Positions 1-64,000 of a stretch of DNA of 64,000 nucleotides are shown one piece after another. The position numbers and the translations under genes are program-made. The DNA is taken from the NCBI RefSeq assembly GCF_001998865.1, contig NZ_CP019607.1:2604001-2668000 (forward strand), written 5' to 3'. Every line of letters starts with the position of its first letter. The stretch's first letter is position 1. This DNA is from Tessaracoccus flavescens (GTDB lineage: Bacteria; Actinomycetota; Actinomycetes; Propionibacteriales; Propionibacteriaceae). Below the pieces are notes generated by a model, which was not told the DNA's origin, did not search any database, and worked only from the letters and a program-made list of their open reading frames with translations.

Positions 1-434
1 GGTTCCACAGCGCGCGGGTCCTCGGCAGGGACCACGCCGTGATGCCGCTCGAGGGGCTGTGGTGGGCCGACGCCATGGACTCGTTCACGCAGGCGCGCGA
101 CAAGTCACGCTGGTCGTGGACGCTCATATCCTCGTGCCCGCCTGGATGGACGAGGCGGCCTACGAGACGGTGCGAGCCGAGGTCGCGGCGAAGGGCAACG
201 CGCCGGCCCTCGACCTGCTGCGAAGAGCCGAACTCGACGAGGGACTCGTCGTGCAGACGCTGCACATCGGGTCCTACGACGACGAGGGTCCGGTGCTGGC
301 GCGGATGCATCACGAGTTCATCCGCAACAGGGGCTCACCATGTCGGGCCGCCACCACGAGATCTACCTGGGCGACCCGCGACGCACCGCCCCGGAACGGC
401 TCAGGACGATCCTGCCCCGGTGCGCGCCGGCTGA
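1..434 (+). pseudogene. GyrI-like small-molecule-binding protein, frameshifted, 5' end outside window
   Basis: The protein reads continuously only if the frame is changed three times. The first frame gives LEGLWWADAMDSF (from about 48), the second HILVPAWMDEAAYETV to MHHEFI (about 126-322), the third MSGRHHEIYLGDPRRTAPE (from 340), and the last returns to the first frame and ends PVRAG-stop at 434. Each shift is repaired by adding one base, near 126, 323 and 418. The pieces together resemble the C-terminal two thirds of the GyrI-like domain family (small-molecule-binding proteins related to SAV2848/YdhP types). Either the gene is decaying or the sequence is poor at this end; the sequence alone cannot decide. 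Family call is from recognisable motifs. Confidence 0.7.
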
Positions 435-462
435 GACAAGGATCAGGCTCGGCGGCGGTGGC

Positions 463-1299
463 TCAGCTACCGCCGAGGGTGACGACGGCCGTCGATGCCG
501 GTGCGGGGGTCTTCGCCTCGTGCCATCCCTGCCTGGTGTGCTCCCATTCACGGTCGCCGACCACGACGGAGGTCACGCCGCCGTCGTAGCTGTTGGCGAC
601 CATCTGCTGCGCGGCGGCCCACAAGGTGGTGTCATCGGCCGCCGTGATCATGAGCTTCGAGCCCTCGGTTGCGGTGGTGACGGCGTCGCCGAAGGTGGCC
701 AGCACCCGCTCGAAGGCGGCCTCGTCGGCCGTCGGGGCCTCCTCGAAGCTCAGACACGAAAACGTCTCCGGCGCCGACCCGCGCAGGGCCCCCGCGATGG
801 CACGGGCGTTGGCCTCGTGCTTGCGGTATGCCTCGGGGAAGCCGCTGCGCTGCACCTTCTGCGCCATGTCGTTGACGTCGGTGCTCTCCCAGTTGTCGAA
901 CTTGACCAGTTCCTCGTAGAACCGGTTCGAGGAGTACCAGGGATCCATGATCTCCTCCTCCGTGCCCCAGCCGTAGGAGGGGCGCTGCTGGAAGAGGCCG
1001 AGCGAGTCGCGGTCGCCGTAGTCGAGGTTGCGCAACGCCGACTCCTGGTAGGCGGTGGCGATCGCCACGACCGCCGCCTGTTCCGGGAGCCCACGCTCGA
1101 CGGAGACGGCGACGATGATCGACGCGTTGCGGGCCTGCTCCTGGGAGAGGGTCGTTGGCTGTTCCTTTCCGGGGACCAGCACCTCGCACTGTTCAGGCGT
1201 GAAGCGCTGGTACAGGTACTGGTAGGCCTGCCAGCCGCCGAACCCGAGCGCACCAAGTACGATGACGACGACCAGCGTGACGACCAGAGGCTTGCGCAT
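463..1299 (-). CDS. Membrane-anchored lysozyme-like (transglycosylase-fold) protein
   Basis: This 278-residue protein has a short basic N-terminus and one membrane segment (about 5-27); the rest should face outside. Residues 81-115 carry TAYQES-LRNLDYGDRDSLGLFQQRPSYGWG, the conserved core of an actinobacterial family with a lysozyme-like fold, often mislabelled heavy-metal transporter. Glu86 in QES is the probable catalytic position, by analogy with soluble lytic transglycosylases. Two cysteines (38 and about 182) could form a disulfide. Its ATG overlaps the dapD stop as ATGA, so it is translated with dapD. Pairing a peptidoglycan-cleaving candidate with a diaminopimelate gene fits a cell-wall role, but activity is inferred. 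Confidence 0.75.
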   Translation of the reverse strand: MRKPLVVTLVVVIVLGALGFGGWQAYQYLYQRFTPEQCEVLVPGKEQPTTLSQEQARNASIIVAVSVERGLPEQAAVVAIATAYQESALRNLDYGDRDSLGLFQQRPSYGWGTEEEIMDPWYSSNRFYEELVKFDNWESTDVNDMAQKVQRSGFPEAYRKHEANARAIAGALRGSAPETFSCLSFEEAPTADEAAFERVLATFGDAVTTATEGSKLMITAADDTTLWAAAQQMVANSYDGGVTSVVVGDREWEHTRQGWHEAKTPAPASTAVVTLGGS

Positions 1300-2231
1300 C
1301 AGTTGTTGTGCAGCTCGGAGTTGAGCTCGACCTTCGAACCGCGGCGGTGCAGGACCCGGACATTGCCGTGGACCGAATCGCGCAGGAACAGCAGGTCGTT
1401 CTGGCCGCTCAGCTCGCGCGCCTTGACGATCTCGCCCTCGCTGAGCGCAACCTTCGTGCCCGCGGTGACGTAGAGGCCCGCCTCGACCACACAGTCGTTG
1501 CCGAGCGAGATACCGACGCCCGAGTTGGCGCCGAGGAGGCAGCGCTCACCCAGCGAGATGACCTCCTGGCCGCCGCCCGAGAGGGTGCCCATGATGGAGG
1601 CGCCTCCGCCGACATCGGTGCCGTCGCCGACGACGACCCCGGCCGAGATGCGACCCTCGACCATGGAGGTGCCGAGCGTGCCCGCGTTGAAGTTCACGAA
1701 GCCCTCGTGCATGACGGTGGTGCCCTCGGCGAGGTGGGCGCCGAGACGGACGCGGTCGGCGTCGGCGATGCGGACCCCTGCGGGGACGATGTAGTCGACC
1801 ATGCGGGGGAACTTGTCGATCCCGTAGACGGTCAGCTGCTCACCGCGCGAACGCAGCAGGGTGCGGACCCGGTTGACGTCGCCGATCCGGACGGGGCCGG
1901 CGGTCGTCCAGGCATTGTTCGGCAGCACGCCGAAGATGCCGGTGAGGTTCTGGCCGTGCGGCGCGACGAGCCGTGCGCTCAGGAGATGCAGGCGCAGGTA
2001 CGCGTCCTCGACCGTCTCGGGGGCGGCATCGAGATCGATCTCGACGCGCACCACCTTCGTCTCGACCTGGCGGATCTCATCGACGTGCTGGGCCTCCGCC
2101 AGCAGGGACGGGGGCTCGTCGGTGACGTCGTTGCCGAGGCTCGGCTCGGGGTACCAGGCATCCAGGACGGCTCCGGTCGTGTGGACGGTGCCCAGGCCCC
2201 AGGCCCAGGCGGTGCGGCTCTCGTTGGTCAT
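1299..2231 (-). CDS. dapD: 2,3,4,5-tetrahydropyridine-2,6-dicarboxylate N-succinyltransferase
   Basis: DapD transfers succinyl from succinyl-CoA to tetrahydrodipicolinate in the succinylase branch of lysine/meso-diaminopimelate synthesis, in the cytosol. The 310-residue length and sequence fit the actinobacterial DapD type: an N-terminal domain (to about 120), then left-handed beta-helix hexapeptide repeats, with [17 protein letters not shown] and [21 protein letters not shown] as family hallmarks, and the late motif [12 protein letters not shown]. The ATG lies 7 nt from a TAGAAT -10 box, so the message is probably leaderless. The partner genes dapE and dapA occur elsewhere in this window rather than in one operon. 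Confidence 0.95.
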
Positions 2232-2238
2232 AGCGCCG

Positions 2239-2244
2239 ATTCTA
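2239..2244 (-). promoter_or_regulatory. -10 box of leaderless dapD
   Basis: On the minus strand TAGAAT is followed by 7 nt and then the dapD ATG. It also separates dapD transcription from the upstream five-gene operon. Confidence 0.7.
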
Positions 2245-2251
2245 GGTGAGA

Positions 2252-2743
2252 TCAGCCGAGAACCTTCTTGGCCGCCATCTCGATGGCCATCTGGACCGCG
2301 GACTTGCAGATCGCCTGCGCGGGCGGGATCCAGCCGAGCGAGGCGCCGTAGGTGGCGGGGATGGCCGCGATGGCCGACCAGTACTTGGCGCAGAACACCG
2401 ACAGGTCGACGATCGAGATGATCTTCAGGACCAGGATGGCGGCGCCGACGACCAGCAGGCAGGTGCCGGTGATCTTGGCCGCCTTCGACAGGTTCTCCGA
2501 GACGTCCTTCGGCGAGTTATTCCCCTCGAAGTTCTGGGTGAACGCCGTCTGCGCTGCGCCCTGGTTGTTGTCCTTGACGTAGTCGGCGGCCTTCTGGGTG
2601 CTCTCGACCAGCTTGGTCACGGCGTCGGAGAAGCGTTGCCACTTCTGCGCCCACTGCATGATCTCGGTCTCCTTGCCCTCCGGGAAGGTGAAGCCGATCA
2701 GCTGCGTGAACATGGTCAGCGCGCCGGGCAGCGTGATGCTCAT
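2252..2743 (-). CDS. WXG100-like (CpnT N-terminal type) protein with membrane segment
   Basis: The first 75 residues of this 163-residue protein follow the pattern seen at the N-terminus of CpnT-like type VII substrates: [21 protein letters not shown], then a helix ending in [17 protein letters not shown]. Residues about 92-114 ([22 protein letters not shown]) form a hydrophobic, probably membrane, helix, followed by a second weaker one rich in Ala. In the known family this head is joined to a long toxin C-terminus; here the protein stops after the hydrophobic part. It is the last gene of the operon, 1 nt after the previous stop. Function unknown; a secreted or membrane-inserting scaffold is one reading. 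Confidence 0.65.
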
Positions 2744-2744
2744 C

Positions 2745-3068
2745 TCAGTAGTCCTTCCCGATGAGGGCGGCGAGCGAGCTCGCGGCCTCCGACGTGTTCT
2801 GGTACAGCTCGCCGACCTGGCGGAGCGTCTCGGACTGGTCGACCAGCCCGTCGATGAGGCCGTGCACGATCTCGCGGAACGCCTCGATGAACACCTGGTA
2901 CAGCTGGTTGGCGATCTTGCCGACGGTGTCGTTGGTGCCGAGCGCGTCGAAGTCGGTGACGGAGTCGATCAGTTTGTCGATCTCGTCCTTGATGAACTGG
3001 GTGGCCTCCTCAATGATGCCGCCGGCCTTCTTGTAGGACTCGGGGGAGAAGACGATGTCTGTGGACAT
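2745..3068 (-). CDS. WXG100/ESX-type small helical protein
   Basis: The 107-residue product is predicted to be two long helices with the D-ALG turn (residues 41-44) and a GLVDQSETLRQVGELYQNT C-terminal helix, the usual layout of actinobacterial ESX-type export partners. A classical W-x-G is absent; the turn reads FDALGT. Proteins of this kind are exported as dimers by type VII systems, but no FtsK-like EccC ATPase lies in this window, so the secretion machine would be encoded elsewhere. The ATG is one base after the stop of the YbaB-like gene, which indicates co-translation. Confidence 0.65.
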   Translation of the reverse strand: MSTDIVFSPESYKKAGGIIEEATQFIKDEIDKLIDSVTDFDALGTNDTVGKIANQLYQVFIEAFREIVHGLIDGLVDQSETLRQVGELYQNTSEAASSLAALIGKDY

Positions 3069-3069
3069 C

Positions 3070-3465
3070 TCAGCCCTCCTTCGCGGCAGTCGACTCCATC
3101 ATCTGGGTCATCAGATCGAGGTAGTCGCTCAGCGTCTTTGTCGCCTCGTCGGCCACCGCGTCCAGTTCGGTGGAGAGGGAGGTCGGATCGGGGGCCTGGG
3201 CCTGCATGGCGACCATCAGCGCGTCCGCGTGGGCCTTGAGGCCTGCGTTCATCGCCTGCATCAGGTCGTCGGCGAGTTCGACGCTCGACTTGCGCATCGA
3301 GCGGGGGTCGATCACGATGCCGCTGACCTGACCGCCGGTCACACTCACCCTGACCATCTGATCCTCGGAGGTGCCCTCGGCCTCGACGGTGGGGACCTCC
3401 ACCGCGGGGAGCGGCTTCTCGAGCTCGGCGCCGAGCCGGCTCAGGATGTCTTCGAGTTCGTTCAT
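3070..3465 (-). CDS. YbaB/EbfC-family-like protein
   Basis: The 131-residue protein has the YbaB/EbfC layout: an N-terminal helix, a short beta-sheet core (MVRVSVTGGQVSGIVIDPRSM), and long C-terminal helices (ELADDLMQAMNAGLKAHADAL and beyond). Canonical YbaB binds DNA at the nucleoid, while divergent copies are recurrent neighbours of WXG100 genes in actinobacteria and may act as chaperones or export-linked factors. The start at 3465 (MNELEDIL) is chosen because it aligns with the family; an in-frame extension runs into the preceding SUKH gene. It lies between the SUKH gene and the ESX-type gene in one transcript. Confidence 0.7.
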   Translation of the reverse strand: MNELEDILSRLGAELEKPLPAVEVPTVEAEGTSEDQMVRVSVTGGQVSGIVIDPRSMRKSSVELADDLMQAMNAGLKAHADALMVAMQAQAPDPTSLSTELDAVADEATKTLSDYLDLMTQMMESTAAKEG

Positions 3466-3476
3466 GGTGTGGATCC

Positions 3477-3917
3477 TTACTGGGTCGTGGTCAGGACGGC
3501 GTCGAACAGCTCGCCGAAGGAGGAGAAGCGGAAGACGGTGTGCCAGCCGTAGCGTGCGACCGCCTTCCACTGGTGCTCGACGGTGTCGTAGGCGAACAGC
3601 ACGTCGCCGGTCTCACCGACGAAGCGAAGTGGGGTGTCGATGGATTCGACGCCGTGGATCAGGCGCTCGTTCGAGTCGAAGAGCCCAGGCAGGAAACCGT
3701 CGGCGTCGTCCTGGTCGCGGGTGCCGTAGACGACGATCCCGTCGAAGTCGAAACCGTTGCTGATCTGGAGCAGATCGGCGTAGTCGGAGGGAAGCGGGAT
3801 CGTGAACTGGCGCGCGAACGCCGACCCGATCTGCTCGATCTCGGTGTCAGAGGCGCCACCGCGCTGCGGGAAGCCCTGAGCCTCCGCGTAGTCGACCCAG
3901 TCACTCATGGTGCGCAT
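3477..3917 (-). CDS. SMI1/KNR4 (SUKH) family protein, possible immunity protein
   Basis: The 146-residue sequence shows SUKH features: an N-terminal acidic helix with EIEQIGSAFARQFTIPLPSDYADLLQISNGFDFDGIVVYG, in which P-x-DY-x-LL-x-x-SNG is the family core, and a C-terminal strand/helix with FRFSSFGELFDAVL. SUKH proteins are the commonest immunity proteins of polymorphic toxins. It starts 1 nt after the stop of the repeat-protein gene (alternative ATG at 3908). An obvious nuclease toxin is not present in this operon, so its target is unknown: it could be the repeat protein, the product of a lost toxin, or a foreign toxin. Confidence 0.75.
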   Translation of the reverse strand: MRTMSDWVDYAEAQGFPQRGGASDTEIEQIGSAFARQFTIPLPSDYADLLQISNGFDFDGIVVYGTRDQDDADGFLPGLFDSNERLIHGVESIDTPLRFVGETGDVLFAYDTVEHQWKAVARYGWHTVFRFSSFGELFDAVLTTTQ

Positions 3918-3918
3918 C

Positions 3919-4758
3919 TCAACCCGCCAGAACCGCGGCGCCGCCGAGCACGATGGTCACCTGCTGACCGCCGATCGGGAGCGAGATCAGGGAGACGTTG
4001 CCGAACTGCATCGAGAAGATGGTGTCGTTGACGGCGTTGCAGTTGCACTGCGACTGCTGGTTGAGCGGGGCGAGCTGGTAGTGCGACGGGGCCGCCTCGC
4101 TGGCAGGCACCTTCTCCATCTGATAGCCGCTCGGCACCCTTCCGTTGCCCGCCTGCGCCAGCTGGTTGTCGTTCATGCCGCCTGCGCGCAGCGCCTCGGC
4201 GTCGGCCGCCCGCAGCGCCGCGTTGCGGGCCTCACGCTCGCCGGTGTTCCACATCGCCGCGAGGCGTCGCTCGACGTCGGACGGATCGTAGGTCGCCTTC
4301 TCGCAGGTGCAGGCCTGGGTGGTCACGCCGCGGTGCTTGCCGTAGGTGCCGCCTTGGAGCGCTGTGGCCTGCTGGGGCATTTCGCTTGCCCGGGCGCCGC
4401 TCGAGCCGGCGTGGGTGCCATAGGTGCCGCCCTGGAGCGCGGTGGCGTGCTGCGGCATTTCGCTTGCCCGGGGGCCGCTCGAGCCGGCGTGGGTGCCGTA
4501 GGTGCCGCCCTGGAGCGCGGTTGCCTGCTGCGGCATTTCGCTCGCGCGGGGGCCGGTGTAGCCGGTGTGTGCGCCCAGGTTCTCGTGAGCACGGTCCCGG
4601 TCGGATCGGCCGGCGACCTCGGAGGGCACGGCCGAGAGGGCGGGGGTGGGCTGAGAGCCCGACCCCTTGTCCATGGTCTTCTTGATCCACTTGACGAGGA
4701 ACTTCGCGACCATCTTCGCGAAGATTCCCGTAGTGCCCATCTGGCTTGAGGTACTCAC
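3919..4758 (-). CDS. Repeat protein with three 26-residue repeats and two CxC motifs
   Basis: I do not recognise this 279-residue protein. It starts with a basic amphipathic helix (residues 11-30), then a Ser/Pro-rich linker. Residues 69-146 hold three near-identical 26-residue repeats of the type GPRASEMPQQATALQGGTYG-THAGSS. After them come CTC (150-152), a charged helix (160-192), a second CNC (238-240), and a hydrophobic Gly/Val/Ile-rich tail (244-279). The paired CxC motifs could bind metal or form disulfides. The GTG start lies 7 nt from a TAGGAT box, so this is the leaderless first gene of the operon. Position next to SUKH and WXG100-type genes suggests a surface or effector protein; this is inference. 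Confidence 0.6.
   Translation of the reverse strand: MSTSSQMGTTGIFAKMVAKFLVKWIKKTMDKGSGSQPTPALSAVPSEVAGRSDRDRAHENLGAHTGYTGPRASEMPQQATALQGGTYGTHAGSSGPRASEMPQHATALQGGTYGTHAGSSGARASEMPQQATALQGGTYGKHRGVTTQACTCEKATYDPSDVERRLAAMWNTGEREARNAALRAADAEALRAGGMNDNQLAQAGNGRVPSGYQMEKVPASEAAPSHYQLAPLNQQSQCNCNAVNDTIFSMQFGNVSLISLPIGGQQVTIVLGGAAVLAG
4321..4554 (-). repeat. Three tandem 78-bp coding repeats
   Basis: Units 4477-4554, 4399-4476 and 4321-4398 are in frame inside the repeat protein and nearly identical at DNA level. The third diverges in its last six codons. High identity suggests recent duplication or gene-conversion, so copy number may vary among strains. Confidence 0.85.
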
Positions 4759-4765
4759 GTAACGG

Positions 4766-4771
4766 ATCCTA
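4766..4771 (-). promoter_or_regulatory. -10 box of the WXG100/SUKH operon
   Basis: On the minus strand TAGGAT precedes the GTG at 4758 by 7 nt. It is the only good promoter seen upstream of the five tightly packed genes 4758 to 2252. Confidence 0.6.
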
Positions 4772-4907
4772 AGGACGGTAGGGGTCCAACCGAGCCAGGT
4801 CGCCGAGCAATTGGGTACGTGTACCTAGTCGGGTGCTGAGTCCGCGCCGCAGAGCCCGGCCCTCCGCCCGTGCCAGGCGCCCGCAATGGCGCCGCCGGCG
4901 CGCTCAC

Positions 4908-4913
4908 TAGACT
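4908..4913 (+). promoter_or_regulatory. -10 box of leaderless trhO
   Basis: TAGACT lies 7 nt before the ATG at 4921 and supports that start over upstream in-frame codons. Confidence 0.65.
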
Positions 4914-4920
4914 GCGCGCC

Positions 4921-5856
4921 ATGGCCATCTCCAAGATCCTGCTCTTCTACCGGTTCACACCCCTTGCGGACCCGGAGGCGGTGCGCTGCTGGCAGCAGGA
5001 GCTGTGCCTGCGGCTCGGGCTGCGAGGCAGGATCATCGTCTCCCCGCACGGCATCAACGCCACCGTAGGCGGAGACATCGACGCCTGCAAGGCCTACCTC
5101 AAGGCCACGAAGGGCTACCCGCCGCTCCGGGAGCTCGACGTCAAGTGGTCCGACGGGACGGGCCTGGACGCCCAGGGGGCGAGCCTGGACTTCCCGCGGC
5201 TCAGCGTGAAGCGCCGCAGCGAACTGGTCGCCTTCGGCGTGGCCGACACGCTGCACGTCGACGCGGAGGGCGTGGTGGGCGGTGGCACCCGGCTCACCCC
5301 GGAGCAGGTCGACGAACTGGCCGACAGTCGCGACGACGTAGTCTTCTTCGACGGCCGCAACCGCGTCGAGGCGGCCGTCGGACGCTTCGCCGACGCGGTG
5401 GTGCCTGAGGTGGACAACACCCACGACTTCGTGAACGAGCTCGACTCGGGGCGCTACGACCATCTCAAGTCGCGCCCGGTCGTGACCTACTGCACCGGTG
5501 GCGTGCGCTGCGAGGTGCTGAGCGCCCTGATGGTGGAGCGCGGGTTCGAGGAGGTCTACCAGCTCGACGGCGGCATCGCACGTTACCTCGAGCGCTTCGG
5601 GTCGGGGTCCCGCTGGCGTGGCGGCCTCACCGTGTTCGACGGGCGAGAAGTCCTCCTGCCAGAGGGCGCCGAAAACATCGGGGCCTGCCACGCGTGCGGC
5701 ACCGCGACGTCGCGCCTGCAGAACTGCCACGACCTCGCCTGCCGGGTCCGGCTCGTCACCTGCCCCGCGTGCGGGGTGGAAGGGGTCGGCTGTCTGCAAC
5801 ACCGTCCCGTCCGACAGCCCAGCGACTCCGCGGCCCAATACCCTTGTCTCCCATGA
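4921..5856 (+). CDS. trhO: tRNA uridine(34) hydroxylase TrhO, rhodanese domain
   Basis: TrhO (YceA family) hydroxylates uridine 34 of certain tRNAs on the way to 5-oxyacetyl- or methoxy-uridine. The 311-residue product has the N-terminal acylphosphatase-like part (LLFYRFTPL ... IIVSPHGINATVGGD), a rhodanese domain with active-site loop YCTGGVRCE and the catalytic cysteine therein, and a C-terminal cysteine cluster (CHACG ... CHDLACRVRLVTCPACG) that could bind zinc, as in many actinobacterial members. The ATG at 4921 fits the family start. The stop overlaps the next ATG (ATGA), though the downstream genes are functionally unrelated. Confidence 0.92.
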   Translation: MAISKILLFYRFTPLADPEAVRCWQQELCLRLGLRGRIIVSPHGINATVGGDIDACKAYLKATKGYPPLRELDVKWSDGTGLDAQGASLDFPRLSVKRRSELVAFGVADTLHVDAEGVVGGGTRLTPEQVDELADSRDDVVFFDGRNRVEAAVGRFADAVVPEVDNTHDFVNELDSGRYDHLKSRPVVTYCTGGVRCEVLSALMVERGFEEVYQLDGGIARYLERFGSGSRWRGGLTVFDGREVLLPEGAENIGACHACGTATSRLQNCHDLACRVRLVTCPACGVEGVGCLQHRPVRQPSDSAAQYPCLP

Positions 5857-7424
5857 GTGTGCTCTTCGACGACTACCCCCGCGGGCAGGCCGCCTACGAC
5901 GAGATGGTCGGCCCCGACGGGGTGCGGCCGGCGCTGCGTTCGGTCGCGGCGGAGTTGGACCGGCTCGGCCTCGAAGAGGTGCGTTCGCGCGCCGAGTACC
6001 TGAGCTCGGTCTACATCGACCAGGGCGTCACCTTCGACATCGGGGGAGAGGAGCGGCCCTTCCCGCTCGACATCGTGCCGCGGGTGATGCAGGCCGACGA
6101 GTTCGCCCACGTCGAGGCGGGCAGCAGGCAGCGGGTCCGCGCCATGGAGGCCTTCCTCGACGACATCTACACCGAGGGAAGGTGTTTCACCGACGGCGTC
6201 ATCCCGCGCCATGTGGTCGCCTCGTCTCCCCACTTCCACCGACCGGTCGCAGGCCTGATCACCGCCAACGGTGTGCGCGTCCACGTCGCGGGCATCGACC
6301 TGATCCGCGGCGACGACGGCGTCTACCGCGTGCTCGAGGACAATGTGCGCAGCCCGTCAGGGGTGTCCTACGTCATGACGAACAGGCGGGCGATGAACTC
6401 GGCGCTCCCCGAGGTCGCGGGCAAGCACCGGATCCGGCCGGTCGAGGACTATCCGTCCGAGCTGCTCAAGGCCCTGCGCGCGGCCGCCCCGTCGGGCATC
6501 ACCGAACCAACGGTCGTCGTGCTCACCCCTGGCGTCTACAACTCGGCCTACTTCGAGCACGCGCTGCTCGCCAGGATGATGGGCGTCGAACTGGTCGAGG
6601 GCCGCGACCTCGTCGCGCACGGTGGACGCGTGTCGCTGCGCACCACCCGAGGACTCCGGCCCGTGCACGTCATCTACCGCCGCATCGACGACGAGTTCCT
6701 CGACCCCGCCGTCTTCCGAGCCGACTCGCTGCTCGGCTGCGCCGGCCTGCTGAACGCCGCCCGCGCGGGCAACGTCACGATCGCCAACGCCGTCGGCAAC
6801 GGTGTGGCAGACGACAAGCTCGTCTACACCTATGTGCCCGACCTGATCCGCTTCTACCTCGGCGAGGAACCGATCCTCGCCAGTGTCGACACCTGGCGGC
6901 TCGAGGAGCCTGAGGCGCGCGAGGAGGTGCTCGACCGGCTCGATGAGCTCGTGGTCAAGCCCGTCGACGGTTCCGGGGGCAAGGGGATCGTGATCGGCCC
7001 CCGTGCCTCAGCCGACGAGTTGGAGCGTCTGCGCAGGCAGATCCTGAAGGACGCGCGCGGCTGGATCGCACAGCCGGTGGTACAGCTCTCCACCGTGCCG
7101 ACGATGATCGACGGCCAGCTGAGGCCACGCCACGTGGATCTGCGGCCCTTCGTCGTCAACGGCGGCTCCGAGGGGATCTACGTGCTGCCCGGTGGTCTCA
7201 CCCGTGTCGCCCTCCCCGAGGGCGAACTGATCGTTAACTCGTCGCAGGGCGGCGGCTCGAAGGACACGTGGGTGCTCACCGGTGCCCGCGCCCGGCAGTC
7301 GCAGAAGCAGGCGAGGCAGGCGCAGCGGATGGCCTCGCCGGTGCCGCTCAGCGACCAGGTCGTCGACCGCGTGATCCGCCACCAGCACGAACAGCAGCAG
7401 CAGTCGGGGGAGTCGTCATGCTGA
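5853..7424 (+). CDS. Circularly permuted ATP-grasp protein (DUF404/DUF407 type)
   Basis: The 523-residue protein matches the circularly permuted type 2 ATP-grasp family: FDDYPRGQAAYDEM at the start, VRSPSGVSYVMTNRRAM, LTPGVYNSAYFEHALLARMMGVELVEG, and the nucleotide-binding end VVKPVDGSGGKGIVIGP plus RHVDLRPFVVNGG. ATP-grasp enzymes make amide or thioester bonds by acyl-phosphate chemistry; the substrate of this family is unknown. It heads a conserved trio with an alpha-E protein and a transglutaminase-like protease, with overlaps ATGA and ATGCTGA, so the three are co-expressed. In other bacteria the trio is thought to build or trim a peptide modification; that role is not established. Confidence 0.9.
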   Translation: MSVLFDDYPRGQAAYDEMVGPDGVRPALRSVAAELDRLGLEEVRSRAEYLSSVYIDQGVTFDIGGEERPFPLDIVPRVMQADEFAHVEAGSRQRVRAMEAFLDDIYTEGRCFTDGVIPRHVVASSPHFHRPVAGLITANGVRVHVAGIDLIRGDDGVYRVLEDNVRSPSGVSYVMTNRRAMNSALPEVAGKHRIRPVEDYPSELLKALRAAAPSGITEPTVVVLTPGVYNSAYFEHALLARMMGVELVEGRDLVAHGGRVSLRTTRGLRPVHVIYRRIDDEFLDPAVFRADSLLGCAGLLNAARAGNVTIANAVGNGVADDKLVYTYVPDLIRFYLGEEPILASVDTWRLEEPEAREEVLDRLDELVVKPVDGSGGKGIVIGPRASADELERLRRQILKDARGWIAQPVVQLSTVPTMIDGQLRPRHVDLRPFVVNGGSEGIYVLPGGLTRVALPEGELIVNSSQGGGSKDTWVLTGARARQSQKQARQAQRMASPVPLSDQVVDRVIRHQHEQQQQSGESSC

Positions 7425-8335
7425 GCAGGATCGCCGACGCCCTCTTCTGGATCGGCCGCTACCTCGAGCGGGCCGAGGACACCTGCCGGATCGTCGAAGT
7501 GCACCTGCACCAGAGCCTCGACGACCCCACCCTCGACGAGGTGCAGGCCGCAAACGACCTGTTCCTGCTGATGGGACAGCCGGCCGACGAGAAGCCCGAC
7601 GTGTTGGCGAAACTCTGCTACGACGAGGCCTCGCCGGTGAGCTTCCTCGCCGCGCTCGGCAGCGCCCGCGAGTCGGCCCGCAGGGCCCGCGAGACCGTCT
7701 CCACAGAGGTGTGGGAGTCGATCAACACCACCTGGCTCGCGGTGCGCGGCGGACGCCTGCAGCGCATGCGGCCCGCCTCGATGTTCAAGTTCGTCCGCGA
7801 GCGGTGCGCGGTCATCTCGGGCCTCGCCGATTCGACGATGAGCCACGACGAGGGGTGGCTGTTCCTGACGCTCGGCCGCAGCATCGAACGCATCGACATG
7901 ACCTCGCGCCTCCTGTCGACGCCGTCGGTCACGTCGAATTCGCAGCGCGCGTGGGACCACGTGCTCAGCGGCTGCGGCGCCCACCACGCGTTCGTGCAGC
8001 GCTACGGGGCGCTCGCCTCCGACCGCGATGCGGCCGAGTTCCTGATGCTCGACCGGCTGTTTCCCAGGAGCCTGATCTACACCCTCAACACCGCGGTCGA
8101 GTCGCTCGCGCAGCTCGGCCCGAGCGGGCTGCGGATCAGGCCCGACGACCCAGCCATGCGCCTGCTCGGCGCGGCGCGGGCGAGCCTCGAGTACCTGCCC
8201 CCCGACGAGATCCTGCGCGATCTGCCCGATGAGATGGCGAGGTTGCAGGTCGTCTGCACCCAGGCGACGCAGGCCATCTCCGAACGCTACTTCGAGGGCT
8301 CCGCCGCCGCGGAGTGGGTTGGGGGTGCCTGGTGA
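7418..8335 (+). CDS. Alpha-E domain protein (DUF403)
   Basis: The 305-residue, mainly helical protein begins MLSRIADALFWIGRYLERAEDTCRI, the diagnostic start of the alpha-E (DUF403) family, and contains LTLGRSIERIDMTSRLL and MLDRLFPRSLIYTLNTAV. No enzymatic motif is visible; the family always sits with circularly permuted ATP-grasp and transglutaminase-like partners and is presumed to be a structural or regulatory subunit. The ATG precedes the ATP-grasp stop by a few bases, and its own stop overlaps the next GTG. Confidence 0.9.
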   Translation: MLSRIADALFWIGRYLERAEDTCRIVEVHLHQSLDDPTLDEVQAANDLFLLMGQPADEKPDVLAKLCYDEASPVSFLAALGSARESARRARETVSTEVWESINTTWLAVRGGRLQRMRPASMFKFVRERCAVISGLADSTMSHDEGWLFLTLGRSIERIDMTSRLLSTPSVTSNSQRAWDHVLSGCGAHHAFVQRYGALASDRDAAEFLMLDRLFPRSLIYTLNTAVESLAQLGPSGLRIRPDDPAMRLLGAARASLEYLPPDEILRDLPDEMARLQVVCTQATQAISERYFEGSAAAEWVGGAW

Positions 8336-9174
8336 GCCAGTACCGCATCGTGCACACGACGGGCTACCGCTATGACGGCGGGGCGACCGACTCGTTCAAC
8401 GAAGCGAGGATGACGCCGCTCACCTCGCGCAGGCAACTGGTGCTCTCCAGCAGGCTGGACATCACCCCGGTGGCCTGGACCAACAGCTACCGCGACTACT
8501 GGGGCACCTCCACCACAGCCTTCGAGATCCACGAGCGCCACTCGGAGCTGAAGGTGGTGGCGACGTCCACCGTCGACATCCACGAGGTCTCCCGCGCGGA
8601 GGAGCCGCTCGGCTGGGCCGGCCTCGACGACCCAGACCTGCGGGACCGCTACGGCGAGCTGCTGAACCTGACCGGCTACGTCCGGCCGCACCGCGACGTG
8701 GCCCGGATCGCCCAGTCGGTGCGCGCACAGTCTGCGACCCCCGGCGACGCCGTGGTCGAGCTGACCCGGCGGCTGCGCGACACCGTCGGCTACGTGCCGG
8801 GCGTCACGCAGGTGCACACCCAGGCTGCCGAGGTCTGGGAGAAGGGGGCGGGGGTCTGCCAGGACATCGCCCACCTGACCCTCGGCGGCCTGCGCTCCAT
8901 GGGCATCCCTGCGCGCTACGTCTCCGGCTACGTCGTCCAGCGCCCCGATCCGGCGGTCGGCGAGGTGCTGGTCGGCGAGTCGCACGCCTGGCTGCAGTAC
9001 TTCGACGGCGAATGGCTCGGCTTCGATCCGACCAACGGCTCGGTCCCGAGCGGCAGCCACGTCGAGGTCGGCTTCGGCCGCGACTACTCCGACGTGCCCC
9101 CGCTGCGCGGCATCTACACCGGCTCCGGCAGTTCGGAGATGTACGTGTCGGTCGAAATGACCCGCCTCACCTGA
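8332..9174 (+). CDS. Transglutaminase-like cysteine protease family protein
   Basis: This 280-residue protein has the N-terminal beta domain of the bacterial transglutaminase-like family (YRIVHTTGYRYDGG ... SFNEARMTP), followed by the papain-fold core. The catalytic triad is visible as Cys in GVCQDIAHL, His in ESHAWLQYF and Asp in FDPTNGSV. It starts with GTG in a GTGA overlap with the alpha-E stop and closes the operon. The family is predicted to be peptidases acting on the product of the ATP-grasp partner. Confidence 0.9.
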   Translation: MSQYRIVHTTGYRYDGGATDSFNEARMTPLTSRRQLVLSSRLDITPVAWTNSYRDYWGTSTTAFEIHERHSELKVVATSTVDIHEVSRAEEPLGWAGLDDPDLRDRYGELLNLTGYVRPHRDVARIAQSVRAQSATPGDAVVELTRRLRDTVGYVPGVTQVHTQAAEVWEKGAGVCQDIAHLTLGGLRSMGIPARYVSGYVVQRPDPAVGEVLVGESHAWLQYFDGEWLGFDPTNGSVPSGSHVEVGFGRDYSDVPPLRGIYTGSGSSEMYVSVEMTRLT

Positions 9175-9401
9175 GCCTGCGTTAGCGGCCGCCTGCACGC
9201 AGCCGGTCACGCGGGTTCGTCAGCGGAGCCTCCAGCAGGCATCGACAGACGCCGGCGGCAGCGCCACGAAACGCCCGATCGCGACCCGGGCCAGGCAACG
9301 GTCCTGCTGCTCCCGGCGCGGCGACGTCCACATCGCGAGCCAGCGAGGCACGAGCCGGTCGGGGTGCGGGGGAACCGCCCGGATCGGCGATGGGCCCTTG
9401 C

Positions 9402-9407
9402 TACGCT
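9402..9407 (+). promoter_or_regulatory. -10 box of leaderless dapE
   Basis: TACGCT sits 7 nt before the ATG at 9415. The rest of the gap 9175-9401 shows no gene I can support. Confidence 0.6.
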
Positions 9408-9414
9408 CAGCACC

Positions 9415-10470
9415 ATGGCGAGCGAGCTGGCGGCACTGCTGCAGGAGATCATGGACATCGAGTCGGTCTCCGGGAACGAGCGCGAGTTGGCCGACCTCGT
9501 CGAGGCGCGGCTCAGCGGGCTGGACCATCTCGAAGTGTTCCGCGACGGGGACTGCGTCGTCGCCCGCACGGGCCTCGGCCTCGGCGAGCGCGTCGTCATC
9601 GCAGGCCACCTGGACACCGTCGCGCTGCTCGACAACCTCCCCTCCCGCTACGAAGAGCGGCCCGAGGGTGACGTGGTGTGGGGACGCGGCGCCTGCGACA
9701 TGAAGGGTGGCGTCGCCGTCATGCTGCGCCTGGCCGAGGAGATCACGGAGCCGTCGCGCGACCTCACCTGGATCTTCTACGACCATGAGGAGGTCGACGC
9801 GGCCCGCAACGGCCTCGGGCGGCTCTCCCGCAACCGACCTGACCTGATCGAGGCCGATTTCGCGATCCTGATGGAACCAACCAGCGCCCAGATCGAGGGC
9901 GGCTGTCAGGGCACGATCCGGGTCGAACTTGTCACCACCGGCACCGCGGCGCACAGCGCTCGGGCCTGGATGGGCGTCAACGCGATCCACGCGCTCGCTC
10001 CCGCGCTCGACACCCTCGCCGCCTACGTCTCGGAGGAGATCGAGGTCGAGGGCCTCGTCTACCGCGAAGGGCTCAACGCCGTCGGGGTGAGCGGGGGCGT
10101 GGCCACCAACATGATCCCGCCGTCGGCGGTGCTGAGCATCAACTACCGCTACGCGCCGGACAAGAGCGCCGATGAGGCGCTGGCGCGGATCGAGGCCTGG
10201 TTCCCCGGCTACGAGCTCCACGTCACCGACAGTTCCCCGGCCGCGCGGCCGGGCCTTGACAGGCAACTCGCGCGGGAGTTCGTCACGGCTGTAGGGGCTG
10301 AGGCCCATCCCAAGTACGGTTGGACCGACGTCGCCCGGTTCAGCGAACTCGGAGTGCCTGCCGTGAACTACGGTCCGGGCGACCCGTCATACGCGCACAG
10401 GGCGGACGAGTTCTGCCCTGTCGCGGACCTCGACACGTGTGCGGCGGCCCTCCGCCGTTTCCTCAGCTGA
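9415..10470 (+). CDS. dapE: Succinyl-diaminopimelate desuccinylase
   Basis: DapE removes succinate from N-succinyl-LL-diaminopimelate, the step after DapD and the aminotransferase. The 351-residue protein shows M20-peptidase features: GHLDTVALLDNL (first metal His and Asp), GRGACDMKGGVAVML, the catalytic glutamates in YDHEEVDAARNGLG, and the dimerisation domain with TAAHSARAWMGVNAIHALA. The C-terminal histidine is in YGPGDPSYAHRADEF. Length and motifs fit the actinobacterial DapE rather than other M20 amidohydrolases. A LOG-family gene follows after 13 nt with its own ribosome site. Confidence 0.93.
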   Translation: MASELAALLQEIMDIESVSGNERELADLVEARLSGLDHLEVFRDGDCVVARTGLGLGERVVIAGHLDTVALLDNLPSRYEERPEGDVVWGRGACDMKGGVAVMLRLAEEITEPSRDLTWIFYDHEEVDAARNGLGRLSRNRPDLIEADFAILMEPTSAQIEGGCQGTIRVELVTTGTAAHSARAWMGVNAIHALAPALDTLAAYVSEEIEVEGLVYREGLNAVGVSGGVATNMIPPSAVLSINYRYAPDKSADEALARIEAWFPGYELHVTDSSPAARPGLDRQLAREFVTAVGAEAHPKYGWTDVARFSELGVPAVNYGPGDPSYAHRADEFCPVADLDTCAAALRRFLS

Positions 10471-10483
10471 GAAGGAAGTACCG

Positions 10484-11221
10484 ATGACCCAGCCGAAGCG
10501 CAGACAAGGCGCCGTCCTGCTTGGCGGCAAGGAGCACGCCCAGCCGATGGCCGACCAGGCCCTCCTCGAGGGAAGGGAAGAGCACGAGTGGTCGCAGCGC
10601 GACCCCTGGCGTGTGCTGCGGATCCAGTCGGAGTTCGTCGAAGGCTTCGATGCCCTGAACAAGCTCGAGCCGGCCGTCTCCATCTTCGGGTCGGCGCGCA
10701 CCCGGCCCGAGGACCCGATGTACAAGGCAACCGAGGAACTGGCCCGCAAGCTCGTCGAGAAGGGCTTCGCGGTGATCACCGGCGGTGGCCCCGGCATCAT
10801 GGAGGCAGGAAACAAGGGTGCCTATGAGGCGGGCGGCTGCTCGGTGGGCCTCGGGATCGAGCTTCCGCACGAGCAGGGGATGAACGACTACATCTCGATC
10901 GGAGTGAACTTCCGCTACTTCTTCGTCCGCAAGACCATGTTCCTCAAGTACAGCCAGGGCTTCGTCACGATGCCGGGCGGCTTCGGCACCATGGACGAGC
11001 TGTTCGAGGCGCTCACCCTGATCCAGACCGGGAAGGTCACCCACTTCCCGATGGTGCTGTTCGGCACGGCCTACTGGACGGGGCTGATGGACTGGATCCG
11101 CGGCACCGTCGCCGAGGGCGGATTCATCTCGCCCGAGGACCTGGACCTGGTCACCGTCACCGACGATGTCGACGAGGCGGTCGCGGCCATGGGCGCGCCC
11201 GGACAGTTCGGGACGGTCTGA
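10484..11221 (+). CDS. TIGR00730-family LOG-like protein (cytokinin-riboside phosphoribohydrolase type)
   Basis: The 245-residue protein carries SIFGSARTRPEDPMYK, the nucleotide-binding GGGPGIMEAGNKGAYEAGG and the LOG signature MPGGFGTMDELFEALTL. LOG enzymes release a base from nucleoside 5'-monophosphates; in actinobacteria the physiological substrate is rarely known. The start at 10484 (MTQPKRR) has GAAGGAAG upstream at good spacing. In actinobacteria this gene often follows dapE, as here, and a DivIVA-domain gene starts 2 nt after its stop. Confidence 0.88.
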   Translation: MTQPKRRQGAVLLGGKEHAQPMADQALLEGREEHEWSQRDPWRVLRIQSEFVEGFDALNKLEPAVSIFGSARTRPEDPMYKATEELARKLVEKGFAVITGGGPGIMEAGNKGAYEAGGCSVGLGIELPHEQGMNDYISIGVNFRYFFVRKTMFLKYSQGFVTMPGGFGTMDELFEALTLIQTGKVTHFPMVLFGTAYWTGLMDWIRGTVAEGGFISPEDLDLVTVTDDVDEAVAAMGAPGQFGTV

Positions 11222-11223
11222 AC

Positions 11224-11772
11224 GTGTCCTGGATCGTCTTCGCCTTCGGGTTCGTCGTCATCGCGCTTGCGGTCGCCGTCGCGCTCGGCCGGTTCGGTGA
11301 GATGCAGGCGAAACCGGTGCTCGACGCGGCCCGTGGTCGGATCCCCGATGGCCCGGTCGACGCACAGTTCCTGAGCGCTCTGATGCTGCCGACGCGCGGC
11401 AGCGGGTACTCTACGCCCCAGGTCGATGACTACCTCGAGGCGGTCGTGGCCGGCACGGCCGGACCGGTCGACCAGGCGCGCTTCGATGTGCGCAGCGGCG
11501 GCTACGACATGGCCGTCGTCGACGAGATCCTCGAGCGGGTGAAGCTGCAGCAGGCCGCTGTCTCCGCACCGGCCGACCCGGCGGTGCCCGACTGGCTCTT
11601 CGGTGACGGGCAGCAGCCGGCCTCGCCCGCGAGGGCCGCCGAACCGGGCGCTGCGCCGCAGACACTGCTCGGCGACGAACTCTTCAGGGCCGACGCGAAC
11701 ACTCGTGCAGACGCGCCGGAAAGATCCGCGCAATCGTCAGCTGCGGACGTGCCGAGGCGATCTGACGGGTAG
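11224..11772 (+). CDS. DivIVA-domain membrane protein
   Basis: The 182-residue product has one N-terminal membrane helix (about 2-22), then two short DivIVA-like segments: GYSTPQVDDYLEAVV (about 60-74) and FDVRSGGYDMAVVDEILERV (about 87-107). The second is the better match to the conserved N-terminal DivIVA/Wag31 motif that recognises curved membrane. The tail is Ala/Pro-rich and disordered. GTG start 2 nt after the LOG stop. It may help place cell-wall or division proteins, but no partner is shown by the sequence. Confidence 0.75.
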   Translation: MSWIVFAFGFVVIALAVAVALGRFGEMQAKPVLDAARGRIPDGPVDAQFLSALMLPTRGSGYSTPQVDDYLEAVVAGTAGPVDQARFDVRSGGYDMAVVDEILERVKLQQAAVSAPADPAVPDWLFGDGQQPASPARAAEPGAAPQTLLGDELFRADANTRADAPERSAQSSAADVPRRSDG

Positions 11773-11872
11773 GCTACGCGGCCGGATTTGGGCCCTCAGC
11801 CGCCCTCTGTTGGCCAGATAAGGAATAATGGAGGCCAACCACAGTTCGGCAACAAGAGGATGAGGGTGGCAA

Positions 11873-12040
11873 ATGGCAGCGATGAAGCCCCGCACGGGCG
11901 ACGGGCCGATGGAGGTCACGAAGGAAGGCCGCGCCATCGTGATGCGTGTTCCGGTCGACGGGGGAGGACGCCTCGTCGTCGAGATGAACGCCACGGAGGC
12001 GACCGATCTCCTCAACGCACTTAAGGAAGTTGTCGGCTGA
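11873..12040 (+). CDS. DUF3117 small conserved actinobacterial protein
   Basis: A 55-codon gene reads MAAMKPRTGDGPMEVTKEGR-AIVMRVPVDGGGRLVVEMNA-TEATDLLNALKEVVG, the near-invariant DUF3117 protein found across Actinomycetota. Function is unknown; it looks like a small beta-rich folded protein. A purine-rich GAGGGTGG lies just upstream of the ATG, after a leader of about 50-100 nt. The gene is followed by a strong hairpin terminator shared with convergent glgA. Confidence 0.93.
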   Translation: MAAMKPRTGDGPMEVTKEGRAIVMRVPVDGGGRLVVEMNATEATDLLNALKEVVG

Positions 12041-12059
12041 GCCGAGACCCTTGACACGC

Positions 12060-12094
12060 CGACGGGGCGGTCCCTTGCTGGGACCGCCCCGTCG
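12060..12094. terminator. Bidirectional terminator between DUF3117 gene and glgA
   Basis: GACGGGGCGGTCCC and GGGACCGCCCCGTC form a perfect 14-bp stem (15 with the flanking C-G) around the loop TTGCT. It lies between two convergent genes. Confidence 0.85.
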
Positions 12095-12107
12095 CGTTGT
12101 GTCTGGA

Positions 12108-13301
12108 TCAGGCGCCCTGCGCTGCGATGGCGGCGTTGTAGACGTCCACCGTCTGCTGGGCGATCTTCGCCCAGGAGAACTCGTCGATGCAACGCTGCCT
12201 GCCCGCCTCGCCGAAGCGGCGGGCCAGTTCGGGGTCGCGGGTGAGCCGGTTGACCTTCTCCGCGAAGTCGGCCTCGAACGCGGTGACGAACTCCGGATCG
12301 CCCGCCTTCGCCGGGTCGTAGGCGACAAGCAGGCCAGTCTCTCCGTCGACGACGACCTCCGGGATGCCGCCGACCGCGCTGGCCACGACCGCCGTCTCGC
12401 AGGCCATCGCCTCGAGGTTCACGATGCCGAGCGGCTCGTAGATGGAGGGGCAGGCGAAAACGGTCGCGTGGGTCAGCACCTGGCGCACCGAGGCACGCGG
12501 CAGCATCTCCTGGACCCAGATCACCGGGGCGGAGCGCTGCTGCTGCAGGTCGGCGAAGGCCTCCTCGAACTCTGCGGCGATCTCCGGGGTGTCGGGGGCG
12601 CCTGCGAGCAGGACGAGCTGGGTGTCCGGGTCGAACTGCTTTGCTGCGCGGACGAGGTGGACGAGGCCCTTCTGGCGGGTGATCCGGCCGACGAAGGCGA
12701 CGATCGGGCGGTCGAGGTCGACGCCCAGTTCGGTGAGCACCGCGGTGTCCCGGTCGGGCTTGAACTCCTCGGTGTCGATGCCGTTGCGCACGACGTGCAC
12801 CTTCGCCGGGTCGAGGTCCGGGTAGCTCTCGAGGACGTCGCGACGCATGCCCTCGCTCACCGAGATGACGGCATCGGCGGCCTCGTAGGCCGTCTTCTCA
12901 GCCCAGGACGAGACGCGGTAGCCGCCGCCGAGCTGCTCGGCCTTCCAGGGGCGGTGCGGCTCGAGCGAGTGTGAGGTGACGACGTGGGCAACGTCGAGCA
13001 TCAGGGCGCTCAGCATCCCGCCCATGTTGGCGTACCAGGTGTGCGAGTGGACGATGTCGACGTCGTCACTGACCGCCGCCGCCATCGACAGGTCCGCGCC
13101 GAGCACGCGCAGGGCCGCGTTCGCGCCGGGCGGGTACTCCTCGGAGTGCGCCGTCGCACCCTCGCGAGGCTCGCCCATGCAGTGGACCTCGACGTCGATC
13201 AGACGCCTCAACTGGGGGACGAGTTGGGCCACATGCACGCCCGCGCCGCCGTAGATCGAAGGGGGATATTCGCGGGTCAGAAGGGCAAGCTTCATGGTCA
13301 T
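12108..13301 (-). CDS. glgA: Actinobacterial glycogen synthase / GlgM-type GT4 glycosyltransferase
   Basis: The 397-residue GT4 protein starts MKLALLTREYPPSIYGGAGVHVAQL, with the sugar-nucleotide motif FVGRITRQKGLVHLVRA and the GT4 acceptor/donor motif FACPSIYEPLGIVNLEAMACETAVVAS. This is the actinobacterial glycogen synthase family; the mycobacterial homologue GlgM uses ADP-glucose and glucose-1-phosphate to make maltose-1-phosphate, so either product is possible here. It is divergent from glgC, the ADP-glucose source, across 91 bp. A second ATG six bases downstream (13295, MKLALL) is the likelier start by family alignment. Confidence 0.9.
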   Translation of the reverse strand: MTMKLALLTREYPPSIYGGAGVHVAQLVPQLRRLIDVEVHCMGEPREGATAHSEEYPPGANAALRVLGADLSMAAAVSDDVDIVHSHTWYANMGGMLSALMLDVAHVVTSHSLEPHRPWKAEQLGGGYRVSSWAEKTAYEAADAVISVSEGMRRDVLESYPDLDPAKVHVVRNGIDTEEFKPDRDTAVLTELGVDLDRPIVAFVGRITRQKGLVHLVRAAKQFDPDTQLVLLAGAPDTPEIAAEFEEAFADLQQQRSAPVIWVQEMLPRASVRQVLTHATVFACPSIYEPLGIVNLEAMACETAVVASAVGGIPEVVVDGETGLLVAYDPAKAGDPEFVTAFEADFAEKVNRLTRDPELARRFGEAGRQRCIDEFSWAKIAQQTVDVYNAAIAAQGA

Positions 13302-13380
13302 GTCGGCATCGTTTCACACCCGGAGTGGACATAGGTCTGAGATTTCGTGGATTTGCTTGTTAGCGACCCTCGTTAGGCAA

Positions 13381-13386
13381 TAGGTT
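13381..13386 (+). promoter_or_regulatory. -10 box of leaderless glgC
   Basis: TAGGTT lies 6 nt before the ATG at 13393, in the intergenic region shared with divergent glgA. Confidence 0.6.
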
Positions 13387-13392
13387 CATGGC

Positions 13393-14619
13393 ATGGTCGC
13401 ACGCCCAGAGATCCTGTCCATCGTCCTCGCAGGCGGCGAGGGCAAGCGGTTGATGCCACTGACGGCAGACCGGGCGAAGCCCGCAGTGCCCTTCGGGGGC
13501 ACCTACCGCCTGATCGACTTCGTGCTGTCCAACCTCGCGAACTCGAATCTTCGCCAGATCGCCGTGCTGACGCAGTACAAGTCCCATTCGCTCGACCGTC
13601 ACATCTCCAAGACGTGGCGTTTCTCGACGATGCTCGGCAACTACGTGGCGCCCGTGCCCGCCCAGCAGCGGCTCGGGCCACGCTGGTACCAGGGCAGTGC
13701 GGACGCGATCTACCAGAGCCTCAATCTGATCCTCGACGCCAAGCCCGACTACATCGTCGTGTTCGGGGCGGACAACATCTACCGGATGAACATCGCGCAG
13801 ATGCTCGATGCGCACATCGACTCGGGCCTCGGCGCGACAGTCGCGGGCATCCGGGTTCCCCGCAGGGACGCGCCAGCCTTCGGCATCATCGACGCGGGGG
13901 CCGACCACAAGATCAAGAGCTTCCTGGAGAAGCCGGCCGATCCGCCCGGCCTTCCCGACTCGCCCGACGAGTCGTTCGCCTCGATGGGCAACTACATCTT
14001 CAGCAGCGACATGCTGATCGAGTCCCTCCGCGCCGACGCTAGCGACCCGACGGCGCGCCACGACATGGGCGGCGACATCATCCCGTGGTTCACCGACCAG
14101 GGCCAGGCCCAGGTCTACGACTTCAAGGACAACCGCGTCCCCGGCGCCACCGAGAAGGACATCAACTACTGGCGCGACGTCGGCACCATCGACGCCTTCC
14201 ACGAGGCGCACATGGACCTGGTAAGCGTCGAGCCCGAGTTCAACCTGTACAACCGCGAGTGGCCGATCTTCACCGACCAGGTCCAGGCCCCCGGCGCCAA
14301 GTTCGTGATCCGTGGCCGCGCCGAGGACTCGATCGTCACCCCCGGCTGCATCATCTCCGGCGGCGAGGTCGACCGGACGGTGCTCAGCCCGAACGTGCGC
14401 GTCGAGAAGTGGGCCCAGGTCTCCGACTCCGTCCTGATGGACAACGTCGAGATCGGGCGCGACGCAGTCGTGCGCGGCGCGATCCTCGACAAGAACGTCG
14501 TTGTCCCCGACGGCGTGCAGATCGGCGTCGACCACGGGCACGACCGTGCACGAGGGTTCACCGTCTCCGACGGCGGCATCGTCGTGGTCGGCAAGGGCGT
14601 CACCGTCCCGCGCGACTGA
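13393..14619 (+). CDS. glgC: Glucose-1-phosphate adenylyltransferase
   Basis: GlgC makes ADP-glucose, the committed step of bacterial glycogen synthesis. All hallmarks are present in 408 residues: the pyrophosphorylase loop [26 protein letters not shown], the ADP-glucose site [11 protein letters not shown] and FGADNIYRM, the glucose-1-phosphate site [10 protein letters not shown], and a C-terminal left-handed beta-helix ([20 protein letters not shown]). The N-terminal arginine/lysine region needed for allosteric control by glycolytic intermediates is retained. Confidence 0.96.
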
Positions 14620-14632
14620 ACCACCCCCTTCC

Positions 14633-14944
14633 ATGGAGACGGGTCGGCCACGGGTCGTGTGTCTCTGCGGCTCGATGCGTCTGCGTGAGCTCTTCGAGTC
14701 GGAGCGCAGGCGACTGACGGCCGAGTCGGTGATCGTGCTCGCCCCCGAGCCGGTCGACGTCGAGCCGACCGCGTCCATGCGGGAGGCGCTCGGCGCGCTC
14801 CATCTGCGGCGCATCGACCTCGCAGACGAGGTCCGCGTGCTGAGCCGCGGCGGGGTGCTCGGGGAGGCGACCCGACGCGAGATCGCCTATGCCCGCGAGC
14901 GCAACAAGCCAGTCACCTTTCTGGAGCCGACCCTTGACATGTGA
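14633..14944 (+). CDS. Nucleoside 2-deoxyribosyltransferase-like small protein
   Basis: The 103-residue product begins PRVVCLCGSMRLRELFESERRRL and ends LADEVRVLSRGGVLGEATRREIAYARERNKPVTFLEP. A CGS-M-type loop followed by A-DEV--L-----G-ST--EI-YA----K-V is the pattern of the nucleoside 2-deoxyribosyltransferase-like Rossmann family. It is shorter than true transferases (about 150) and may be only a nucleotide-binding relative. The ATG at 14633 begins 13 nt after glgC; the glgC promoter may serve both. Its 3' end runs into the promoter of the ArsR gene. Confidence 0.65.
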   Translation: METGRPRVVCLCGSMRLRELFESERRRLTAESVIVLAPEPVDVEPTASMREALGALHLRRIDLADEVRVLSRGGVLGEATRREIAYARERNKPVTFLEPTLDM

Positions 14945-14963
14945 CTAAATGGTCACATATCGT
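14934..14963 (+). promoter_or_regulatory. Promoter and ArsR operator of the arsR-SRPBCC pair
   Basis: TTGACA (14934-14939) and TATCGT (14958-14963) are separated by 18 bp. ATGTGAC (14939-14945) and its exact inverse GTCACAT (14952-14958) with a 6-bp centre fill that spacer, so bound repressor would block polymerase. The ATG of the regulator follows 6 nt after the -10 box. Confidence 0.8.
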
Positions 14964-14969
14964 CGAGGC

Positions 14970-15311
14970 ATGGATGACGACCAGGTGTTCAAGGCGATGG
15001 CGGACCCCGTCCGTCGGCTGCTCCTTGACGCCCTCTTCGAGCGGGACGGCCGCTCGCTCTCGGAGTTGGAGGACGTCGTCACGCAGCACGTCGAGATGAC
15101 CCGGTTCGGGGTGGCGAAGCATCTGCGCCTCCTCGAGGAGGCGAATCTCGTCTCGACCACGAAGGTGGGGCGCTCGAAGCTCCACTTCCTGAACCCCGTG
15201 CCGATCCAGCAGATCCATGACAGGTGGATCGGCAAGTACACGGGCAGGGCGGAGATCTCCGCCGGCCTGATCAGTTTGAAGCAGCAACTCGAAAAGGAGA
15301 ACCCGATATGA
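14970..15311 (+). CDS. ArsR-family regulator of the adjacent SRPBCC protein
   Basis: This 113-residue winged-helix protein reads MDDDQVFKAMADPVRRLLLD, then RSLSELEDVV and the recognition helix region MTRFGVAKHLRLLEEANLVSTTKVGRSKLHFLNPVPI. That is the ArsR subgroup usually paired with AHSA1/SRPBCC ligand-binding proteins. No metal-binding cysteines are present, so it probably senses a non-metal ligand or works with its partner. I chose ATG 14970 over 14949 because the latter lies within the operator and the former is 6 nt from the -10 box. Autorepression is inferred from the operator position. Confidence 0.88.
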   Translation: MDDDQVFKAMADPVRRLLLDALFERDGRSLSELEDVVTQHVEMTRFGVAKHLRLLEEANLVSTTKVGRSKLHFLNPVPIQQIHDRWIGKYTGRAEISAGLISLKQQLEKENPI

Positions 15312-15784
15312 GCGAGAACACCCTGCAGGTCTACACCATCTACATCCGCGCCCCGAGGCAGAAGGTCTGGGAGGCCATCACGACCTCGGAGTATTCGACC
15401 AGATGGGGCTACGGGGGAGGCGTCGAGGTCGACCTCGTCCCTGGCGGCCTCTACCGGAACCTGACCACCGACGAGATGAAGCAGATGGGGATGGGCGACG
15501 TCGCCGTCGAGGGTCGCGTCGTCGCGGCTGAGTCGCCTGCCCGCCTGGAACTCGAATGGGCGCCGACCTGGCATCCGGAGTCGAAGCCGACCCGGCTCGT
15601 GTGGGAGCTGACCGAGTACCCCGGCCTGACGAAGGTGGTGCTCACCCACGACCTCAGCGCCGCCCCCGAGTACGCGCTCGAGGTGCTCGGCGGCTCGCAT
15701 CCCGGTCAGGGCGGCGGCGGGTGGCCGTGGGTGCTTTCTGACCTCAAGACCCTCCTGGAGTCGGGCGAGCCGATGGCCGCCTGA
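15308..15784 (+). CDS. SRPBCC/AHSA1-domain ligand-binding protein
   Basis: The 158-residue protein has the START/Bet v1-like pattern: IYIRAPRQKVWEAITTSEYSTRWGYGGGVEVD, a central sheet (EGRVVAAESPARLELEWAP), and a C-terminal helix ending GGWPWVLSDLKTLLESGE, as in AHSA1 proteins. These bind hydrophobic ligands; the ligand here is unknown. ATGA overlap with arsR means coupled translation and shared control by the upstream operator. Confidence 0.88.
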   Translation: MSENTLQVYTIYIRAPRQKVWEAITTSEYSTRWGYGGGVEVDLVPGGLYRNLTTDEMKQMGMGDVAVEGRVVAAESPARLELEWAPTWHPESKPTRLVWELTEYPGLTKVVLTHDLSAAPEYALEVLGGSHPGQGGGGWPWVLSDLKTLLESGEPMAA

Positions 15785-15825
15785 CCGCTGGGGTCGGGAA
15801 GGAGATTGCTCAAGGTGAGCAGCCA

Positions 15826-15852
15826 GCCCCGGCCGGAATCTCCGGCCGGGGC
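15826..15852. terminator. Convergent terminator between SRPBCC gene and O-methyltransferase
   Basis: GCCCCGGCCGGA and TCCGGCCGGGGC form a perfect 12-bp stem with a 3-nt loop. Confidence 0.8.
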
Positions 15853-15862
15853 GAGGCGCCGC

Positions 15863-16507
15863 TCAGTCCTTGACGGCGACGAGCAGGCCGTTGCCGACCG
15901 GGAGCATCGCCTGCGTGTAGGACTCGCTCGAGGTCACGGCCTCGAGCGCCTCGCGGATGATGATGGCCTCGTCGGACTCGTCCTCGGGGTCGGCGACGTG
16001 GTTGTTCCACAGCACGTCGTTGACGATCAGGAGGCCGCCGTGGCGCAGCAGGCGCAGAGCGCTGGCGACGTACTCGACGTACTCAAGCTTGTCGCCGTTG
16101 ATGAAGACGATGTCGTAGGCGCCGTCGCGCAGCTTCGGCATGATCTCGATGGGCGAGCCGGCGATCAGCCGGAACCGCGACGACTGGAAGCCGCCACGGT
16201 TGAACAGCGTCCGCGCCGGGATCTGGTTGTCCGCCTCGACGTCGATCGAGGTCAGGATGCCGTCCTTCGCCATGCCCTCGAGGAAGGTCAGGCCGGAGGC
16301 GCCCATCAGGGTGCCGACCTCGACGACAGCCTTCGCGTCGACGGCCCTCGTCAGCATCTTCAGCGTGGCCGCAACGCCTGTGGAGATGGGGGTGATGGTG
16401 TGCACGGTGGCCTCATCGCGGGCCTCGGCGACGTCGGGCGAGGGGGCGATGTAGTCCTCGGCGAAGGACCAGCTGGCGGAGTTGGGGGAATGGACTGGGT
16501 TGCTCAC
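15863..16507 (-). CDS. Class I SAM-dependent O-methyltransferase
   Basis: The 214-residue product resembles the caffeoyl-CoA/catechol O-methyltransferase family: AEARDEATVHTITPISTGVAATL, SAM loop VVEVGTLMGASGLTFLEGM, acidic strand LTSIDVEAD, YDIVFINGDKLEYVEY with the metal-ligand aspartate, and LLIVNDVLWNNHVADPEDESDEA. The GTG at 16507 (SNPVHSPNSASW) is chosen because a TAGGCT box lies 7 nt upstream; a longer ATG start at 16564 would cross it. Substrate unknown. Homologues lie near sigE in other actinobacteria, as here. Confidence 0.85.
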   Translation of the reverse strand: MSNPVHSPNSASWSFAEDYIAPSPDVAEARDEATVHTITPISTGVAATLKMLTRAVDAKAVVEVGTLMGASGLTFLEGMAKDGILTSIDVEADNQIPARTLFNRGGFQSSRFRLIAGSPIEIMPKLRDGAYDIVFINGDKLEYVEYVASALRLLRHGGLLIVNDVLWNNHVADPEDESDEAIIIREALEAVTSSESYTQAMLPVGNGLLVAVKD

Positions 16508-16514
16508 GGTGGCC

Positions 16515-16520
16515 AGCCTA
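16515..16520 (-). promoter_or_regulatory. -10 box of leaderless O-methyltransferase gene
   Basis: Minus-strand TAGGCT, then 7 nt, then the GTG at 16507. Confidence 0.6.
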
Positions 16521-16543
16521 CTAAGCGCCGTGCCCTCTTGACC

Positions 16544-16549
16544 TAAGAT
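16544..16549 (+). promoter_or_regulatory. -10 box upstream of the small ORF and dapA
   Basis: TAAGAT is followed by 6 nt and the ATG at 16556. It predicts a leaderless transcript that starts at the small ORF rather than at dapA. Confidence 0.6.
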
Positions 16550-16555
16550 GTCGGC

Positions 16556-16672
16556 ATGAGCCACCTCGCCACCCTCCGTCGCGCGTCAACGCGGCCGGTG
16601 GCGACCATCACACAGTTCGAGGTGACGCCCCCAGCCACGGCCCAGGGCGGCGTCATCGTGGAGGAGTCATGA
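16556..16672 (+). CDS. Leaderless 38-codon ORF coupled to dapA
   Basis: ATG at 16556 opens a 38-codon frame (MSHLATLRRASTRPVATI, then TQFEVTPPATAQGGVIVEES) whose stop overlaps the dapA ATG as ATGA. It sits exactly where a leaderless transcript would begin. The peptide has no family I recognise. It may be a real small protein, a leader peptide that delivers ribosomes to dapA, or an attenuation device; no lysine run is present, which argues against a classical lysine attenuator. Confidence 0.5.
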   Translation: MSHLATLRRASTRPVATITQFEVTPPATAQGGVIVEES

Positions 16673-17571
16673 ACGACGACGACATGTCACCCGTCTTCGG
16701 CCGGGTGCTTTCGGCGATGGTAACGCCGTTTACGCCCGATGGATCCGAGGTCGACTACGCGCAGGTAGCGCGACTGGCCTCCTATCTTGTCGACGACCTC
16801 GGGCACGACGGCCTCGTCATCAACGGAACCACGGGCGAGTCTCCCACCACGACCGACGACGAGAAGCGCGCCATCCTTGACGCCGTCGTCACAGCTGTGG
16901 GCGACAGGGCGAGCATCGTGGCAGGCGTCGGAACGTTCTCCACGAAGCACACCATCGAGCTCGCCCGCCAGGCCGCATCGGTCGGTGTGGACGGACTCCT
17001 GGTCGTCACGCCCTACTACTCGCGACCCCCGGTCGACGCCCTCGAGGCCCACTTCCGCTCCGTCGCCGATGCGACCGAACTCCCGGTGATGCTCTACGAC
17101 ATCCCGCACCGCGCAGGGCTGCCGATCCCCGAGGACCTGATCATCCGCCTCGCGGAGCATCCCAACATCCGCGCGGTCAAGGACGCCAAGGGCGACGTCG
17201 CCTCCTCCTCGGCTGTCCTCGCCAACACCGAACTGGCCTACTACGCCGGCGACGACGCCATGCTGCTGCCGTTGCTCTCGGTCGGAGGCGCGGGCGTGGT
17301 CGGCACCTCCACCCACTTCACGGCATCCGCGGCGCGCGAGATCATCGAGCACCACCTCGCGGGTCGCGTCGATGAGGCCATCCTGGCCAACCGCCATGCG
17401 CTGCCCGCCTTCAGGGGTGTCTTCGCCACGCAGGGCTGCATGATGGTCAAGGCCACCCTCGCCGCCCGCGGCTTCGGCGTCGGTCCGTGCCGAGCCCCCA
17501 TGGGCGTGGTGGACGAGGACGTCGTGCACGACTACGCACAGCTTCTGGACAACCTCGGCTTCACCGAGTAG
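16669..17571 (+). CDS. dapA: 4-hydroxy-tetrahydrodipicolinate synthase
   Basis: DapA condenses pyruvate with aspartate semialdehyde at the entry of the lysine/diaminopimelate pathway. The 300-residue TIM-barrel protein has LSAMVTPFTPDGSEVDY, the substrate motif INGTTGESPTTTDDEK, VVTPYYSRPP, YDIPHRAGLPI and the Schiff-base lysine in IRAVKDAKGD. YDIPHR replaces the more common YNVPSR/YNIPGR, an actinobacterial variant. It follows the small ORF with a 4-nt overlap and is close to a sigE-type gene. Confidence 0.94.
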   Translation: MNDDDMSPVFGRVLSAMVTPFTPDGSEVDYAQVARLASYLVDDLGHDGLVINGTTGESPTTTDDEKRAILDAVVTAVGDRASIVAGVGTFSTKHTIELARQAASVGVDGLLVVTPYYSRPPVDALEAHFRSVADATELPVMLYDIPHRAGLPIPEDLIIRLAEHPNIRAVKDAKGDVASSSAVLANTELAYYAGDDAMLLPLLSVGGAGVVGTSTHFTASAAREIIEHHLAGRVDEAILANRHALPAFRGVFATQGCMMVKATLAARGFGVGPCRAPMGVVDEDVVHDYAQLLDNLGFTE

Positions 17572-17605
17572 AACCGCAGGAACGATTCGCGGTTTCCGTT
17601 CGTTG

Positions 17606-17628
17606 AAGCTGTGTAGGACTCACAGCTT
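17606..17628. promoter_or_regulatory. Perfect inverted repeat between dapA and sigE
   Basis: AAGCTGTG and CACAGCTT are exact inverse arms of 8 bp with a 7-bp centre. No U-run follows, so it could be a weak dapA terminator or an operator for the sigma factor gene. Confidence 0.45.
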
Positions 17629-17674
17629 GTTCACAGACTGACCTGTCAGGCTGGAAAACATGGAGAGGCGTTCA

Positions 17675-18253
17675 ATGTTCAGAGGCAACAAGGCAGCTAA
17701 GGCTGACCCTGCCGCTTGGACCGCGCCCACCTGGCAGGAACTCGTTCGTGACCACTCCGCGCAGGTCTACCGACTGGCCTACCGCCTGACGGGAAACCCG
17801 CACGATGCCGAGGATCTGACGCAGGACGTCTTCGTGAAGGTGTTCAAGTCGATCCACACCTTCCAGCCCGGAACCCTCGAGGGCTGGTTGCACCGCATCA
17901 CCATCAATCTCTTCCTCGACCAGGCGCGTCGTCGCCAGCGGATCCGGATGGACGCGCTCAGCGCCGCCCCGGAAGCCGTCTGGGGCTCGTCGAGCGGGCC
18001 GGAGGAGCTGCACGCCGATCTCGAGCTCGACGGTGACGTCGCGGCCGCCCTGGACGCGCTCAAGCCTGAGCAGCGGGTCGCTGTCGTCCTGTGCGACATC
18101 GAGGGGCTCAGCTACGAGGAGATCGCCGCGGTGCTCGATGTGAAGCTCGGTACCGTGCGCAGCCGCATCGCCCGCGGCCGCGCCGCCCTGCGCGATGCAC
18201 TCGCGCACAGGGCACCCACCGATGGTCGGACGCGTTACGCCGGGGTCAACTAG
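17675..18253 (+). CDS. sigE: SigE-like ECF RNA polymerase sigma factor
   Basis: The 192-residue ECF sigma factor has region 2 ([31 protein letters not shown]) and region 4 ([46 protein letters not shown]). Similarity and context (O-methyltransferase upstream; anti-sigma, TatB and Mrp downstream) match mycobacterial SigE, an envelope-stress sigma factor. I prefer ATG 17675 (MFRGNK) over 17660 because GGAGAGG precedes it at good spacing. The stop TAG is immediately followed by the anti-sigma ATG. Confidence 0.9.
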
Positions 18254-19675
18254 ATGGCAGCCTGCTGCGCACGTATCCGCGACGACCTGTCGGCCTACGC
18301 CGACGACACCCTCGCGCCCAAGCGCTGGGAGCAGGTGAGCTACCACCTCGCAGGTTGTGCGGCCTGCCGTGCCGACCTTGCCGCCATCACCTCGGTGTGC
18401 AGCGAACTGAGCCGCTGCCGTGAGACCTCCACCGCCCCCGACGCCCTGGCGGCGAGGCTTGAGTCCATCGCGGGGGAGTCGGCAGGCATGCCGCTCTACA
18501 TGGCGAGCGGGAGCGGAGAGCTTCCCTCGGCCCGCCGGACAAGGACCCGCCGCGTCGCCCAGGGCGGCGTGGCGCTGCTCGCCGTCGTGATGTCGGCCGT
18601 CGTGCTCGCCGTGCTGATCGCCCCCGACCCGGCACGACTCACCGACCCGGTCAAGACGGCCCGTGAACAGTTCTCCATGTCGACCTCGGCGGTCAGCGTC
18701 AACGAGGCGGTGGGTGCAGTCCTGCTCGCCTCCGAGCGTGGCGCCGACTTCGGCCAGTCCGTCAGCTACCAGCAGCGCGGCACCGACAGTCGCCTCGCCA
18801 GGATCTCCGCCGACCGAGCGTCGCGCCTGCTCCGCGGGGCCACCGAGTCCGACGCCTCCCTGACCGGGACCCAGAAGGTGTGGGTCTCTGACGGAAAGGG
18901 CCTCTACCGCACCGCCGACGTGCGCACCACGAAGGTGGCGGGGGAGGGCGCCCAGCTCGAGGTGCTCGACGCCCGCGGCGACCGCTTCATGTCGAGCTTC
19001 CTGCCCGCCTTCGGGGCCCGCCCCGTCGAGGCACCGGAGGAGTGGACCTTCTCGGAGAGCATGCTTCCCGAACAGGTGGGCGACCGCAGCGCCGTCCGGC
19101 TGCTCGCCACCGTCGACGGTGCCCCGGCTGCCGCCTGGTGGCTCGACACGCAGACCGGCGTCCTGCTCTGGACCGAGCGCTATGACGGCGCCGGCGACGT
19201 GCAGCTGGCTATGGGGTACAAGGACCTCCACTACGGCGACGCGACGCTCAGCGACGACATCACCCAGCACATCTCCCTCGAACCGGCCTCGGCGAGCCAG
19301 ACCGAAGGCTGGTGCATCGGGCTGCCCGAATGCCCGCAGGAGGTGGCAGGCCTGCCGCTCGTTGCGTACTCGTCCTCCGACCGGCAGGGCCACCGCTCCA
19401 TGATGCTCGTCTATTCCGACGGCTTCGAGTCGGCGGTGGTCGGCTGGACCGAGGGGGCGCTCGAGGGGGGCTCCGGCGAGCTCGTCGACCAGCGCGCAGG
19501 AGCGCCGACCGTCGCCCTCTGGCAGGCCGACGAGGCTGTGGTCTGGGTGACGTCGAACGGCTCCGAGCAGATGATCCGCGAGATCGGCGAGCAGTTGCCT
19601 CAGCACGCCGAGCACCACGCCTCGCTGCTGGATCGGGTCAGGGCCGGCCTCGGCCGCCTGGTCCCGGTCGGCTGA
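18254..19675 (+). CDS. Fused anti-sigma factor: zinc ZAS domain, membrane helix, RseB-like domain
   Basis: The 473-residue protein has a cytosolic zinc anti-sigma domain with H31-x3-C35-x2-C38 (HLAGCAAC), a membrane helix at 103-123, and a 350-residue outer part. The outer part (GADFGQSVSYQQRG onward, with WWLDTQTGVLLWTERYDGAGDVQLAMGYKDLHYGD) resembles the MucB/RseB lipocalin-like N-terminal domain that senses outer lipids or misfolded protein. In proteobacteria RseA and RseB are separate; here both functions appear in one chain. It should hold the adjacent SigE at the membrane until proteolysis. The ATG abuts the sigE stop. Confidence 0.82.
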   Translation: MAACCARIRDDLSAYADDTLAPKRWEQVSYHLAGCAACRADLAAITSVCSELSRCRETSTAPDALAARLESIAGESAGMPLYMASGSGELPSARRTRTRRVAQGGVALLAVVMSAVVLAVLIAPDPARLTDPVKTAREQFSMSTSAVSVNEAVGAVLLASERGADFGQSVSYQQRGTDSRLARISADRASRLLRGATESDASLTGTQKVWVSDGKGLYRTADVRTTKVAGEGAQLEVLDARGDRFMSSFLPAFGARPVEAPEEWTFSESMLPEQVGDRSAVRLLATVDGAPAAAWWLDTQTGVLLWTERYDGAGDVQLAMGYKDLHYGDATLSDDITQHISLEPASASQTEGWCIGLPECPQEVAGLPLVAYSSSDRQGHRSMMLVYSDGFESAVVGWTEGALEGGSGELVDQRAGAPTVALWQADEAVVWVTSNGSEQMIREIGEQLPQHAEHHASLLDRVRAGLGRLVPVG

Positions 19676-19691
19676 TCGCCGCGGCTCCGGG

Positions 19692-19697
19692 TACGGT
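19692..19697 (+). promoter_or_regulatory. -10 box of leaderless tatB
   Basis: TACGGT lies 6 nt before the GTG at 19704. Confidence 0.6.
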
Positions 19698-19703
19698 AGC
19701 CCT

Positions 19704-20126
19704 GTGTTCGGCATCGATGCGGTAGATCTGCTCATCATTCTCGTGCTGGCCGTCGTCATGTTCGGCCCCGAGAAGCTGCCGCAGTATTCCCGCAAGGCGG
19801 CCCGCGTCTTCGTCTACCTGCGCGACATCGCCAACAACGCCAAGAACACCATCGGCACCGAGCTCGGCCCCGAGTACGCCAACATGGAGTTGAAGGATCT
19901 CAACCCGAAGACGTTCATCGCCAAGCAGTTGCAGAACGAGGTCGCTCTCATCGACGAGGCGAAGCGCGAGCTGCAGGAGGCGCAGGACATGCTCAAGACG
20001 AGCAAGAGCGAGGCTGAAGGCGCCGTGAAGAAGTCTTCCGCGACCTCGGCGATCGCCGAACCGGCCGAGACCGCCCTCGAGCTGGTCGGGCCAAGGATCT
20101 CGCCCTTCGATCCCGAGGCGACATAG
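19704..20126 (+). CDS. tatB: Sec-independent protein translocase subunit TatB
   Basis: The 140-residue protein has the TatA/B fold: membrane helix DLLIILVLAVVMFGPEKLP with the FGPEKLP hinge, then an amphipathic helix (QYSRKAARVFVYLRDIANNAK) and a long charged tail. The acidic residue before the helix and the long tail favour TatB over TatA. TatB works with TatC to recognise twin-arginine signals in the membrane. It starts with GTG and has its own -10 box. Placement next to sigE/anti-sigma and mrp is the usual actinobacterial arrangement. Confidence 0.88.
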   Translation: MFGIDAVDLLIILVLAVVMFGPEKLPQYSRKAARVFVYLRDIANNAKNTIGTELGPEYANMELKDLNPKTFIAKQLQNEVALIDEAKRELQEAQDMLKTSKSEAEGAVKKSSATSAIAEPAETALELVGPRISPFDPEAT

Positions 20127-20131
20127 CCAGC

Positions 20132-20452
20132 TCAGAGGTCGTCGAGCGTGAGCGCCTCGTAGCAGTGGTAGGCGGGCTCCTCGTAGGGATGGGCCCGCAG
20201 CATCGCGGAGACGGCGTCGTGCGCCCACTCACGCGGACACACGCACTCGATTCGGACCTCGTCAACGACGCTCGGTGCGCCCACCCCGCCCAGGAACGGG
20301 TCCGCCCCTGCTCCGGGAGTGAACCGGCCCTCGCCGCGGGAACTGAAGCTGCAGGCGGTGTAGGCACCTATGGCGCCCGCACCCGCACCCGCCAGCGCCG
20401 CGCGGACCGCGTCGGCGTGGCTGGCAGGCACGAAGCAGACGATGACCAGCAC
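20132..20452 (-). CDS. NIF3/YqfO-like small domain protein
   Basis: The 106-residue product reads LVIVCFVPASHADAVRAALA, AGAIGAYTACSFSSRGEGRF and ends LRAHPYEEPAYHCYEAL. This is the stand-alone form of the PII/CutA-like domain inserted in NIF3/YqfO proteins (the AHPYEEPAY signature). The GTG at 20452 lies 5 nt after the mrp stop, so it is co-transcribed with mrp. It converges with tatB, leaving only 5 nt between the stops and no hairpin. Function unknown. Confidence 0.78.
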   Translation of the reverse strand: MLVIVCFVPASHADAVRAALAGAGAGAIGAYTACSFSSRGEGRFTPGAGADPFLGGVGAPSVVDEVRIECVCPREWAHDAVSAMLRAHPYEEPAYHCYEALTLDDL

Positions 20453-20457
20453 GGCCG

Positions 20458-21612
20458 TCAGGACGTCGCCAGGGGGATGCGCTGGCCGAGCAGGCCGCGC
20501 TTCTTCTCGGCGACCTTCGCCGCGAGGTCGGTGATCGCCTGAGCGGCGGGGTGGTCGGGGAGTGCATCCACGATCGGGGTGCCCCGGTCGCCGCCGGCGA
20601 GCAGGTTCTCGTCGAACGGGATCTGGGCGAGCACCGGGACCTCGTAGACGAGCCGTTCGGTGAGCGCCTCCGCCACCGTCTCGCCGCCGCCCGAGCCGAA
20701 CAGCTCGATCCGCTCGGTCTCGCCGCAGTGGCTGCATGGACGCTCGAGCCAGCTCATGTTCTCGACCACGCCGAGCACGCGCTGCTCGAGGATGTGCGCC
20801 ATCGTTCCCGCTCGCTCGGCGACCTCGGAGGCCGCGGTCTGCGGGGTGGTCACCACGATCACCTCGGAGTTGGGGATCTTCTGGCCCAGCGACATTGCCA
20901 CGTCTCCGGTGCCGGGAGGCAGGTCGAGCAGCAGGTAGTCGAGGTCGCCCCAGTACACGTCGGCGAGGAGCTGGGTGAGGGCGCGGTCCATGATGGGGCC
21001 GCGCCACGCCACGACCTGGTCGCGCGAGGGCTTGAGCATGCCGACGGAGATCACCTTGAGGCCGCGGGCCGCGGGAACAGGCATGATCATGTCGTCGACG
21101 ACGGTCGGTCGGGTGTCGCCGAGGCCGAGCAGATCCGGCACCGAGTGGCCGTAGATGTCTGCGTCGAGGATGCCGACGGAGCGACCCTGTGCCGCGAGCG
21201 CCAGCGCGAGGTTCACCGTCACGGAGGACTTGCCGACGCCGCCCTTTCCAGAGGCGATGGCGATCACGCGGGTGAGGTTGCCCGGCTGCGCGAAGGGGAT
21301 CACGCGCTCCGCCTGACCGCCGCGCAGCATGGTGCGCATGGCGTCGCGCTGCTCGTCGTTCATCACGCCGAGTTCCACGTCGACGCTCGTGACACCCTCG
21401 ACCTTCGAGACGGCGTCGGTGACGCGCGTGGTGATCTCCGAGCGCATGGGGCAACCGGAAACGGTCAGCAGCACGCGGACGAAGACGGAACCGGCGTCGT
21501 CGGCGCGGACCTCGTCGACCATGCCGAGGTCGGTGATGGGGCGGCGGATCTCCGGATCCTCCACCTCGTGGAGTGCCGCCCGGACGTGCGGAAGAAGGGG
21601 GTTTTCGCTCAC
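20458..21612 (-). CDS. mrp: Mrp/NBP35-type iron-sulfur cluster carrier ATPase
   Basis: Mrp (ApbC) binds and passes on Fe-S clusters. The 384-residue protein has an N-terminal MIP18/DUF59 domain (HEVEDPEIRRPITDLGMV ... VSGCPMRSEITTRV), a deviant Walker A loop SGKGGVGKSSVTVNLALAL, DLPPGTGDVAMSL, and the C-x2-C pair in ERPCSHCGETERIELFG that bridges a cluster at the dimer interface. GTG start with GGGAGA before it. In actinobacteria mrp usually lies near tatB and sigE, as here. Confidence 0.92.
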   Translation of the reverse strand: MSENPLLPHVRAALHEVEDPEIRRPITDLGMVDEVRADDAGSVFVRVLLTVSGCPMRSEITTRVTDAVSKVEGVTSVDVELGVMNDEQRDAMRTMLRGGQAERVIPFAQPGNLTRVIAIASGKGGVGKSSVTVNLALALAAQGRSVGILDADIYGHSVPDLLGLGDTRPTVVDDMIMPVPAARGLKVISVGMLKPSRDQVVAWRGPIMDRALTQLLADVYWGDLDYLLLDLPPGTGDVAMSLGQKIPNSEVIVVTTPQTAASEVAERAGTMAHILEQRVLGVVENMSWLERPCSHCGETERIELFGSGGGETVAEALTERLVYEVPVLAQIPFDENLLAGGDRGTPIVDALPDHPAAQAITDLAAKVAEKKRGLLGQRIPLATS

Positions 21613-21648
21613 TCTCCCAGCGTTCCGCGCTGAAGCGCCAGAAGCAAA

Positions 21649-22212
21649 TCAGGAACGGGCCGGACGACTCATGCCGTCAGCCAGCAGCAGAATCGTCGCG
21701 CGGGCCTGTGCAGGATCGAAGGGGCCGAACACGCCCGAGACGGCCAGCGTCGCGTAGCCGTGCGCGATCGACCACGCGGCCCTTGCGCGCTGGGAGAACT
21801 GCGCCCGCTGGCCCTCCTCCGCAGCGTCCTCGCTCGCGGTCTGCGCGAGCACCGCCCGCATCTTGGCGAGCGCGACGAGAAGGTTCGGGTCCTTGGTGTT
21901 GACGAGGGCGGGCTTGAACATCACCTCGAAGTGGCCGGACTTCTCGAGCATCCACTCGATGTAGGCCATGCCTGCCTCGATCGGGTCGGGGCAGATCGGG
22001 CGCAGGTGCGCGGCGAGCTGTTCGTAGCCCTCGGTGGCGAGCGCCGTGAGCAGGCCGCGCTTGTCGGAGAAGTGGTGTCTGATGGCCGCGTGGGTAACGC
22101 CGAGAGAGCGCGCCAGGGCCCTCAGACTCAGAGCCTCGACGCCTACCTTGGCTGCCTCGGCCGCGGTCGCGTCTAGCATCGCGCGTCGCAGGTCACCGTG
22201 GTGGTACGTCAT
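21649..22212 (-). CDS. TetR-family regulator
   Basis: This 187-residue protein begins TYHHGDLRRAMLDATAAEAAKVGVEALSLRALARSLGVTHAAIRHHFSDKRGLLTALA, a typical TetR helix-turn-helix. The C-terminal part resembles the TetR_C_33-type ligand domain (GMAYIEWMLEKSGHFEVMFKPAL). ATG 22212 is chosen because TATGCT lies 7 nt upstream; the longer frame to 22224 or 22341 would cross that promoter. Its target is unclear: upstream 22226-22429 has no gene and the next genes read away. A short inverted repeat GGATA-N7-TATCC (near 22241) may be its operator. Confidence 0.85.
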   Translation of the reverse strand: MTYHHGDLRRAMLDATAAEAAKVGVEALSLRALARSLGVTHAAIRHHFSDKRGLLTALATEGYEQLAAHLRPICPDPIEAGMAYIEWMLEKSGHFEVMFKPALVNTKDPNLLVALAKMRAVLAQTASEDAAEEGQRAQFSQRARAAWSIAHGYATLAVSGVFGPFDPAQARATILLLADGMSRPARS

Positions 22213-22219
22213 GGCCTTC

Positions 22220-22225
22220 AGCATA
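22220..22225 (-). promoter_or_regulatory. -10 box of leaderless tetR
   Basis: Minus-strand TATGCT, then 7 nt, then the ATG at 22212. Confidence 0.6.
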
Positions 22226-22429
22226 CCTGTCCGACCATGGGATATGTCACCTATCCTGCCAGTGGAAAGTGACCAGTGGCAAGGGAAAAGTGCTGACAAG
22301 GAGGGGGTAATCCCAGCGCGACAAGCCTGTTTGGTGTCCACACCGTCGCGGGTGTTTGTCCGGATGTGGGGATCCTTGTCGAATTCGCGAGAAATCTTCC
22401 GAAATCAGGCGGCGAAAAGGACCAACCGG

Positions 22430-22822
22430 TCAGTTACCACCGTGTTGATCGAGGGCGTCGCACAGCAGGACGATGCTCGTCGCGAGCAGCGCCGGGAGCC
22501 AGAGAGAGGCGAGCGAGCCGAGCACCACGATGGCCGGGCCGGCGACGAGATTGACCGTCAGCCGCTCCTTGTAGCCGAGACGGCGACGAGATCCGGGAGC
22601 GAGCCAGAACCGCCAGACGGCGGCGTAGGCCAGCACGAAGAGGCCTGCGGCGAGGGCGCCGACCCACCAGCCGCCCGCGATCCGCCACAGCGAGGCTGCT
22701 CCGATCACCAGCAGCGCGAGGTGCCCGATCAGGAGCACGACCCCGAACCAGCGCACCTCTGTGGCGGGGGAGCCCTCGATCTCGGCCACCTGGTCCGGAT
22801 GGACCTCGCTGTTCTCGGTCAT
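22430..22822 (-). CDS. Small membrane protein, unknown
   Basis: The 130-residue product has an acidic N-terminus and four hydrophobic segments (about 24-46, 50-70, 90-106 and 107-122) separated by a basic loop (PGSRRRLGYKERL). No known domain is recognised. Its ATG overlaps the DUF1003 stop (ATGA), so it is the last gene of the mgtE-like / DUF1003 operon and may work with them at the membrane. Confidence 0.7.
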   Translation of the reverse strand: MTENSEVHPDQVAEIEGSPATEVRWFGVVLLIGHLALLVIGAASLWRIAGGWWVGALAAGLFVLAYAAVWRFWLAPGSRRRLGYKERLTVNLVAGPAIVVLGSLASLWLPALLATSIVLLCDALDQHGGN

Positions 22823-23310
22823 CGCTCCTCCTCGGTGCGCTCAAGGCGTTCGGCCAGCTCGCGCAGTTCGCTGCGCAACTCGCCACGGACGAAGTCGCGC
22901 GTGGCCAGTTCGCCGAGATGCATGCGGATGGCCGCGATCTCGCGGGCGAGGAAGTCCATGTCAGCGCGGGACTGGGCCGCGATCCTTCGGTCCTCCTCGA
23001 GGCTCAGCTGGTCGCGCCGCTCCTGTCTGTTCTGGGCGAGCAGGATCAACGGCGCCGAGTAGGAGGCCTGTGTCGAGAAGAAGAGGTTGAGCAGGATGAA
23101 CGGGTAAGGGTCCCACTTGAGGCCGAAGATGCCGATCAGGTTCAGCAGGATCCAGACCACCACGAACACCGTCATGTAGACGAGGAACTTCGCGGTGCCC
23201 ATGAAGCTGGCCACACCTTCGGCGAACCGGCCGAAGGTCTCGGAGTCGACCGAGACCTTCGGCAGTCGCCGGCGTTCGCCTGGCTGGGAGAGGGGGTTGC
23301 GCTCAGCCAT
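22819..23310 (-). CDS. DUF1003 membrane protein
   Basis: This 163-residue protein fits DUF1003: FGRFAEGVASFMGTAKFLVYMTVFVVVWILLN, WDPYPFILLNLFFSTQASYSAPLILLAQNRQERRD, and a coiled C-terminal helix (RADMDFLAREIAAIRMHLGEL). Two membrane helices are expected at about 42-62 and 70-92. The family recurrently follows MgtE-N/CBS proteins in actinobacteria, as here, with an 8-nt overlap. Function is not known; metal transport-linked roles have been suggested from context. Confidence 0.9.
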   Translation of the reverse strand: MAERNPLSQPGERRRLPKVSVDSETFGRFAEGVASFMGTAKFLVYMTVFVVVWILLNLIGIFGLKWDPYPFILLNLFFSTQASYSAPLILLAQNRQERRDQLSLEEDRRIAAQSRADMDFLAREIAAIRMHLGELATRDFVRGELRSELRELAERLERTEEER

Positions 23311-24574
23311 CGCTCACCTCGCTCGCCTCGACCTCGTCCATCTGGTCGCCGCGCCAGTCGTCGGGAAGCATGTGGTCGAGCACGTCGTCGACCGTGACGG
23401 CCCCGACGAGGTGACCGTCGGCGTTGACCACGGGGGCGACCACGAGGTTGTAGGTGGCGAAGAAGCGGCTGACCTGGGTCAGCGGCGCCTGGGGCGAAAG
23501 AGTCTCGAGGTACTCGTCGAGCAGCGTCGCCACAAGGGTCGTCGGCGGTTCGCGCAGCAGACGCTGCGTATGCACCGCCCCGATGTAGCGCCCCGACGGC
23601 GTCTCCAGCGGCGGGCGGGTGACGAACACCATCGACGCGAGCGCAGGGGTGAGTGACTCCTTGCGGACGTTGGCCAGCGCCTGCGCGACGGTCGCGTCGG
23701 TGTCGAGGACGACCGGCTCGGGCGTCATCATGCCGCCCGCGGTGAACTCCTCGTAGATGAGCAGGCGGCGCACGTCGCGCGCCTCCTCGGGTTCCATCCT
23801 CTGCAGGAGGTCCTCGGCCACGTCGGAGGGGAGGTCCTTGATCAGGTCGGCGGCGTCGTCGGGATCCATCTCGGCGAGCACGTCGGCCGCCCGCTCGGTG
23901 TCGAGCTGCGAGATCAGTTCGATCTGCTCGTCCTCGGGCAGCTCCTCGAGAGCCTCGGCGAGGGTCTCGTCATCGAGCGCCTCGACGACGGCGGCGAGCG
24001 ACTCGGGCGCCAGGTCGTGCAGCTCCTGGGCGATGTCTGCCGCCTTCATGTCGGAGAACTCGGCGATCAGGTGGGCAGGGGTGCGGCCAGTGCGCAGGAT
24101 GAGCTCGGGGATCTCCTTCCAGGACACCACCTGGGCCTCGCCGCGGCCGCCGAAGCCGAACCGCCCGACGCGGGTGGAGGCGCGCAGCGCGACCGAGGCC
24201 AGCTCCCACTCGCGGTTGCGGACCTGGTGCATCGACACGTCGAAGATCTTGGTACGGCTCTCACGTCCGATGCTGCGGTCGAACAGGTCGCCTGCGATCA
24301 GCACCTCCGTCTCGCGCCGCTGGAACCGTCGGGTGTCCACCTGGCCGAGGATCGCGACCTGGGCAGGGGAGATGTCGTGCACGCGCAACATCGGCACGAA
24401 GATCCGGGCGCGCGCGAACAGCTCCGCGACGAGTCCCTTGACCCGCGGGGCGAGCCCGTCCGCGCGCAGATAGCAGACCACGTCTTTGACGCGACCAACC
24501 TGATCGCCCGCCGCATCGACGATAGGAAGCCCGATCACGCGCGAGATGAAAACCTCGGATTCCGATGCGACCAT
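23303..24574 (-). CDS. MgtE N-terminal/CBS-domain protein lacking a channel domain
   Basis: The 423-residue protein has PRC-barrel-like segments first (FISRVIGLPIVDAAGDQVGRVKDVVCYL), then an MgtE N-domain of helical repeats (LIAEFSDMKAADIAQELHDL ... LISQLDTERAADVLAEMDPDDAADLIKDL), then two CBS domains (GGMMTPEPVVLDTDATVAQAL; VVAPVVNADGHLVGAVTVDDVLDHML). MgtE itself senses cytosolic Mg2+ with these parts but also has a membrane pore; no membrane helix exists here. A soluble sensor controlling the DUF1003 partner is a reasonable inference. Confidence 0.88.
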   Translation of the reverse strand: MVASESEVFISRVIGLPIVDAAGDQVGRVKDVVCYLRADGLAPRVKGLVAELFARARIFVPMLRVHDISPAQVAILGQVDTRRFQRRETEVLIAGDLFDRSIGRESRTKIFDVSMHQVRNREWELASVALRASTRVGRFGFGGRGEAQVVSWKEIPELILRTGRTPAHLIAEFSDMKAADIAQELHDLAPESLAAVVEALDDETLAEALEELPEDEQIELISQLDTERAADVLAEMDPDDAADLIKDLPSDVAEDLLQRMEPEEARDVRRLLIYEEFTAGGMMTPEPVVLDTDATVAQALANVRKESLTPALASMVFVTRPPLETPSGRYIGAVHTQRLLREPPTTLVATLLDEYLETLSPQAPLTQVSRFFATYNLVVAPVVNADGHLVGAVTVDDVLDHMLPDDWRGDQMDEVEASEVSDG

Positions 24575-24581
24575 GCAGGCA

Positions 24582-24587
24582 AATCTA
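24582..24587 (-). promoter_or_regulatory. -10 box of leaderless mgtE-like operon
   Basis: Minus-strand TAGATT, then 7 nt, then the ATG at 24574. Confidence 0.6.
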
Positions 24588-24624
24588 GTGGCTGGAAGGC
24601 GATCTGCGCGCGGCGCGCCCAGCG

Positions 24625-24630
24625 TAGAGT
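24625..24630 (+). promoter_or_regulatory. -10 box of the stress-type membrane protein gene
   Basis: TAGAGT lies 57 nt before the GTG at 24688, giving a leader of about 50 nt with an AGGAGG ribosome site. Confidence 0.5.
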
Positions 24631-24687
24631 GGTCTCGTCAGCGGCCGGAGGTGGTGCCGCAGCGCAGATCCCATCCAGGAGGACCCC

Positions 24688-25185
24688 GTGAGCCAAGCCC
24701 CGAATCCGGCCTCGAAGTTGATGCGGCTGGAGTACCCGCAGCACGTGGCCGAGTTCTCGAGCTACGAGGATGCCCAGGCCGCCGTCGACTACCTCGCCGA
24801 CCAGAAGTTCGCCGTCGAGAACCTGATGATCGTCGGCACCAACCTCAAGCTGCTCGAGCGCGTGACGGGCCGCCGCACCTGGGGCACCGTGCTCGGCGGA
24901 GGCGCCCTCTCCGGGATCAGCTTCGGCCTGTTCGTCGGCCTGATGCTCTACTTCTTCATCGGCCCCAACCTGATCATGCTGCTCGCCGGGCTCGCGCTCG
25001 GTGTTGTCTTCGGGCTGATCTCGGCCGGCCTCGCCTACGCCGTCAGCGGCGGAAAGCGCGACTTCAACTCGACCCGGATGACGGTTGCCACCAGCTACGA
25101 GATCCTCGCTGAACACAAGGTCGTCGGCCAGGCCCGCGACCTGCTCGCGCAGCGCCCGGGCGCGCGGGCGGCGATGTTCGAGTGA
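24688..25185 (+). CDS. General-stress-protein-17M-like membrane protein
   Basis: The 165-residue product starts with a GSP17M/YflT-like domain (VAEFSSYEDAQAAVDYLADQKFAVENLMIVGTNLKLLERV), then two membrane helices (about 68-90 and 96-118, GVVFGLISAGLAYAV) and a return strand RMTVATSYEILAEHKVVGQARDLL. Such proteins are common in actinobacteria; function is unknown. A GTG start with AGGAGG at good spacing. The stop overlaps the next GTG. Confidence 0.82.
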   Translation: MSQAPNPASKLMRLEYPQHVAEFSSYEDAQAAVDYLADQKFAVENLMIVGTNLKLLERVTGRRTWGTVLGGGALSGISFGLFVGLMLYFFIGPNLIMLLAGLALGVVFGLISAGLAYAVSGGKRDFNSTRMTVATSYEILAEHKVVGQARDLLAQRPGARAAMFE

Positions 25186-25787
25186 CCTCCGAGTTCTGGG
25201 ACGACCGGTACACCCATCCCAACTTCATCTTCGGCTACAAGCCGAACGACTTCCTCAAGGCGCAGGCCAGGCTGCTCAAGCCCGGCTCACGCGTGCTGTG
25301 CCTCGGCGACGGCGAGGGCCGCAACGGGGTCTGGCTCGCCGAGCGCGGCCATGACGTCGTCAGCCTCGACTTCTCCCGCGTCGCCCTCGACAAGGCGGAG
25401 GCGCTCGCCGCGGAGCGCGGGGTCGAGATCGAGACGTGGCATGTCGATCTCGCCCAATGGGTGGACCAGAGCGATCCGGAGCGGAAGTGGGACGCGATCG
25501 TGTCGATCTTCGTGCATCTTCCTGCTCCCCTGAGGCGTCGGGTCGCGGAGACGGCCACCCGCCAGTCACGGCCCGGGGCGTCGCTGATTCTTGAGGCGTA
25601 CACGCCCGCGCAGTTGGCGCTCGGCACCGGCGGGCCGAAACTGCCCGAACTGCTGATGAGTCGCGCCGACGTGCTTGAGGACTGGCACGACTGGCGACTC
25701 GACGCCCGCATCCTCGAGCGCCGCATCTTCGAAGGCATGGGACACCAGGGGCTCAGCTCGGTCGTGCAGGCCCTCGGCTTGCTCTGA
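25182..25787 (+). CDS. Class I SAM-dependent methyltransferase, TehB-like
   Basis: The 201-residue product begins FWDDRYTHPNFIFGYKPNDFL, with SAM motif I VLCLGDGEGRNGVWLAERGHDVVSLDFS, then DAIVSIFVHLP and a late LEAYTPAQLALGTGGP. This matches small actinobacterial methyltransferases of the tellurite-resistance/thiopurine type. Substrate unknown. GTGA overlap with the preceding gene, hence one operon. Confidence 0.85.
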   Translation: MTSEFWDDRYTHPNFIFGYKPNDFLKAQARLLKPGSRVLCLGDGEGRNGVWLAERGHDVVSLDFSRVALDKAEALAAERGVEIETWHVDLAQWVDQSDPERKWDAIVSIFVHLPAPLRRRVAETATRQSRPGASLILEAYTPAQLALGTGGPKLPELLMSRADVLEDWHDWRLDARILERRIFEGMGHQGLSSVVQALGLL

Positions 25788-25816
25788 CCCCCTGTCAGCG
25801 GCCAGCGGGGCTCCGG

Positions 25817-25822
25817 TAGGTT
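25817..25822 (+). promoter_or_regulatory. -10 box of alpha/beta hydrolase gene
   Basis: TAGGTT lies 36 nt before the ATG at 25859. GAGGAG sits in the resulting leader. Confidence 0.45.
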
Positions 25823-25858
25823 TGTCAGTGCAGGACCAGTCAGCTGAGGAGTTGTCCC

Positions 25859-26683
25859 ATGGAGTTGCACACCACCGTCTACAACCGCACGACGCCCGCC
25901 GAGCGGGTGCTGCTGGTCGGCCCGAGCCTGGGCGGCAACGCCACCCACCAGTGGACGAAGGTCGCCGCCGAACTGATCCACGATGCGCGCGTCGTCTTCA
26001 TCGACCTGCCGGGCACCGGCCTCGGCGAAGCCTGGGATGACGCCGACGAGCCGACGCTCGACACCGTCGCGGCCGCCGTCGCCGACGTGGCGCGCGGCCT
26101 CAAGCAGGAACTCGGCGAGGGCGTCCCCGTTTACTACGCGGGCCTTTCCATCTCGGGCGCGATCGGACTGCACATCGCCCGCGACTACCCCGAACTCTTC
26201 GCCGGCGTCGTGGTCGTCGCGTCCGCGGCGACCGTCGGCGAACCCGCCCGCTGGCTCGAGCGCGCCGAGCAGGTCGAGGCAACCGGAACCCAGCAGTTGG
26301 TCGAGGAGACCACGAAGCGGTGGTTCACCCCCGCCTTCCGCGCCGAGCAGCCCGATGTGGTCAACATCATCATGGAGGGTCTCTCCGTCTCCGACGACCA
26401 CTCCTACGCCCAGCTGTGCCGGGCGCTGGCCGCGCATGACGTGCGAGCCGACCTGCCCTACATTCAGACGCCCGTCATGATGATCGCAGGCGAGCGCGAT
26501 TCCTCGACCCCCATCGCCAACGTCGAACTGGTGGCCGAGACGGCCCCCCGCGGTGAACTGCACGTCGTCGCCGACGCCGCACATCAGGTCCCGGTCATGC
26601 GTCCCGCGGAGGTCGCGCGACTGATCCGCCAGATGATGGAGCGGCCGCGCTGGAACCGCGTGGTCAGCGAGTCGGGCGACTGA
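25859..26683 (+). CDS. Alpha/beta hydrolase
   Basis: The 274-residue protein has the alpha/beta-hydrolase order: oxyanion strand VLLVGPSLGGNATHQWTKV, FIDLPGTGLGEAW, nucleophile elbow YYAGLSISGAIGLHIA (Ser within GLSIS), acid region MMIAGERDSSTPIANVEL and His in VVADAAHQVPVMRP. It most resembles 3-oxoadipate enol-lactonase-type hydrolases, but no catabolic partner genes lie here. The elbow has Ser where the last Gly of GxSxG is usual. A strong terminator follows. Confidence 0.85.
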   Translation: MELHTTVYNRTTPAERVLLVGPSLGGNATHQWTKVAAELIHDARVVFIDLPGTGLGEAWDDADEPTLDTVAAAVADVARGLKQELGEGVPVYYAGLSISGAIGLHIARDYPELFAGVVVVASAATVGEPARWLERAEQVEATGTQQLVEETTKRWFTPAFRAEQPDVVNIIMEGLSVSDDHSYAQLCRALAAHDVRADLPYIQTPVMMIAGERDSSTPIANVELVAETAPRGELHVVADAAHQVPVMRPAEVARLIRQMMERPRWNRVVSESGD

Positions 26684-26711
26684 AGCGCCACGTCACGGTC
26701 AGGACAGACGA

Positions 26712-26741
26712 AGAGGCCCCCGCTCGGCAGCGGGGGCCTCT
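26712..26741. terminator. Convergent terminator between hydrolase and pepP
   Basis: GAGGCCCCCGCT and AGCGGGGGCCTC form a 12-bp stem (13 with A-T) around CGGC. Confidence 0.85.
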
Positions 26742-26755
26742 CGCGTCTCGGGGGC

Positions 26756-28201
26756 TCAGGACATCAGCTGTGCCATCCACGCCTCGACGTCGTCGGGGTC
26801 GCGGGGGAGCGCCTCGGAGAGGTTGACCGGATCGCCGTCGGTGATCAGGATGTCGTCCTCGATCCGGATGCCGATGCCGCGGTACTCCTCGGGCACAAGC
26901 AGGTCGGTCGACTTGAAGTAGATGCCTGGCTCGACCGTGATCACCATGCCCTCCTTGAGCGTGCCGCCCCGGTAGAGCTCGGCGCGGGCCTGGGCGCAGT
27001 CGTGCACGTCGAGGCCGAGGTGGTGCGAGGTGCCGTGCACCATCCATCGACGGTGGAAGCCGCCGTTGTCGGGATCGAGCGACTCCTCGGCCGTGCCGGG
27101 GAGGATGCCGAGCTCCTCGAAGAACGCGGCGAGCACCGCGATCGCGGCCTTGTGGGGTGCGAGGAAGTCGTTGCCGGCGCGGCAGGCGAGGATGCCTGCG
27201 GTCTGCGCGGCGAGCACCGCCTCGTAGACGCGGCGCTGGGCGGGGGAGAACTTTCCGTTGATCGGCATGGTGCGGGTGATGTCGGCGGTGTAGAGCGAGT
27301 TGACCTCGACGCCTGCGTCCATCAGCAGCAGGTCGCCGTCGGCGATGACCCCGTCGTTGCGGATCCAGTGCAGGGTGTTGGCGTGGTCGCCTCCGGCTGC
27401 GATGGTGTCGTAGCCGACCGCGTTGCCGAGGTGGCGCGCGTTGAGGGCGAAGATGCCCTCCACCCAGCGCTCGCCTCGACCCCGGCGGGAGGCCTCGGGC
27501 AGTTCGCGGACAACCGCCTCGAAGCCCTCCTTCGTGGCCCTGCACGCCAGCTTCAGCTCACCGATCTCGAACTCGTCCTTGGAGAAGCGGGCCTCCGAGG
27601 CGGCGCGGGCGAGGTCGCCGTCGAGATCCACGCTGTGGCCGCCGCGCGCCTCGTCGACAAGAGCGGTGATCTCGGGGTCGGCCTCCCGGATGACCAGCTG
27701 GTTGCTTCCCGCCTCCCTGATCACCTCCGGCAGGTCGAGCACGGTGCGGCAGTCGAGCTGCGTCGCCGCGGACATCTCCTCGAGGGAGTCGCGCTGGCCG
27801 ACCCACATCTCGCCGTAGCGGGCGTCGGCGTAGAACTCACGGTCGGTGCGCGGGGCGCGGGGGCGGAAGAACAGCGTCGCCGTGTCGTCCTTGAGCACGA
27901 GGACGGAGTCGGGCTCCCTGTCCTCGCCCAGGCCGGTGTAGTAGGCGAAGGCGCTGTGGGGACGGAACCGGTAGTCGGTGTCGTTGGAGCGCGTCTTGAG
28001 CGGTCCGGCGGGGATGATCAGGGTTGTGCCTGGGTACAGCTTCGTCAACTCGGCGCGGCGCGCGGCGGCGTACGGTGCCGACGCAAGCCGCTCGGGCAAC
28101 TGGTCGGAGTACGGCTCCCAGTCGCTGACGATGAACGTCTTGAACGCCTCCGAAAATGGGTCTCGGCGGTTCTCGTTACGGTCCTCGGCTGCAGCAGTCA
28201 T
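26756..28201 (-). CDS. pepP: Xaa-Pro aminopeptidase
   Basis: PepP removes an N-terminal residue preceding proline. The 481-residue M24B protein has the N-terminal domain (RRAELTKLYPGTTLIIPAG ... TDYRFRPHSAFAYYTGLGE) and the pita-bread core. The di-metal ligands are visible as Asp in LLMDAGVEVNSLYTADITRT, His in HGTSHHLGLDVHD and Glu in TVEPGIYF and GIGIRIEDDILIT. ATG 28201 lies 7 nt from a TAGAGT box; longer in-frame extensions upstream are ignored. Confidence 0.93.
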   Translation of the reverse strand: MTAAAEDRNENRRDPFSEAFKTFIVSDWEPYSDQLPERLASAPYAAARRAELTKLYPGTTLIIPAGPLKTRSNDTDYRFRPHSAFAYYTGLGEDREPDSVLVLKDDTATLFFRPRAPRTDREFYADARYGEMWVGQRDSLEEMSAATQLDCRTVLDLPEVIREAGSNQLVIREADPEITALVDEARGGHSVDLDGDLARAASEARFSKDEFEIGELKLACRATKEGFEAVVRELPEASRRGRGERWVEGIFALNARHLGNAVGYDTIAAGGDHANTLHWIRNDGVIADGDLLLMDAGVEVNSLYTADITRTMPINGKFSPAQRRVYEAVLAAQTAGILACRAGNDFLAPHKAAIAVLAAFFEELGILPGTAEESLDPDNGGFHRRWMVHGTSHHLGLDVHDCAQARAELYRGGTLKEGMVITVEPGIYFKSTDLLVPEEYRGIGIRIEDDILITDGDPVNLSEALPRDPDDVEAWMAQLMS

Positions 28202-28208
28202 GGCCTCC

Positions 28209-28214
28209 ACTCTA
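28209..28214 (-). promoter_or_regulatory. -10 box of leaderless pepP
   Basis: Minus-strand TAGAGT, then 7 nt, then the ATG at 28201. Confidence 0.6.
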
Positions 28215-28333
28215 CGCGCGGCCGCGTCTGGCCGACGCCGGGCAGGCGACTGCTTCAGGGAGATCCGGGCGCGCTGCTGGTCGGAGCGGCGCTCCAGCCC
28301 GAGCTTGCGCTCGGCGCGGTCGGGGCGCGGCAC

Positions 28334-28339
28334 TAGAGT
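28334..28339 (+). promoter_or_regulatory. -10 box of the TRIC-like gene
   Basis: TAGAGT lies about 105 nt before the GTG at 28445. The leader holds a GAGGAGC ribosome site; no structure was recognised in it. Confidence 0.45.
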
Positions 28340-28444
28340 GTGCCGCGTGCGGCAGGGGCCGCGCGGCGGGGCCTTCCGGCCCGTGGTCGGCTGCGCTTCG
28401 CCCCGACGCCCCGACAGTGACCCACCGACACCCGAGGAGCGAAC

Positions 28445-29158
28445 GTGAGCGAGTCCGCGTTGCTGGGGTTTCTGCAGTGGATCGACCTGATCGGGGTCGT
28501 GTTCAACGCCGTCCTCGGCGCGGTGATCGGCCGCGCGGCGCGGCTCGACGTCGTCGGGCTCGCGGTGCTGGCCATCATGTCCGGGCTCGGCGGAGGCATG
28601 ATCCGCGACGTGCTGCTGCAGTCCGGTCCGCCCATCGCGATCACCGACTGGCGCTACATCACCGCAACCCTTGCGGGCGCGGCTGTCGTGATGGTGGTGC
28701 GCGTGGAGGGTCGGTGGTGGGACCGGATCTATCCGCCCATCGACGCGCTGGCCCTCGGCACCTGGGCCGCCGCAGGCTCCCTGAAGACGCTCGAGGCCGG
28801 GTTCGGCGTGCTCCCGGCGTTGATGCTCGGCACCATCACCGCGGTGGGCGGCGGCTTCGTGCGCGACATCGTGCTGCGCCGCATCCCAGGGGTGCTCGGC
28901 GGCAACACCCTCTACGCAACGGCGGCGCTTGCCGCCTCCATCGTCGCGGTCGGGTTCTGGCACGTCGACCTTACGGCCATCGGTTCGGTGGTCGCGACCG
29001 TCTTCGGTGCGGCGCTCGTTCTGCTCGCCAAGTGGCGGCGGCTCTCGCTCCCCGTGGGGGAGGACGCGATCACCATCGGCGAGGCGGTCGCGCGGGGGCT
29101 CGCGAAGTCGCGGCGCCGGACCGTCCGCCCGAAGGCCGACGACGAGGAGGCCGCGTAG
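28445..29158 (+). CDS. TRIC-type (UPF0126) cation channel family protein
   Basis: The 237-residue membrane protein has two homologous halves, each with the GGGxxRD signature: SGLGGGMIRDVLLQSGPP and AVGGGFVRDIVLRRIPGVLGG. Seven membrane segments are expected. This is the prokaryotic TRIC family, homotrimeric monovalent-cation channels; some relatives are annotated glycine transporters. The basic C-terminal tail (RRRTVRPKADDEEA) is cytosolic or disordered. GTG start. Confidence 0.87.
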   Translation: MSESALLGFLQWIDLIGVVFNAVLGAVIGRAARLDVVGLAVLAIMSGLGGGMIRDVLLQSGPPIAITDWRYITATLAGAAVVMVVRVEGRWWDRIYPPIDALALGTWAAAGSLKTLEAGFGVLPALMLGTITAVGGGFVRDIVLRRIPGVLGGNTLYATAALAASIVAVGFWHVDLTAIGSVVATVFGAALVLLAKWRRLSLPVGEDAITIGEAVARGLAKSRRRTVRPKADDEEAA

Positions 29159-29167
29159 GCGCACGAC

Positions 29168-29207
29168 GACGCCCGCCCGGCGGCTTGAGCCGACCCGGGC
29201 GGGCGTC
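29168..29207. terminator. Convergent terminator between TRIC-like gene and glmS
   Basis: GACGCCCGCCCGG pairs exactly with CCGGGCGGGCGTC. The 14-nt interior can itself form CGGC-TTGA-GCCG, giving a long two-part hairpin. Confidence 0.8.
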
Positions 29208-29238
29208 GATGCGGTGCTGAGGATTCAGCGGAGGGGGA

Positions 29239-31071
29239 TCACTCGACGGTGACCGACTTCGCGAGGTTGCGCGGCTGGTCGACGTCGTGGCCCTTGACCG
29301 TCGCCAGCTCACATGCGAACAGCTGGAGCGGGATGATCGCGGCCATCGGCTGCAGCAGCGTGGAGATCTTCGGCAGCTCGATCAGCGTGTCGGCGACGGC
29401 CGCGGCCTCGTCGTCGTCACCCTCGGCGAGCACGATGGTGCGGGCGCCGCGCGCCTTCACCTCTGCGATGTTGGAGATCACCTTGTCGCGCAGCTGGTCG
29501 CGGCCCTTCGGCGGGACCACGACGAACACCGGAAGGTCCTGGCTGATCAGCGCGATCGGGCCGTGCTTGAGCTCGCCCGCCGCGAAGCCCTCGGCGTGGA
29601 TGTAGGCCAGCTCCTTGAGCTTCAGGGCGCCCTCGAGCGCGCTCGGGTAGCCGACGTGGCGACCGAGGAAGAGCACGGAGGTGGCGTCGACGAGCTCCTT
29701 GGCCAGGTCGAGCACGACCTGCTGCGAGTCGAGCATCTGCTGGATCGCCTCCGGCATCCGCTCGAGTTCGGTGAGCAGCGCGGCGATCTCGTCTCCGTAC
29801 TTCATGCCGCGCACCTGGGCGAGGTACAGGCCGAGCAGGTAGCACGCGACGAGCTGGGTGGTGAAGCCCTTCGTCGAGGCGACGCCGATCTCGGGCCCGG
29901 CGTGAGTGTAGATGACGGCGTCCGACTCGCGCGGGATGGTCGCGCCGTTGGTGTTGCAGATCGCGATCACCTTCGCCTGCTGTTCGCGGGCGTGGCGGAT
30001 CGCCATCAGGGTGTCGGCCGTCTCGCCCGACTGGGAGATCGTCACCACCAGCGTCATCGGGTCGACGATCGGGTCGCGGTAGCGGAACTCGGAGGCCAGC
30101 TCGACCTCGCAGGGGATGCGGGTCCAGTGTTCGATGGCGTACTTGGCCACGAGGCCGGCGTAGAAGGCTGTGCCGCAGGCCACGATGACGATCTTGTTGA
30201 TCCGGCGCAGCAGCTCCGGGCTCATCCGCAGCTCGTCGAGCTGCAGTTCGCCCTTGTCGTTGAGGCGGCCGAGCAGGGTGTCGGCCACGGCCTTCGGCTG
30301 CTCGAAGATCTCCTTGCGCATGTACCAGTCGAAGCCCTGCTTCTGCGCGGCCTCGAGGTCCCAGTCGACGTGGAAGTCCTTCGTCTCCGCAGGCCCGCCG
30401 TCGAAGCTGGTCACGTTCACGCCGTCACGGGTCAGCTCGATGATCTGATCCTGGCCGAGCTCGATCGCGTCGCGGGTGTAGGCGATGAACGCCGCGACGT
30501 CGGAGGCGAGGAAGTACTCGCCCTCACCGACCCCGACCACGAGGGGAGAGTTGCGGCGGGCGGCGACGATCCGGTCCGGGTCGGTCGCGTCGACGGCCAC
30601 GAGCGTGAAGGCACCCTCCAGCTTGGTGACGACCGAGCGCATGGCGGCGACGAGGTCCTTTCCGGCCTCGACCTCCGCGCGGAGCAGGTGGGCCGCGACC
30701 TCCGAGTCGGTCTCGGAGGCGAACTCGACGCCGTCGAGCTCACCGCGGAGCTGGTCGTGGTTCTCGATGATCCCGTTGTGCACGATCGCGACGCGTCCGG
30801 CGACGTGCGGGTGGGAGTTCTGGTCCGTGGGTGCGCCGTGGGTGGCCCAGCGGGTGTGGCCGATGGCAACAGTGGTGTCGGGGAGGGGGCGCTCCGCGAT
30901 CTCACCTTCAAGGTTTGCGATCTTGCCTGCGCGTTTGCGCCATTCGATGGCCCCCTCGCTGGGGATTGCCACCCCCGCGGAGTCATATCCGCGGTACTCA
31001 AGTCGACGCAGGCCGTTCAGCACCACGTCGAGTCCGTCACGTTCTCCGATGTATCCAACGATTCCACACAC
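29239..31071 (-). CDS. glmS: Glutamine-fructose-6-phosphate aminotransferase (isomerizing)
   Basis: GlmS makes glucosamine-6-phosphate for peptidoglycan. The 610-residue protein starts with GTG followed directly by the catalytic Cys (CGIVGYIGERDGLDVVLNGLRRLEYRGYDS), showing the Ntn glutaminase half, with GHTRWATHG and HNGIIENH. Two SIS domains follow (ACGTAFYAGLVAKYAIE, SQSGETADTL; FLGRHVGYPSALEGALKLKELAYIHAEGF), ending PRNLAKSVTVE. The GTG at 31071 is fixed by the Cys2 requirement and by a TACATT box 7 nt upstream. No glmS ribozyme is visible. Confidence 0.97.
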   Translation of the reverse strand: MCGIVGYIGERDGLDVVLNGLRRLEYRGYDSAGVAIPSEGAIEWRKRAGKIANLEGEIAERPLPDTTVAIGHTRWATHGAPTDQNSHPHVAGRVAIVHNGIIENHDQLRGELDGVEFASETDSEVAAHLLRAEVEAGKDLVAAMRSVVTKLEGAFTLVAVDATDPDRIVAARRNSPLVVGVGEGEYFLASDVAAFIAYTRDAIELGQDQIIELTRDGVNVTSFDGGPAETKDFHVDWDLEAAQKQGFDWYMRKEIFEQPKAVADTLLGRLNDKGELQLDELRMSPELLRRINKIVIVACGTAFYAGLVAKYAIEHWTRIPCEVELASEFRYRDPIVDPMTLVVTISQSGETADTLMAIRHAREQQAKVIAICNTNGATIPRESDAVIYTHAGPEIGVASTKGFTTQLVACYLLGLYLAQVRGMKYGDEIAALLTELERMPEAIQQMLDSQQVVLDLAKELVDATSVLFLGRHVGYPSALEGALKLKELAYIHAEGFAAGELKHGPIALISQDLPVFVVVPPKGRDQLRDKVISNIAEVKARGARTIVLAEGDDDEAAAVADTLIELPKISTLLQPMAAIIPLQLFACELATVKGHDVDQPRNLAKSVTVE

Positions 31072-31078
31072 GGCGAGA

Positions 31079-31084
31079 AATGTA
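31079..31084 (-). promoter_or_regulatory. -10 box of leaderless glmS
   Basis: Minus-strand TACATT, then 7 nt, then the GTG at 31071. Confidence 0.6.
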
Positions 31085-31190
31085 CATGATGATTGAGCGC
31101 TTCTTGACATTGGCGCTCCGGGCAGCTGTGAACTTGCGTCGTCGTGGATTCTGTGCGCCACCCCTGCTCAGGCGCGTGGCCCCTCTCCGT

Positions 31191-31196
31191 TAGGCT
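31191..31196 (+). promoter_or_regulatory. Possible -10 box of coaA
   Basis: TAGGCT lies about 33 nt before the coaA GTG, giving a short leader that contains GAAGGAG. A TTGACA at 31104-31109 is too far upstream to pair with it. Confidence 0.4.
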
Positions 31197-31228
31197 TGCG
31201 CAGGTCCACATTGCTAGAAGGAGTGCCG

Positions 31229-32161
31229 GTGTCCGGACCCTACGTCACGCTGCAGCGCCGCGCCTGGGCTGAGCTGTCCGACGCGACCGAGATCGATCTC
31301 GACGAGGAGACGCTCGCAAGGCTCAGAGGCATCGGCGACCCGACCTCCGCGCTCGACATCGAGGAGGTCTACCGACCGCTGTGTCAACTGCTGCACCTCT
31401 ACATGGTCAACACCGGGCGCCTCTACGCGCAGAACAGCAGCTTCCTCAACCTCGACGTGCGCCGCACCCCGTTCGTGATCGGTGTCGCAGGCTCCGTTGC
31501 GGTCGGCAAGTCCACCGTCTCGCGCGTCCTGCAGGAGTTGCTGAGCCGCGCGCCTGGCAACCCGAAGGTCGACCTGATCACCACCGACGGCTTCCTCTAC
31601 CCGAACGCCGAGCTCCAGCGAAGAGGACTGCTCGACCGCAAGGGCTTCCCCGAGTCGTACAACCGACGTGCGCTGCTGCAGTTCGTGATGGACGTGAAGT
31701 CGGGCGAGCCGAAGGTGCTCGCGCCCGTCTACAGCCACATGGTCTACGACATCGTCGCGGATGAGCACATCGAGGTGGAGAGCCCCGACATCCTGATCAT
31801 CGAGGGCCTCAACGTGCTGCAGCCGGCGCGTGTCGAGGCGGACGGACGCTCCGGGCTCGCCGTCAGCGACTTCTTCGACTTCTCCGTCTTCGTCGACGCG
31901 GAGGAGGGCCACATCAAGCAGTGGTTCCTGAACCGCTTCATGGAGCTGCGCCGCACCGCGTTCACCGACGAGCGCAGCTACTTCCGGCTCTACAGCGAGC
32001 TGTCCGACCAGGAGGCGCTGGCGCTCGGCTCCCGGGTGTGGGACACCATCAACGGCCCCAACCTGCGCCAGAACGTCGCACCCACCCGCGAGCGCGCCAC
32101 CGCGATCCTCGTCAAGGGCGAGGACCACATGGTCGACTCGATCCGCATCCGCAAGGTCTGA
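31229..32161 (+). CDS. coaA: Type I pantothenate kinase
   Basis: CoaA phosphorylates pantothenate, the controlled first step of CoA synthesis. The 310-residue protein has the family start GPYVTLQRRAWAELSD, the P-loop GVAGSVAVGKSTVSRVLQ, DLITTDGFLYPNAELQRRGLLDRKGFPESYN, VYSHMVYDIV and IIEGLNVLQ. GTG 31229 is preferred over 31223 since GAAGGAG then lies at a normal distance. It is divergent from glmS. Confidence 0.95.
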   Translation: MSGPYVTLQRRAWAELSDATEIDLDEETLARLRGIGDPTSALDIEEVYRPLCQLLHLYMVNTGRLYAQNSSFLNLDVRRTPFVIGVAGSVAVGKSTVSRVLQELLSRAPGNPKVDLITTDGFLYPNAELQRRGLLDRKGFPESYNRRALLQFVMDVKSGEPKVLAPVYSHMVYDIVADEHIEVESPDILIIEGLNVLQPARVEADGRSGLAVSDFFDFSVFVDAEEGHIKQWFLNRFMELRRTAFTDERSYFRLYSELSDQEALALGSRVWDTINGPNLRQNVAPTRERATAILVKGEDHMVDSIRIRKV

Positions 32162-32212
32162 TCCGAGCACGCACCGTTCCGCGGACTCGCGGCCGGCCCA
32201 CCCGCGAGTCAG

Positions 32213-32218
32213 TAGTGT
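32213..32218 (+). promoter_or_regulatory. -10 box of leaderless acpS
   Basis: TAGTGT lies 6 nt before the ATG at 32225. Confidence 0.6.
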
Positions 32219-32224
32219 GTCGCC

Positions 32225-32575
32225 ATGATCGTTGGCATCGGCACCGACCTGGTCGTCATCGACCGCTTCGAGGAGATGCTCAAGCGTCGTCCGGGGCTGG
32301 CCGAGCGGCTGCTCACCGAGGGCGAGCGGGCCCTCTCGATCGAGTCGCAGGCGGCCCGCTTCTCCGCGAAGGAGGCGCTCGCGAAGGCGCTCGGCTCGCC
32401 GGGCGGGATGAGCTGGCTCGACTGCGAGGTCGTCAAGAGCGACGACGGCGTGCCCTCCTTCGCCACGACCGGCACCGTCGCGGCGAGGATCGCGGCGCTC
32501 AGGATCGGGCGCATCCACCTGAGCATCAGCCACGACGGGGGATACGCGACGACGATGGTGGTGTGTGAGAAATGA
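32225..32575 (+). CDS. acpS: Holo-[acyl-carrier-protein] synthase
   Basis: AcpS moves 4'-phosphopantetheine from CoA to acyl carrier protein. The 116-residue protein shows GIGTDLVVIDRFEEML (Mg-binding Asp) and AARFSAKEALAKALGSP (Glu/Lys site), and ends with SISHDGGYATTMVVCE. Length and motifs are standard. CoaA upstream and nnrD downstream give a CoA/NAD housekeeping cluster. ATGA overlap with nnrD. Confidence 0.94.
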   Translation: MIVGIGTDLVVIDRFEEMLKRRPGLAERLLTEGERALSIESQAARFSAKEALAKALGSPGGMSWLDCEVVKSDDGVPSFATTGTVAARIAALRIGRIHLSISHDGGYATTMVVCEK

Positions 32576-33960
32576 GGCAGATCCTCTCCGCCAAGCAGAT
32601 CCGTGATGCCGAACAGCACGTCTTCGACACGCAACCCGACGTCGACCTCATGGGCCGCGCTGCGGCGGCGGTGGCGAGGATCGCAGACGCCGTGACCCCC
32701 GAGGGGACGGTGCTCGTCGCCGTCGGCCCGGGCTACAACGGCGGGGACGGGCTCTTCGCGGCTGCCCGGCTCGCCCCGCACCGCCCGGTCCTGCTCTGGC
32801 TCGCCATGGGGAAGGCCCACGAGGCGGGCCTCGAGGCGGCCGTGCGTGCGGGTGCGCAGGAGGTCGACGCCGTCGGCGCGATCGGTTCGCTCGTCGACTG
32901 CTCCCTCGTCATCGACGCCGTGACCGGACTCGGTTCGCGGCCGGGGCTCCCGGCACAGGTGGCCACCTTCGCCGCTGCCTGCGAGGACGAGCACGTCACC
33001 GTGCTGTCGGTCGACCTTCCCTCCGGGCTGGATGCCGACGCCGCCGAGCCGCACGAGAGCTTCCGCGCGGCCCACACCGTCACGTTCGCCGCGCCGAAGC
33101 CGTGCCACGTCCTCCAGCCTGCCGCCTCCCGCTGCGGAAGACTCCACGTCGTCGACATCGGTCTCGACGTCGAGGCCGGCAACCTTCGCCAGGCCGAGGA
33201 GTCCGATGTGGCGCGCTGGTGGCCGGTCCCACACGAGGGGTCTGACAAGTACTCGCGGGGCGTGGTCACGGTCGACACGGGATCGGAGACCTACCCCGGC
33301 GCCGCGCTGCTCTCCTGCGCCGGGGCGCTGCACGCGGGGGCGGGGATGGTCCGCTACACCGGACGGGCGCCGTCCGGGCTGATCATGTCGCGGTTCCCCA
33401 GCGTCGTGATCGGCGACGGTCGGTCCGAGGCGACCGTGCTCGGATCCGGCTGGGGTGACACGGACAACGCCGCCTCGCGGGTCGAATGGGCGAAGCTGCA
33501 CCGGCTGCCCGCAGTTGTCGACGCCGACGCCCTCTACTCGCTGCCCAACGGCAGGCTGGAGGGCTGGCTGCTCACCCCGCACGCAGGAGAACTCGGCCGG
33601 ATTCTCGGCTGCACGAGGGCGCACGTGGAGGCCCAGCCGCTCGAGTGCGCGCGCGAGGCCGCACGGCACACCGGTGCCTCGGTGCTCTTGAAGGGGGCCA
33701 CCCAGTACATCGCCGAGCCGTCGGGGCGGGTCACCATCGCGGTCGCCGGTCCGGCGTGGACCGCGCGGGCCGGCTCTGGCGACGTGCTCGCGGGCATCTG
33801 CGGTGCGCTGCTGGCGAGCGGACTGCCCGCCTGGAAGGCCGGCGTGGTCGGGGCGAGCATCCAGGCCATCACCGCGACGAGGCATCCCGGGCCGTACACG
33901 CCGGATGATCTGTCGGCGCGGATGCCGCAGGTGATCGCCGAGCTGACCTCCGAGCTGTAG
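32572..33960 (+). CDS. nnrD: Bifunctional NAD(P)H-hydrate epimerase / ADP-dependent dehydratase
   Basis: The 462-residue protein repairs hydrated NAD(P)H. The N-terminal YjeF-N epimerase half has VGPGYNGGDGLFAAARL and LSVDLPSGLDADAAE; the C-terminal ribokinase-like dehydratase half has HAGAGMVRYTG, LTPHAGELGRILG and the active-site WTARAGSGDVLAGICGALLASG. Domain order and length are as in bacterial Nnr. Its stop is 3 nt from that of the convergent mannosyltransferase, with no hairpin between. Confidence 0.94.
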   Translation: MRQILSAKQIRDAEQHVFDTQPDVDLMGRAAAAVARIADAVTPEGTVLVAVGPGYNGGDGLFAAARLAPHRPVLLWLAMGKAHEAGLEAAVRAGAQEVDAVGAIGSLVDCSLVIDAVTGLGSRPGLPAQVATFAAACEDEHVTVLSVDLPSGLDADAAEPHESFRAAHTVTFAAPKPCHVLQPAASRCGRLHVVDIGLDVEAGNLRQAEESDVARWWPVPHEGSDKYSRGVVTVDTGSETYPGAALLSCAGALHAGAGMVRYTGRAPSGLIMSRFPSVVIGDGRSEATVLGSGWGDTDNAASRVEWAKLHRLPAVVDADALYSLPNGRLEGWLLTPHAGELGRILGCTRAHVEAQPLECAREAARHTGASVLLKGATQYIAEPSGRVTIAVAGPAWTARAGSGDVLAGICGALLASGLPAWKAGVVGASIQAITATRHPGPYTPDDLSARMPQVIAELTSEL

Positions 33961-33963
33961 GCG

Positions 33964-35100
33964 TCAGGCCGCCAGCGCGTCGTCGCGCACCGACATCGAG
34001 ATGGCCCGTGCGTAGTGCCCCATCAGTTCGGAGCAGACGTTGTCCCAGGTGCGCTCGAGCACGGACACGCGGGCCGCGCTGCCGAACGACTCACGCCGCT
34101 CGGGGTCGTCGACGAAGCCCTGCACCTCCGCGCGGAGCGCGCCCAGGTCGCCCGGCGTGTAGAGGCGCCCGGTGCTCTGCGGGTCGATCAGGTCGATCGG
34201 CCCGCCACGGCGCGGCGCGACGACGGGAAGTCCGGACGCCTTCGCCTCCTGGATGGCCTGGCAGAACGTCTCCATCTCGCCCGGATGGACGAACACGTCG
34301 AGGCTCGCCATCGCATGTGGGAGTTCCTCCCCGGTCAGCTGGCCGAGGAAGAGGGCGCCGGGCAGGCTCGCCTCCAGTTGGCCGCGCAGCGGGCCGTCGC
34401 CGATCACGACGAGCCTGGTGCCTGCGATCCCGCTGACGGCGGCGAGATCCTCGACCCGCTTCTCGCTCGCCAACCTGCCCATGTAGCCGATCACCGTCTC
34501 ACCGTCGGGGGAGAACCGGCGGCGGAGGTCGTCGTCACGCTTCGCAGGGTCGAACCGCACGGAGTCGACGCCGCGGCCCCACACGCCGACCCGCGGGATG
34601 CCCTGACCGATCAACTGGTCGCGGGCGAACGTCGACGGCGCGAAGTTCAGCGACGCGAGGGAGTGCACCTGGCGCACCTGGTGCCAGAGAATCGGTGCGA
34701 CATGCGGGAACCCGTAGCGGGCCGCATACGTGGGCACCTCGGTCTGGTAGATCCCCACCATCGGGATGCCGAGCTTCGCCGCCACCGATGCGGCCTTGTA
34801 GCCGACGATGAAGGGCGCCGCGAGGTGCACCACGTCGGGCCGGAAGTTGGTGAGCAGGCGCTCGATCGTGAGCGAGGAGGTCGTCACGACGCGCACCTGG
34901 TCGTAGAAGGGAAGACCGATCGAGGCGACCGACTCCACCGGGAAGCCGCAGTAGGTGGAAGGGGTCCGGTCACCGTCCTGGGGGGCGATCACCATGGCCT
35001 CGTGTCCATTGGCCAACAGATGCTCCAGGATGCGCAGCACCGAGTTGGTGACGCCGTTCAACTGGGGGAGAAAAGATTCCGCGACAATGGCCACTCGCAC
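33964..35100 (-). CDS. mgtA: GT4 alpha-mannosyltransferase, MgtA-like
   Basis: The 378-residue protein starts [27 protein letters not shown], has [22 protein letters not shown] and [39 protein letters not shown] with the E-x7-E pattern of GT4 enzymes. This is the actinobacterial family of GDP-mannose-dependent alpha-mannosyltransferases (MgtA, formerly PimB) that build glycolipid and lipoglycan anchors at the inner face of the membrane. Other GT4 substrates remain possible. A GTG start 6 nt from TAGCAT. Confidence 0.82.
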
Positions 35101-35106
35101 GCCCCC

Positions 35107-35112
35107 ATGCTA
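35107..35112 (-). promoter_or_regulatory. -10 box of leaderless mgtA
   Basis: Minus-strand TAGCAT, then 6 nt, then the GTG at 35100. The IS element ends about 66 bp upstream, so the promoter is intact. Confidence 0.55.
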
Positions 35113-35178
35113 CTCCGAACGCCCTTTCCAGACCGCATACTCGGGGCCAACGCCTGGTGACAGGTAGATGACGTTCCC

Positions 35179-35239
35179 GTTGCCTCATGTCAAGATGCCC
35201 GCTTGGTTTGAGTCGTTGCCTCATCTGAAGATGCCCGCG
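35179..35239 (+). repeat. Left doubled terminal repeat of the IS
   Basis: GTTGCCTCATGTCAAGATGC-CCGC at 35179 and GTTGCCTCATCTGAAGATGC-CCGCG at 35215, 36 bp apart start to start, differing at few positions. The inner copy overlaps the 3' end of the transposase gene. Confidence 0.8.
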
Positions 35240-36464
35240 TGATTTTGGTGCGGGAGAGGTAGACGTGGTTGCGTTTCGCGCGTCGCTGGACGGCTCCGCG
35301 GCGTTTGGCGAGGTCGAGCAGGTTGCCTTGGATCACAGCGATCTGGTCGCCGAGTTCGATGGGGTCGACGGTGTCGAGGCGGTCGTGGAGGGCAGCGTGC
35401 TCGGCTGGGGTGAGCGTGTCGGGGTGGTCGCGAAGGAGCCGGTCGGCTGGTGTGGTGGCGGTGTCGTGGCGTTTGGTGACTTTCGCGCCGGTGCGGGTTT
35501 TCGAGATCAGTTTCTGGCTGGGCATCAGCAGGTTGTTTCGGGTGTTCCAGGCGGGCCAGAGGTGGTTGAGGAGGTCAAGTTCGCGGGCGGTGTCGTAGCG
35601 CCAGTAGCCGACGGCGCGGCGCACGATCGACCAGTTCTTTTGCTCGATGTGGGCTTGGTCGTTGGAGTGGGAGGGCCGGCCGCGGGTGAAGGTGATCTGG
35701 CGCAGGTTGCAGTAGCGGGAGAGGTGGTGGTTGATGAACTCGGATCCGTTGTCGGAGTGGATTCCCAGGATCAGGAACGGGAACCGGCCGATGAGTTGGT
35801 CGAGGCCAGCGGCGACGATGCGTTCGCCTTTGGAGCGCACGGTGCAGGTTTCGGTCCAGCCGGTGGCGATGTCGGTGGCGTTGAGGCTGTAGTGGAAGGT
35901 GCCGTTGTTGTCGCCGCCTTCGTGGCCGACCAGGTCGATCTCGATGAACCCGGGTTCGGTGTCGTTCCACTCGGCCCAGGTCTTGAGCGGAATCGAGGAC
36001 TTCAACAACGAGCCGGGTTTGGTGTGGGCGATGCCTTTGGCAGCGATCAGTCCGGTGCGGTAGGGCTGCAGGTGCCGGTCCATGGTGGCCGGTGACATGG
36101 CCAGGAGCTGGTCACGGACCTCGACGCTCATGTCGAGTCGGTCGAGGCGTTCCAGCGCGGCCAGCAACCGTGGCAAGGCGGCTGCGAGACGTTTCGAGGC
36201 GATCCCGTCGAGCATGGCCCAGCACCGCACCAATGCTTCGGTGACGTGTGTGTCGTAGCGCCTGATCGCCTCTCGGGGTTTGCGGGGCCCGGGCATCTGA
36301 CCGGTCGCGGCGCGGCGCAGCATCTTGCGGGCATGATCGCGATGCCAGCCGGTGACCTGGACCACCGCGTCCAGAATCGCGGCCTTCTCCGCCTTGGTCG
36401 CCTTCGTCCATGCCTTCGCCTGGGCCGTGGTGATCGCTTTGCGCTGGGCCATCGTCAACTCCAT
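35190..36464 (-). CDS. DDE-type (rve domain) transposase
   Basis: The 424-residue protein has an N-terminal helix-turn-helix region (AEKAAILDAVVQVTGWHRDHARKMLRRA), then an integrase core. The catalytic acidic residues are visible as Asp in FIEIDLVGHEG, Asp in GIHSDNGSEFINHHL and Glu in NDQAHIEQKNWSIVRRAVGYWRYD, with spacing near D-D-35-E. The basic tail (RRAKRNHVYLSRTKITR) is typical. The frame is intact, so the element may be active. ATG 36464 or 36452; the second has GGAG upstream. Confidence 0.88.
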   Translation of the reverse strand: MELTMAQRKAITTAQAKAWTKATKAEKAAILDAVVQVTGWHRDHARKMLRRAATGQMPGPRKPREAIRRYDTHVTEALVRCWAMLDGIASKRLAAALPRLLAALERLDRLDMSVEVRDQLLAMSPATMDRHLQPYRTGLIAAKGIAHTKPGSLLKSSIPLKTWAEWNDTEPGFIEIDLVGHEGGDNNGTFHYSLNATDIATGWTETCTVRSKGERIVAAGLDQLIGRFPFLILGIHSDNGSEFINHHLSRYCNLRQITFTRGRPSHSNDQAHIEQKNWSIVRRAVGYWRYDTARELDLLNHLWPAWNTRNNLLMPSQKLISKTRTGAKVTKRHDTATTPADRLLRDHPDTLTPAEHAALHDRLDTVDPIELGDQIAVIQGNLLDLAKRRGAVQRRAKRNHVYLSRTKITRASSDEATTQTKRAS

Positions 36465-36482
36465 CCTCGTAGCGTGCCGCTA

Positions 36483-36542
36483 CGCGGGCATGTTGAGATG
36501 AGTCAACGAATCGACCTACGCGGGCATCTAGCGTGAGTCAAC
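36483..36542 (-). repeat. Right doubled terminal repeat of the IS
   Basis: Two inverted copies of the left-end motif, 36483-36507 and 36519-36542, start to start 36 bp as on the left. A palindrome CGTAGC-N5-GCTACG (36468-36484) abuts the inner copy and may regulate the transposase. Confidence 0.8.
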
Positions 36543-36573
36543 TCGACGTTTAGTCTTTTCGGGCTTCAGCGCG

Positions 36574-36579
36574 TAGACT
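36574..36579 (+). promoter_or_regulatory. -10 box of the DEAD-box helicase gene
   Basis: TAGACT lies 32 bp inside the IS boundary on the genomic side. It predicts a leader of about 115 nt, long compared with the leaderless genes nearby. Confidence 0.45.
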
Positions 36580-36704
36580 CGTACGGCCCGGCCGAGGCGG
36601 TTCCACGCCCGCGTTTCACATTCCTGATGCGTTGTTTCATGAGCGGGCACCGGCCCGAGTTCACATCTGCGGGCCGTCACCCCAGTGCTAGGACACCTTT
36701 TTAC

Positions 36705-38756
36705 ATGAATGCACCACGCCGTAAGGCCCGTTGGTCGACCGAGAAGCGCGCAGCCAAGGGCCGCACGCCCCAGCGCCGCCGCACCGATTCCGCCCCCTCC
36801 GACGCCCCCATGAACCGCAAGCAGCGCCGCGCCCTCCAGTTCGGCGACCAGCAGGGCAAGTACAACACCGAGGCCCGCCGCGACGACGCACCGCGTCAGG
36901 AGCGCGACGAGCGCCGCTCGTCCGAGCGCCGCGACGACCGCGGCTCCCGCTCGTACGACCGTCGAGACGAGCGTGGCGGCCGTTCGTTCGATCGCCGGGA
37001 CGATGACCGTGGTGACCGTCGCGATGACCGTGGTGGCCGCTCGTTCGATCGCCGTGACGATGATCGTGGTGGCCGTTCCTATGACCGTCGCGATGACCGT
37101 GGTGGCCGCTCGTTCGATCGCCGTGACGATGATCGCGGTGGCCGTTCCTATGACCGTCGCGATGACCGTGGCGGTCGCTCCTTCGATCGCCGTGACGATC
37201 GTGGTGGCCGTTCCTTCGACCGTCGTGACGACCGCGGCTTCAACCGCGACCGTGACGACCGGGGTGCAGGTGAGCGCCGCCGCGACGATCGCGGCTTCGG
37301 CGAGCGTCGCCGTCGCGACGAGTCGTACCGCCCCGCGCAGCGCTTCGACACGCGCCGCAATCACGAGCCCCGTGGCATCGAGGACCGTCGCCGCAGGCAC
37401 GACCATGACGACCGCCAGGGCTTCGAGGAGACCTCGGACCAGATGGAGTGGACGGCGACAACTGCCGAGGCCGTCGAGGGTGAGGTGACCTCCGGCTTCT
37501 TCGAACTCGGCGTCGCGGAGCCGCTCGTGCGGGTCCTCGCCAGCCAAGGCATCACCGACCCCTTCCCGATCCAGGCGGCCACCATCGGCGACGCGCTCGC
37601 GGGCAAGGACGTGCTCGGTCGCGGCCGCACCGGCTCGGGCAAGACGCTCGCGTTCGGCCTGCCGATGCTCACCCGCCTCGCGCAGGGCAGCCCGGTCGGC
37701 TCGCCCCGCGCCATGATCCTCACCCCCACCCGCGAGCTCGCGCTGCAGATCGCCGACAACCTGTCGCCGCTGGCGGCCGCGGTCGGGATCGACCTGACGC
37801 TGATCGCCGGTGGCATGTCCTACGGACCGCAGCTGCGCGCCTTCGAGCGTGGCGTCGACGTCGTCGTCGCCACCCCGGGCCGCCTGATCGACCTGCTCGA
37901 GCAGGGCGCCGCCGACCTCAGCCAGGTCGACATCGCCATCCTCGACGAGGCCGACCACATGGCCGACCTCGGCTTCATGCAGGATGTCCGCACGCTGCTC
38001 GACGCCTGCGGCGACGGCCAGCGCCTCCTCTTCTCCGCCACCCTTGACGACGCCGTCGACAAGCTGGTCCAGAAGTACCTGCACGATCCGGTCACCCACG
38101 AGGTCGACTCGGAGAAGGCCTCCGTCACGACGATGGTGCACCGCCCGCTCCTGGTGAAGCCGCACCACAAGAACCAGGTGACCGCCGAGATCGCCAACCG
38201 CGAGGGTCGCACCGTCCTGTTCGCCCGCACCCAGCTGGGCACCGACCGGATCGCGGCCCAGCTGCGCGACGCCGGCGTCATGGCGGGCGCGCTGCACGGC
38301 GGCCTCACCCAGGGCGCCCGTGCCCGCATCCTCACGGCCTTCCGTGAAGGCGCTGTTCCCGTTCTCGTCGCCACCGACGTCGCCGCCCGCGGCATCCACG
38401 TCGACGACGTCACGCTCGTGCTGCAGGTCGATCCGCCGCACGACTCGAAGGACTACCTGCACCGCGCCGGTCGCACCGCCCGCGCAGGCCACGAGGGCGT
38501 CGTCGCAAGCATCGTGCTTCCGCACCAGCGCAAGCTGTCGCGCCGCCTGCTCGGCCAGGCCGGCGTCGGCGCCGAGCCGCTGGAGATCGAGCCGGGAACC
38601 CCCGAACTGCGCGAGGCGACCGGTGCCCGGCCGACCTCCGGGGTCGCCATCCCGGAGGGCGAGTACCTCAAGCTGATCGCACCCAAGCAGCAGCCCCGTC
38701 GGCGTCCCGACGGTGGCCAGCGTGGGCGCGGTCGCGGACGGGGCCGTCGCTACTGA
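36705..38756 (+). CDS. DEAD-box RNA helicase with Arg/Asp-rich repeat N-terminus
   Basis: The 683-residue protein has two parts. Residues 1-245 are highly charged and disordered; 75-180 repeat blocks of the form DRRDDRGGRSFDRRDDDRGG. The helicase core follows: Q motif FPIQAATI (287-294), GRGRTGSGKT (305-314), PTRELALQ, DEAD (414-417, ILDEADHM), SAT, and HRAGRTARAG. A basic RGRGRGRGRRY tail ends it. Such helicases (RhlE/CsdA-like) remodel RNA; the RGG-like blocks suggest RNA binding and condensate formation. ATG 36705 is chosen by reading frame and composition; an upstream in-frame ATG at 36627 lacks support. Confidence 0.92.
   Translation: MNAPRRKARWSTEKRAAKGRTPQRRRTDSAPSDAPMNRKQRRALQFGDQQGKYNTEARRDDAPRQERDERRSSERRDDRGSRSYDRRDERGGRSFDRRDDDRGDRRDDRGGRSFDRRDDDRGGRSYDRRDDRGGRSFDRRDDDRGGRSYDRRDDRGGRSFDRRDDRGGRSFDRRDDRGFNRDRDDRGAGERRRDDRGFGERRRRDESYRPAQRFDTRRNHEPRGIEDRRRRHDHDDRQGFEETSDQMEWTATTAEAVEGEVTSGFFELGVAEPLVRVLASQGITDPFPIQAATIGDALAGKDVLGRGRTGSGKTLAFGLPMLTRLAQGSPVGSPRAMILTPTRELALQIADNLSPLAAAVGIDLTLIAGGMSYGPQLRAFERGVDVVVATPGRLIDLLEQGAADLSQVDIAILDEADHMADLGFMQDVRTLLDACGDGQRLLFSATLDDAVDKLVQKYLHDPVTHEVDSEKASVTTMVHRPLLVKPHHKNQVTAEIANREGRTVLFARTQLGTDRIAAQLRDAGVMAGALHGGLTQGARARILTAFREGAVPVLVATDVAARGIHVDDVTLVLQVDPPHDSKDYLHRAGRTARAGHEGVVASIVLPHQRKLSRRLLGQAGVGAEPLEIEPGTPELREATGARPTSGVAIPEGEYLKLIAPKQQPRRRPDGGQRGRGRGRGRRY
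36927..37244 (+). repeat. Imperfect coding repeats in helicase N-terminus
   Basis: About 9-17-codon units of Asp-Arg-Arg-Asp-Asp...Arg-Gly-Gly-Arg-Ser repeat at least eight times. The similar codons make the DNA repeat prone to slippage. Confidence 0.8.
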
Positions 38757-38781
38757 TTCCCGGACTAAGATCAACGGCGCT

Positions 38782-39702
38782 ATGGAATCTGCTGATCTTT
38801 CGTTGAGGGTCGCGACGCCGGATGACGCCGCCGAACTGTTGCGTGTCATCGGCGCCGCCTTCTCGGCGCGTCGCCCGGTCGACCCGCCGGCCGACGCGCT
38901 CGCCGACACCGTCGATGACATCGCGCGCGCCCTCTCCGAGGGGACGGGCGTGCTGGTCGAGGCCGACGGCGAGATCGTGGCCGGCCTCCTGATCGACATC
39001 GAGGGGGACACCGCCACCCTGCGCCGCGTCTCCGTCGTGCCCGAGGCCTCGGGGCAAGGTGTCGCGCGTGAGATGGTGACGGCCGCGCTCACCGTTGCGG
39101 CCGACCTGGGTGCCTCCCGCGCCCGGCTCGTGGCCCGCGAGGAGTTCCCCGAGCTGATCCGCTGGTGGGGCGAGCACGGATTCGTCGTCCTCGGGCCGGC
39201 GCCCAAGGGGCTCTGGCTCGGCCGCGACCTTCCGGTGATCCTCGACGTCCCGACCGCCGAAGCCATGCAGGAGCTCGGCCGCAGGCTCGCCGCCCTGCTG
39301 CGACCGGGCGACGTGATCGTCGCCACGGGGGATCTCGGCGCGGGCAAGACGACCCTGACGCAGGGCATCGGCGAGGGGCTCGACGTCGAGGGCCCCGTCA
39401 TCTCTCCGACCTTCGTCATCTCCCGGGTCCACCCCAGCCGGGGAGAGGGCCCGGCGCTCGTGCACGTCGACGCCTACCGGCTCGGTGAGGCCTCGGAACT
39501 CGCCGACATCGACCTCGACGCCTCGCTCGAGCAGTCCGTCACCCTCGTCGAATGGGGAAGCGGGCTGGCCGAGTGGCTGGCCGAGGACCGGCTCGACATC
39601 GAGATCGCCCGCGGCCAGAGCAGCGACGTGCGCACCGTCTACCTCACCGGTACCGGCCCCCGCTGGGCAGGCGCCCTCGACGAACTCAGGGAGCAGGCAT
39701 GA
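38782..39702 (+). CDS. tsaE: Fused GNAT acetyltransferase / TsaE ATPase
   Basis: The 306-residue protein joins a GNAT domain (about 1-150, RVSVVPEASGQGVAREMVTAAL is the acetyl-CoA loop) to TsaE (about 160-306, with VATGDLGAGKTTLTQGIGEGL as the P-loop and SPTFVISRVHPS...LVHVDAYRL). TsaE is the ATPase of the TsaB-TsaD-TsaE complex that makes t6A37 in ANN-decoding tRNAs. The same fusion is known in other actinobacteria. TAAGAT (38766-38771) is a possible -10 with a very short leader. ATGA overlap with tsaB. Confidence 0.9.
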   Translation: MESADLSLRVATPDDAAELLRVIGAAFSARRPVDPPADALADTVDDIARALSEGTGVLVEADGEIVAGLLIDIEGDTATLRRVSVVPEASGQGVAREMVTAALTVAADLGASRARLVAREEFPELIRWWGEHGFVVLGPAPKGLWLGRDLPVILDVPTAEAMQELGRRLAALLRPGDVIVATGDLGAGKTTLTQGIGEGLDVEGPVISPTFVISRVHPSRGEGPALVHVDAYRLGEASELADIDLDASLEQSVTLVEWGSGLAEWLAEDRLDIEIARGQSSDVRTVYLTGTGPRWAGALDELREQA

Positions 39703-40343
39703 CCTACACGCTCGGCATCGACACCAGCCACCACGTCGCCGTCGGCATCGCGCGCGACGGCGAGGTAGTCGCCCGCTCCGTCGTGCAGGATTCCCGGGCC
39801 CACGTCGAGGAGCTGATGCCGTCTGTGCTGCGTGCCTGCGCCGAGGCCGGGATCGCCCTGACCGACATCGACGAGATCGCCGTCGGCATGGGTCCCGGCC
39901 CTTTCACCGGACTGCGGGTCGGCGTCGCGACCGCCTGGACCCTCGCCCACACGGCGGGCATCACCCCGCGCGGGGTCTGCTCGCTCGACGTGGTCGCCCG
40001 CCAGTTCGCCGATGCAGGTGCCTCGGCCGAGTTCATCGTCGCGGCCGACGCCCGGCGCAAGGAGCTCTACTGGCGCAGCTACGGGGCCGACGGCACGCCG
40101 ACCGGTGAGCCGCAGGTCAGCGCGCCCGAGTCACTGCCCCAGCTTCCGGTGGCGGGGGCCGTCCCGGAGGCGTACCGGCACCTGTTCACCCTGCAGGGCC
40201 CGACCGAGCTCGACCCTGGGGTGCTGGCCGCCCGGTGGGAAACGCTCGAGCCCGCGGGAGACGAGCCCTTCTATCTCCGGCAGGCCGACGCGACGGTGCC
40301 AGGCAAGCCGAAGTCCGCACTTCCGCGGCTGCGCGCCCGATGA
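39699..40343 (+). CDS. tsaB: t6A synthesis subunit TsaB
   Basis: TsaB is the non-catalytic partner of TsaD. The 214-residue ASKHA-fold protein has LGIDTSHHVAVGIARDG, HVEELMPSVLRAC and AVGMGPGPFTGLRVGVATA, standard for TsaB (YeaZ). It overlaps both neighbours by 4 nt, so tsaE-tsaB-rimI-tsaD are translated together. Confidence 0.93.
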   Translation: MTYTLGIDTSHHVAVGIARDGEVVARSVVQDSRAHVEELMPSVLRACAEAGIALTDIDEIAVGMGPGPFTGLRVGVATAWTLAHTAGITPRGVCSLDVVARQFADAGASAEFIVAADARRKELYWRSYGADGTPTGEPQVSAPESLPQLPVAGAVPEAYRHLFTLQGPTELDPGVLAARWETLEPAGDEPFYLRQADATVPGKPKSALPRLRAR

Positions 40344-40825
40344 TCGTCGAGACGGCGCGGCAGTCCGACCTGGACGCGATCGTCAGCCTCGAGGGGCACT
40401 TCGGCGTGGCCTGGTCGGCCGACTCGTGGCGCCGCGAACTTGAGGGCGACGGGCGCTTCGTCCTGATTGCCCGCCGCGAGGAGGGCGGGATCGTCGGCGT
40501 GGCCTGCTTCCAGATCGTCGACGAGGTCGCCGACCTGCACCGCATCGTGGTGGCCCCCGACCAGCGACGCCTCGGCTTCGCCCGCGTGATGCTCGTCTCA
40601 GGCCTCCAATGGGCCATCGGACAGGGCGCCACGCGGATGCTGCTCGAGGTCGAACACACCAACGCGCCCGCGATCACCCTGTATCGCGGCTATGGCTTCC
40701 GTGAGGTGGCCAGGCGACCCGACTACTACGGCCCCGGGGCCGACGCGCTCGTGCTCGAGCGCCACCTCGAGGGCGTCGACGCCGACTCCGTCGGCATGTG
40801 GGACATGGAGGACATGCATGAGTGA
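40340..40825 (+). CDS. rimI: Ribosomal-protein-S18-alanine N-acetyltransferase RimI
   Basis: The 161-residue GNAT protein has [28 protein letters not shown] and [30 protein letters not shown], the RimI pattern (LEV---N--A--LY---GF). RimI acetylates the S18 N-terminus in E. coli; in mycobacteria RimI homologues act more broadly. Its usual place between tsaB and tsaD is kept. An 8-nt overlap with tsaD. Confidence 0.92.
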
Positions 40826-41861
40826 GCCACTGGTGCTCGGAATCGAGTCGTCGTGCGACGAGACCGGCGTCGGGATCGTCCGCGGCCGGACGCTGCTGGC
40901 CAATGAGGTGGCCAGCTCGGTCGACCTCCACGTGCGCTTCGGCGGCGTGGTGCCAGAGGTCGCCAGCCGCGCCCATCTCTCCGCGATCGTCCCTGCGCTC
41001 GAACGGGCCGCCGCGACGGCCGACGTCGACCTCGCAGACGTCGACGCGATCAGCGTCACCGCAGGGCCTGGGCTGATGGGGGCCCTCGTGGTGGGCATCG
41101 CCTCGGCGAAGGCGCTCGCCGCCTACCTGAACAAGCCCCTCTACGGGGTCAACCACCTCGTGGGACACGTGGCAGTCGACCTGCTCGACCACGGCGCCCT
41201 GCCCATGCCCTCGCTCGCGCTGCTCGTCTCCGGCGGCCACACGTCGCTGCTGTACGTCGAGGACATCGCCACGAAGATCACCGAGGTAGGCTCGACGATC
41301 GACGACGCGGCGGGCGAGGCCTACGACAAGGTCGCGCGCATCCTCGGCCTCCCGTACCCGGGCGGCCCCGTCATCGACAGGGCGGCTGCTGAAGGCGATC
41401 CGACGGCGATCCGCTTCCCGCGCGGCCTCACTGCCCGCCACGACCTGGAGAAGCACCGCTTCGACTTCTCCTTCTCCGGCCTCAAGACCGCCGTGGCGCG
41501 CTGGGTCGAGCAGCGACGCCTCGACGGGCTCGACGTCCCTGTCAACGACGTCGCGGCGAGCTTCCAGGAGGCCGTGTGCGACGTGCTGACGGCCAAGACC
41601 GTCGACGCGGCCCAGCACTTCGGCGTCAACTCGATCCTGATCGGCGGGGGAGTGGCGGCCAACTCGCGGCTGCGCACCCTGCTCGAGGAGCGGGCGGCGG
41701 CCGTCGGGATCGAGCTGCGACGCCCCCGTCCTGCCCTCTGCACCGACAACGGTGCGATGATCGCGGCGGTCGCGAGCGAGGCCATCACCAGTGGCGTCTC
41801 ACCATCCGGACTGGATTTCTCGGCGAACTCAGGTCTGCCAGTCGGCACGATCGTCGTCTGA
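40818..41861 (+). CDS. tsaD: tRNA N6-adenosine threonylcarbamoyltransferase TsaD
   Basis: TsaD transfers threonylcarbamoyl to A37 of tRNA. The 347-residue protein has [27 protein letters not shown] (metal His), [35 protein letters not shown] (second His), [36 protein letters not shown] and [11 protein letters not shown]. All are family hallmarks. It closes the block; an ABC transporter gene with its own promoter follows. Confidence 0.96.
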
Positions 41862-41894
41862 GCAGCCACTATTGCAGCAACAAGTAGGTAACGA

Positions 41895-41915
41895 TCTGGT
41901 GTCAAAGTGACCAGA
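41895..41915. promoter_or_regulatory. Inverted repeat upstream of the ABC importer operon
   Basis: TCTGGT and ACCAGA are exact inverse arms with 9 bp between; an inner GTCA-AAG-TGAC adds symmetry. It lies about 28 bp upstream of the TATCGT box (41943-41948), as an operator might. Confidence 0.4.
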
Positions 41916-42007
41916 GCCTTTCCGATTTGAACGTGTACTCGCTATCGTCCTGAATCACGATGGCCCGATTGGGCCCCTGTTACGTCGGTCTACGACTAGG
42001 AGATTCA

Positions 42008-43873
42008 ATGAAGTTCAGGCGAACGAGCGCCGGACTCGGCCTGGTGCTGAGCGGTGCCCTTCTGCTGGGCGCCTGCACCAGCCCCGATGCTGGGCAGTCC
42101 CAGGCACCCACCAACAACACGAGCGAGTCCGGTTCGGCCAAGCCGAGCGCCTCCGCGAGCGGAGACGCCGCCGGCGGCGCGGCAGCCTGCATGCAGGACG
42201 TCGGCATCACCGAAACCAAGGACGGTCAGGTCAGGTACACCGGTGGCCCCGGCGACTGGAACGGCTATAACTCGGTCACCAACAAGACCTACTCGACCTA
42301 CAACTCGGGTGTCGCGGCACACATGTTCTCCAGCTTCGTCTACTTCGGTACCGACGGCACCATCTGCGAGAACAAGGAATTCGGCACGATGGAGGTCACC
42401 TCCGAGGATCCGCTGACCGTCAAGTACACGATCTCCGACGAGGCCGTCTGGTCCGATGGCACCCCGGTGACCATCAACGACTACCTGCTCGACTGGGCAG
42501 CCCAGAACCCCGAGTTCCTCGTCCCCGGCTACGCCTCGGGTGAGAACCCGGACGCCACGCCGATCTTCGACCACGTCTCCTCGTCCTTCGCGCAGTACGT
42601 GCCCGAGGGCCCCCAGGGTGAGGTCGACGGCAAGGAGTTCACGGTCGTCTACAACGAGACCTACCCCGACTACAAGATCCTCGTGACCACGGCGCTCCCG
42701 GCGCACGTCGCGGCCAAGCAGGCCGGCCTCGAGCCCGCCGCCCTTGCCCAGGCGATCCTCGACAAGGACGCCGAGACTGTCAAGAAGGTCGCGGACTTCT
42801 GGAACAACGGATGGATGTTCGAGGGTGGCCAGCTTCCCTCGATGGACCAGATCCCGTCCTCCGGCCCCTACAAGCTGAAGGAAGGCGGCTGGATCTCCAA
42901 GAACTCGCTGACCCTCGAGGCCAACGACAAGTACTGGGGCACCCCGGCAGGCACCAAGAACCTGATCTTCCGCTTCATCGAGGACGCTCAGATGGCTCAG
43001 GCGTTGCAAAACGGTGACGTCAACGTCATCAACCCGCAGCCCACCGTCGACACCCTCGGCCAGCTCGAGGCCATGGGCGACGCCGTCAAGGTCGAGACCT
43101 ACGACACCCTGACCTGGGAGCACCTCGACTTCAACTTCCGCGACACCAACGTGTTCTCGGATGCGAAGGGCGGCATCAAGCTGCGCGAGGCCTTCGCCTA
43201 CTGCGTGCCGCGCCAGGCCATCGTCGACAACCTGATCAAGCCGATCAACGACACCGCCATCGTCATGAACGCCCGTGAGGTCTTCCCGTTCCAGGAGAAC
43301 TACGAGGACGTCGTCAGCGCCTCCTACGACGGTCGCTTCGACCAGGTCGACATCGAGAAGTCGAAGGCCCTCATCGCCGAGTCCGGCGTTGCCACCCCGA
43401 TCGACGTGCGCATCGGCTACCGCGCAGGTAACCAGCGTCGCGCCGACCAGGTCGCACAGATCGCAGCCTCCTGCAAGGACGCCGGGTTCAACATCATCGA
43501 CTCGAACTCGGCCACCTTCTTCGAGAAGGAAGTTGTGAACGGCGACTACGAGGTTGCCCTGTTCGCGTGGGCGGGCTCCGGCCAGATCGCCTCCGGCCAG
43601 AACATCTACGCGACCAACAAGGGCCAGAACTACGGCAAGTACTCGAACGAGACCGTCGACAAGGCGTGGGCCACCCTGGCCTCTTCGCTCGACCCGGCCG
43701 TCCAGCTCGAGCAGACCAAGATCATCGAGAAGGAGCTGTGGGACACGCTCTTCGGTATCCCGGTGTTCGCTCACCCCGGCCTGTCGGCCTCGTCCTCGAA
43801 CGTCCAGAACGTCCGCGGCACCGCCACGCAGGACCAGGTCGTCTGGAACGCTCCCCAGTGGGTCCTCAGCTGA
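42008..43873 (+). CDS. Peptide-type ABC transporter substrate-binding lipoprotein
   Basis: The 621-residue product starts with a lipoprotein signal (VLSGALLLGAC, lipid Cys23) and a Ser/Ala-rich linker, then an SBP family 5 domain: EDPLTVKYTISDEAVWSDGTPVTINDYL, PSSGPYKL, RFIEDAQMAQALQNGDVNVINPQP and AFAYCVPRQAIVDNLI. Such proteins bind oligopeptides, nickel or related ligands at the cell surface. Two permeases and a double ATPase follow. A terminator after it should raise its level over the rest of the transporter. A good AGGAGA ribosome site precedes ATG 42008. Confidence 0.92.
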   Translation: MKFRRTSAGLGLVLSGALLLGACTSPDAGQSQAPTNNTSESGSAKPSASASGDAAGGAAACMQDVGITETKDGQVRYTGGPGDWNGYNSVTNKTYSTYNSGVAAHMFSSFVYFGTDGTICENKEFGTMEVTSEDPLTVKYTISDEAVWSDGTPVTINDYLLDWAAQNPEFLVPGYASGENPDATPIFDHVSSSFAQYVPEGPQGEVDGKEFTVVYNETYPDYKILVTTALPAHVAAKQAGLEPAALAQAILDKDAETVKKVADFWNNGWMFEGGQLPSMDQIPSSGPYKLKEGGWISKNSLTLEANDKYWGTPAGTKNLIFRFIEDAQMAQALQNGDVNVINPQPTVDTLGQLEAMGDAVKVETYDTLTWEHLDFNFRDTNVFSDAKGGIKLREAFAYCVPRQAIVDNLIKPINDTAIVMNAREVFPFQENYEDVVSASYDGRFDQVDIEKSKALIAESGVATPIDVRIGYRAGNQRRADQVAQIAASCKDAGFNIIDSNSATFFEKEVVNGDYEVALFAWAGSGQIASGQNIYATNKGQNYGKYSNETVDKAWATLASSLDPAVQLEQTKIIEKELWDTLFGIPVFAHPGLSASSSNVQNVRGTATQDQVVWNAPQWVLS

Positions 43874-43904
43874 TCCTCAGCCTGTGAGTCACTGACAACG
43901 TGAG

Positions 43905-43935
43905 AGGGGCAGGTGGCACCGAGCCACCTGCCCCT
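43905..43935 (+). terminator. Terminator after the substrate-binding protein gene
   Basis: AGGGGCAGGTGGC pairs exactly with GCCACCTGCCCCT (13 bp, loop ACCGA) and is followed by TT. It lies within the transporter gene set. Confidence 0.8.
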
Positions 43936-43972
43936 TTCGCGTTGCCGCCTCGTCACCACAGCCCCACTGGCG

Positions 43973-43978
43973 TATGAT
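43973..43978 (+). promoter_or_regulatory. -10 box for the transporter permease genes
   Basis: TATGAT lies 57 nt upstream of the GTG at 44036, after the terminator, so permeases and ATPase may have their own promoter. GAAGGAC is the ribosome site. Confidence 0.5.
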
Positions 43979-44035
43979 CGGCCAACGATTGGCCCAGCAC
44001 GCGTCGGGGCAGTCACATCCACCGAAGGACCACTA

Positions 44036-45556
44036 GTGATCAGATACATCCTGAAGCGATTGGGGATCTCGCTTCTCATCCTCGTACTCGGATCGTTCCT
44101 GATGTTCATCCTGACCATCAACTCGGGCGACCCTCTTGAGGAGTTCCGCGAGTCGAACGCACCCAACGTCGAGAACCTCAAGGCTCAACGCATCGCCCAC
44201 ATGGGCCTCGACAAACCCTGGTACCAGCGGTACTGGGAGTGGTTGAGCGGAGTCGGGAAGTGCTTCACCGGTAGCTGTGACCTCGGCCAGGACATCAAGG
44301 GCCGGGCGGTCAACTCGCTCGTCGTCCAGGCGGCGGCGTCGACGCTGAAGCTCGTCATCCTCGCCACCATCCTCGCCATCGTGATCGGCATCGTGCTCGG
44401 CATCCTGACCGCCATCCGGCAGTACAGCGGCTTCGACTACGCCGTCACGTTCATGGCCTTCGTCTTCTTCTCGCTTCCGGTCTTCTGGGCCGCGGTGCTG
44501 CTCAAGCACTACGCGGCCATCGAGTTCAACAACTGGATCGTCGAGGCGAGATTCTCAACAGCACAGATCATCGGGATATCCCTCGTGCTGTCCTTGATCA
44601 TCGCCGCGGCGCTCGGCGGCGCATGGAAGCGCCGACTGATCAGCTTCGCGATCATGGCTGTGGTCTTCGCCGGGGCCCTCTGGTACTTCTCCAGCGTGCA
44701 GTGGCTCCGCCGCCCGATGCTCGGCATCCCGCTCTTCGCGGTCGTGGTGCTCGCCGCGGGCGTGTTCGTGCTCTTCGTCACCTCGGGGCCGAAGAACATC
44801 CGCGTGCGCAACGCGGTCGCGCTCACCACGGTGCTGACGATCATCGGCTACGCGGTGACGCGCGGCCTCCTGATGAGCGATCCGTCGAACCTGAAGCTGT
44901 TCCTCTGCTTCGCGGCCGGCATCGCGATCGCCGTTGCCAGTGGCGCCCTCCTCGGTGGCTTCTCCCGCAAGCAGGCGATCACCTCGTCGCTGATCGTGGC
45001 CGTGATCGCCTCCCTCGTCGCCCTTGCCGACCTGATGCTCAGCAACTGGAACGCCTACCTCACCCAGCAACCGCGACCGATCCCCACCATCGGATCCGCC
45101 ACGCCGAACTTCGACTCCACCTACTGGGGCCACTTCATCGACGCGGCGACGCACCTGTTCCTGCCGACCATCGTGCTGACCCTGATCGGCATCGCCGGCT
45201 ACACGCGCTACACCCGCGCCTCGATGCTCGACGTGCTGAACCAGGACTACATCCGCACCGCCCGCTCGAAGGGTGTCTCGGAGCGCAAGGTGATCACCCG
45301 CCACGCCTTCCGCAACTCGCTGATCCCGCTCGCCACGATCGTGGCCTTCGACTTCGCCGCCCTGATCGGCGGCGCGGTCATCACGGAGACGGTGTTCGGC
45401 TGGTCGGGCATGGGCGCCATGTTCCGTGAGGGCCTCGCGGCGGTGGATCCACCACCGGTGATGGCCTTCTACCTCGTGACGGGCAGCGCCGCGGTGCTGA
45501 TGAACCTTGTCGCGGACATCGCCTACGCATTCCTCGACCCGCGGATCGCGCGATAG
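44036..45556 (+). CDS. ABC transporter permease, OppB type (long)
   Basis: The 506-residue permease has OppB-type ends: an N-terminal helix RYILKRLGISLLILVLGSFLMF and a C-terminal half with the EAA-like loop NQDYIRTARSKGVSERKVITRHAFRNSLIP and AALIGGAVITETVFGWSGMG. It is about 190 residues longer than usual (about 310). The extra middle part (about 170-360) holds several additional hydrophobic helices and a GGFSRKQ loop. GTG start. Confidence 0.9.
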   Translation: MIRYILKRLGISLLILVLGSFLMFILTINSGDPLEEFRESNAPNVENLKAQRIAHMGLDKPWYQRYWEWLSGVGKCFTGSCDLGQDIKGRAVNSLVVQAAASTLKLVILATILAIVIGIVLGILTAIRQYSGFDYAVTFMAFVFFSLPVFWAAVLLKHYAAIEFNNWIVEARFSTAQIIGISLVLSLIIAAALGGAWKRRLISFAIMAVVFAGALWYFSSVQWLRRPMLGIPLFAVVVLAAGVFVLFVTSGPKNIRVRNAVALTTVLTIIGYAVTRGLLMSDPSNLKLFLCFAAGIAIAVASGALLGGFSRKQAITSSLIVAVIASLVALADLMLSNWNAYLTQQPRPIPTIGSATPNFDSTYWGHFIDAATHLFLPTIVLTLIGIAGYTRYTRASMLDVLNQDYIRTARSKGVSERKVITRHAFRNSLIPLATIVAFDFAALIGGAVITETVFGWSGMGAMFREGLAAVDPPPVMAFYLVTGSAAVLMNLVADIAYAFLDPRIAR

Positions 45557-45565
45557 GAGCCGGAC

Positions 45566-46546
45566 ATGAGTGATCCAAACAACACGATGCCCTCCGTCGA
45601 GCCCGAGGCGAACCCGACGTTCTCCATCGAGGACGACGTCGAGACGACCAACACGCGCTCCTACTCCCAGGGCCAGCTCGTTCTGCGCCGGTTCTTCCGG
45701 CACAAGGCGGCCATGGTCGCCCTCTTCGTCCTGATCTTCATCGTCCTGCTCGCGATCACCTCGGTCGGCTGGGGCATCATCCCCGGATGGTGGGACAAGA
45801 CGGCCTACGACACCTACCCGATGGTCAACCAGGCCAAGCCGACGCTGCAGTTCTGGCCGCCGTCGCTCGGCGAGCACCCGTTCGGCCAGAACACGGTCGG
45901 CAAGGACTACTTCGCGCTCGTCATGCTCGGCGTGCAGAAGTCGCTGTTCATCGCCTTCACCGTCGGCATCCTCGCCACGCTGATCGGCACCACGATCGGC
46001 GCGATCGCAGGCTACTACCGCGGCATCACCGAGGCGTTCCTGATGAGGATGACCGACCTGTTCATCATCATCCCGACCCTGATCCTCGCCGCCGTCCTCG
46101 GCCGCATGTCAGGCGGAAGCATCGGGATGCTCGCGCTCGTGCTGGCCGTCGTCTCGTGGACCGGTCTCGCCCGGCTCGTCCGCGGCGAGGTGCTGTCACT
46201 GCGCGAACGGGAGTTCGTGATGGCCGCCCGCGCCCTCGGCACCCCCGGCCCCCGCATCATCGTGCGCCACATCCTGCCCAACGCGCTCGGCACCATCGTG
46301 GTCAACGCCACGCTGCTGATCTCGGCGGCGATCCTCACCGAGACGGCGCTGTCGTTCATCGGCTTCGGCGTGCGGCCGCCCGACACCTCGCTCGGTGTGC
46401 TGGTCAGCGAGTACCAGACGGCGCTGAGCACCCGCCCGTGGCTCTTCTGGATCCCCGGCATGTTCATCCTCGTGTTCTCGCTGTGCATCAACTTCATCGG
46501 TGACGGCCTGCGCGACGCGTTCGACCCACGTCAGCAGATGGACTGA
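45566..46546 (+). CDS. ABC transporter permease, OppC type
   Basis: The 326-residue permease has a disordered acidic N-terminus, then SQGQLVLRRFFRHKAAMVALFVLIFIVLLAI, GTTIGAIAGYYRGITEAFLMRMTDLF and the EAA loop REREFVMAARALGTPGPRIIVRHILPNALGTI, with LISAAILTETALSFIGFGVRPPDTSLG. This is the OppC/DppC pattern. It starts 9 nt after the OppB-type gene, in one operon. Confidence 0.93.
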   Translation: MSDPNNTMPSVEPEANPTFSIEDDVETTNTRSYSQGQLVLRRFFRHKAAMVALFVLIFIVLLAITSVGWGIIPGWWDKTAYDTYPMVNQAKPTLQFWPPSLGEHPFGQNTVGKDYFALVMLGVQKSLFIAFTVGILATLIGTTIGAIAGYYRGITEAFLMRMTDLFIIIPTLILAAVLGRMSGGSIGMLALVLAVVSWTGLARLVRGEVLSLREREFVMAARALGTPGPRIIVRHILPNALGTIVVNATLLISAAILTETALSFIGFGVRPPDTSLGVLVSEYQTALSTRPWLFWIPGMFILVFSLCINFIGDGLRDAFDPRQQMD

Positions 46547-46557
46547 GGGAGCAAGAC

Positions 46558-48282
46558 ATGACTGAATCCAAGACGTTCACCGGGGAGAACCCGGCGCTCA
46601 AGTTCGACAACCTCGACGTCAAGTTCAAGACCGAGTTCGGCACCGTCCACGCCGTGAAGGGCCTGACGCTCAGCGTCGAGCCCGGCGAGGTGATGGCGCT
46701 GGTAGGCGAGTCCGGTTCCGGCAAGTCCGTCACCGCGACCACCGCGCTCGGTCTGCTGCCGAAGACCGCGCGGATCACGGGCGAGACCGTCGTCGACAAC
46801 AAGGTGGTCGGAGACCTCAGCGGGCGCGAGCTCCGCGCCATCCGCGGCCGCCGCGTCGCGATGGTGTTCCAGGAGCCCATGACGGCGCTGAACCCCGTGA
46901 TCAAGATCGGCGAGCAGCTCACCGAGTCGATGGAGGTGCACGGCATCGCGTTCGGTCGGGAGGCCTGGGCGCGCGCCATCGACCTGCTGGCGGCCGTCGG
47001 CATCCCGGCACCCGAGCGCCGCGTGAACCAGTTCCCGCATGAGCTCTCCGGCGGCATGCGTCAGCGCGTCGTGATCGCCATGGCGCTGGCGTGCGATCCC
47101 GAGGTGATCATCGCCGACGAGCCGACCACCGCCCTCGACGTGACCGTGCAGGCCGACATCCTCGACCTGCTGCGCTCGCTGAAGGACAAGCTCAACACCG
47201 GCATCCTCCTGATCACCCACAACATGGGTGTCGTCGCCGACATGGCAGACAACGTCGCGGTGATGTTCAAGGGCAATGTCGTTGAGCGTGGGCCCGTCAA
47301 CGAGGTGCTGCTCAACCCGCAGCACCCCTACACCAAGAAGCTGCTCGCGGCCGTTCCCCACCTGGGCGAGGGCCCCGGCCAGTTCGGCGCGGCGCCCGCA
47401 CCCGTCGCCGAGGGCGCCGAGACGGCGCTGAGCGTCAACAACCTGGTCGTCGAGTACAAGCGTTCGGGCAAGAAGCCCTTCCGCGCGGTCGACGACGTCA
47501 GCTTCGACGTGAAGCGCGGCGAGATCGTCGGTCTCGTGGGCGAGTCCGGCTCCGGCAAGTCGACCATCGGTCGCGCGCTGCTCGGCCTGATCCCTTCGCA
47601 CAGCGGCGAGGTCAGCGTCCTCGGCGAGGACCTGCTCTCGATCAAGGGTCCCCAGCTCAAGGCGCTGCGCAAGCGCATCGGCGTGATCTTTCAGGATCCG
47701 GCCGCCTCGCTGAACCCGCGCTTCCCGATCGGTGACGTGATCTCCGAGCCGCTCAGCGTGCACAAGGTCGGCTCCCCGAAGGAGCGCCAGGCCCGCGTGC
47801 ACGAACTGCTGGAGGCCGTGCAGCTTCCCCGCAGCGCGTACAACCGCTACCCGCACGAGCTCTCCGGCGGCCAGCGTCAGCGCGTCTCGATCGCCCGTGC
47901 GCTCGCCCTGCGGCCCGAGATCCTGATCGCCGACGAGCCCACCTCGGCGCTCGACGTGTCGGTGCAGGCCTCGGTGCTCGGCATGTTCACCGAGCTGCAG
48001 CGCGAGTTCGGCTTCGCGTGTCTGTTCATCTCGCACGACCTCGCCGTCATCGACGCCCTCGCGCACCGCGTCGTCGTCATGCAGTACGGCAAGATCGTCG
48101 AGCGGGGCACCCGCGACGAGGTCCTGCTCAACCCGCAGGAGGAGTACACCCGCCGCCTGCTGGCAGCGGCACCCGTGCCGAACCCGATCGAGCAGAAGGT
48201 GCGCCGCGAGGAGCGCCACGCCCTGCTCAAGTCGCTGGGCGACGAGGTCGTGGAGCTCGACACCCGTGAACTGCAGCAGTAG
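46558..48282 (+). CDS. ABC transporter fused double ATP-binding protein (OppD-OppF type)
   Basis: The 574-residue protein has two ABC domains. The first has Walker A GESGSGKS (50-57), signature [10 protein letters not shown] and Walker [12 protein letters not shown]; the second has [27 protein letters not shown] and [23 protein letters not shown] and [11 protein letters not shown] mark the OppD/F-type C-terminal parts. The fusion supplies both ATPase subunits for the two permeases. Confidence 0.95.
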
Positions 48283-48286
48283 GCGC

Positions 48287-49288
48287 ATGACGAAACGCCG
48301 GGCTCCGGGCTGGACCTCCGTTCTCGGATGGATCCTCCTGGTGCCCGGCGTTGTCGCTGCCGCGGCGCTGCTCGTCCTCGATCTGTTTCCAGCGCTGCAC
48401 GCGCTGTCGCGCTACGCCATCTACGCCGCGACGTTCATCCCGTTCCTGTGGCTGCCTTCCCTCGTGGCGATCCTCGGCGTGGGGCTCGTGCTCCGCGGCT
48501 GGTGGAGGGGCGCGGCTCTCGCCCTGCTCCTGGTGGCCTTCGTGGCCTGGGGGGTGCCGGTGCTTCCGCGCAACCAGGGCGTCGACATCTCCGCGGCCCC
48601 GGTCGAGGTGGGCCTGCAGGTACTCAGCCTCAACGTGGAGTACGGCGGCGCGGACGTGCGTGCCATCCGTGACCAGGTCACCCCGAGCGTCGATGCGCTC
48701 GCGTTCCAGGAGTACACCTCGTCCTTCGACACGCGGCTGCGCGAGGCAGGCATCCTCGACGAGTTTCCGCACCGCCACGGCACCGTCCGCGAGGACGCCG
48801 GGGGCACGATGATCCTGTCGAGGACGCCCGTCACCCCCGTCCGCCAGGCGGAGGGGACCAGGTTCGACAACTTCGTCGTCAGCATCACCGACGAAGGCGA
48901 CCAGTGGCAGGTCGGCGTGATCCACTCCACGCCACCCCAGCTCGGCGCCGAGGCGTGGGCCGTCGACGGCGCCGCCGTCAACGCGATGGCCCTGGCGGAC
49001 ACCTCTGGTCCTGTGCTGCTGGTGGGCGACTTCAACGCCATCGACGAGCACCTCACCATGCGCGAACTGACCGCTGCGGGCGAGTTCCGCAACACCATGG
49101 ACCGGGAGTCGATCTTCGGAGGGCTGGAGCTCTGGCAGCCCACCTGGCCGATGGGCGGCCGGTGGCCTCCCTTCGCGCGGATCGACCACGCCCTCCACTC
49201 GCGCTCCGTGGCGGCGTGGGTCAGCCACGTCGAGATCCCCGGGACCGACCACGCCGGGATGATCGTCACGACCGCGAAGCCAAGCTGA
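48287..49288 (+). CDS. Endonuclease/exonuclease/phosphatase-fold membrane protein
   Basis: The 333-residue protein has three N-terminal membrane helices (about 12-30, 43-62, 67-85), then an outer EEP domain: LQVLSLNVEYGGADVRAI (Asn metal site), DALAFQEYTSSF (Glu), VGVIHSTPP (His), VLLVGDFNAIDEH (Asp/Asn) and TDHAGMIVTT (His). This family acts on phosphodiesters outside the cell; substrate unknown. Starts 4 nt after the ATPase stop, perhaps by read-through. Confidence 0.87.
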   Translation: MTKRRAPGWTSVLGWILLVPGVVAAAALLVLDLFPALHALSRYAIYAATFIPFLWLPSLVAILGVGLVLRGWWRGAALALLLVAFVAWGVPVLPRNQGVDISAAPVEVGLQVLSLNVEYGGADVRAIRDQVTPSVDALAFQEYTSSFDTRLREAGILDEFPHRHGTVREDAGGTMILSRTPVTPVRQAEGTRFDNFVVSITDEGDQWQVGVIHSTPPQLGAEAWAVDGAAVNAMALADTSGPVLLVGDFNAIDEHLTMRELTAAGEFRNTMDRESIFGGLELWQPTWPMGGRWPPFARIDHALHSRSVAAWVSHVEIPGTDHAGMIVTTAKPS

Positions 49289-49289
49289 C

Positions 49290-50414
49290 ATGGGGAGCAT
49301 GCGGGGTGACGGCGCGGCGCTCGAGGCGGCCATGGCGGAGGCCGACCCGACCTCGCTGGGCGCCGGTGAGCGGCTGCGCCGGGTCTTCGGACCGGAGGAG
49401 GCGGCCTGGGCGCTCGGCCAGGTGGCGCTGCGCAGGAAGGCCGTCTCCAAGTTCCCAAGGGCCGCCGAGATGCTCTTCACGCGTGACGGCCTCGAACAGG
49501 CGAGCCGCGCACCGGTGGCCGCCTGGCGCGCCGCGCGGTTCGCCGAGGCGGGGGTGAGGGAGGTCTGGGATCTCGGCTGCGGGATCGGTGCCGACGCCAT
49601 GGCCTTCGCCGAGGCGGGGCTGAGGGTCGTCGGCGTCGACGCCGACCCGGCGACGGTCGAGGTCGCCGCGCACAATCTCGCCCTCGTCGGTGGGGAGGCG
49701 CGGCTCGGCCTGGCGGAGGAGGCTGAGCTGCCTGAGGGCGCGGCGGTCTTCCTCGACCCCGCACGCCGGACCACGACCGGTCGCACGTGGAATGTCGCCG
49801 ACTTCACCCCGCCGTGGCAGTTCGTGCTCGACCAGCTCGCCTCCGACCGGTTCGTCTGTGTGAAGCTCGGCCCCGGCGTGCCGAAGGAGCTCATCCCCGA
49901 CGGCGTGCGCGCCGGCTGGCTCAGCGAGCGCGGCGACGTCGTCGAGGCGACGCTCTGGAACCGGTTGCCCGCATCGACCGAGGCGGTGGTGCTGCCACAC
50001 GAACTCGTCGCCCCCGACCGGCCGCGCGAGCTGGAGACGCGGCCCGTCGGCCGCTACCTGATCGAGCCGGACGGCGCCGTCATCCGGGCGGGCCTGATCA
50101 CCGAGATCGCCCCCGGGTCGCCGCTGTGGCTGCTCGACCCGCACACCGCCTACCTTTCCTCCGACGATCCGGTCGACAGCCCGTTCGGCACCACCTTCGA
50201 GGTCGACGAGGTGCTCCCGTTCGACGTGCGCGTGCTGCGCCGCTGGGTGGCCGACCGCGGCGTCGGCACCCTGGAGATCAAGAAGCGCGCCATCGACGTC
50301 GACCCTGCGGCGCTGCGCAGGCAGCTGAAACCGAAGGGAAAGGCGTCGGCGACGATCATCCTTGCCCGCACCGTCGAGGGGACAAAGGCGCTCATCGCCC
50401 ACCGGATCCGCTGA
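49290..50414 (+). CDS. THUMP-like domain class I SAM methyltransferase
   Basis: The 374-residue product has LFTRDGLEQASRAPVAAWRAARFAEAGVREVWDLGCGIGADAMAFAEAGLRVVGVDADP (SAM motif), VFLDPARRTTTGRTW and a C-terminal THUMP-like part with TLEIKKRAIDVDPAALRRQLKPKGKASATIIL. This is a known actinobacterial family, probably RNA-directed. It starts 1 nt after the EEP gene stop; ATG 49299 is an alternative. Confidence 0.85.
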   Translation: MGSMRGDGAALEAAMAEADPTSLGAGERLRRVFGPEEAAWALGQVALRRKAVSKFPRAAEMLFTRDGLEQASRAPVAAWRAARFAEAGVREVWDLGCGIGADAMAFAEAGLRVVGVDADPATVEVAAHNLALVGGEARLGLAEEAELPEGAAVFLDPARRTTTGRTWNVADFTPPWQFVLDQLASDRFVCVKLGPGVPKELIPDGVRAGWLSERGDVVEATLWNRLPASTEAVVLPHELVAPDRPRELETRPVGRYLIEPDGAVIRAGLITEIAPGSPLWLLDPHTAYLSSDDPVDSPFGTTFEVDEVLPFDVRVLRRWVADRGVGTLEIKKRAIDVDPAALRRQLKPKGKASATIILARTVEGTKALIAHRIR

Positions 50415-50425
50415 GGCCAGCCGGT

Positions 50426-50800
50426 TCAGTACGCGACGACGACCAGAAACATCGGCGCCACGACCATGGCGAGGCCGACCGCCGACACGATGGTTCCGGC
50501 GGGGCCCCAACGCCACCCCCGCCTCTTCACCATCGCGACGATCGACACCACGAACCCGACGACGACCGCGGCAACGCCCACCCAGAAGACGACGATCCAC
50601 ACGGTGGCCACGGCCAACGGGTCCGACGACCCCCCTGGCAGCGTCGCCCCGCTCAGCGCGCTGAGCGCGCCGAAGGACCCGGCCCCGACCGCGAGCATGC
50701 CGACCAAGGCGACCACGAGTCCGGCCATGCCCGGCCCGCCAGATCGTCGCGGACGGCCCTGGGGGAGTGTCTGCCGCGCGCGGCCCGGCTCAGCTTCCAT
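50426..50800 (-). CDS. Small membrane protein, unknown
   Basis: The 124-residue product has a basic, Gly/Pro-rich N-terminus and three hydrophobic helices (about 25-46, 64-88 and 100-122). It resembles DUF4190-type small membrane proteins only loosely. It stands alone on the minus strand, 11 nt past the convergent methyltransferase stop. Confidence 0.6.
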   Translation of the reverse strand: MEAEPGRARQTLPQGRPRRSGGPGMAGLVVALVGMLAVGAGSFGALSALSGATLPGGSSDPLAVATVWIVVFWVGVAAVVVGFVVSIVAMVKRRGWRWGPAGTIVSAVGLAMVVAPMFLVVVAY

Positions 50801-50911
50801 GACACCAGCACACCGTGCGGAATGGGGGCTGGCAATGAGTCGGGCGCAGTCACTCATTCCCGGCCGTCCGGAATGAGCGAATCGGGCGTCCCGCCGGATG
50901 AGGTGCGCCGC

Positions 50912-50917
50912 TATCGT
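50912..50917 (+). promoter_or_regulatory. -10 box of leaderless Nudix gene
   Basis: TATCGT lies 6 nt before the ATG at 50924. Confidence 0.55.
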
Positions 50918-50923
50918 CGGAAC

Positions 50924-51415
50924 ATGCCGTTCTCGCCCGAACTCACCACCCTCGCCTACGTCACCGACCCGACGCGCACCAAGGTGCTGCTCGTGCACAG
51001 GACCGCCCGCGACAGCGATGAGCAGCTCGGCAAGTACAACGGACTCGGCGGAAAGGTCGAACGCGACGAGGACATCGTCGAGGCGATGCGCCGCGAGCTG
51101 CGCGAGGAGGCGGGCATCGAGGCGACCGGCCTCACGCTGCGCGGCACCGTCGCCTGGCCCGGCTTCAACGGCCGCGACGTGTTCGGGTTCGTGTTCCTCG
51201 TCACCGCCTTCGAGGGCGACGTGCCGGAGGGCAACGAGGAGGGCACGCTCGCCTGGCACGACATCGCCACCATGATGGAGCTGCCCATGTGGGACGGCGA
51301 CCGCCACTTCCTCCCGCTCGTCTTCGACGAGTCGATCGGGCAGTTCCACGGCGTCATCCCCTACGACGGCGGGCACAGCACCGGGTGGCAGGTCAGCACC
51401 ACCGGCAGCCACTAG
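50924..51415 (+). CDS. Nudix hydrolase, MutT/8-oxo-dGTP type
   Basis: The 163-residue protein has a full Nudix box, GLGGKVERDEDIVEAMRRELREEAGIEA, after TLAYVTDPTRTKVLLVHRTARDSDEQLGKYNG, and GVIPYDGG near the end. It resembles MTH1-like 8-oxo-dGTP diphosphatases. An in-frame upstream extension is discarded because ATG 50924 has a -10 box and a clean family start. Confidence 0.9.
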   Translation: MPFSPELTTLAYVTDPTRTKVLLVHRTARDSDEQLGKYNGLGGKVERDEDIVEAMRRELREEAGIEATGLTLRGTVAWPGFNGRDVFGFVFLVTAFEGDVPEGNEEGTLAWHDIATMMELPMWDGDRHFLPLVFDESIGQFHGVIPYDGGHSTGWQVSTTGSH

Positions 51416-51418
51416 GCT
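51413..51418 (+). promoter_or_regulatory. -10 box of leaderless pxpA
   Basis: TAGGCT overlaps the Nudix stop codon and lies 7 nt before the ATG at 51426. Confidence 0.55.
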
Positions 51419-51425
51419 CCGGATC

Positions 51426-52181
51426 ATGCGCATCGATCTCAATGCCGACGTCGGCGAGTCGTTCGGACGCTGGAGGCTCGGCGACGACGAGGCGATCCTC
51501 GACGTGGTCACCAGCGCGAACGTCGCCTGCGGCTTCCACGCGGGCGATCCGCTCACGCTCTCACGCACGGTCGCGAGCGCGGTCGAACGGGGAGTCAGCA
51601 TCGGCGCGCAGGTGAGCTACCGCGACCTCGCCGGGTTCGGGCGCCGGTTCCTCGACGCCTCCGCCGACGAGCTGAGCGCCGATGTGCTCTATCAGATCGG
51701 CGGACTCGACGGCATCTGCCGACGCATCGGGACCCGGGTGGGCTACGTCAAGCCGCACGGCGCCCTGTACAACGCGATCGTGCACCACGAGGCGCAGGCG
51801 TCGGCCGTGGTCGCCGCCGTCGTCGCCTACGATCCGGGCCTCGCGGTGGTCGGGCTGCCCGGCTCGGTGTTCCTGCAGCTCGCCGAGGCGGCCGGCCTGC
51901 GGGTGATCAGGGAGGGCTTCGCCGACCGCCGCTACCTGCCGGACGGCACGCTGCAGCCACGGCGCGAGGAGGGCTCCGTGCTCACCACCGCGGCTGAGGT
52001 GTCCGACCAGGCGAGCCGGCTCACGAGGGGAACGGTCGTCGCCGCCGACGGGTCACAGATCCCGATGAGCGTCGACTCCATCTGCGTCCACGGCGACACG
52101 GAGCAGGCCCACGAGCTGGCCCTTGCCGTGCGCGAGCCGCTCGAGGCCGAGGGCGTGGAGTTCCGGTCGTTCGTGCCGTGA
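51426..52181 (+). CDS. pxpA: 5-oxoprolinase subunit A (LamB/YcsF family)
   Basis: PxpA is one of three subunits of the bacterial ATP-dependent 5-oxoprolinase that recycles pyroglutamate to glutamate. The 251-residue protein has RIDLNADVGESFGRWRLGDDEAILDVVTSANVACGFHAGDP, YVKPHGALYN and EGFADRRYLPDGTLQPR, all family hallmarks. GTGA overlap with pxpBC. Confidence 0.93.
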   Translation: MRIDLNADVGESFGRWRLGDDEAILDVVTSANVACGFHAGDPLTLSRTVASAVERGVSIGAQVSYRDLAGFGRRFLDASADELSADVLYQIGGLDGICRRIGTRVGYVKPHGALYNAIVHHEAQASAVVAAVVAYDPGLAVVGLPGSVFLQLAEAAGLRVIREGFADRRYLPDGTLQPRREEGSVLTTAAEVSDQASRLTRGTVVAADGSQIPMSVDSICVHGDTEQAHELALAVREPLEAEGVEFRSFVP

Positions 52182-53722
52182 GGCTGCTTCCCTGCGGGGA
52201 GCGGGCCCTGCTGATCGAGGTCGCCTCGCTCGACGAGGTGCTGGCCTTGGAGACCTCCCTCCGCGGGCTCGCCGAAGCCGGTCGCGGCGCCTGGGGTGAG
52301 GTCGTCGACGTGGTGCCTGCCGCGCGGACCGTGCTCGTGACGGGGCCGCCCGCCGACCTGCTCAGGCGGCTGGTCGAGGCCGCGCTCGGCTCCTCGGAGC
52401 TCTCGAGCGTCGCGTCGCCGCCCGTGCGCGAGGTGGTCATCCCCGTTCGCTACGACGGCCCCGACCTCGAGGACGTGGCCGACCTGACGGGCCTGACGGT
52501 GGACCAGGTGGTGGCCGCGCACACCGGGACCCCGTGGCGTGTCGCCTTCGGAGGGTTCGCCCCCGGCTTCGCCTACCTCGTCGGCGGCGACCCACGGCTG
52601 CGCGTCCCGCGCCGTGGCTCCCCGCGCACCCGCGTGCCTGCGGGCTCCGTCGGTCTGGCAGACGAGTTCAGCGGCGTCTATCCGACCTCCTCCCCGGGTG
52701 GGTGGCAGGTGATCGGGGAGAGCGACGTCGCCCTGTTCGACCCGTCCGCGCGCAAGCCAGCGCTGCTCACCCCAGGTACCCGGGTCCGGTTCGAGGCGAC
52801 CGACGCCCCGCCGACCGCCATCTCCCGCGGAGTACCTGCCGCCCAGACGACCTCGGCGCGCGCACTGCTCGTGGAGGAGACGCTGCTGCCGATCCTGATC
52901 GAGGACGAGGGCAGGCCGGGGCTGGCAGCCGTCGGGGTCGGCGCCTCTGGCGCGGCCAACCTCGGTGCCTACCGGCTGGGGGCGAGGCTGGTCGGCAACC
53001 GCGACGGTGAGGCGGCGCTCGAACTGGCCATGGGCCGGGCGGACCTGATCGCGGTCGGCGATCTGACACTCGCCCTGACCGGCAGCCCCTGCCTCGTCAC
53101 CGTCGACGGCCGCGCGGTGTCCGCGGGCATCGCCTTCACCGCCCCGGACGGCGCGAGGATCCGGATCGGCGCCCCCGCAGACGGGTTGAGGTCCTATCTG
53201 TCCGTGCGGGGCGGGATCGACGTGCCCGAAGTGCTCGGCTCGCGCTCCCGCGACACCCTCGGATCCCTCGGCCCGGAGCCGGCGGTGGCAGGAGCGCGCC
53301 TCCCCGTCGCGGAGGCGTCGGGGCCGTGGCTGCCGGTGATCGACTGGACGCCGCTCAGCGTCGAGCCGGTGGACCTGGTCGAGCTGCGCTACCTTCCCGG
53401 CCCGCGTGACGACTGGGTCGAGGGGATGGACGGATCCGAGTGGAGCGTCGGCTCCGCGGTCGACCGGATCGGCGCGCGGCTGACCGGAGAGCCCCTTCGC
53501 AGGCGCGAGGGTGAACTGCCGAGCGAGCCGGTGGTGCGGGGCGCCATCCAGGTCCCGCCGTCTGGGGAGCCGGTGCTCTTCCTCGCCGACCACCCGGTCA
53601 CCGGGGGATATCCGGTGGCAGGGGTGCTGACGGCTCAGGCGGCTGACAGCGCAGCCCAGCTCGGGCCGGGGCAGCGCTGTCGACTCGTCGCGGTGCGGCT
53701 CAGAGCACCGACTGCCGGTTGA
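52178..53722 (+). CDS. pxpBC: Fused 5-oxoprolinase subunits B and C
   Basis: The 514-residue protein joins PxpB (KipI-like, about 1-215, with RLLPCGERALLIEV and FGGFAPGFAYLVGGDPRLRVPRRGSPRTRVPAGSVGLADEFSGVYP) to PxpC (KipA-like, about 225-514, with GLAAVGVGASGAANLGAYRLGARLVGN and YLSVRGGIDVPEVLGSRSRDTLGSLG). PxpC ends early with VAVRLRAPTAG. The 3' end overlaps the convergent SUFU-like gene by 23 bp. Confidence 0.92.
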   Translation: MRLLPCGERALLIEVASLDEVLALETSLRGLAEAGRGAWGEVVDVVPAARTVLVTGPPADLLRRLVEAALGSSELSSVASPPVREVVIPVRYDGPDLEDVADLTGLTVDQVVAAHTGTPWRVAFGGFAPGFAYLVGGDPRLRVPRRGSPRTRVPAGSVGLADEFSGVYPTSSPGGWQVIGESDVALFDPSARKPALLTPGTRVRFEATDAPPTAISRGVPAAQTTSARALLVEETLLPILIEDEGRPGLAAVGVGASGAANLGAYRLGARLVGNRDGEAALELAMGRADLIAVGDLTLALTGSPCLVTVDGRAVSAGIAFTAPDGARIRIGAPADGLRSYLSVRGGIDVPEVLGSRSRDTLGSLGPEPAVAGARLPVAEASGPWLPVIDWTPLSVEPVDLVELRYLPGPRDDWVEGMDGSEWSVGSAVDRIGARLTGEPLRRREGELPSEPVVRGAIQVPPSGEPVLFLADHPVTGGYPVAGVLTAQAADSAAQLGPGQRCRLVAVRLRAPTAG

Positions 53723-54458
53723 CGTCCGAGACGACCCCGACGCCGGCCTCGGCAAGCTTCTCCACGAGTTCACCTCGGGCGGCACCGCCTCCCGAGACGA
53801 TGTAGGCCGTCTCGGCGGGGGTGATCAGCGTGATCGGGATCATCCGGATCTCCTCACCGGGAGCGAGGGTGACCTCCGCAGAGCGGCCGGGCGCCTCGAT
53901 CCCGATCAGGATGCCGATCGTGCCCTGCGGGGTGAACAGGTGCTCCGGCACCCCCTCAGGCGCGGGCAGCTCCATCGAGACGACCCCGTACTGCTCCAGG
54001 TGACCTGTGATGCCGCCGAGGTCGGCGACGTTCGCCGCGAAGTTCTGCAGGGCGCCCAGCTCCCAACTCCCCGCGATGGTGTTGAAGTTCGCACCCACCA
54101 GCGCGGGGGACTCGAGGTAGACCTCGGCCCCGAACCCGTTGGCCGGGCCGGAGTCGTCGCGGAACGGGTCGGTCATGCCGTCGGTGGCGAGGATGACCGT
54201 GTCGTCGGTGCGGGTGATGACATAGGACTGTCGCGTGGTCGGCCACGGCGGGGCGCCCATGAACTCCGGGCTGACGAGGTGCGCGACCACCTGGTCGTCG
54301 AGCGTCCCGATCCCGTTCCAGTAAGCGTTGCGGGCCTCGGCCCACTGCTCCCAGCGCGGATCGTCCTCCTCGACCTCCTCCTCGGCGGCCTGCCCGGGCG
54401 CATCGGCTGCCCGAGTGGCATTGTCGTCGTGCTTCTTCCGCTTGCTGAACCAACCCAT
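53700..54458 (-). CDS. Suppressor-of-fused-like domain protein
   Basis: The 252-residue product has a basic start (GWFSKRKKHDD) and an acidic linker, then a region resembling SUFU domains: ITRTDDTVILATDGMTDPFRDDSGPANGFGAEVYLESPALVG, and a later IGILIGIEAPG. Bacterial SUFU proteins are often immunity proteins of polymorphic toxins, although many stand alone. No toxin is next to it. ATG 54458 has AGGAAGG upstream and a TAGGCT box (54486-54491). Confidence 0.6.
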   Translation of the reverse strand: MGWFSKRKKHDDNATRAADAPGQAAEEEVEEDDPRWEQWAEARNAYWNGIGTLDDQVVAHLVSPEFMGAPPWPTTRQSYVITRTDDTVILATDGMTDPFRDDSGPANGFGAEVYLESPALVGANFNTIAGSWELGALQNFAANVADLGGITGHLEQYGVVSMELPAPEGVPEHLFTPQGTIGILIGIEAPGRSAEVTLAPGEEIRMIPITLITPAETAYIVSGGGAARGELVEKLAEAGVGVVSDVNRQSVL

Positions 54459-54624
54459 GATGAGCCTTCCTGTGTCGTGACCACGAGCCTAGTCACGCGC
54501 GGGTGCAGCCGGCTGGGAAAGACGACCGCTCATCGCCCGGACGCCGGGTCCCGGCTGCGTCGGTGCACGGCCCTTCGTCCGCGTCGAACCGGCGCCGGGA
54601 ACTCCCGGTCGCGGCGGCGTCGGG

Positions 54625-55047
54625 TCAGCACAGGGTGAGCTTCTGGCGCAGGACGGTCAGGGCGTCGTCGAGGTCTGCGTCGGTGCGCAGGTCGATGGAG
54701 ACAGGGACCGAGGTGCCTACGGGTGGCTGGTGAAGCGTGCGGGCGCGCAGCGTCTCGCTGAGGTCCAGGTCGACAAGCAGGGCCCGATGCGCCTCCGGGA
54801 AGTAGACGGTGACGCGCCCGACGCCGACCCAGAGCGAGAGCCAGGCGAAGTTCCGCGTCCCTCGCATCACCTTCCCGAGCCAGCCGCCGTCCACGTACCA
54901 GCGCCAGCTCACGGTGACGCGGAGGTCGGGGTCCTCCAGTGCCTTGAGGAAGCGCTCCCAGATCGGACAGGTGTCGCCGAGGGCGTCCTCGATCAGGTCA
55001 GCTGTCGGGGGAAGATCACGGTTCTGCAGCGCAGGAATGTCGTTCAT
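54625..55047 (-). CDS. DUF3788-like protein
   Basis: The 140-residue protein reads LIEDALGDTCPIWERFLKALEDPDLRVTVSWRWYVDGGWLGKVMRGTRNFAWLSLWVGVGRVTVYF, the W...Y...GW....K..R.L..L pattern of DUF3788, a family of small alpha/beta proteins. ATG 55047 is preferred to an upstream in-frame start. Role unknown. The gap to the SUFU-like gene (54459-54624) holds only that gene's promoter. Confidence 0.65.
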   Translation of the reverse strand: MNDIPALQNRDLPPTADLIEDALGDTCPIWERFLKALEDPDLRVTVSWRWYVDGGWLGKVMRGTRNFAWLSLWVGVGRVTVYFPEAHRALLVDLDLSETLRARTLHQPPVGTSVPVSIDLRTDADLDDALTVLRQKLTLC

Positions 55048-55168
55048 CAGGTGGCTCCGTTGCCAGTGGGGAGCGCCGTCGCTCACCCCCATCATGTCCT
55101 ATCCCATGCCGGCCGATGGGCCGGGGTGGGGCGACGCGGGAGAGCCGCGCCGCCGCCACGTCAGGGGT

Positions 55169-56899
55169 TCAGCTGAAGCGCACGATCCCGTTGAACACCC
55201 ACGCGTCGGCCTGGACGAAACTCCAGCCGCCCGAGGCGGCGGGAACCGCCGAGACGGTGGTGGCGAGCAGATAGTTGCGACAGCCGCCGCGTCCGGTCAC
55301 GGCCGAGTCACAGTCGGTGCGCCACATCCTGTTCTCGGGGCTGGTCCATTCGCCCTTCTCGGCGAGCGGGTTGCCTGCCCAGAGCGCGCGCGGGGATGGG
55401 AGGTAGGTGAGGTTGTTGAATGCCCATCCGGTGGTGCGCACGTAGCGGCCGTCGCGCAGGACGACCGTCGTGGCCCAGATCTCGGTGCGGCACCGGGTGG
55501 TCTTCGAGTACGGCTCACACGTCGTCGACCAGGCACGTCCGCCGGAGGTGTGCAGTCCAGGTGTGGTGTAGACGTCCACGACCGGCGCGGTCGGGGTGCC
55601 GGGCCTCGGCGTGGCGGTGCGGCTCGGGGATGAGGACGGGGTCGCGTCAGGCGTCGCGCTCGGCGTCGGGTCAGGCTTCGGGGAGACGGAGGGTGACGCG
55701 CTGGGTGAAGGGCTGGGCTCGGCGGTCAGCGTGACGGTCGCGACCCGGCTGAAGCTCGACCCGTTGGCGTTGGTCGCGGTCAGCCGGTACTGCCCCTCGG
55801 TCGCGGGGGAGAGGGTCGCCGAGGTGGCGCCGTCCACGTCGACCCACGCGCCGTCGAAGCGCTGCCACTGCAGCGTGTCGCCGTCGGTGACGTCGGCCGT
55901 CAGGCGGGCCGAGGAGGGAGGGGCCGTGACGTCGGAAGGCTGGGCGGCGATCGTGGGCGGCTGGGCGCACGTCGGGGTGACCTCACCGGTGGCGCGCGCC
56001 GTGCCGTAGCCCGCGCCAGTTGCACCGAGGATCGCCTGGGTCGTCGCCATCAACTGTGGTTTCGTGCCGTTCAGGGTGTTGCTCCACCCGGAGCCGGTGA
56101 GGGACTGCTGCGCGGCGAGGAACGCCTGCGGGGACGTCACGTCCTCGCCGACCTCGGCGAGGGCGCTCGCCATGAGACCGGTCGAGTTCGCGGGCGAGTA
56201 GGTGGCCCAGTAGTAGTTGCCGTCAAGCTGCCTGCGGGCGGCGTCGGAGCGTGACCAGGCGACGGCCTTGTCGATCGCCGCCCTCGCCGTGGCGCGGGTC
56301 TCGGCGGCCTCGACCTCTGAGTCGGCGACGAGCCCGAGTGCATACAGCGACATGGCGGTGTCGTCGGGCTGGGCGGTGAATGCCGCACCTGAACCGTAGC
56401 CCCACGCTCCGCCGGAGTGCTGCGTCGACAGGATCTTCTCGAGCGCGGCCTCAGGGGCAGGCTCACCGAGCCTGGCGAGCGAGATCACGACGAGCTGTGG
56501 CGCCCAGTAGGCACTGAGCTTGCCCGCCTCTGCGTCGGCGCGCTGGGTCTCTGCCCAGTTCGTGGCACAGCTCGCGTCCGCGAAGAACCGGGCGTCGAGG
56601 TTCGCGGCATCGGCCGCAATCATCAGTTTGCCCCGCGAGGCGGCATTGCCTGCTGACCCGGCCGCCGAGCCGGCGAAGGCCTTGAGCATCCCGTCCAGGG
56701 CGGTCGGCTGGGTGTCGGCGGCGGCGAGAGCGATGATCGCGTCCGCCCCTCCCGGTGCGGAGGTTGCTATATAGTCTGCGGCGGCCGTCACGGCGGCCCG
56801 GAGCTGGTCATCGGCGTTCGCGGCGCTGACGGGAACCACGGTCAGCAGCAGCGCGGCCAATGAACCGACCGCTGACGCGGCGGTGAAACGGGTGGGCAC
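55169..56899 (-). CDS. Secreted alpha-toroid protein, candidate extracellular cobalamin binder
   Basis: The 576-residue protein has a signal peptide (1-26), an alpha/alpha-toroid of prenyltransferase/transcobalamin type (about 30-305; QHSGGAWGYGSGAAF...DDTAMSLYALG), an Ig-like domain (about 315-392), a Pro/Ser/Thr linker (393-440) and a C-terminal domain with Cys461, Cys470, Cys530 and Cys540 (GWAFNNLTYLPSPRALWAGN). The long leader is a cobalamin riboswitch. Intrinsic factor and haptocorrin bind B12 with the same toroid, so a role in B12 capture at the cell surface is inferred. No transmembrane anchor or sorting signal is visible; the last domain may bind the wall. Confidence 0.75.
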   Translation of the reverse strand: MPTRFTAASAVGSLAALLLTVVPVSAANADDQLRAAVTAAADYIATSAPGGADAIIALAAADTQPTALDGMLKAFAGSAAGSAGNAASRGKLMIAADAANLDARFFADASCATNWAETQRADAEAGKLSAYWAPQLVVISLARLGEPAPEAALEKILSTQHSGGAWGYGSGAAFTAQPDDTAMSLYALGLVADSEVEAAETRATARAAIDKAVAWSRSDAARRQLDGNYYWATYSPANSTGLMASALAEVGEDVTSPQAFLAAQQSLTGSGWSNTLNGTKPQLMATTQAILGATGAGYGTARATGEVTPTCAQPPTIAAQPSDVTAPPSSARLTADVTDGDTLQWQRFDGAWVDVDGATSATLSPATEGQYRLTATNANGSSFSRVATVTLTAEPSPSPSASPSVSPKPDPTPSATPDATPSSSPSRTATPRPGTPTAPVVDVYTTPGLHTSGGRAWSTTCEPYSKTTRCRTEIWATTVVLRDGRYVRTTGWAFNNLTYLPSPRALWAGNPLAEKGEWTSPENRMWRTDCDSAVTGRGGCRNYLLATTVSAVPAASGGWSFVQADAWVFNGIVRFS

Positions 56900-56989
56900 C
56901 TCGGGTACTCCTTCGATGGTGAGGGCACGAGGGAGGTGCTGGCGCGAAGCGGCACCCGACCCACCCCGTAGACCTCGACGGGTTTTGTT

Positions 56990-57098
56990 CGGTCGGCTTC
57001 GTGTCCCCAGGCATTCCGGCTGTGGCCCCGAGGGGCCTTCACGGTTGCGGGTCAGCTCTGGATTCGAACCAGATTCCCCCGGAGGTGAAGTCGTGAAG
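56990..57098 (-). promoter_or_regulatory. Cobalamin riboswitch
   Basis: On the minus strand, GGGAATCTGGT (57078-57068), GCTGACCCGCAACCGTGA (57056-57039) and the B12 box region AGCCGGAATGCC (57021-57010) follow the conserved cobalamin aptamer order, with a hairpin AGGCCCC-TCG-GGGGCC-like arm between the last two. The start codon at 56899 lies about 90 nt beyond. A leader GGGTGGG (56966-56960) can pair with CCCACCC in codons 2-4. Confidence 0.85.
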
Positions 57099-57104
57099 AG
57101 GCTA
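57099..57104 (-). promoter_or_regulatory. -10 box upstream of the riboswitch
   Basis: Minus-strand TAGCCT places transcription start near 57092, at the 5' edge of the aptamer. Confidence 0.5.
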
Positions 57105-57192
57105 GCAGTGCGAGGCCGTCGAGGTGAGGCACTCTCGTCTCAGCCGTCGGGGAGGCGGTCGCTGCCGGTACGCGGGAAAGGCGTGAGCTTCG

Positions 57193-57219
57193 TTGGCACT
57201 CGGCTTGATTGAGTGCTAA
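57193..57219 (+). promoter_or_regulatory. CIRCE element 1 (HrcA operator)
   Basis: TTGGCACTC-N9-GAGTGCTAA, one change from the CIRCE consensus. It overlaps the -35 region of the groES promoter (TTGATT 57205-57210, TAGTTT 57228-57233, spacer 17 bp). Confidence 0.9.
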
Positions 57220-57233
57220 AGCCGCGATAGTTT
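57205..57233 (+). promoter_or_regulatory. groES promoter
   Basis: TTGATT and TAGTTT with a 17-bp spacer lie between the two CIRCE elements. The leader to groES is about 115 nt. Confidence 0.55.
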
Positions 57234-57238
57234 TGGGA

Positions 57239-57265
57239 TTGGCACTCGACCCGTTCGGGTGCTAA
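57239..57265 (+). promoter_or_regulatory. CIRCE element 2
   Basis: TTGGCACTC-N9-GGGTGCTAA, one further mismatch in the right arm, just downstream of the -10 box. Two operators suggest tight HrcA repression. Confidence 0.8.
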
Positions 57266-57354
57266 CCGGCTGGGCGGCACCCGCGACGACGCCCAACCAC
57301 CCCGAACCAGAACATTGAGCCGGGTAACCGGAAACGTAGAGAAAGGTGTTTGAC

Positions 57355-57651
57355 GTGGCAACCATGATCAAGCCGCTCGAGGACCGCATCCTCATCCAGC
57401 CCCTCGAGGCCGTTCAGACCACCGCCTCCGGGCTCGTCATCCCCGACACGGCCAAGGAGAAGCCCCAGGAGGGCAAGGTCATCGCGACCGGCCCCGGCCG
57501 CATCGACGACAAGGGCAACCGCATCCCGCTCGACGTCGCCGAGGGCGATGTCGTGATCTTCTCGAAGTACGGCGGCACCGAGGTCAAGTACGACGGCCAG
57601 GAGTACCTCCTGCTGAACGCCCGCGACATCCTCGCCGTCGTCAGCAAGTAA
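57355..57651 (+). CDS. groES: Co-chaperonin GroES
   Basis: The 98-residue heptameric lid protein reads [46 protein letters not shown], with mobile loop and [28 protein letters not shown] 57355 gives the usual 98-residue length; AGAAAGG lies upstream. It is followed by groEL after 15 nt. Confidence 0.95.
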
Positions 57652-59256
<1,605 letters not shown>

Positions 59257-59273
59257 TCGTCTGATCTCTCAGC

Positions 59274-59307
59274 CGAAGTCCCCGGACCACACGGTCCGGG
59301 GACTTCG
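59274..59307 (+). terminator. Terminator of groESL
   Basis: GAAGTCCCCGGACC pairs exactly with GGTCCGGGGACTTC (14 bp, 15 with the flanking C-G), loop ACAC. Confidence 0.85.
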
Positions 59308-59360
59308 TCGTCTCTGCAGCCCCCAAGCCTGGCGCGCCCGGTTCTGTCGGAGGCCCTGAC

Positions 59361-59366
59361 TACTGT
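59361..59366 (+). promoter_or_regulatory. -10 box of leaderless UvrD-type helicase gene
   Basis: TACTGT lies 7 nt before the ATG at 59374. Confidence 0.6.
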
Positions 59367-59373
59367 CCCTTCC

Positions 59374-61386
59374 ATGATCGACACCGAAGCGGCCGCAGAC
59401 CTCGACGACGCGCAGCGAGAGGCCGTCGAACACCACGGCGGCGCCCTCGTCGTCGCCGCCGGCGCAGGCACGGGGAAGACGAGGACGCTCACCGCACGGG
59501 TGGCCCGGCTGGTCGACTCGGGGGTCGCGCCGGAGTTGATCCTGCTGCTGACCTTCACCCGCCGCGCCGCGGCCGCGATGACCAGCCGGGCAGCCGCCCT
59601 GTGCGAGAACCCGTCGGTGACGCAGCGGATGTGGAGCGGCACGTTCCACGCGGTTGCCCACCGGATCGTCGCCGAACACACCCAGCACCTCGGGCTGGAG
59701 GACGTCACCGTGCTCGACCCGGGCGACGTCACCGACCTGCTCGACCTGCTCCGCGAGGAGCAGGGGCTCTCGGGCACCGAGCACCGCCTCCCGACGTCGC
59801 AGACCCTCGCCGACATCTGCTCTCGGGCTGTCAACACCGGTGTTCCCACCCGGCAGGTGATGGCCGAGCAGTTCCCGTGGTGCCTCGATCACGCAGACCG
59901 GATCAACGACCTGCTCAAGGCCTACGTCGCCCGCAAGCGGGCGCGGGGTCTGCTCGACTTCGACGACCTCCTGATCTACTGGCGTGCGCTGCTCGCCGAC
60001 CCGATCGTCGGCGACCGGCTCCGCGCCCGCTGGGACTGGGTGCTGGTCGACGAGTACCAGGACGTCAACCAGATCCAGGTCGACATCGTCCGCCTGCTGC
60101 GTCCCGACGGTGAGGGGCTCACCGTCGTCGGCGACGACGCCCAGGCCGTCTACGGCTTCCGAGGCGCCACCTCCGAGCACCTGCTGCACCTGCACGAGGA
60201 TCTGCCTGGCTCGACGCTTGTCCGGCTGGAGCGCAACTTCCGGTCCAGCCAGCAGATCCTCGACCTCGCAAACGTGGTCCGCCCCGGAGCGCTACGGCTC
60301 GACCTCACCGCCGACCGCGGCGGCTGTGGCCCGCGCCCCGTACACGTCCAGTGCGCCAACTCCGACGACGAGGCGCGCGAGGTGGCAGACGCGGTCCTCG
60401 CCGCCCACCAGGAGGGCCTCGATCTGCGCGACCAGGCCGTCCTCTTCCGCACCGGGACGCACAGTAACCAGCTCGAGATCGAGCTGCGCGTGCGCGGCAT
60501 CCCCTTCCACAAGTACGGAGGCATCGGCTACCTCGAGACGGCGCACGTCCGCGACCTGATCGCCGCCTTCCGGGTCAGCCTCAACCCCGGCGACGAGATC
60601 TCCTGGTACCGGCTCCTCACCCGGCACCGCGCGCTCGGCAAGGTGTCGGCCCGCACCCTCTCCGCCCGCCTCGTGGAAGGCGCCGACCACCACGACGTCG
60701 TCTCAGAGGCCCCGGCGAAGGCGCGCACCGCGCTGGCAAGGACCCTCGAGCTGATCCGCGCCGCAAGCTCGACGAGGGTGCCAGCTCTGATGGTCGAGGC
60801 CTGCCAGCAGGCGGTTGAGCCGCTGCTGCGCCAGCACTACGTCGACTGGTCACGCCGCGCCGCCGATGTCGAGGGGGTCGCCCAGGCGGCCTCACGGCAG
60901 CGTGACCTGCGCTCCTTCATCGCCGAGGCGACGATCGACCCGACCTCGGTCGCGGGGGACTGGGCGAAGAAGCCGCACCTGGACGAGGACTACCTCGTCC
61001 TCTCGACCATCCACTCGGCAAAGGGCCTCGAGTGGAGTGCGGTCCATCTGCTCCGGGCGACGGATGGTTCCATGCCCTCCGACATGGCGCTCACCTCGAA
61101 GGAAGGACTCGAGGAGGAGCAGCGGCTTTTCTACGTCGCCACCACCCGCGCCCGCGACACGCTGCGGATCTACTCGCCGATGCGCCTCCCAGTCCATCCG
61201 ACGAGCATGAGCTCGCGCCACGTGCTCGCCAAGCCGAGCCGGTTCCTGACGGCTCCGGCGCTGCGCACCATGGACGCGGTCGCGTCGGCCGGGGTGCTGG
61301 CCCAGCCGGTGGCCTCCGGGGCGGCGGCGTCGAAGCAGGCGGCACCGTTGATCACGGTGCCGGACCTTGGAGACCTCTTCGGCTGA
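59374..61386 (+). CDS. UvrD/Rep-type DNA helicase
   Basis: The 670-residue SF1 helicase has LDDAQREAVEHHGGALVVAAGAGTGKTRTL (Q motif and Walker A 30-36), LTFTRRAAAAM, WVLVDEYQDVNQIQ (motif II), GDDAQAVYGFRGA, LERNFRSSQQIL (motif IV), STIHSAKGLEW (motif V) and FYVATTRARDTL (motif VI). It is close to UvrD2/PcrA-type enzymes but shorter than UvrD1 and has no HRDC domain. It ends with PDLGDLFG. Confidence 0.92.
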   Translation: MIDTEAAADLDDAQREAVEHHGGALVVAAGAGTGKTRTLTARVARLVDSGVAPELILLLTFTRRAAAAMTSRAAALCENPSVTQRMWSGTFHAVAHRIVAEHTQHLGLEDVTVLDPGDVTDLLDLLREEQGLSGTEHRLPTSQTLADICSRAVNTGVPTRQVMAEQFPWCLDHADRINDLLKAYVARKRARGLLDFDDLLIYWRALLADPIVGDRLRARWDWVLVDEYQDVNQIQVDIVRLLRPDGEGLTVVGDDAQAVYGFRGATSEHLLHLHEDLPGSTLVRLERNFRSSQQILDLANVVRPGALRLDLTADRGGCGPRPVHVQCANSDDEAREVADAVLAAHQEGLDLRDQAVLFRTGTHSNQLEIELRVRGIPFHKYGGIGYLETAHVRDLIAAFRVSLNPGDEISWYRLLTRHRALGKVSARTLSARLVEGADHHDVVSEAPAKARTALARTLELIRAASSTRVPALMVEACQQAVEPLLRQHYVDWSRRAADVEGVAQAASRQRDLRSFIAEATIDPTSVAGDWAKKPHLDEDYLVLSTIHSAKGLEWSAVHLLRATDGSMPSDMALTSKEGLEEEQRLFYVATTRARDTLRIYSPMRLPVHPTSMSSRHVLAKPSRFLTAPALRTMDAVASAGVLAQPVASGAAASKQAAPLITVPDLGDLFG

Positions 61387-61437
61387 CCGGCTCGCCGGGG
61401 CGGCTGAGGGTTCGGGCGCGCCCCGCGCGGTGATGGA

Positions 61438-61605
61438 ATGCTGCTGGGCGTGACGAGTCAGACAGGACCCAACCTCGGGGCGACCCCGCGCTCCCTGGCC
61501 GAGCGGGCCCGCGATCACATCCGTGAGCGGATCACCTCCGGACAGTATCCGCCGGGCTCGCGGATCAAGGAGCGCGAACTGTCGGAGGAGCTGGGCATCT
61601 CGAGG
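61438..61605 (+). pseudogene. GntR-family regulator, 5' fragment
   Basis: The reading frame gives SLAERARDHIRERITSGQYPPGSRIKERELSEELGISR, the first two thirds of a FadR-subfamily GntR winged helix. It then breaks at about 61605 where the conserved PVREAL should follow; instead the sequence reads as the reverse of a carbamate kinase. The ligand domain is missing. The start is probably GTG 61450. Junction and loss point to deletion with decay. Confidence 0.75.
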
Positions 61606-61606
61606 A

Positions 61607-61782
61607 TGTTGCCCACCTGGGGCCGTTGCCGTGGGAGATCAGGACCTGGTGGCCGTCCTTGACGAGACGTGCGATCTGGGCGCTCGGCGGCGGCGATCTG
61701 GTGGTCAGCCCTGGCCGGGGCCGGTCATGGCGTTTCCGCCAAGAGCCAGCAGTATTGACTGGGCGGAGTTCCGCCGGGTCAA
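61607..61782 (-). pseudogene. Carbamate kinase (ArcC-like) 5' fragment, frameshifted
   Basis: On the minus strand, ILLALGGNAMTGPGQ is followed, after a frame change, by ADHQIAAAER, and after another by QIARLVKDGHQVLISHGNGP and QVGNI. These are the N-terminal motifs of carbamate kinase, which makes ATP from carbamoyl phosphate in arginine catabolism. Each frame change is repaired by one base (near 61688, 61681 and 61621). It ends at the junction with the gntR fragment. Confidence 0.75.
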
Positions 61783-61803
61783 CGCCTGACCCGGAAGTCG
61801 CAC

Positions 61804-61824
61804 GAGGTCCCGGACCGGGGCCTC
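61804..61824 (+). terminator. Weak hairpin beyond the decayed locus
   Basis: GAGGTCCCG and CGGGGCCTC form a 9-bp stem with one G-U and a 3-nt loop. A second small hairpin CACGTC-CGCC-GACGTG (61827-61842) abuts the ilvE stop. Confidence 0.4.
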
Positions 61825-61842
61825 TTCACGTCCGCCGACGTG

Positions 61843-62925
61843 TCACACGATGCGGTGCATCCAGCCGTGGATGTCGTCGGCCTTCCCGTACTGGATGTCG
61901 GTGAGCCGCTGCCTGAGCCCGAGCGTCGTCTCGCCGGGTTCGCCGTCGCCGACGGTGTGCTGACCCTCCGCGTCCTTCAGGCTCCCGACCGGGGTGATGA
62001 TGGCCGCGGTTCCGCAGGCGAAAACCTCGGTGAAGGTGCCACGGTCGACGCCCTCGACCAGCTCGTCGAGCGCCAGCCGCCGCTCCTCCGCCACGAGCCC
62101 GGCATCGGTGGCAAGCTGCAGGATCGCGGTGCGGGTGACCCCCTCGAGGATCGTGTCGGTCAGGGCGGGCGTGATGATCCGGCCGTCGTCGGTCACCACG
62201 AAGAGGTTCATGCCGCCGAGCTCCTCCACGTAGCGGTGCTCGACCGCATCGAGGAAGCCGACCTGGCTGCATCCGTTCGCCTCGGCCTCCTGCTGGGAGA
62301 CCATCGAGGCGGCGTAGTTTCCGCCACACTTCGCGAATCCGGTGCCGCCGGGCGCCGCGCGCGTGAAATCGCGGGTGAACCAGATGTCCACCGGCTGCAC
62401 CCCTGAACCGCCGAAGTACGCCCCTGACGGGCTGGCGATCACCGCGTAGGTGACGACGGTCGAGGGCTTGACCGCGAGGAAGGGGGAGCGGGCGAACATG
62501 AACGGACGCAGATAGAGGCTCTGTTCCTGTCCCGTCGGCACCCAGTCGCGGTCGATGGTGACCAGTTCGTCGACGCTGGCCAGGAAGTCCTCGACCGGGA
62601 GTTCGGGCAGCCCGAGCCGGCGACACGACCGCTGGAAGCGGTCAGCGTTGACCTCCGCGCGGAACCGCCAGACGGAGCCGTCGGCATGCGCATATGCCTT
62701 CAGTCCCTCGAAGGCCTCCTGCGCGTAGTGGAAGACCGCCGCGGCCGGATCGAGCTCGAACGGGCCGTACCCGACGATGCGTCGGTCGTGCCAGCCCTCC
62801 TCGGACGTCCACTCGATCAACGCCATGTGGTCGCTGAACCGGGCCCCGAAGCCGGGATCGGACAGCACGGCGGCGCGCTCATCCTCGGTGTGGACGGGAG
62901 CGTCGTGGATGGTGAAGCTGGTCAT
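61843..62925 (-). CDS. ilvE: Branched-chain amino acid aminotransferase
   Basis: IlvE exchanges amino groups between glutamate and branched-chain 2-oxo acids (PLP, fold IV). The 360-residue protein has VFHYAQEAFEGLKAYAHADGSVWRFR, YLRPFMFA, GTGFAKCGGNYAASM with the PLP lysine in AKCGGNYA, GGMNLFVV and FTEVFACGTAAIITPVGSL. Length and motifs fit the actinobacterial IlvE group (type II BCAT). The ATG is followed upstream by the SDR gene, 32 nt apart. Confidence 0.95.
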   Translation of the reverse strand: MTSFTIHDAPVHTEDERAAVLSDPGFGARFSDHMALIEWTSEEGWHDRRIVGYGPFELDPAAAVFHYAQEAFEGLKAYAHADGSVWRFRAEVNADRFQRSCRRLGLPELPVEDFLASVDELVTIDRDWVPTGQEQSLYLRPFMFARSPFLAVKPSTVVTYAVIASPSGAYFGGSGVQPVDIWFTRDFTRAAPGGTGFAKCGGNYAASMVSQQEAEANGCSQVGFLDAVEHRYVEELGGMNLFVVTDDGRIITPALTDTILEGVTRTAILQLATDAGLVAEERRLALDELVEGVDRGTFTEVFACGTAAIITPVGSLKDAEGQHTVGDGEPGETTLGLRQRLTDIQYGKADDIHGWMHRIV

Positions 62926-62957
62926 CGGTGGCCTTCCGGGAGATGGTGTGGAGGGGG

Positions 62958-63722
62958 TCAGATCGTGCCGCCACCGGCGACGTCGATGCTCGCGCCGCTG
63001 ATGTAGCTCGCCCGGTCGCTTGCCAGGAAGGCGACGATGCCGGAGACCTCGTCCGGCTCGCCGAAGCGCCCGAGCGGGATCGCGGCGGACTGGTCGGCGA
63101 AGAACTGCTCCGCCGACTTCTCGGGCGAGCGCAGCGCATGGATGTTGGCCCACTGCGGCGTCCGGACGCTGCCGATGTTGACGATGTTGACCAGGATCGA
63201 ATACTGCGCCAGCTCCTGGGCGAGGGTCCTTGTCAGGTTGAGACCGGCCGCGCGGTTCACGCTCGTCGACAGGAAGCGGTAGTCGGGCGAGCCTGCGAAC
63301 ACCGAGCCGATGTTGATCACGCGCGGCGCATCGGAGCGCTTCAGCCAGGGGAGAGCGTCCTTGACCGCGCGGAACCAGCTCAGCACCTTGATGTTGAAGT
63401 CGGCGAGAAGCGCGTCCTCGCTCAGCGTCTCGAAGGTGCCCGGGTGCGCGCCGCCGGCGTTGTTGACGAGGATGTCGATGCCGCCCATGTCCTCGCCCGC
63501 CCACTCGATGAACGAGGCGAGCTGGTCGGCCTCGCGCACGTCGACGGCGCGACCGCCCGCGAGCTCACCGAGCTCTGCGACGGCGGAGTCAACCTCCTCG
63601 GCGCTGCGGGCGCAGATCCGCACCTGCGCGCCCTCCCGCACCAGCTCGTGGGCGATGGCGAGCCCGAGGCCCTTGGAGGCTCCCGTGACAATGGCCCTGC
63701 GGCCCTGCAGTGTCAGTTCCAT
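62958..63722 (-). CDS. Short-chain dehydrogenase/reductase with altered active site
   Basis: The 254-residue protein has the SDR Rossmann motif TGASKGLG (13-20), NNAG (87-90), INIGS with Ser140, and a C-terminal PLGRFGEPDEVSGIVAFLASDRASYISG. The catalytic Tyr-x3-Lys expected at 153/157 reads Thr-Ser-Val-Asn-Arg (LSTSVNRAAG), so both key residues are replaced. A normal oxidoreductase function is therefore doubtful. The 3' partner is a carboxymuconolactone decarboxylase-like gene, 8 nt upstream. Confidence 0.85.
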   Translation of the reverse strand: MELTLQGRRAIVTGASKGLGLAIAHELVREGAQVRICARSAEEVDSAVAELGELAGGRAVDVREADQLASFIEWAGEDMGGIDILVNNAGGAHPGTFETLSEDALLADFNIKVLSWFRAVKDALPWLKRSDAPRVINIGSVFAGSPDYRFLSTSVNRAAGLNLTRTLAQELAQYSILVNIVNIGSVRTPQWANIHALRSPEKSAEQFFADQSAAIPLGRFGEPDEVSGIVAFLASDRASYISGASIDVAGGGTI

Positions 63723-63730
63723 GTCTCTCC

Positions 63731-64000
63731 TCAGAGGAAGGCCTCGTCGACCGGGACCTGGAGCCCGATCGCGAGGCGGTTGGTCTTGTTGGCGGCCGCG
63801 ACGACGGCGTGCAGCTCGGCCAGCTGCTCGTCGGTGGCACCCTTCGCCCGCGCCGCAGCGGTGTGCGAGCGCACGCAGTAGGTGCAGTTGTTGACGGTGG
63901 ACACGGCGACGTAGATCAGCTCCTTGACCAGAGGGTCGAGGGAGGTGTCGGCTGCCATGACCTCCTTCAGTTCGGCCCAGGTGCGCTCGAGGTTCGCCGG
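63731..64000 (-). CDS. Carboxymuconolactone decarboxylase/AhpD-like protein, N-terminus beyond window
   Basis: Only the C-terminal 89 codons are present. They read LERTWAELKEVMAADTSLDPLVKELIYVAVSTVNNCTYCVRSHTAAARAKGATDEQLAEL, with the C-x2-C redox pair (NNCTYCVRSH) of AhpD/CMD peroxidase-related proteins. The frame is open to the window edge. It stands first in an operon with the SDR and ilvE genes; it may detoxify peroxides or act on a related substrate. Confidence 0.85.
   Translation of the reverse strand, partial: PANLERTWAELKEVMAADTSLDPLVKELIYVAVSTVNNCTYCVRSHTAAARAKGATDEQLAELHAVVAAANKTNRLAIGLQVPVDEAFL

Follow-up and report, generated by a model that had tools for sequence, protein, structure and literature searches.

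What does a cobalamin riboswitch control when the gene behind it encodes an exported protein? In the 64,000-nucleotide stretch of Tessaracoccus flavescens DNA analyzed here (the window), a preliminary description had placed such a switch ahead of a secreted, transcobalamin-like protein, and had regarded this target as uncommon and as standing apart from any B12 importer. Our analysis supports that interpretation in part: it was right in direction and wrong both on rarity and on the absence of an importer. The switch and its target gene both lie on the minus strand, an orientation missing from the preliminary description. The features of the leader are as follows.

57099-57104, minus strand: TANNNT (−10-like) hexamer TAGCCT, just ahead of the riboswitch, read from the sequence; 12 of 16 leaders have one.
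56960-57096, minus strand: compact cobalamin-clan riboswitch with a 3′ hairpin (RF00174, 25.4 bits; leave-out model R2, 85.9 bits; covariation).
57050-57053, minus strand: L5 GACC, candidate kissing-loop partner, pairing with GGUC at 56974-56971.
56965-56982, minus strand: 3′ hairpin CCCGUCGAGGUCUACGGG, P13-like (conserved loop; covariation).
56908-56914, minus strand: Shine-Dalgarno sequence GAAGGAG, 8 nt before the GTG, read from the sequence.

No Rfam family reaches its gathering threshold anywhere in the 64-kb window. After this empty result the threshold was lowered, and covariance models were then built. With an E-value threshold, RF00174 matches positions 57077-57001 at 25.4 bits (E 1.6e-4), below its gathering cut-off of 31.5 bits, which is a curation cut-off and not a structural feature. 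The leave-out model R2, made from 14 leaders with the window leader and its nearest relative excluded from building, gives positions 57096-56960 a score of 85.9 bits (E 5e-22), compared with 13.0 bits for the next-best place in the window. The core letters quoted in the preliminary description are found at 57056-57042 and 57021-57010 of the minus strand, and along with this conserved core (GCUGACCCGCAACCGU, AGCCGGAA) the window element has P4 and P6 in paired form. Judged by the leave-out model and by covariation among 16 leaders, the element upstream of the 576-aa protein gene is a cobalamin-clan riboswitch, as had been claimed. The preliminary description had held that the lack of an aptamer hit at the gathering threshold would speak against it. 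Such a hit is indeed lacking (25.4 against 31.5 bits), but this is offset by the leave-out model and by the relatives' elements; equivalent elements in the same place reach the cut-off of a family in the clan in 22 of 27 loci outside the genus.

The covariation evidence comes from an alignment of 16 leaders of one type, the window leader included. RNAalifold recovers P4, P6, and the 3′ hairpin from these leaders, with compensatory changes in 8 of 16 pairs. The structure tested for covariation consisted of the RNAalifold pairs, the candidate kissing helix, and one further pair. Over the 16 leaders, 92.5% of its 335 cells are paired and both sides have changed in 10 of its 21 pairs, including, in some leaders, 3 of the 6 pairs of the 3′ hairpin. 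The covariation score is 0.383 compared with 0.135 in shuffles, none of 500 shuffles scored as high, and structures slid along the alignment paired at most 44.5% of cells in the same leaders.

The element shares with class I of clan CL00101 (RF00174) its P4, P6, and B12-box region, its upstream place, and its B12-linked genes. It differs in being compact, in scoring under the Rfam gathering cut-off, and in a conserved loop, GUCGNGGNCUNC, inside the 3′ hairpin of this leader type. This loop (columns 137-154 of alignment A3; window 56982-56965) is almost invariant across the 16 leaders, and its conservation seems greater than a simple kissing loop would need. A kissing loop between L5 and L13 is a known mechanism of cobalamin riboswitches (PMC9600662), and the 3′ hairpin of the window element could be L13. 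The counterpart pair here is supported in part: GACC/GGUC is paired in 90.6% of cells over the 16 leaders; one of its four pairs has three compensatory changes and is unpaired in 5 of the 16, and another is unpaired in one. An alternative in the window, in which CCTCG of the P6 loop would kiss CGAGG, was dropped because G003_a does not keep the pairing. GACC/GGUC was counted in its place; a second register, GUGG/CCGC, was judged by eye only.

How the switch acts can be approached from the ends of the leader. In 12 of the 16 leaders a TANNNT hexamer starts 3–9 nt upstream of the aligned element, and in the remaining 4 the distance is 20–27 nt; mononucleotide shuffles gave a mean of 2.4 such placements, and none of 2000 reached 12. 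Given hexamers at this spot, the leader RNA probably begins at the aptamer. The promoter that had been proposed at the aptamer edge is thus upheld as far as the hexamer at 57104-57099 is concerned, whereas no sigma-70 consensus promoter was found at the leader. Since no minus-strand terminator was found downstream of the aptamer, transcription attenuation is less likely. RNAfold, applied to seven leaders, places the Shine-Dalgarno sequence in a hairpin with an upstream strand in five of them (G003_a, G001_a, G033, G036_a, and G012_a); the pairing is less clear in the window leader, and in G023 the Shine-Dalgarno sequence pairs downstream.

The gene behind the switch is an open reading frame that begins with GTG at 56899 and runs to 55169. 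Its product divides as follows.

55169-56899, minus strand: 576-aa exported toroid/Ig/C-terminal-domain protein, predicted from the open reading frame, homologues, and an AlphaFold2 model.
56828-56899, minus strand: signal-peptide-like N terminus, residues 1–24, judged by eye (pLDDT low over 1–27).
55982-56827, minus strand: alpha6/alpha6 toroid of 12 helices, residues 25–306 (AlphaFold2 model).
55727-55963, minus strand: Ig-like domain, residues 313–391 (AlphaFold2 strands 316–391).
55172-55579, minus strand: C-terminal all-beta domain, residues 441–576, common to many exported Tessaracoccus proteins (AlphaFold2 model).

With its signal-like N terminus, the protein looks exported, in line with the secretion first proposed. 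The Ig-like domain also stood up, both in the modeled strands and in the Pfam I-set/Ig_3 matches of the relatives P0005, P0006, P0016, and P0017; the window protein itself has sub-cut-off Pfam matches only, and nothing in Pfam or NCBIfam exceeds the cut-off over its 576 residues. A plasmid search returned no match. Searching the PDB with the whole protein sequence gave low-complexity matches and a weak match to internalin K only. The query has 33 matches in its own genome, and among the eight matches listed, seven are confined to the C-terminal part. On homologues, the same C-terminal domain accompanies M23, metallophosphoesterase, LRR, or glycosidase domains. This domain contains Cys, has no Pfam match over the cut-off, and recurs in the genus on numerous exported proteins that are otherwise unrelated.

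The toroid had been likened to that of intrinsic factor, and the prediction bears this out: the AlphaFold2 model is an alpha6/alpha6 toroid for which Foldseek returns intrinsic factor and transcobalamin at ranks 1–5. By fold-comparison Z, however, the B12 carriers tie with terpene cyclases (drimenyl diphosphate synthase), with squalene-hopene cyclase near, and the alpha6/alpha6 barrels in the comparison include GH76 and GH105. Because of the tie with terpene cyclases, the fold alone is not specific for transcobalamin or intrinsic factor. For the relative P0005, the Foldseek list consists mostly of Ig domains, and in VIA drimenyl diphosphate synthase (21.8) is level with intrinsic factor (21.6). 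At the sequence level, the toroid profile finds squalene-hopene cyclase in the PDB (E 2.2e-6) through short stretches, none significant singly; a profile of 15 toroids matched no TC/IF chain there up to E 10. Toroids of a second type have weak squalene-cyclase matches below the cut-off. The term transcobalamin-like must therefore be restricted, in view of a window protein that has the alpha-type half alone, of the terpene-cyclase tie, and of the preference of the sequence profile for squalene-hopene cyclase.

These matches raise the possibility that the toroid is an exported enzyme under B12 control, similar to a terpene cyclase or to a corrinoid-processing protein. Both the Z tie and the profile match point that way. 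Terpene cyclases of this type are intracellular or membrane enzymes, and so the exported look of the 576-aa protein counts against the idea; so do the shortness of the individually insignificant profile matches and the company that the toroid genes keep, since the neighbors that were classified are beta and ECF genes. We regard this reading as very improbable.

That company becomes apparent among the relatives. Protein searches and domain scans of a genus set of 39 genomes gave 12 toroid lead genes, of which 11 have the switch; none was found at the G004 toroid gene (L057) within the stretch covered. All 11 genus switches belong to the training set of model R1, and RF00174 independently picks at least 9 of them, the window's included. 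The locus of the best R1 match, examined in 30 of the 39 genomes (again including the window's), has a toroid, beta-domain, or ECF gene near in 25, and five (L086, L090, L104, L105, and L107) are unclassified. Across the family, the toroid occurs in 36 of 77 genomes and 16 of 29 genera, with 43 matches. Outside the genus there are 42 matches, from which we examined the strongest per genome in 27 genomes (27 matches), leaving out 15 weaker ones. Both R1 and Rfam find a cobalamin-clan riboswitch directly upstream at 25 of these 27 loci, 22 of the 25 at or above the Rfam family cut-off; neither finds one upstream at L222 or L229. Open reading frame starts were assigned mechanically here, so that a number of them run into the 3′ end of the switch. 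At the family loci that we examined, a switch ahead of a toroid gene is the usual arrangement and not an uncommon one.

The idea of a target standing without an importer fails as well, since the ECF operon includes the toroid at several family loci. The order toroid, beta, EcfT is found in L190, L193, and L195. In P0005, the beta domain lies N-terminal to the toroid on one chain, and in P0021 and P0090 it lies C-terminal. In the wider phylum, 23 of 149 genomes match the SCO2322 family, 4 of them over the cut-off, and SCO2322-type loci have toroid-like, beta-like, and EcfT/EcfA neighbors, with weak toroid scores. A second, diverged ECF-like cluster is present in four relatives, at L069 (9976-12299), L070 (11679-14005), L072 (5533-8051), and L073 (4422-6637), each time between two cobalamin riboswitches. 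Divergent, back-to-back riboswitch pairs occur in L058 (1025-1401), L188 (826-1159), and L189 (829-1164); one arm faces a toroid gene, and in L188 and L189 the other faces a beta/LRR gene.

In the genome of the window itself, RF00174 finds six places with E-values of at most 1, of which a single one exceeds the cut-off. Places elsewhere in the genome precede cbiM and a cob operon (gene names by eye). Another leads an operon for a DUF4430-like exported protein of 205 aa, a 321-aa beta-domain protein, EcfT of the CbiQ type, EcfA, and an ECF S component (PF12822). A further place stands behind the ECF operon, before another toroid gene whose product shares the C-terminal domain of the window protein. 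Yet another precedes a gene (L009 6090-8735) for a protein that joins internalin-like LRR repeats, a beta domain, and that C-terminal domain. By profile comparison the two kinds of beta domain form one family (probability 98.1). They match DUF4430 weakly and below the cut-off (4 of 9 members) and the SCO2322 family weakly (11 of 11, best 4.3e-7); no TC was matched by the beta-domain profiles.

About 0.31 Mb separates the window gene from the ECF operon, which is likewise headed by a switch of this class. The statement that no B12 importer is nearby agrees with the immediate neighbors, which are a DUF3788 gene downstream and a divergent groES upstream, and a domain scan found no EcfT, EcfA, or S component beside the window gene; it does not extend to this same-switch operon. 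Two CIRCE-type inverted repeats (57193-57219 and 57239-57265; 0 expected in shuffles), which we take to be HrcA operators, precede groES and share the intergenic region with the riboswitch gene. At 53700-54458 on the minus strand lies a gene for a SUFU (Suppressor of fused) domain protein (E 1e-5, barely above the Pfam cut-off).

Pfam and domain scans find no beta-domain match in the 576-aa protein. As a paralogue, the window gene is detached and lacks this domain. It could accordingly be a decaying or diverged duplicate of an ECF-linked gene, still switched and with no present role in B12 capture, as the missing beta domain, the lack of an adjoining importer, and the second toroid gene behind the genome's own ECF operon would allow. 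Yet its open reading frame and switch are intact and its Shine-Dalgarno sequence is good. The G003 orthologue, 60% identical, keeps the same Ig and C-terminal domains and the same switch, with an ECF-like cluster 3.6 kb away. We therefore consider this reading very improbable.

The explanation that we favor, and consider fairly probable, is surface capture of B12 repressed by B12 itself, in which an alpha toroid acts with a separate beta partner and delivers to an ECF importer. When intracellular cobalamin is plentiful, the cobalamin-clan riboswitch would shut off translation. The 576-aa protein would serve at the cell surface as the alpha half of a transcobalamin-like pair. Its beta half would come from other exported proteins (DUF4430/SCO2322-like), which in relatives are on the same chain or encoded by a neighboring gene. 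The vitamin would sit between these halves and then pass to a riboswitch-controlled, Cbr-type ECF importer encoded elsewhere in the genome. Sequence comparison and modeling supply what this proposal builds on: a riboswitch at a conserved place, a toroid as the predicted fold, and the relatives' linkage to beta-domain and ECF genes. The alpha and beta domains on one chain in P0005, P0021, and P0090 point to a functional pair. A toroid acting with a beta partner also follows known carrier biology: separately expressed alpha and beta domains of transcobalamin assemble only with cobalamin (PMC5599065), and B12 is bound first by beta, after which alpha closes (PMC11107200).

It is useful to compare this arrangement with known systems. 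With intrinsic factor, transcobalamin, and haptocorrin, the window protein shares the predicted alpha6/alpha6 toroid that gives Foldseek ranks 1–5, and a beta domain with weak resemblance to DUF4430 is present in its relatives. It differs in having no beta domain in its chain and in a toroid sequence profile that falls short of TC/IF. BtuG of Bacteroides is, as proposed here for the window protein, a surface B12 capture protein, from B12-riboswitch loci with importer genes, but it is a lipoprotein acting together with BtuB, and the available text of that paper reports no homologue outside Bacteroidetes (PMC6143338). The riboswitch-led operon of this genome, with EcfT (CbiQ), EcfA, and an S component of PF12822, resembles ECF-CbrT (cbrUVT); its S component is a candidate CbrT. 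The accessible parts of PMC5997447 and PMC8123684 describe ECF cobalamin transporters with no exported capture partner. Riboswitches of this class are thus already known, and so are cobalamin transport by ECF systems (PMC5997447) and the capture of B12 at the surface (BtuG, PMC6143338). In the available text of the open-licence PMC literature, we found no description of the toroid/beta/ECF arrangement, nor of any actinobacterial ECF system that has an exported, transcobalamin-like partner.

A different ligand must also be weighed. The riboswitch could be real and the toroid could bind something other than B12, such as a glycan or a peptide, as an adhesin-like protein made when B12 is short. 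The presence of the same C-terminal domain on many unrelated exported proteins and the GH76 and GH105 members among alpha6/alpha6 barrels fit this idea. In C. acnes, cobalamin riboswitches precede genes whose products are described as adhesin fragments and thrombospondin type-3 repeat proteins with no known role (PMC9600381), and P0091 of Cutibacterium avidum combines a toroid with PKD and TSP_3 domains and has no beta-domain match. Against it, several genera have toroid, beta-domain, and ECF genes clustered downstream of the switch, and the B12 carriers take the top Foldseek ranks; we judge it unlikely. The C. avidum protein, which joins toroid, PKD, and TSP_3, is a plausible counterpart of the riboswitch-controlled adhesin and thrombospondin-repeat proteins of C. 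acnes and suggests that their genes may belong with the toroid system.

A broader form of the capture model would see an actinobacterial "split transcobalamin," with alpha and beta halves on one or separate chains closing around B12 at the surface and feeding an ECF importer, all of it riboswitch-switched; it would share design or ancestry with the mammalian carriers, and the Cutibacterium "adhesins" would be B12 catchers. We hold the odds of this wider picture to be even.

These possibilities may be relevant for how bacteria obtain B12. A survey covering Tessaracoccus sp. T2.5-30, among others, sought BtuBCDF, BtuM, Rv1819c, and CbrT; in its available portion, a complete BtuBCDF is reported in another isolate only and CbrT in none, and its authors state that B12 must have other routes of entry (PMC10378866). 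For some B12-requiring bacteria that have no recognized importer, the toroid, beta, and ECF genes offer a candidate capture-and-import system together with its regulator. The same system may explain the cobalamin-switched "adhesin" genes of Cutibacterium acnes. Finally, if the toroid and beta proteins bind B12 jointly, the fold of the mammalian carriers would have a working bacterial counterpart.
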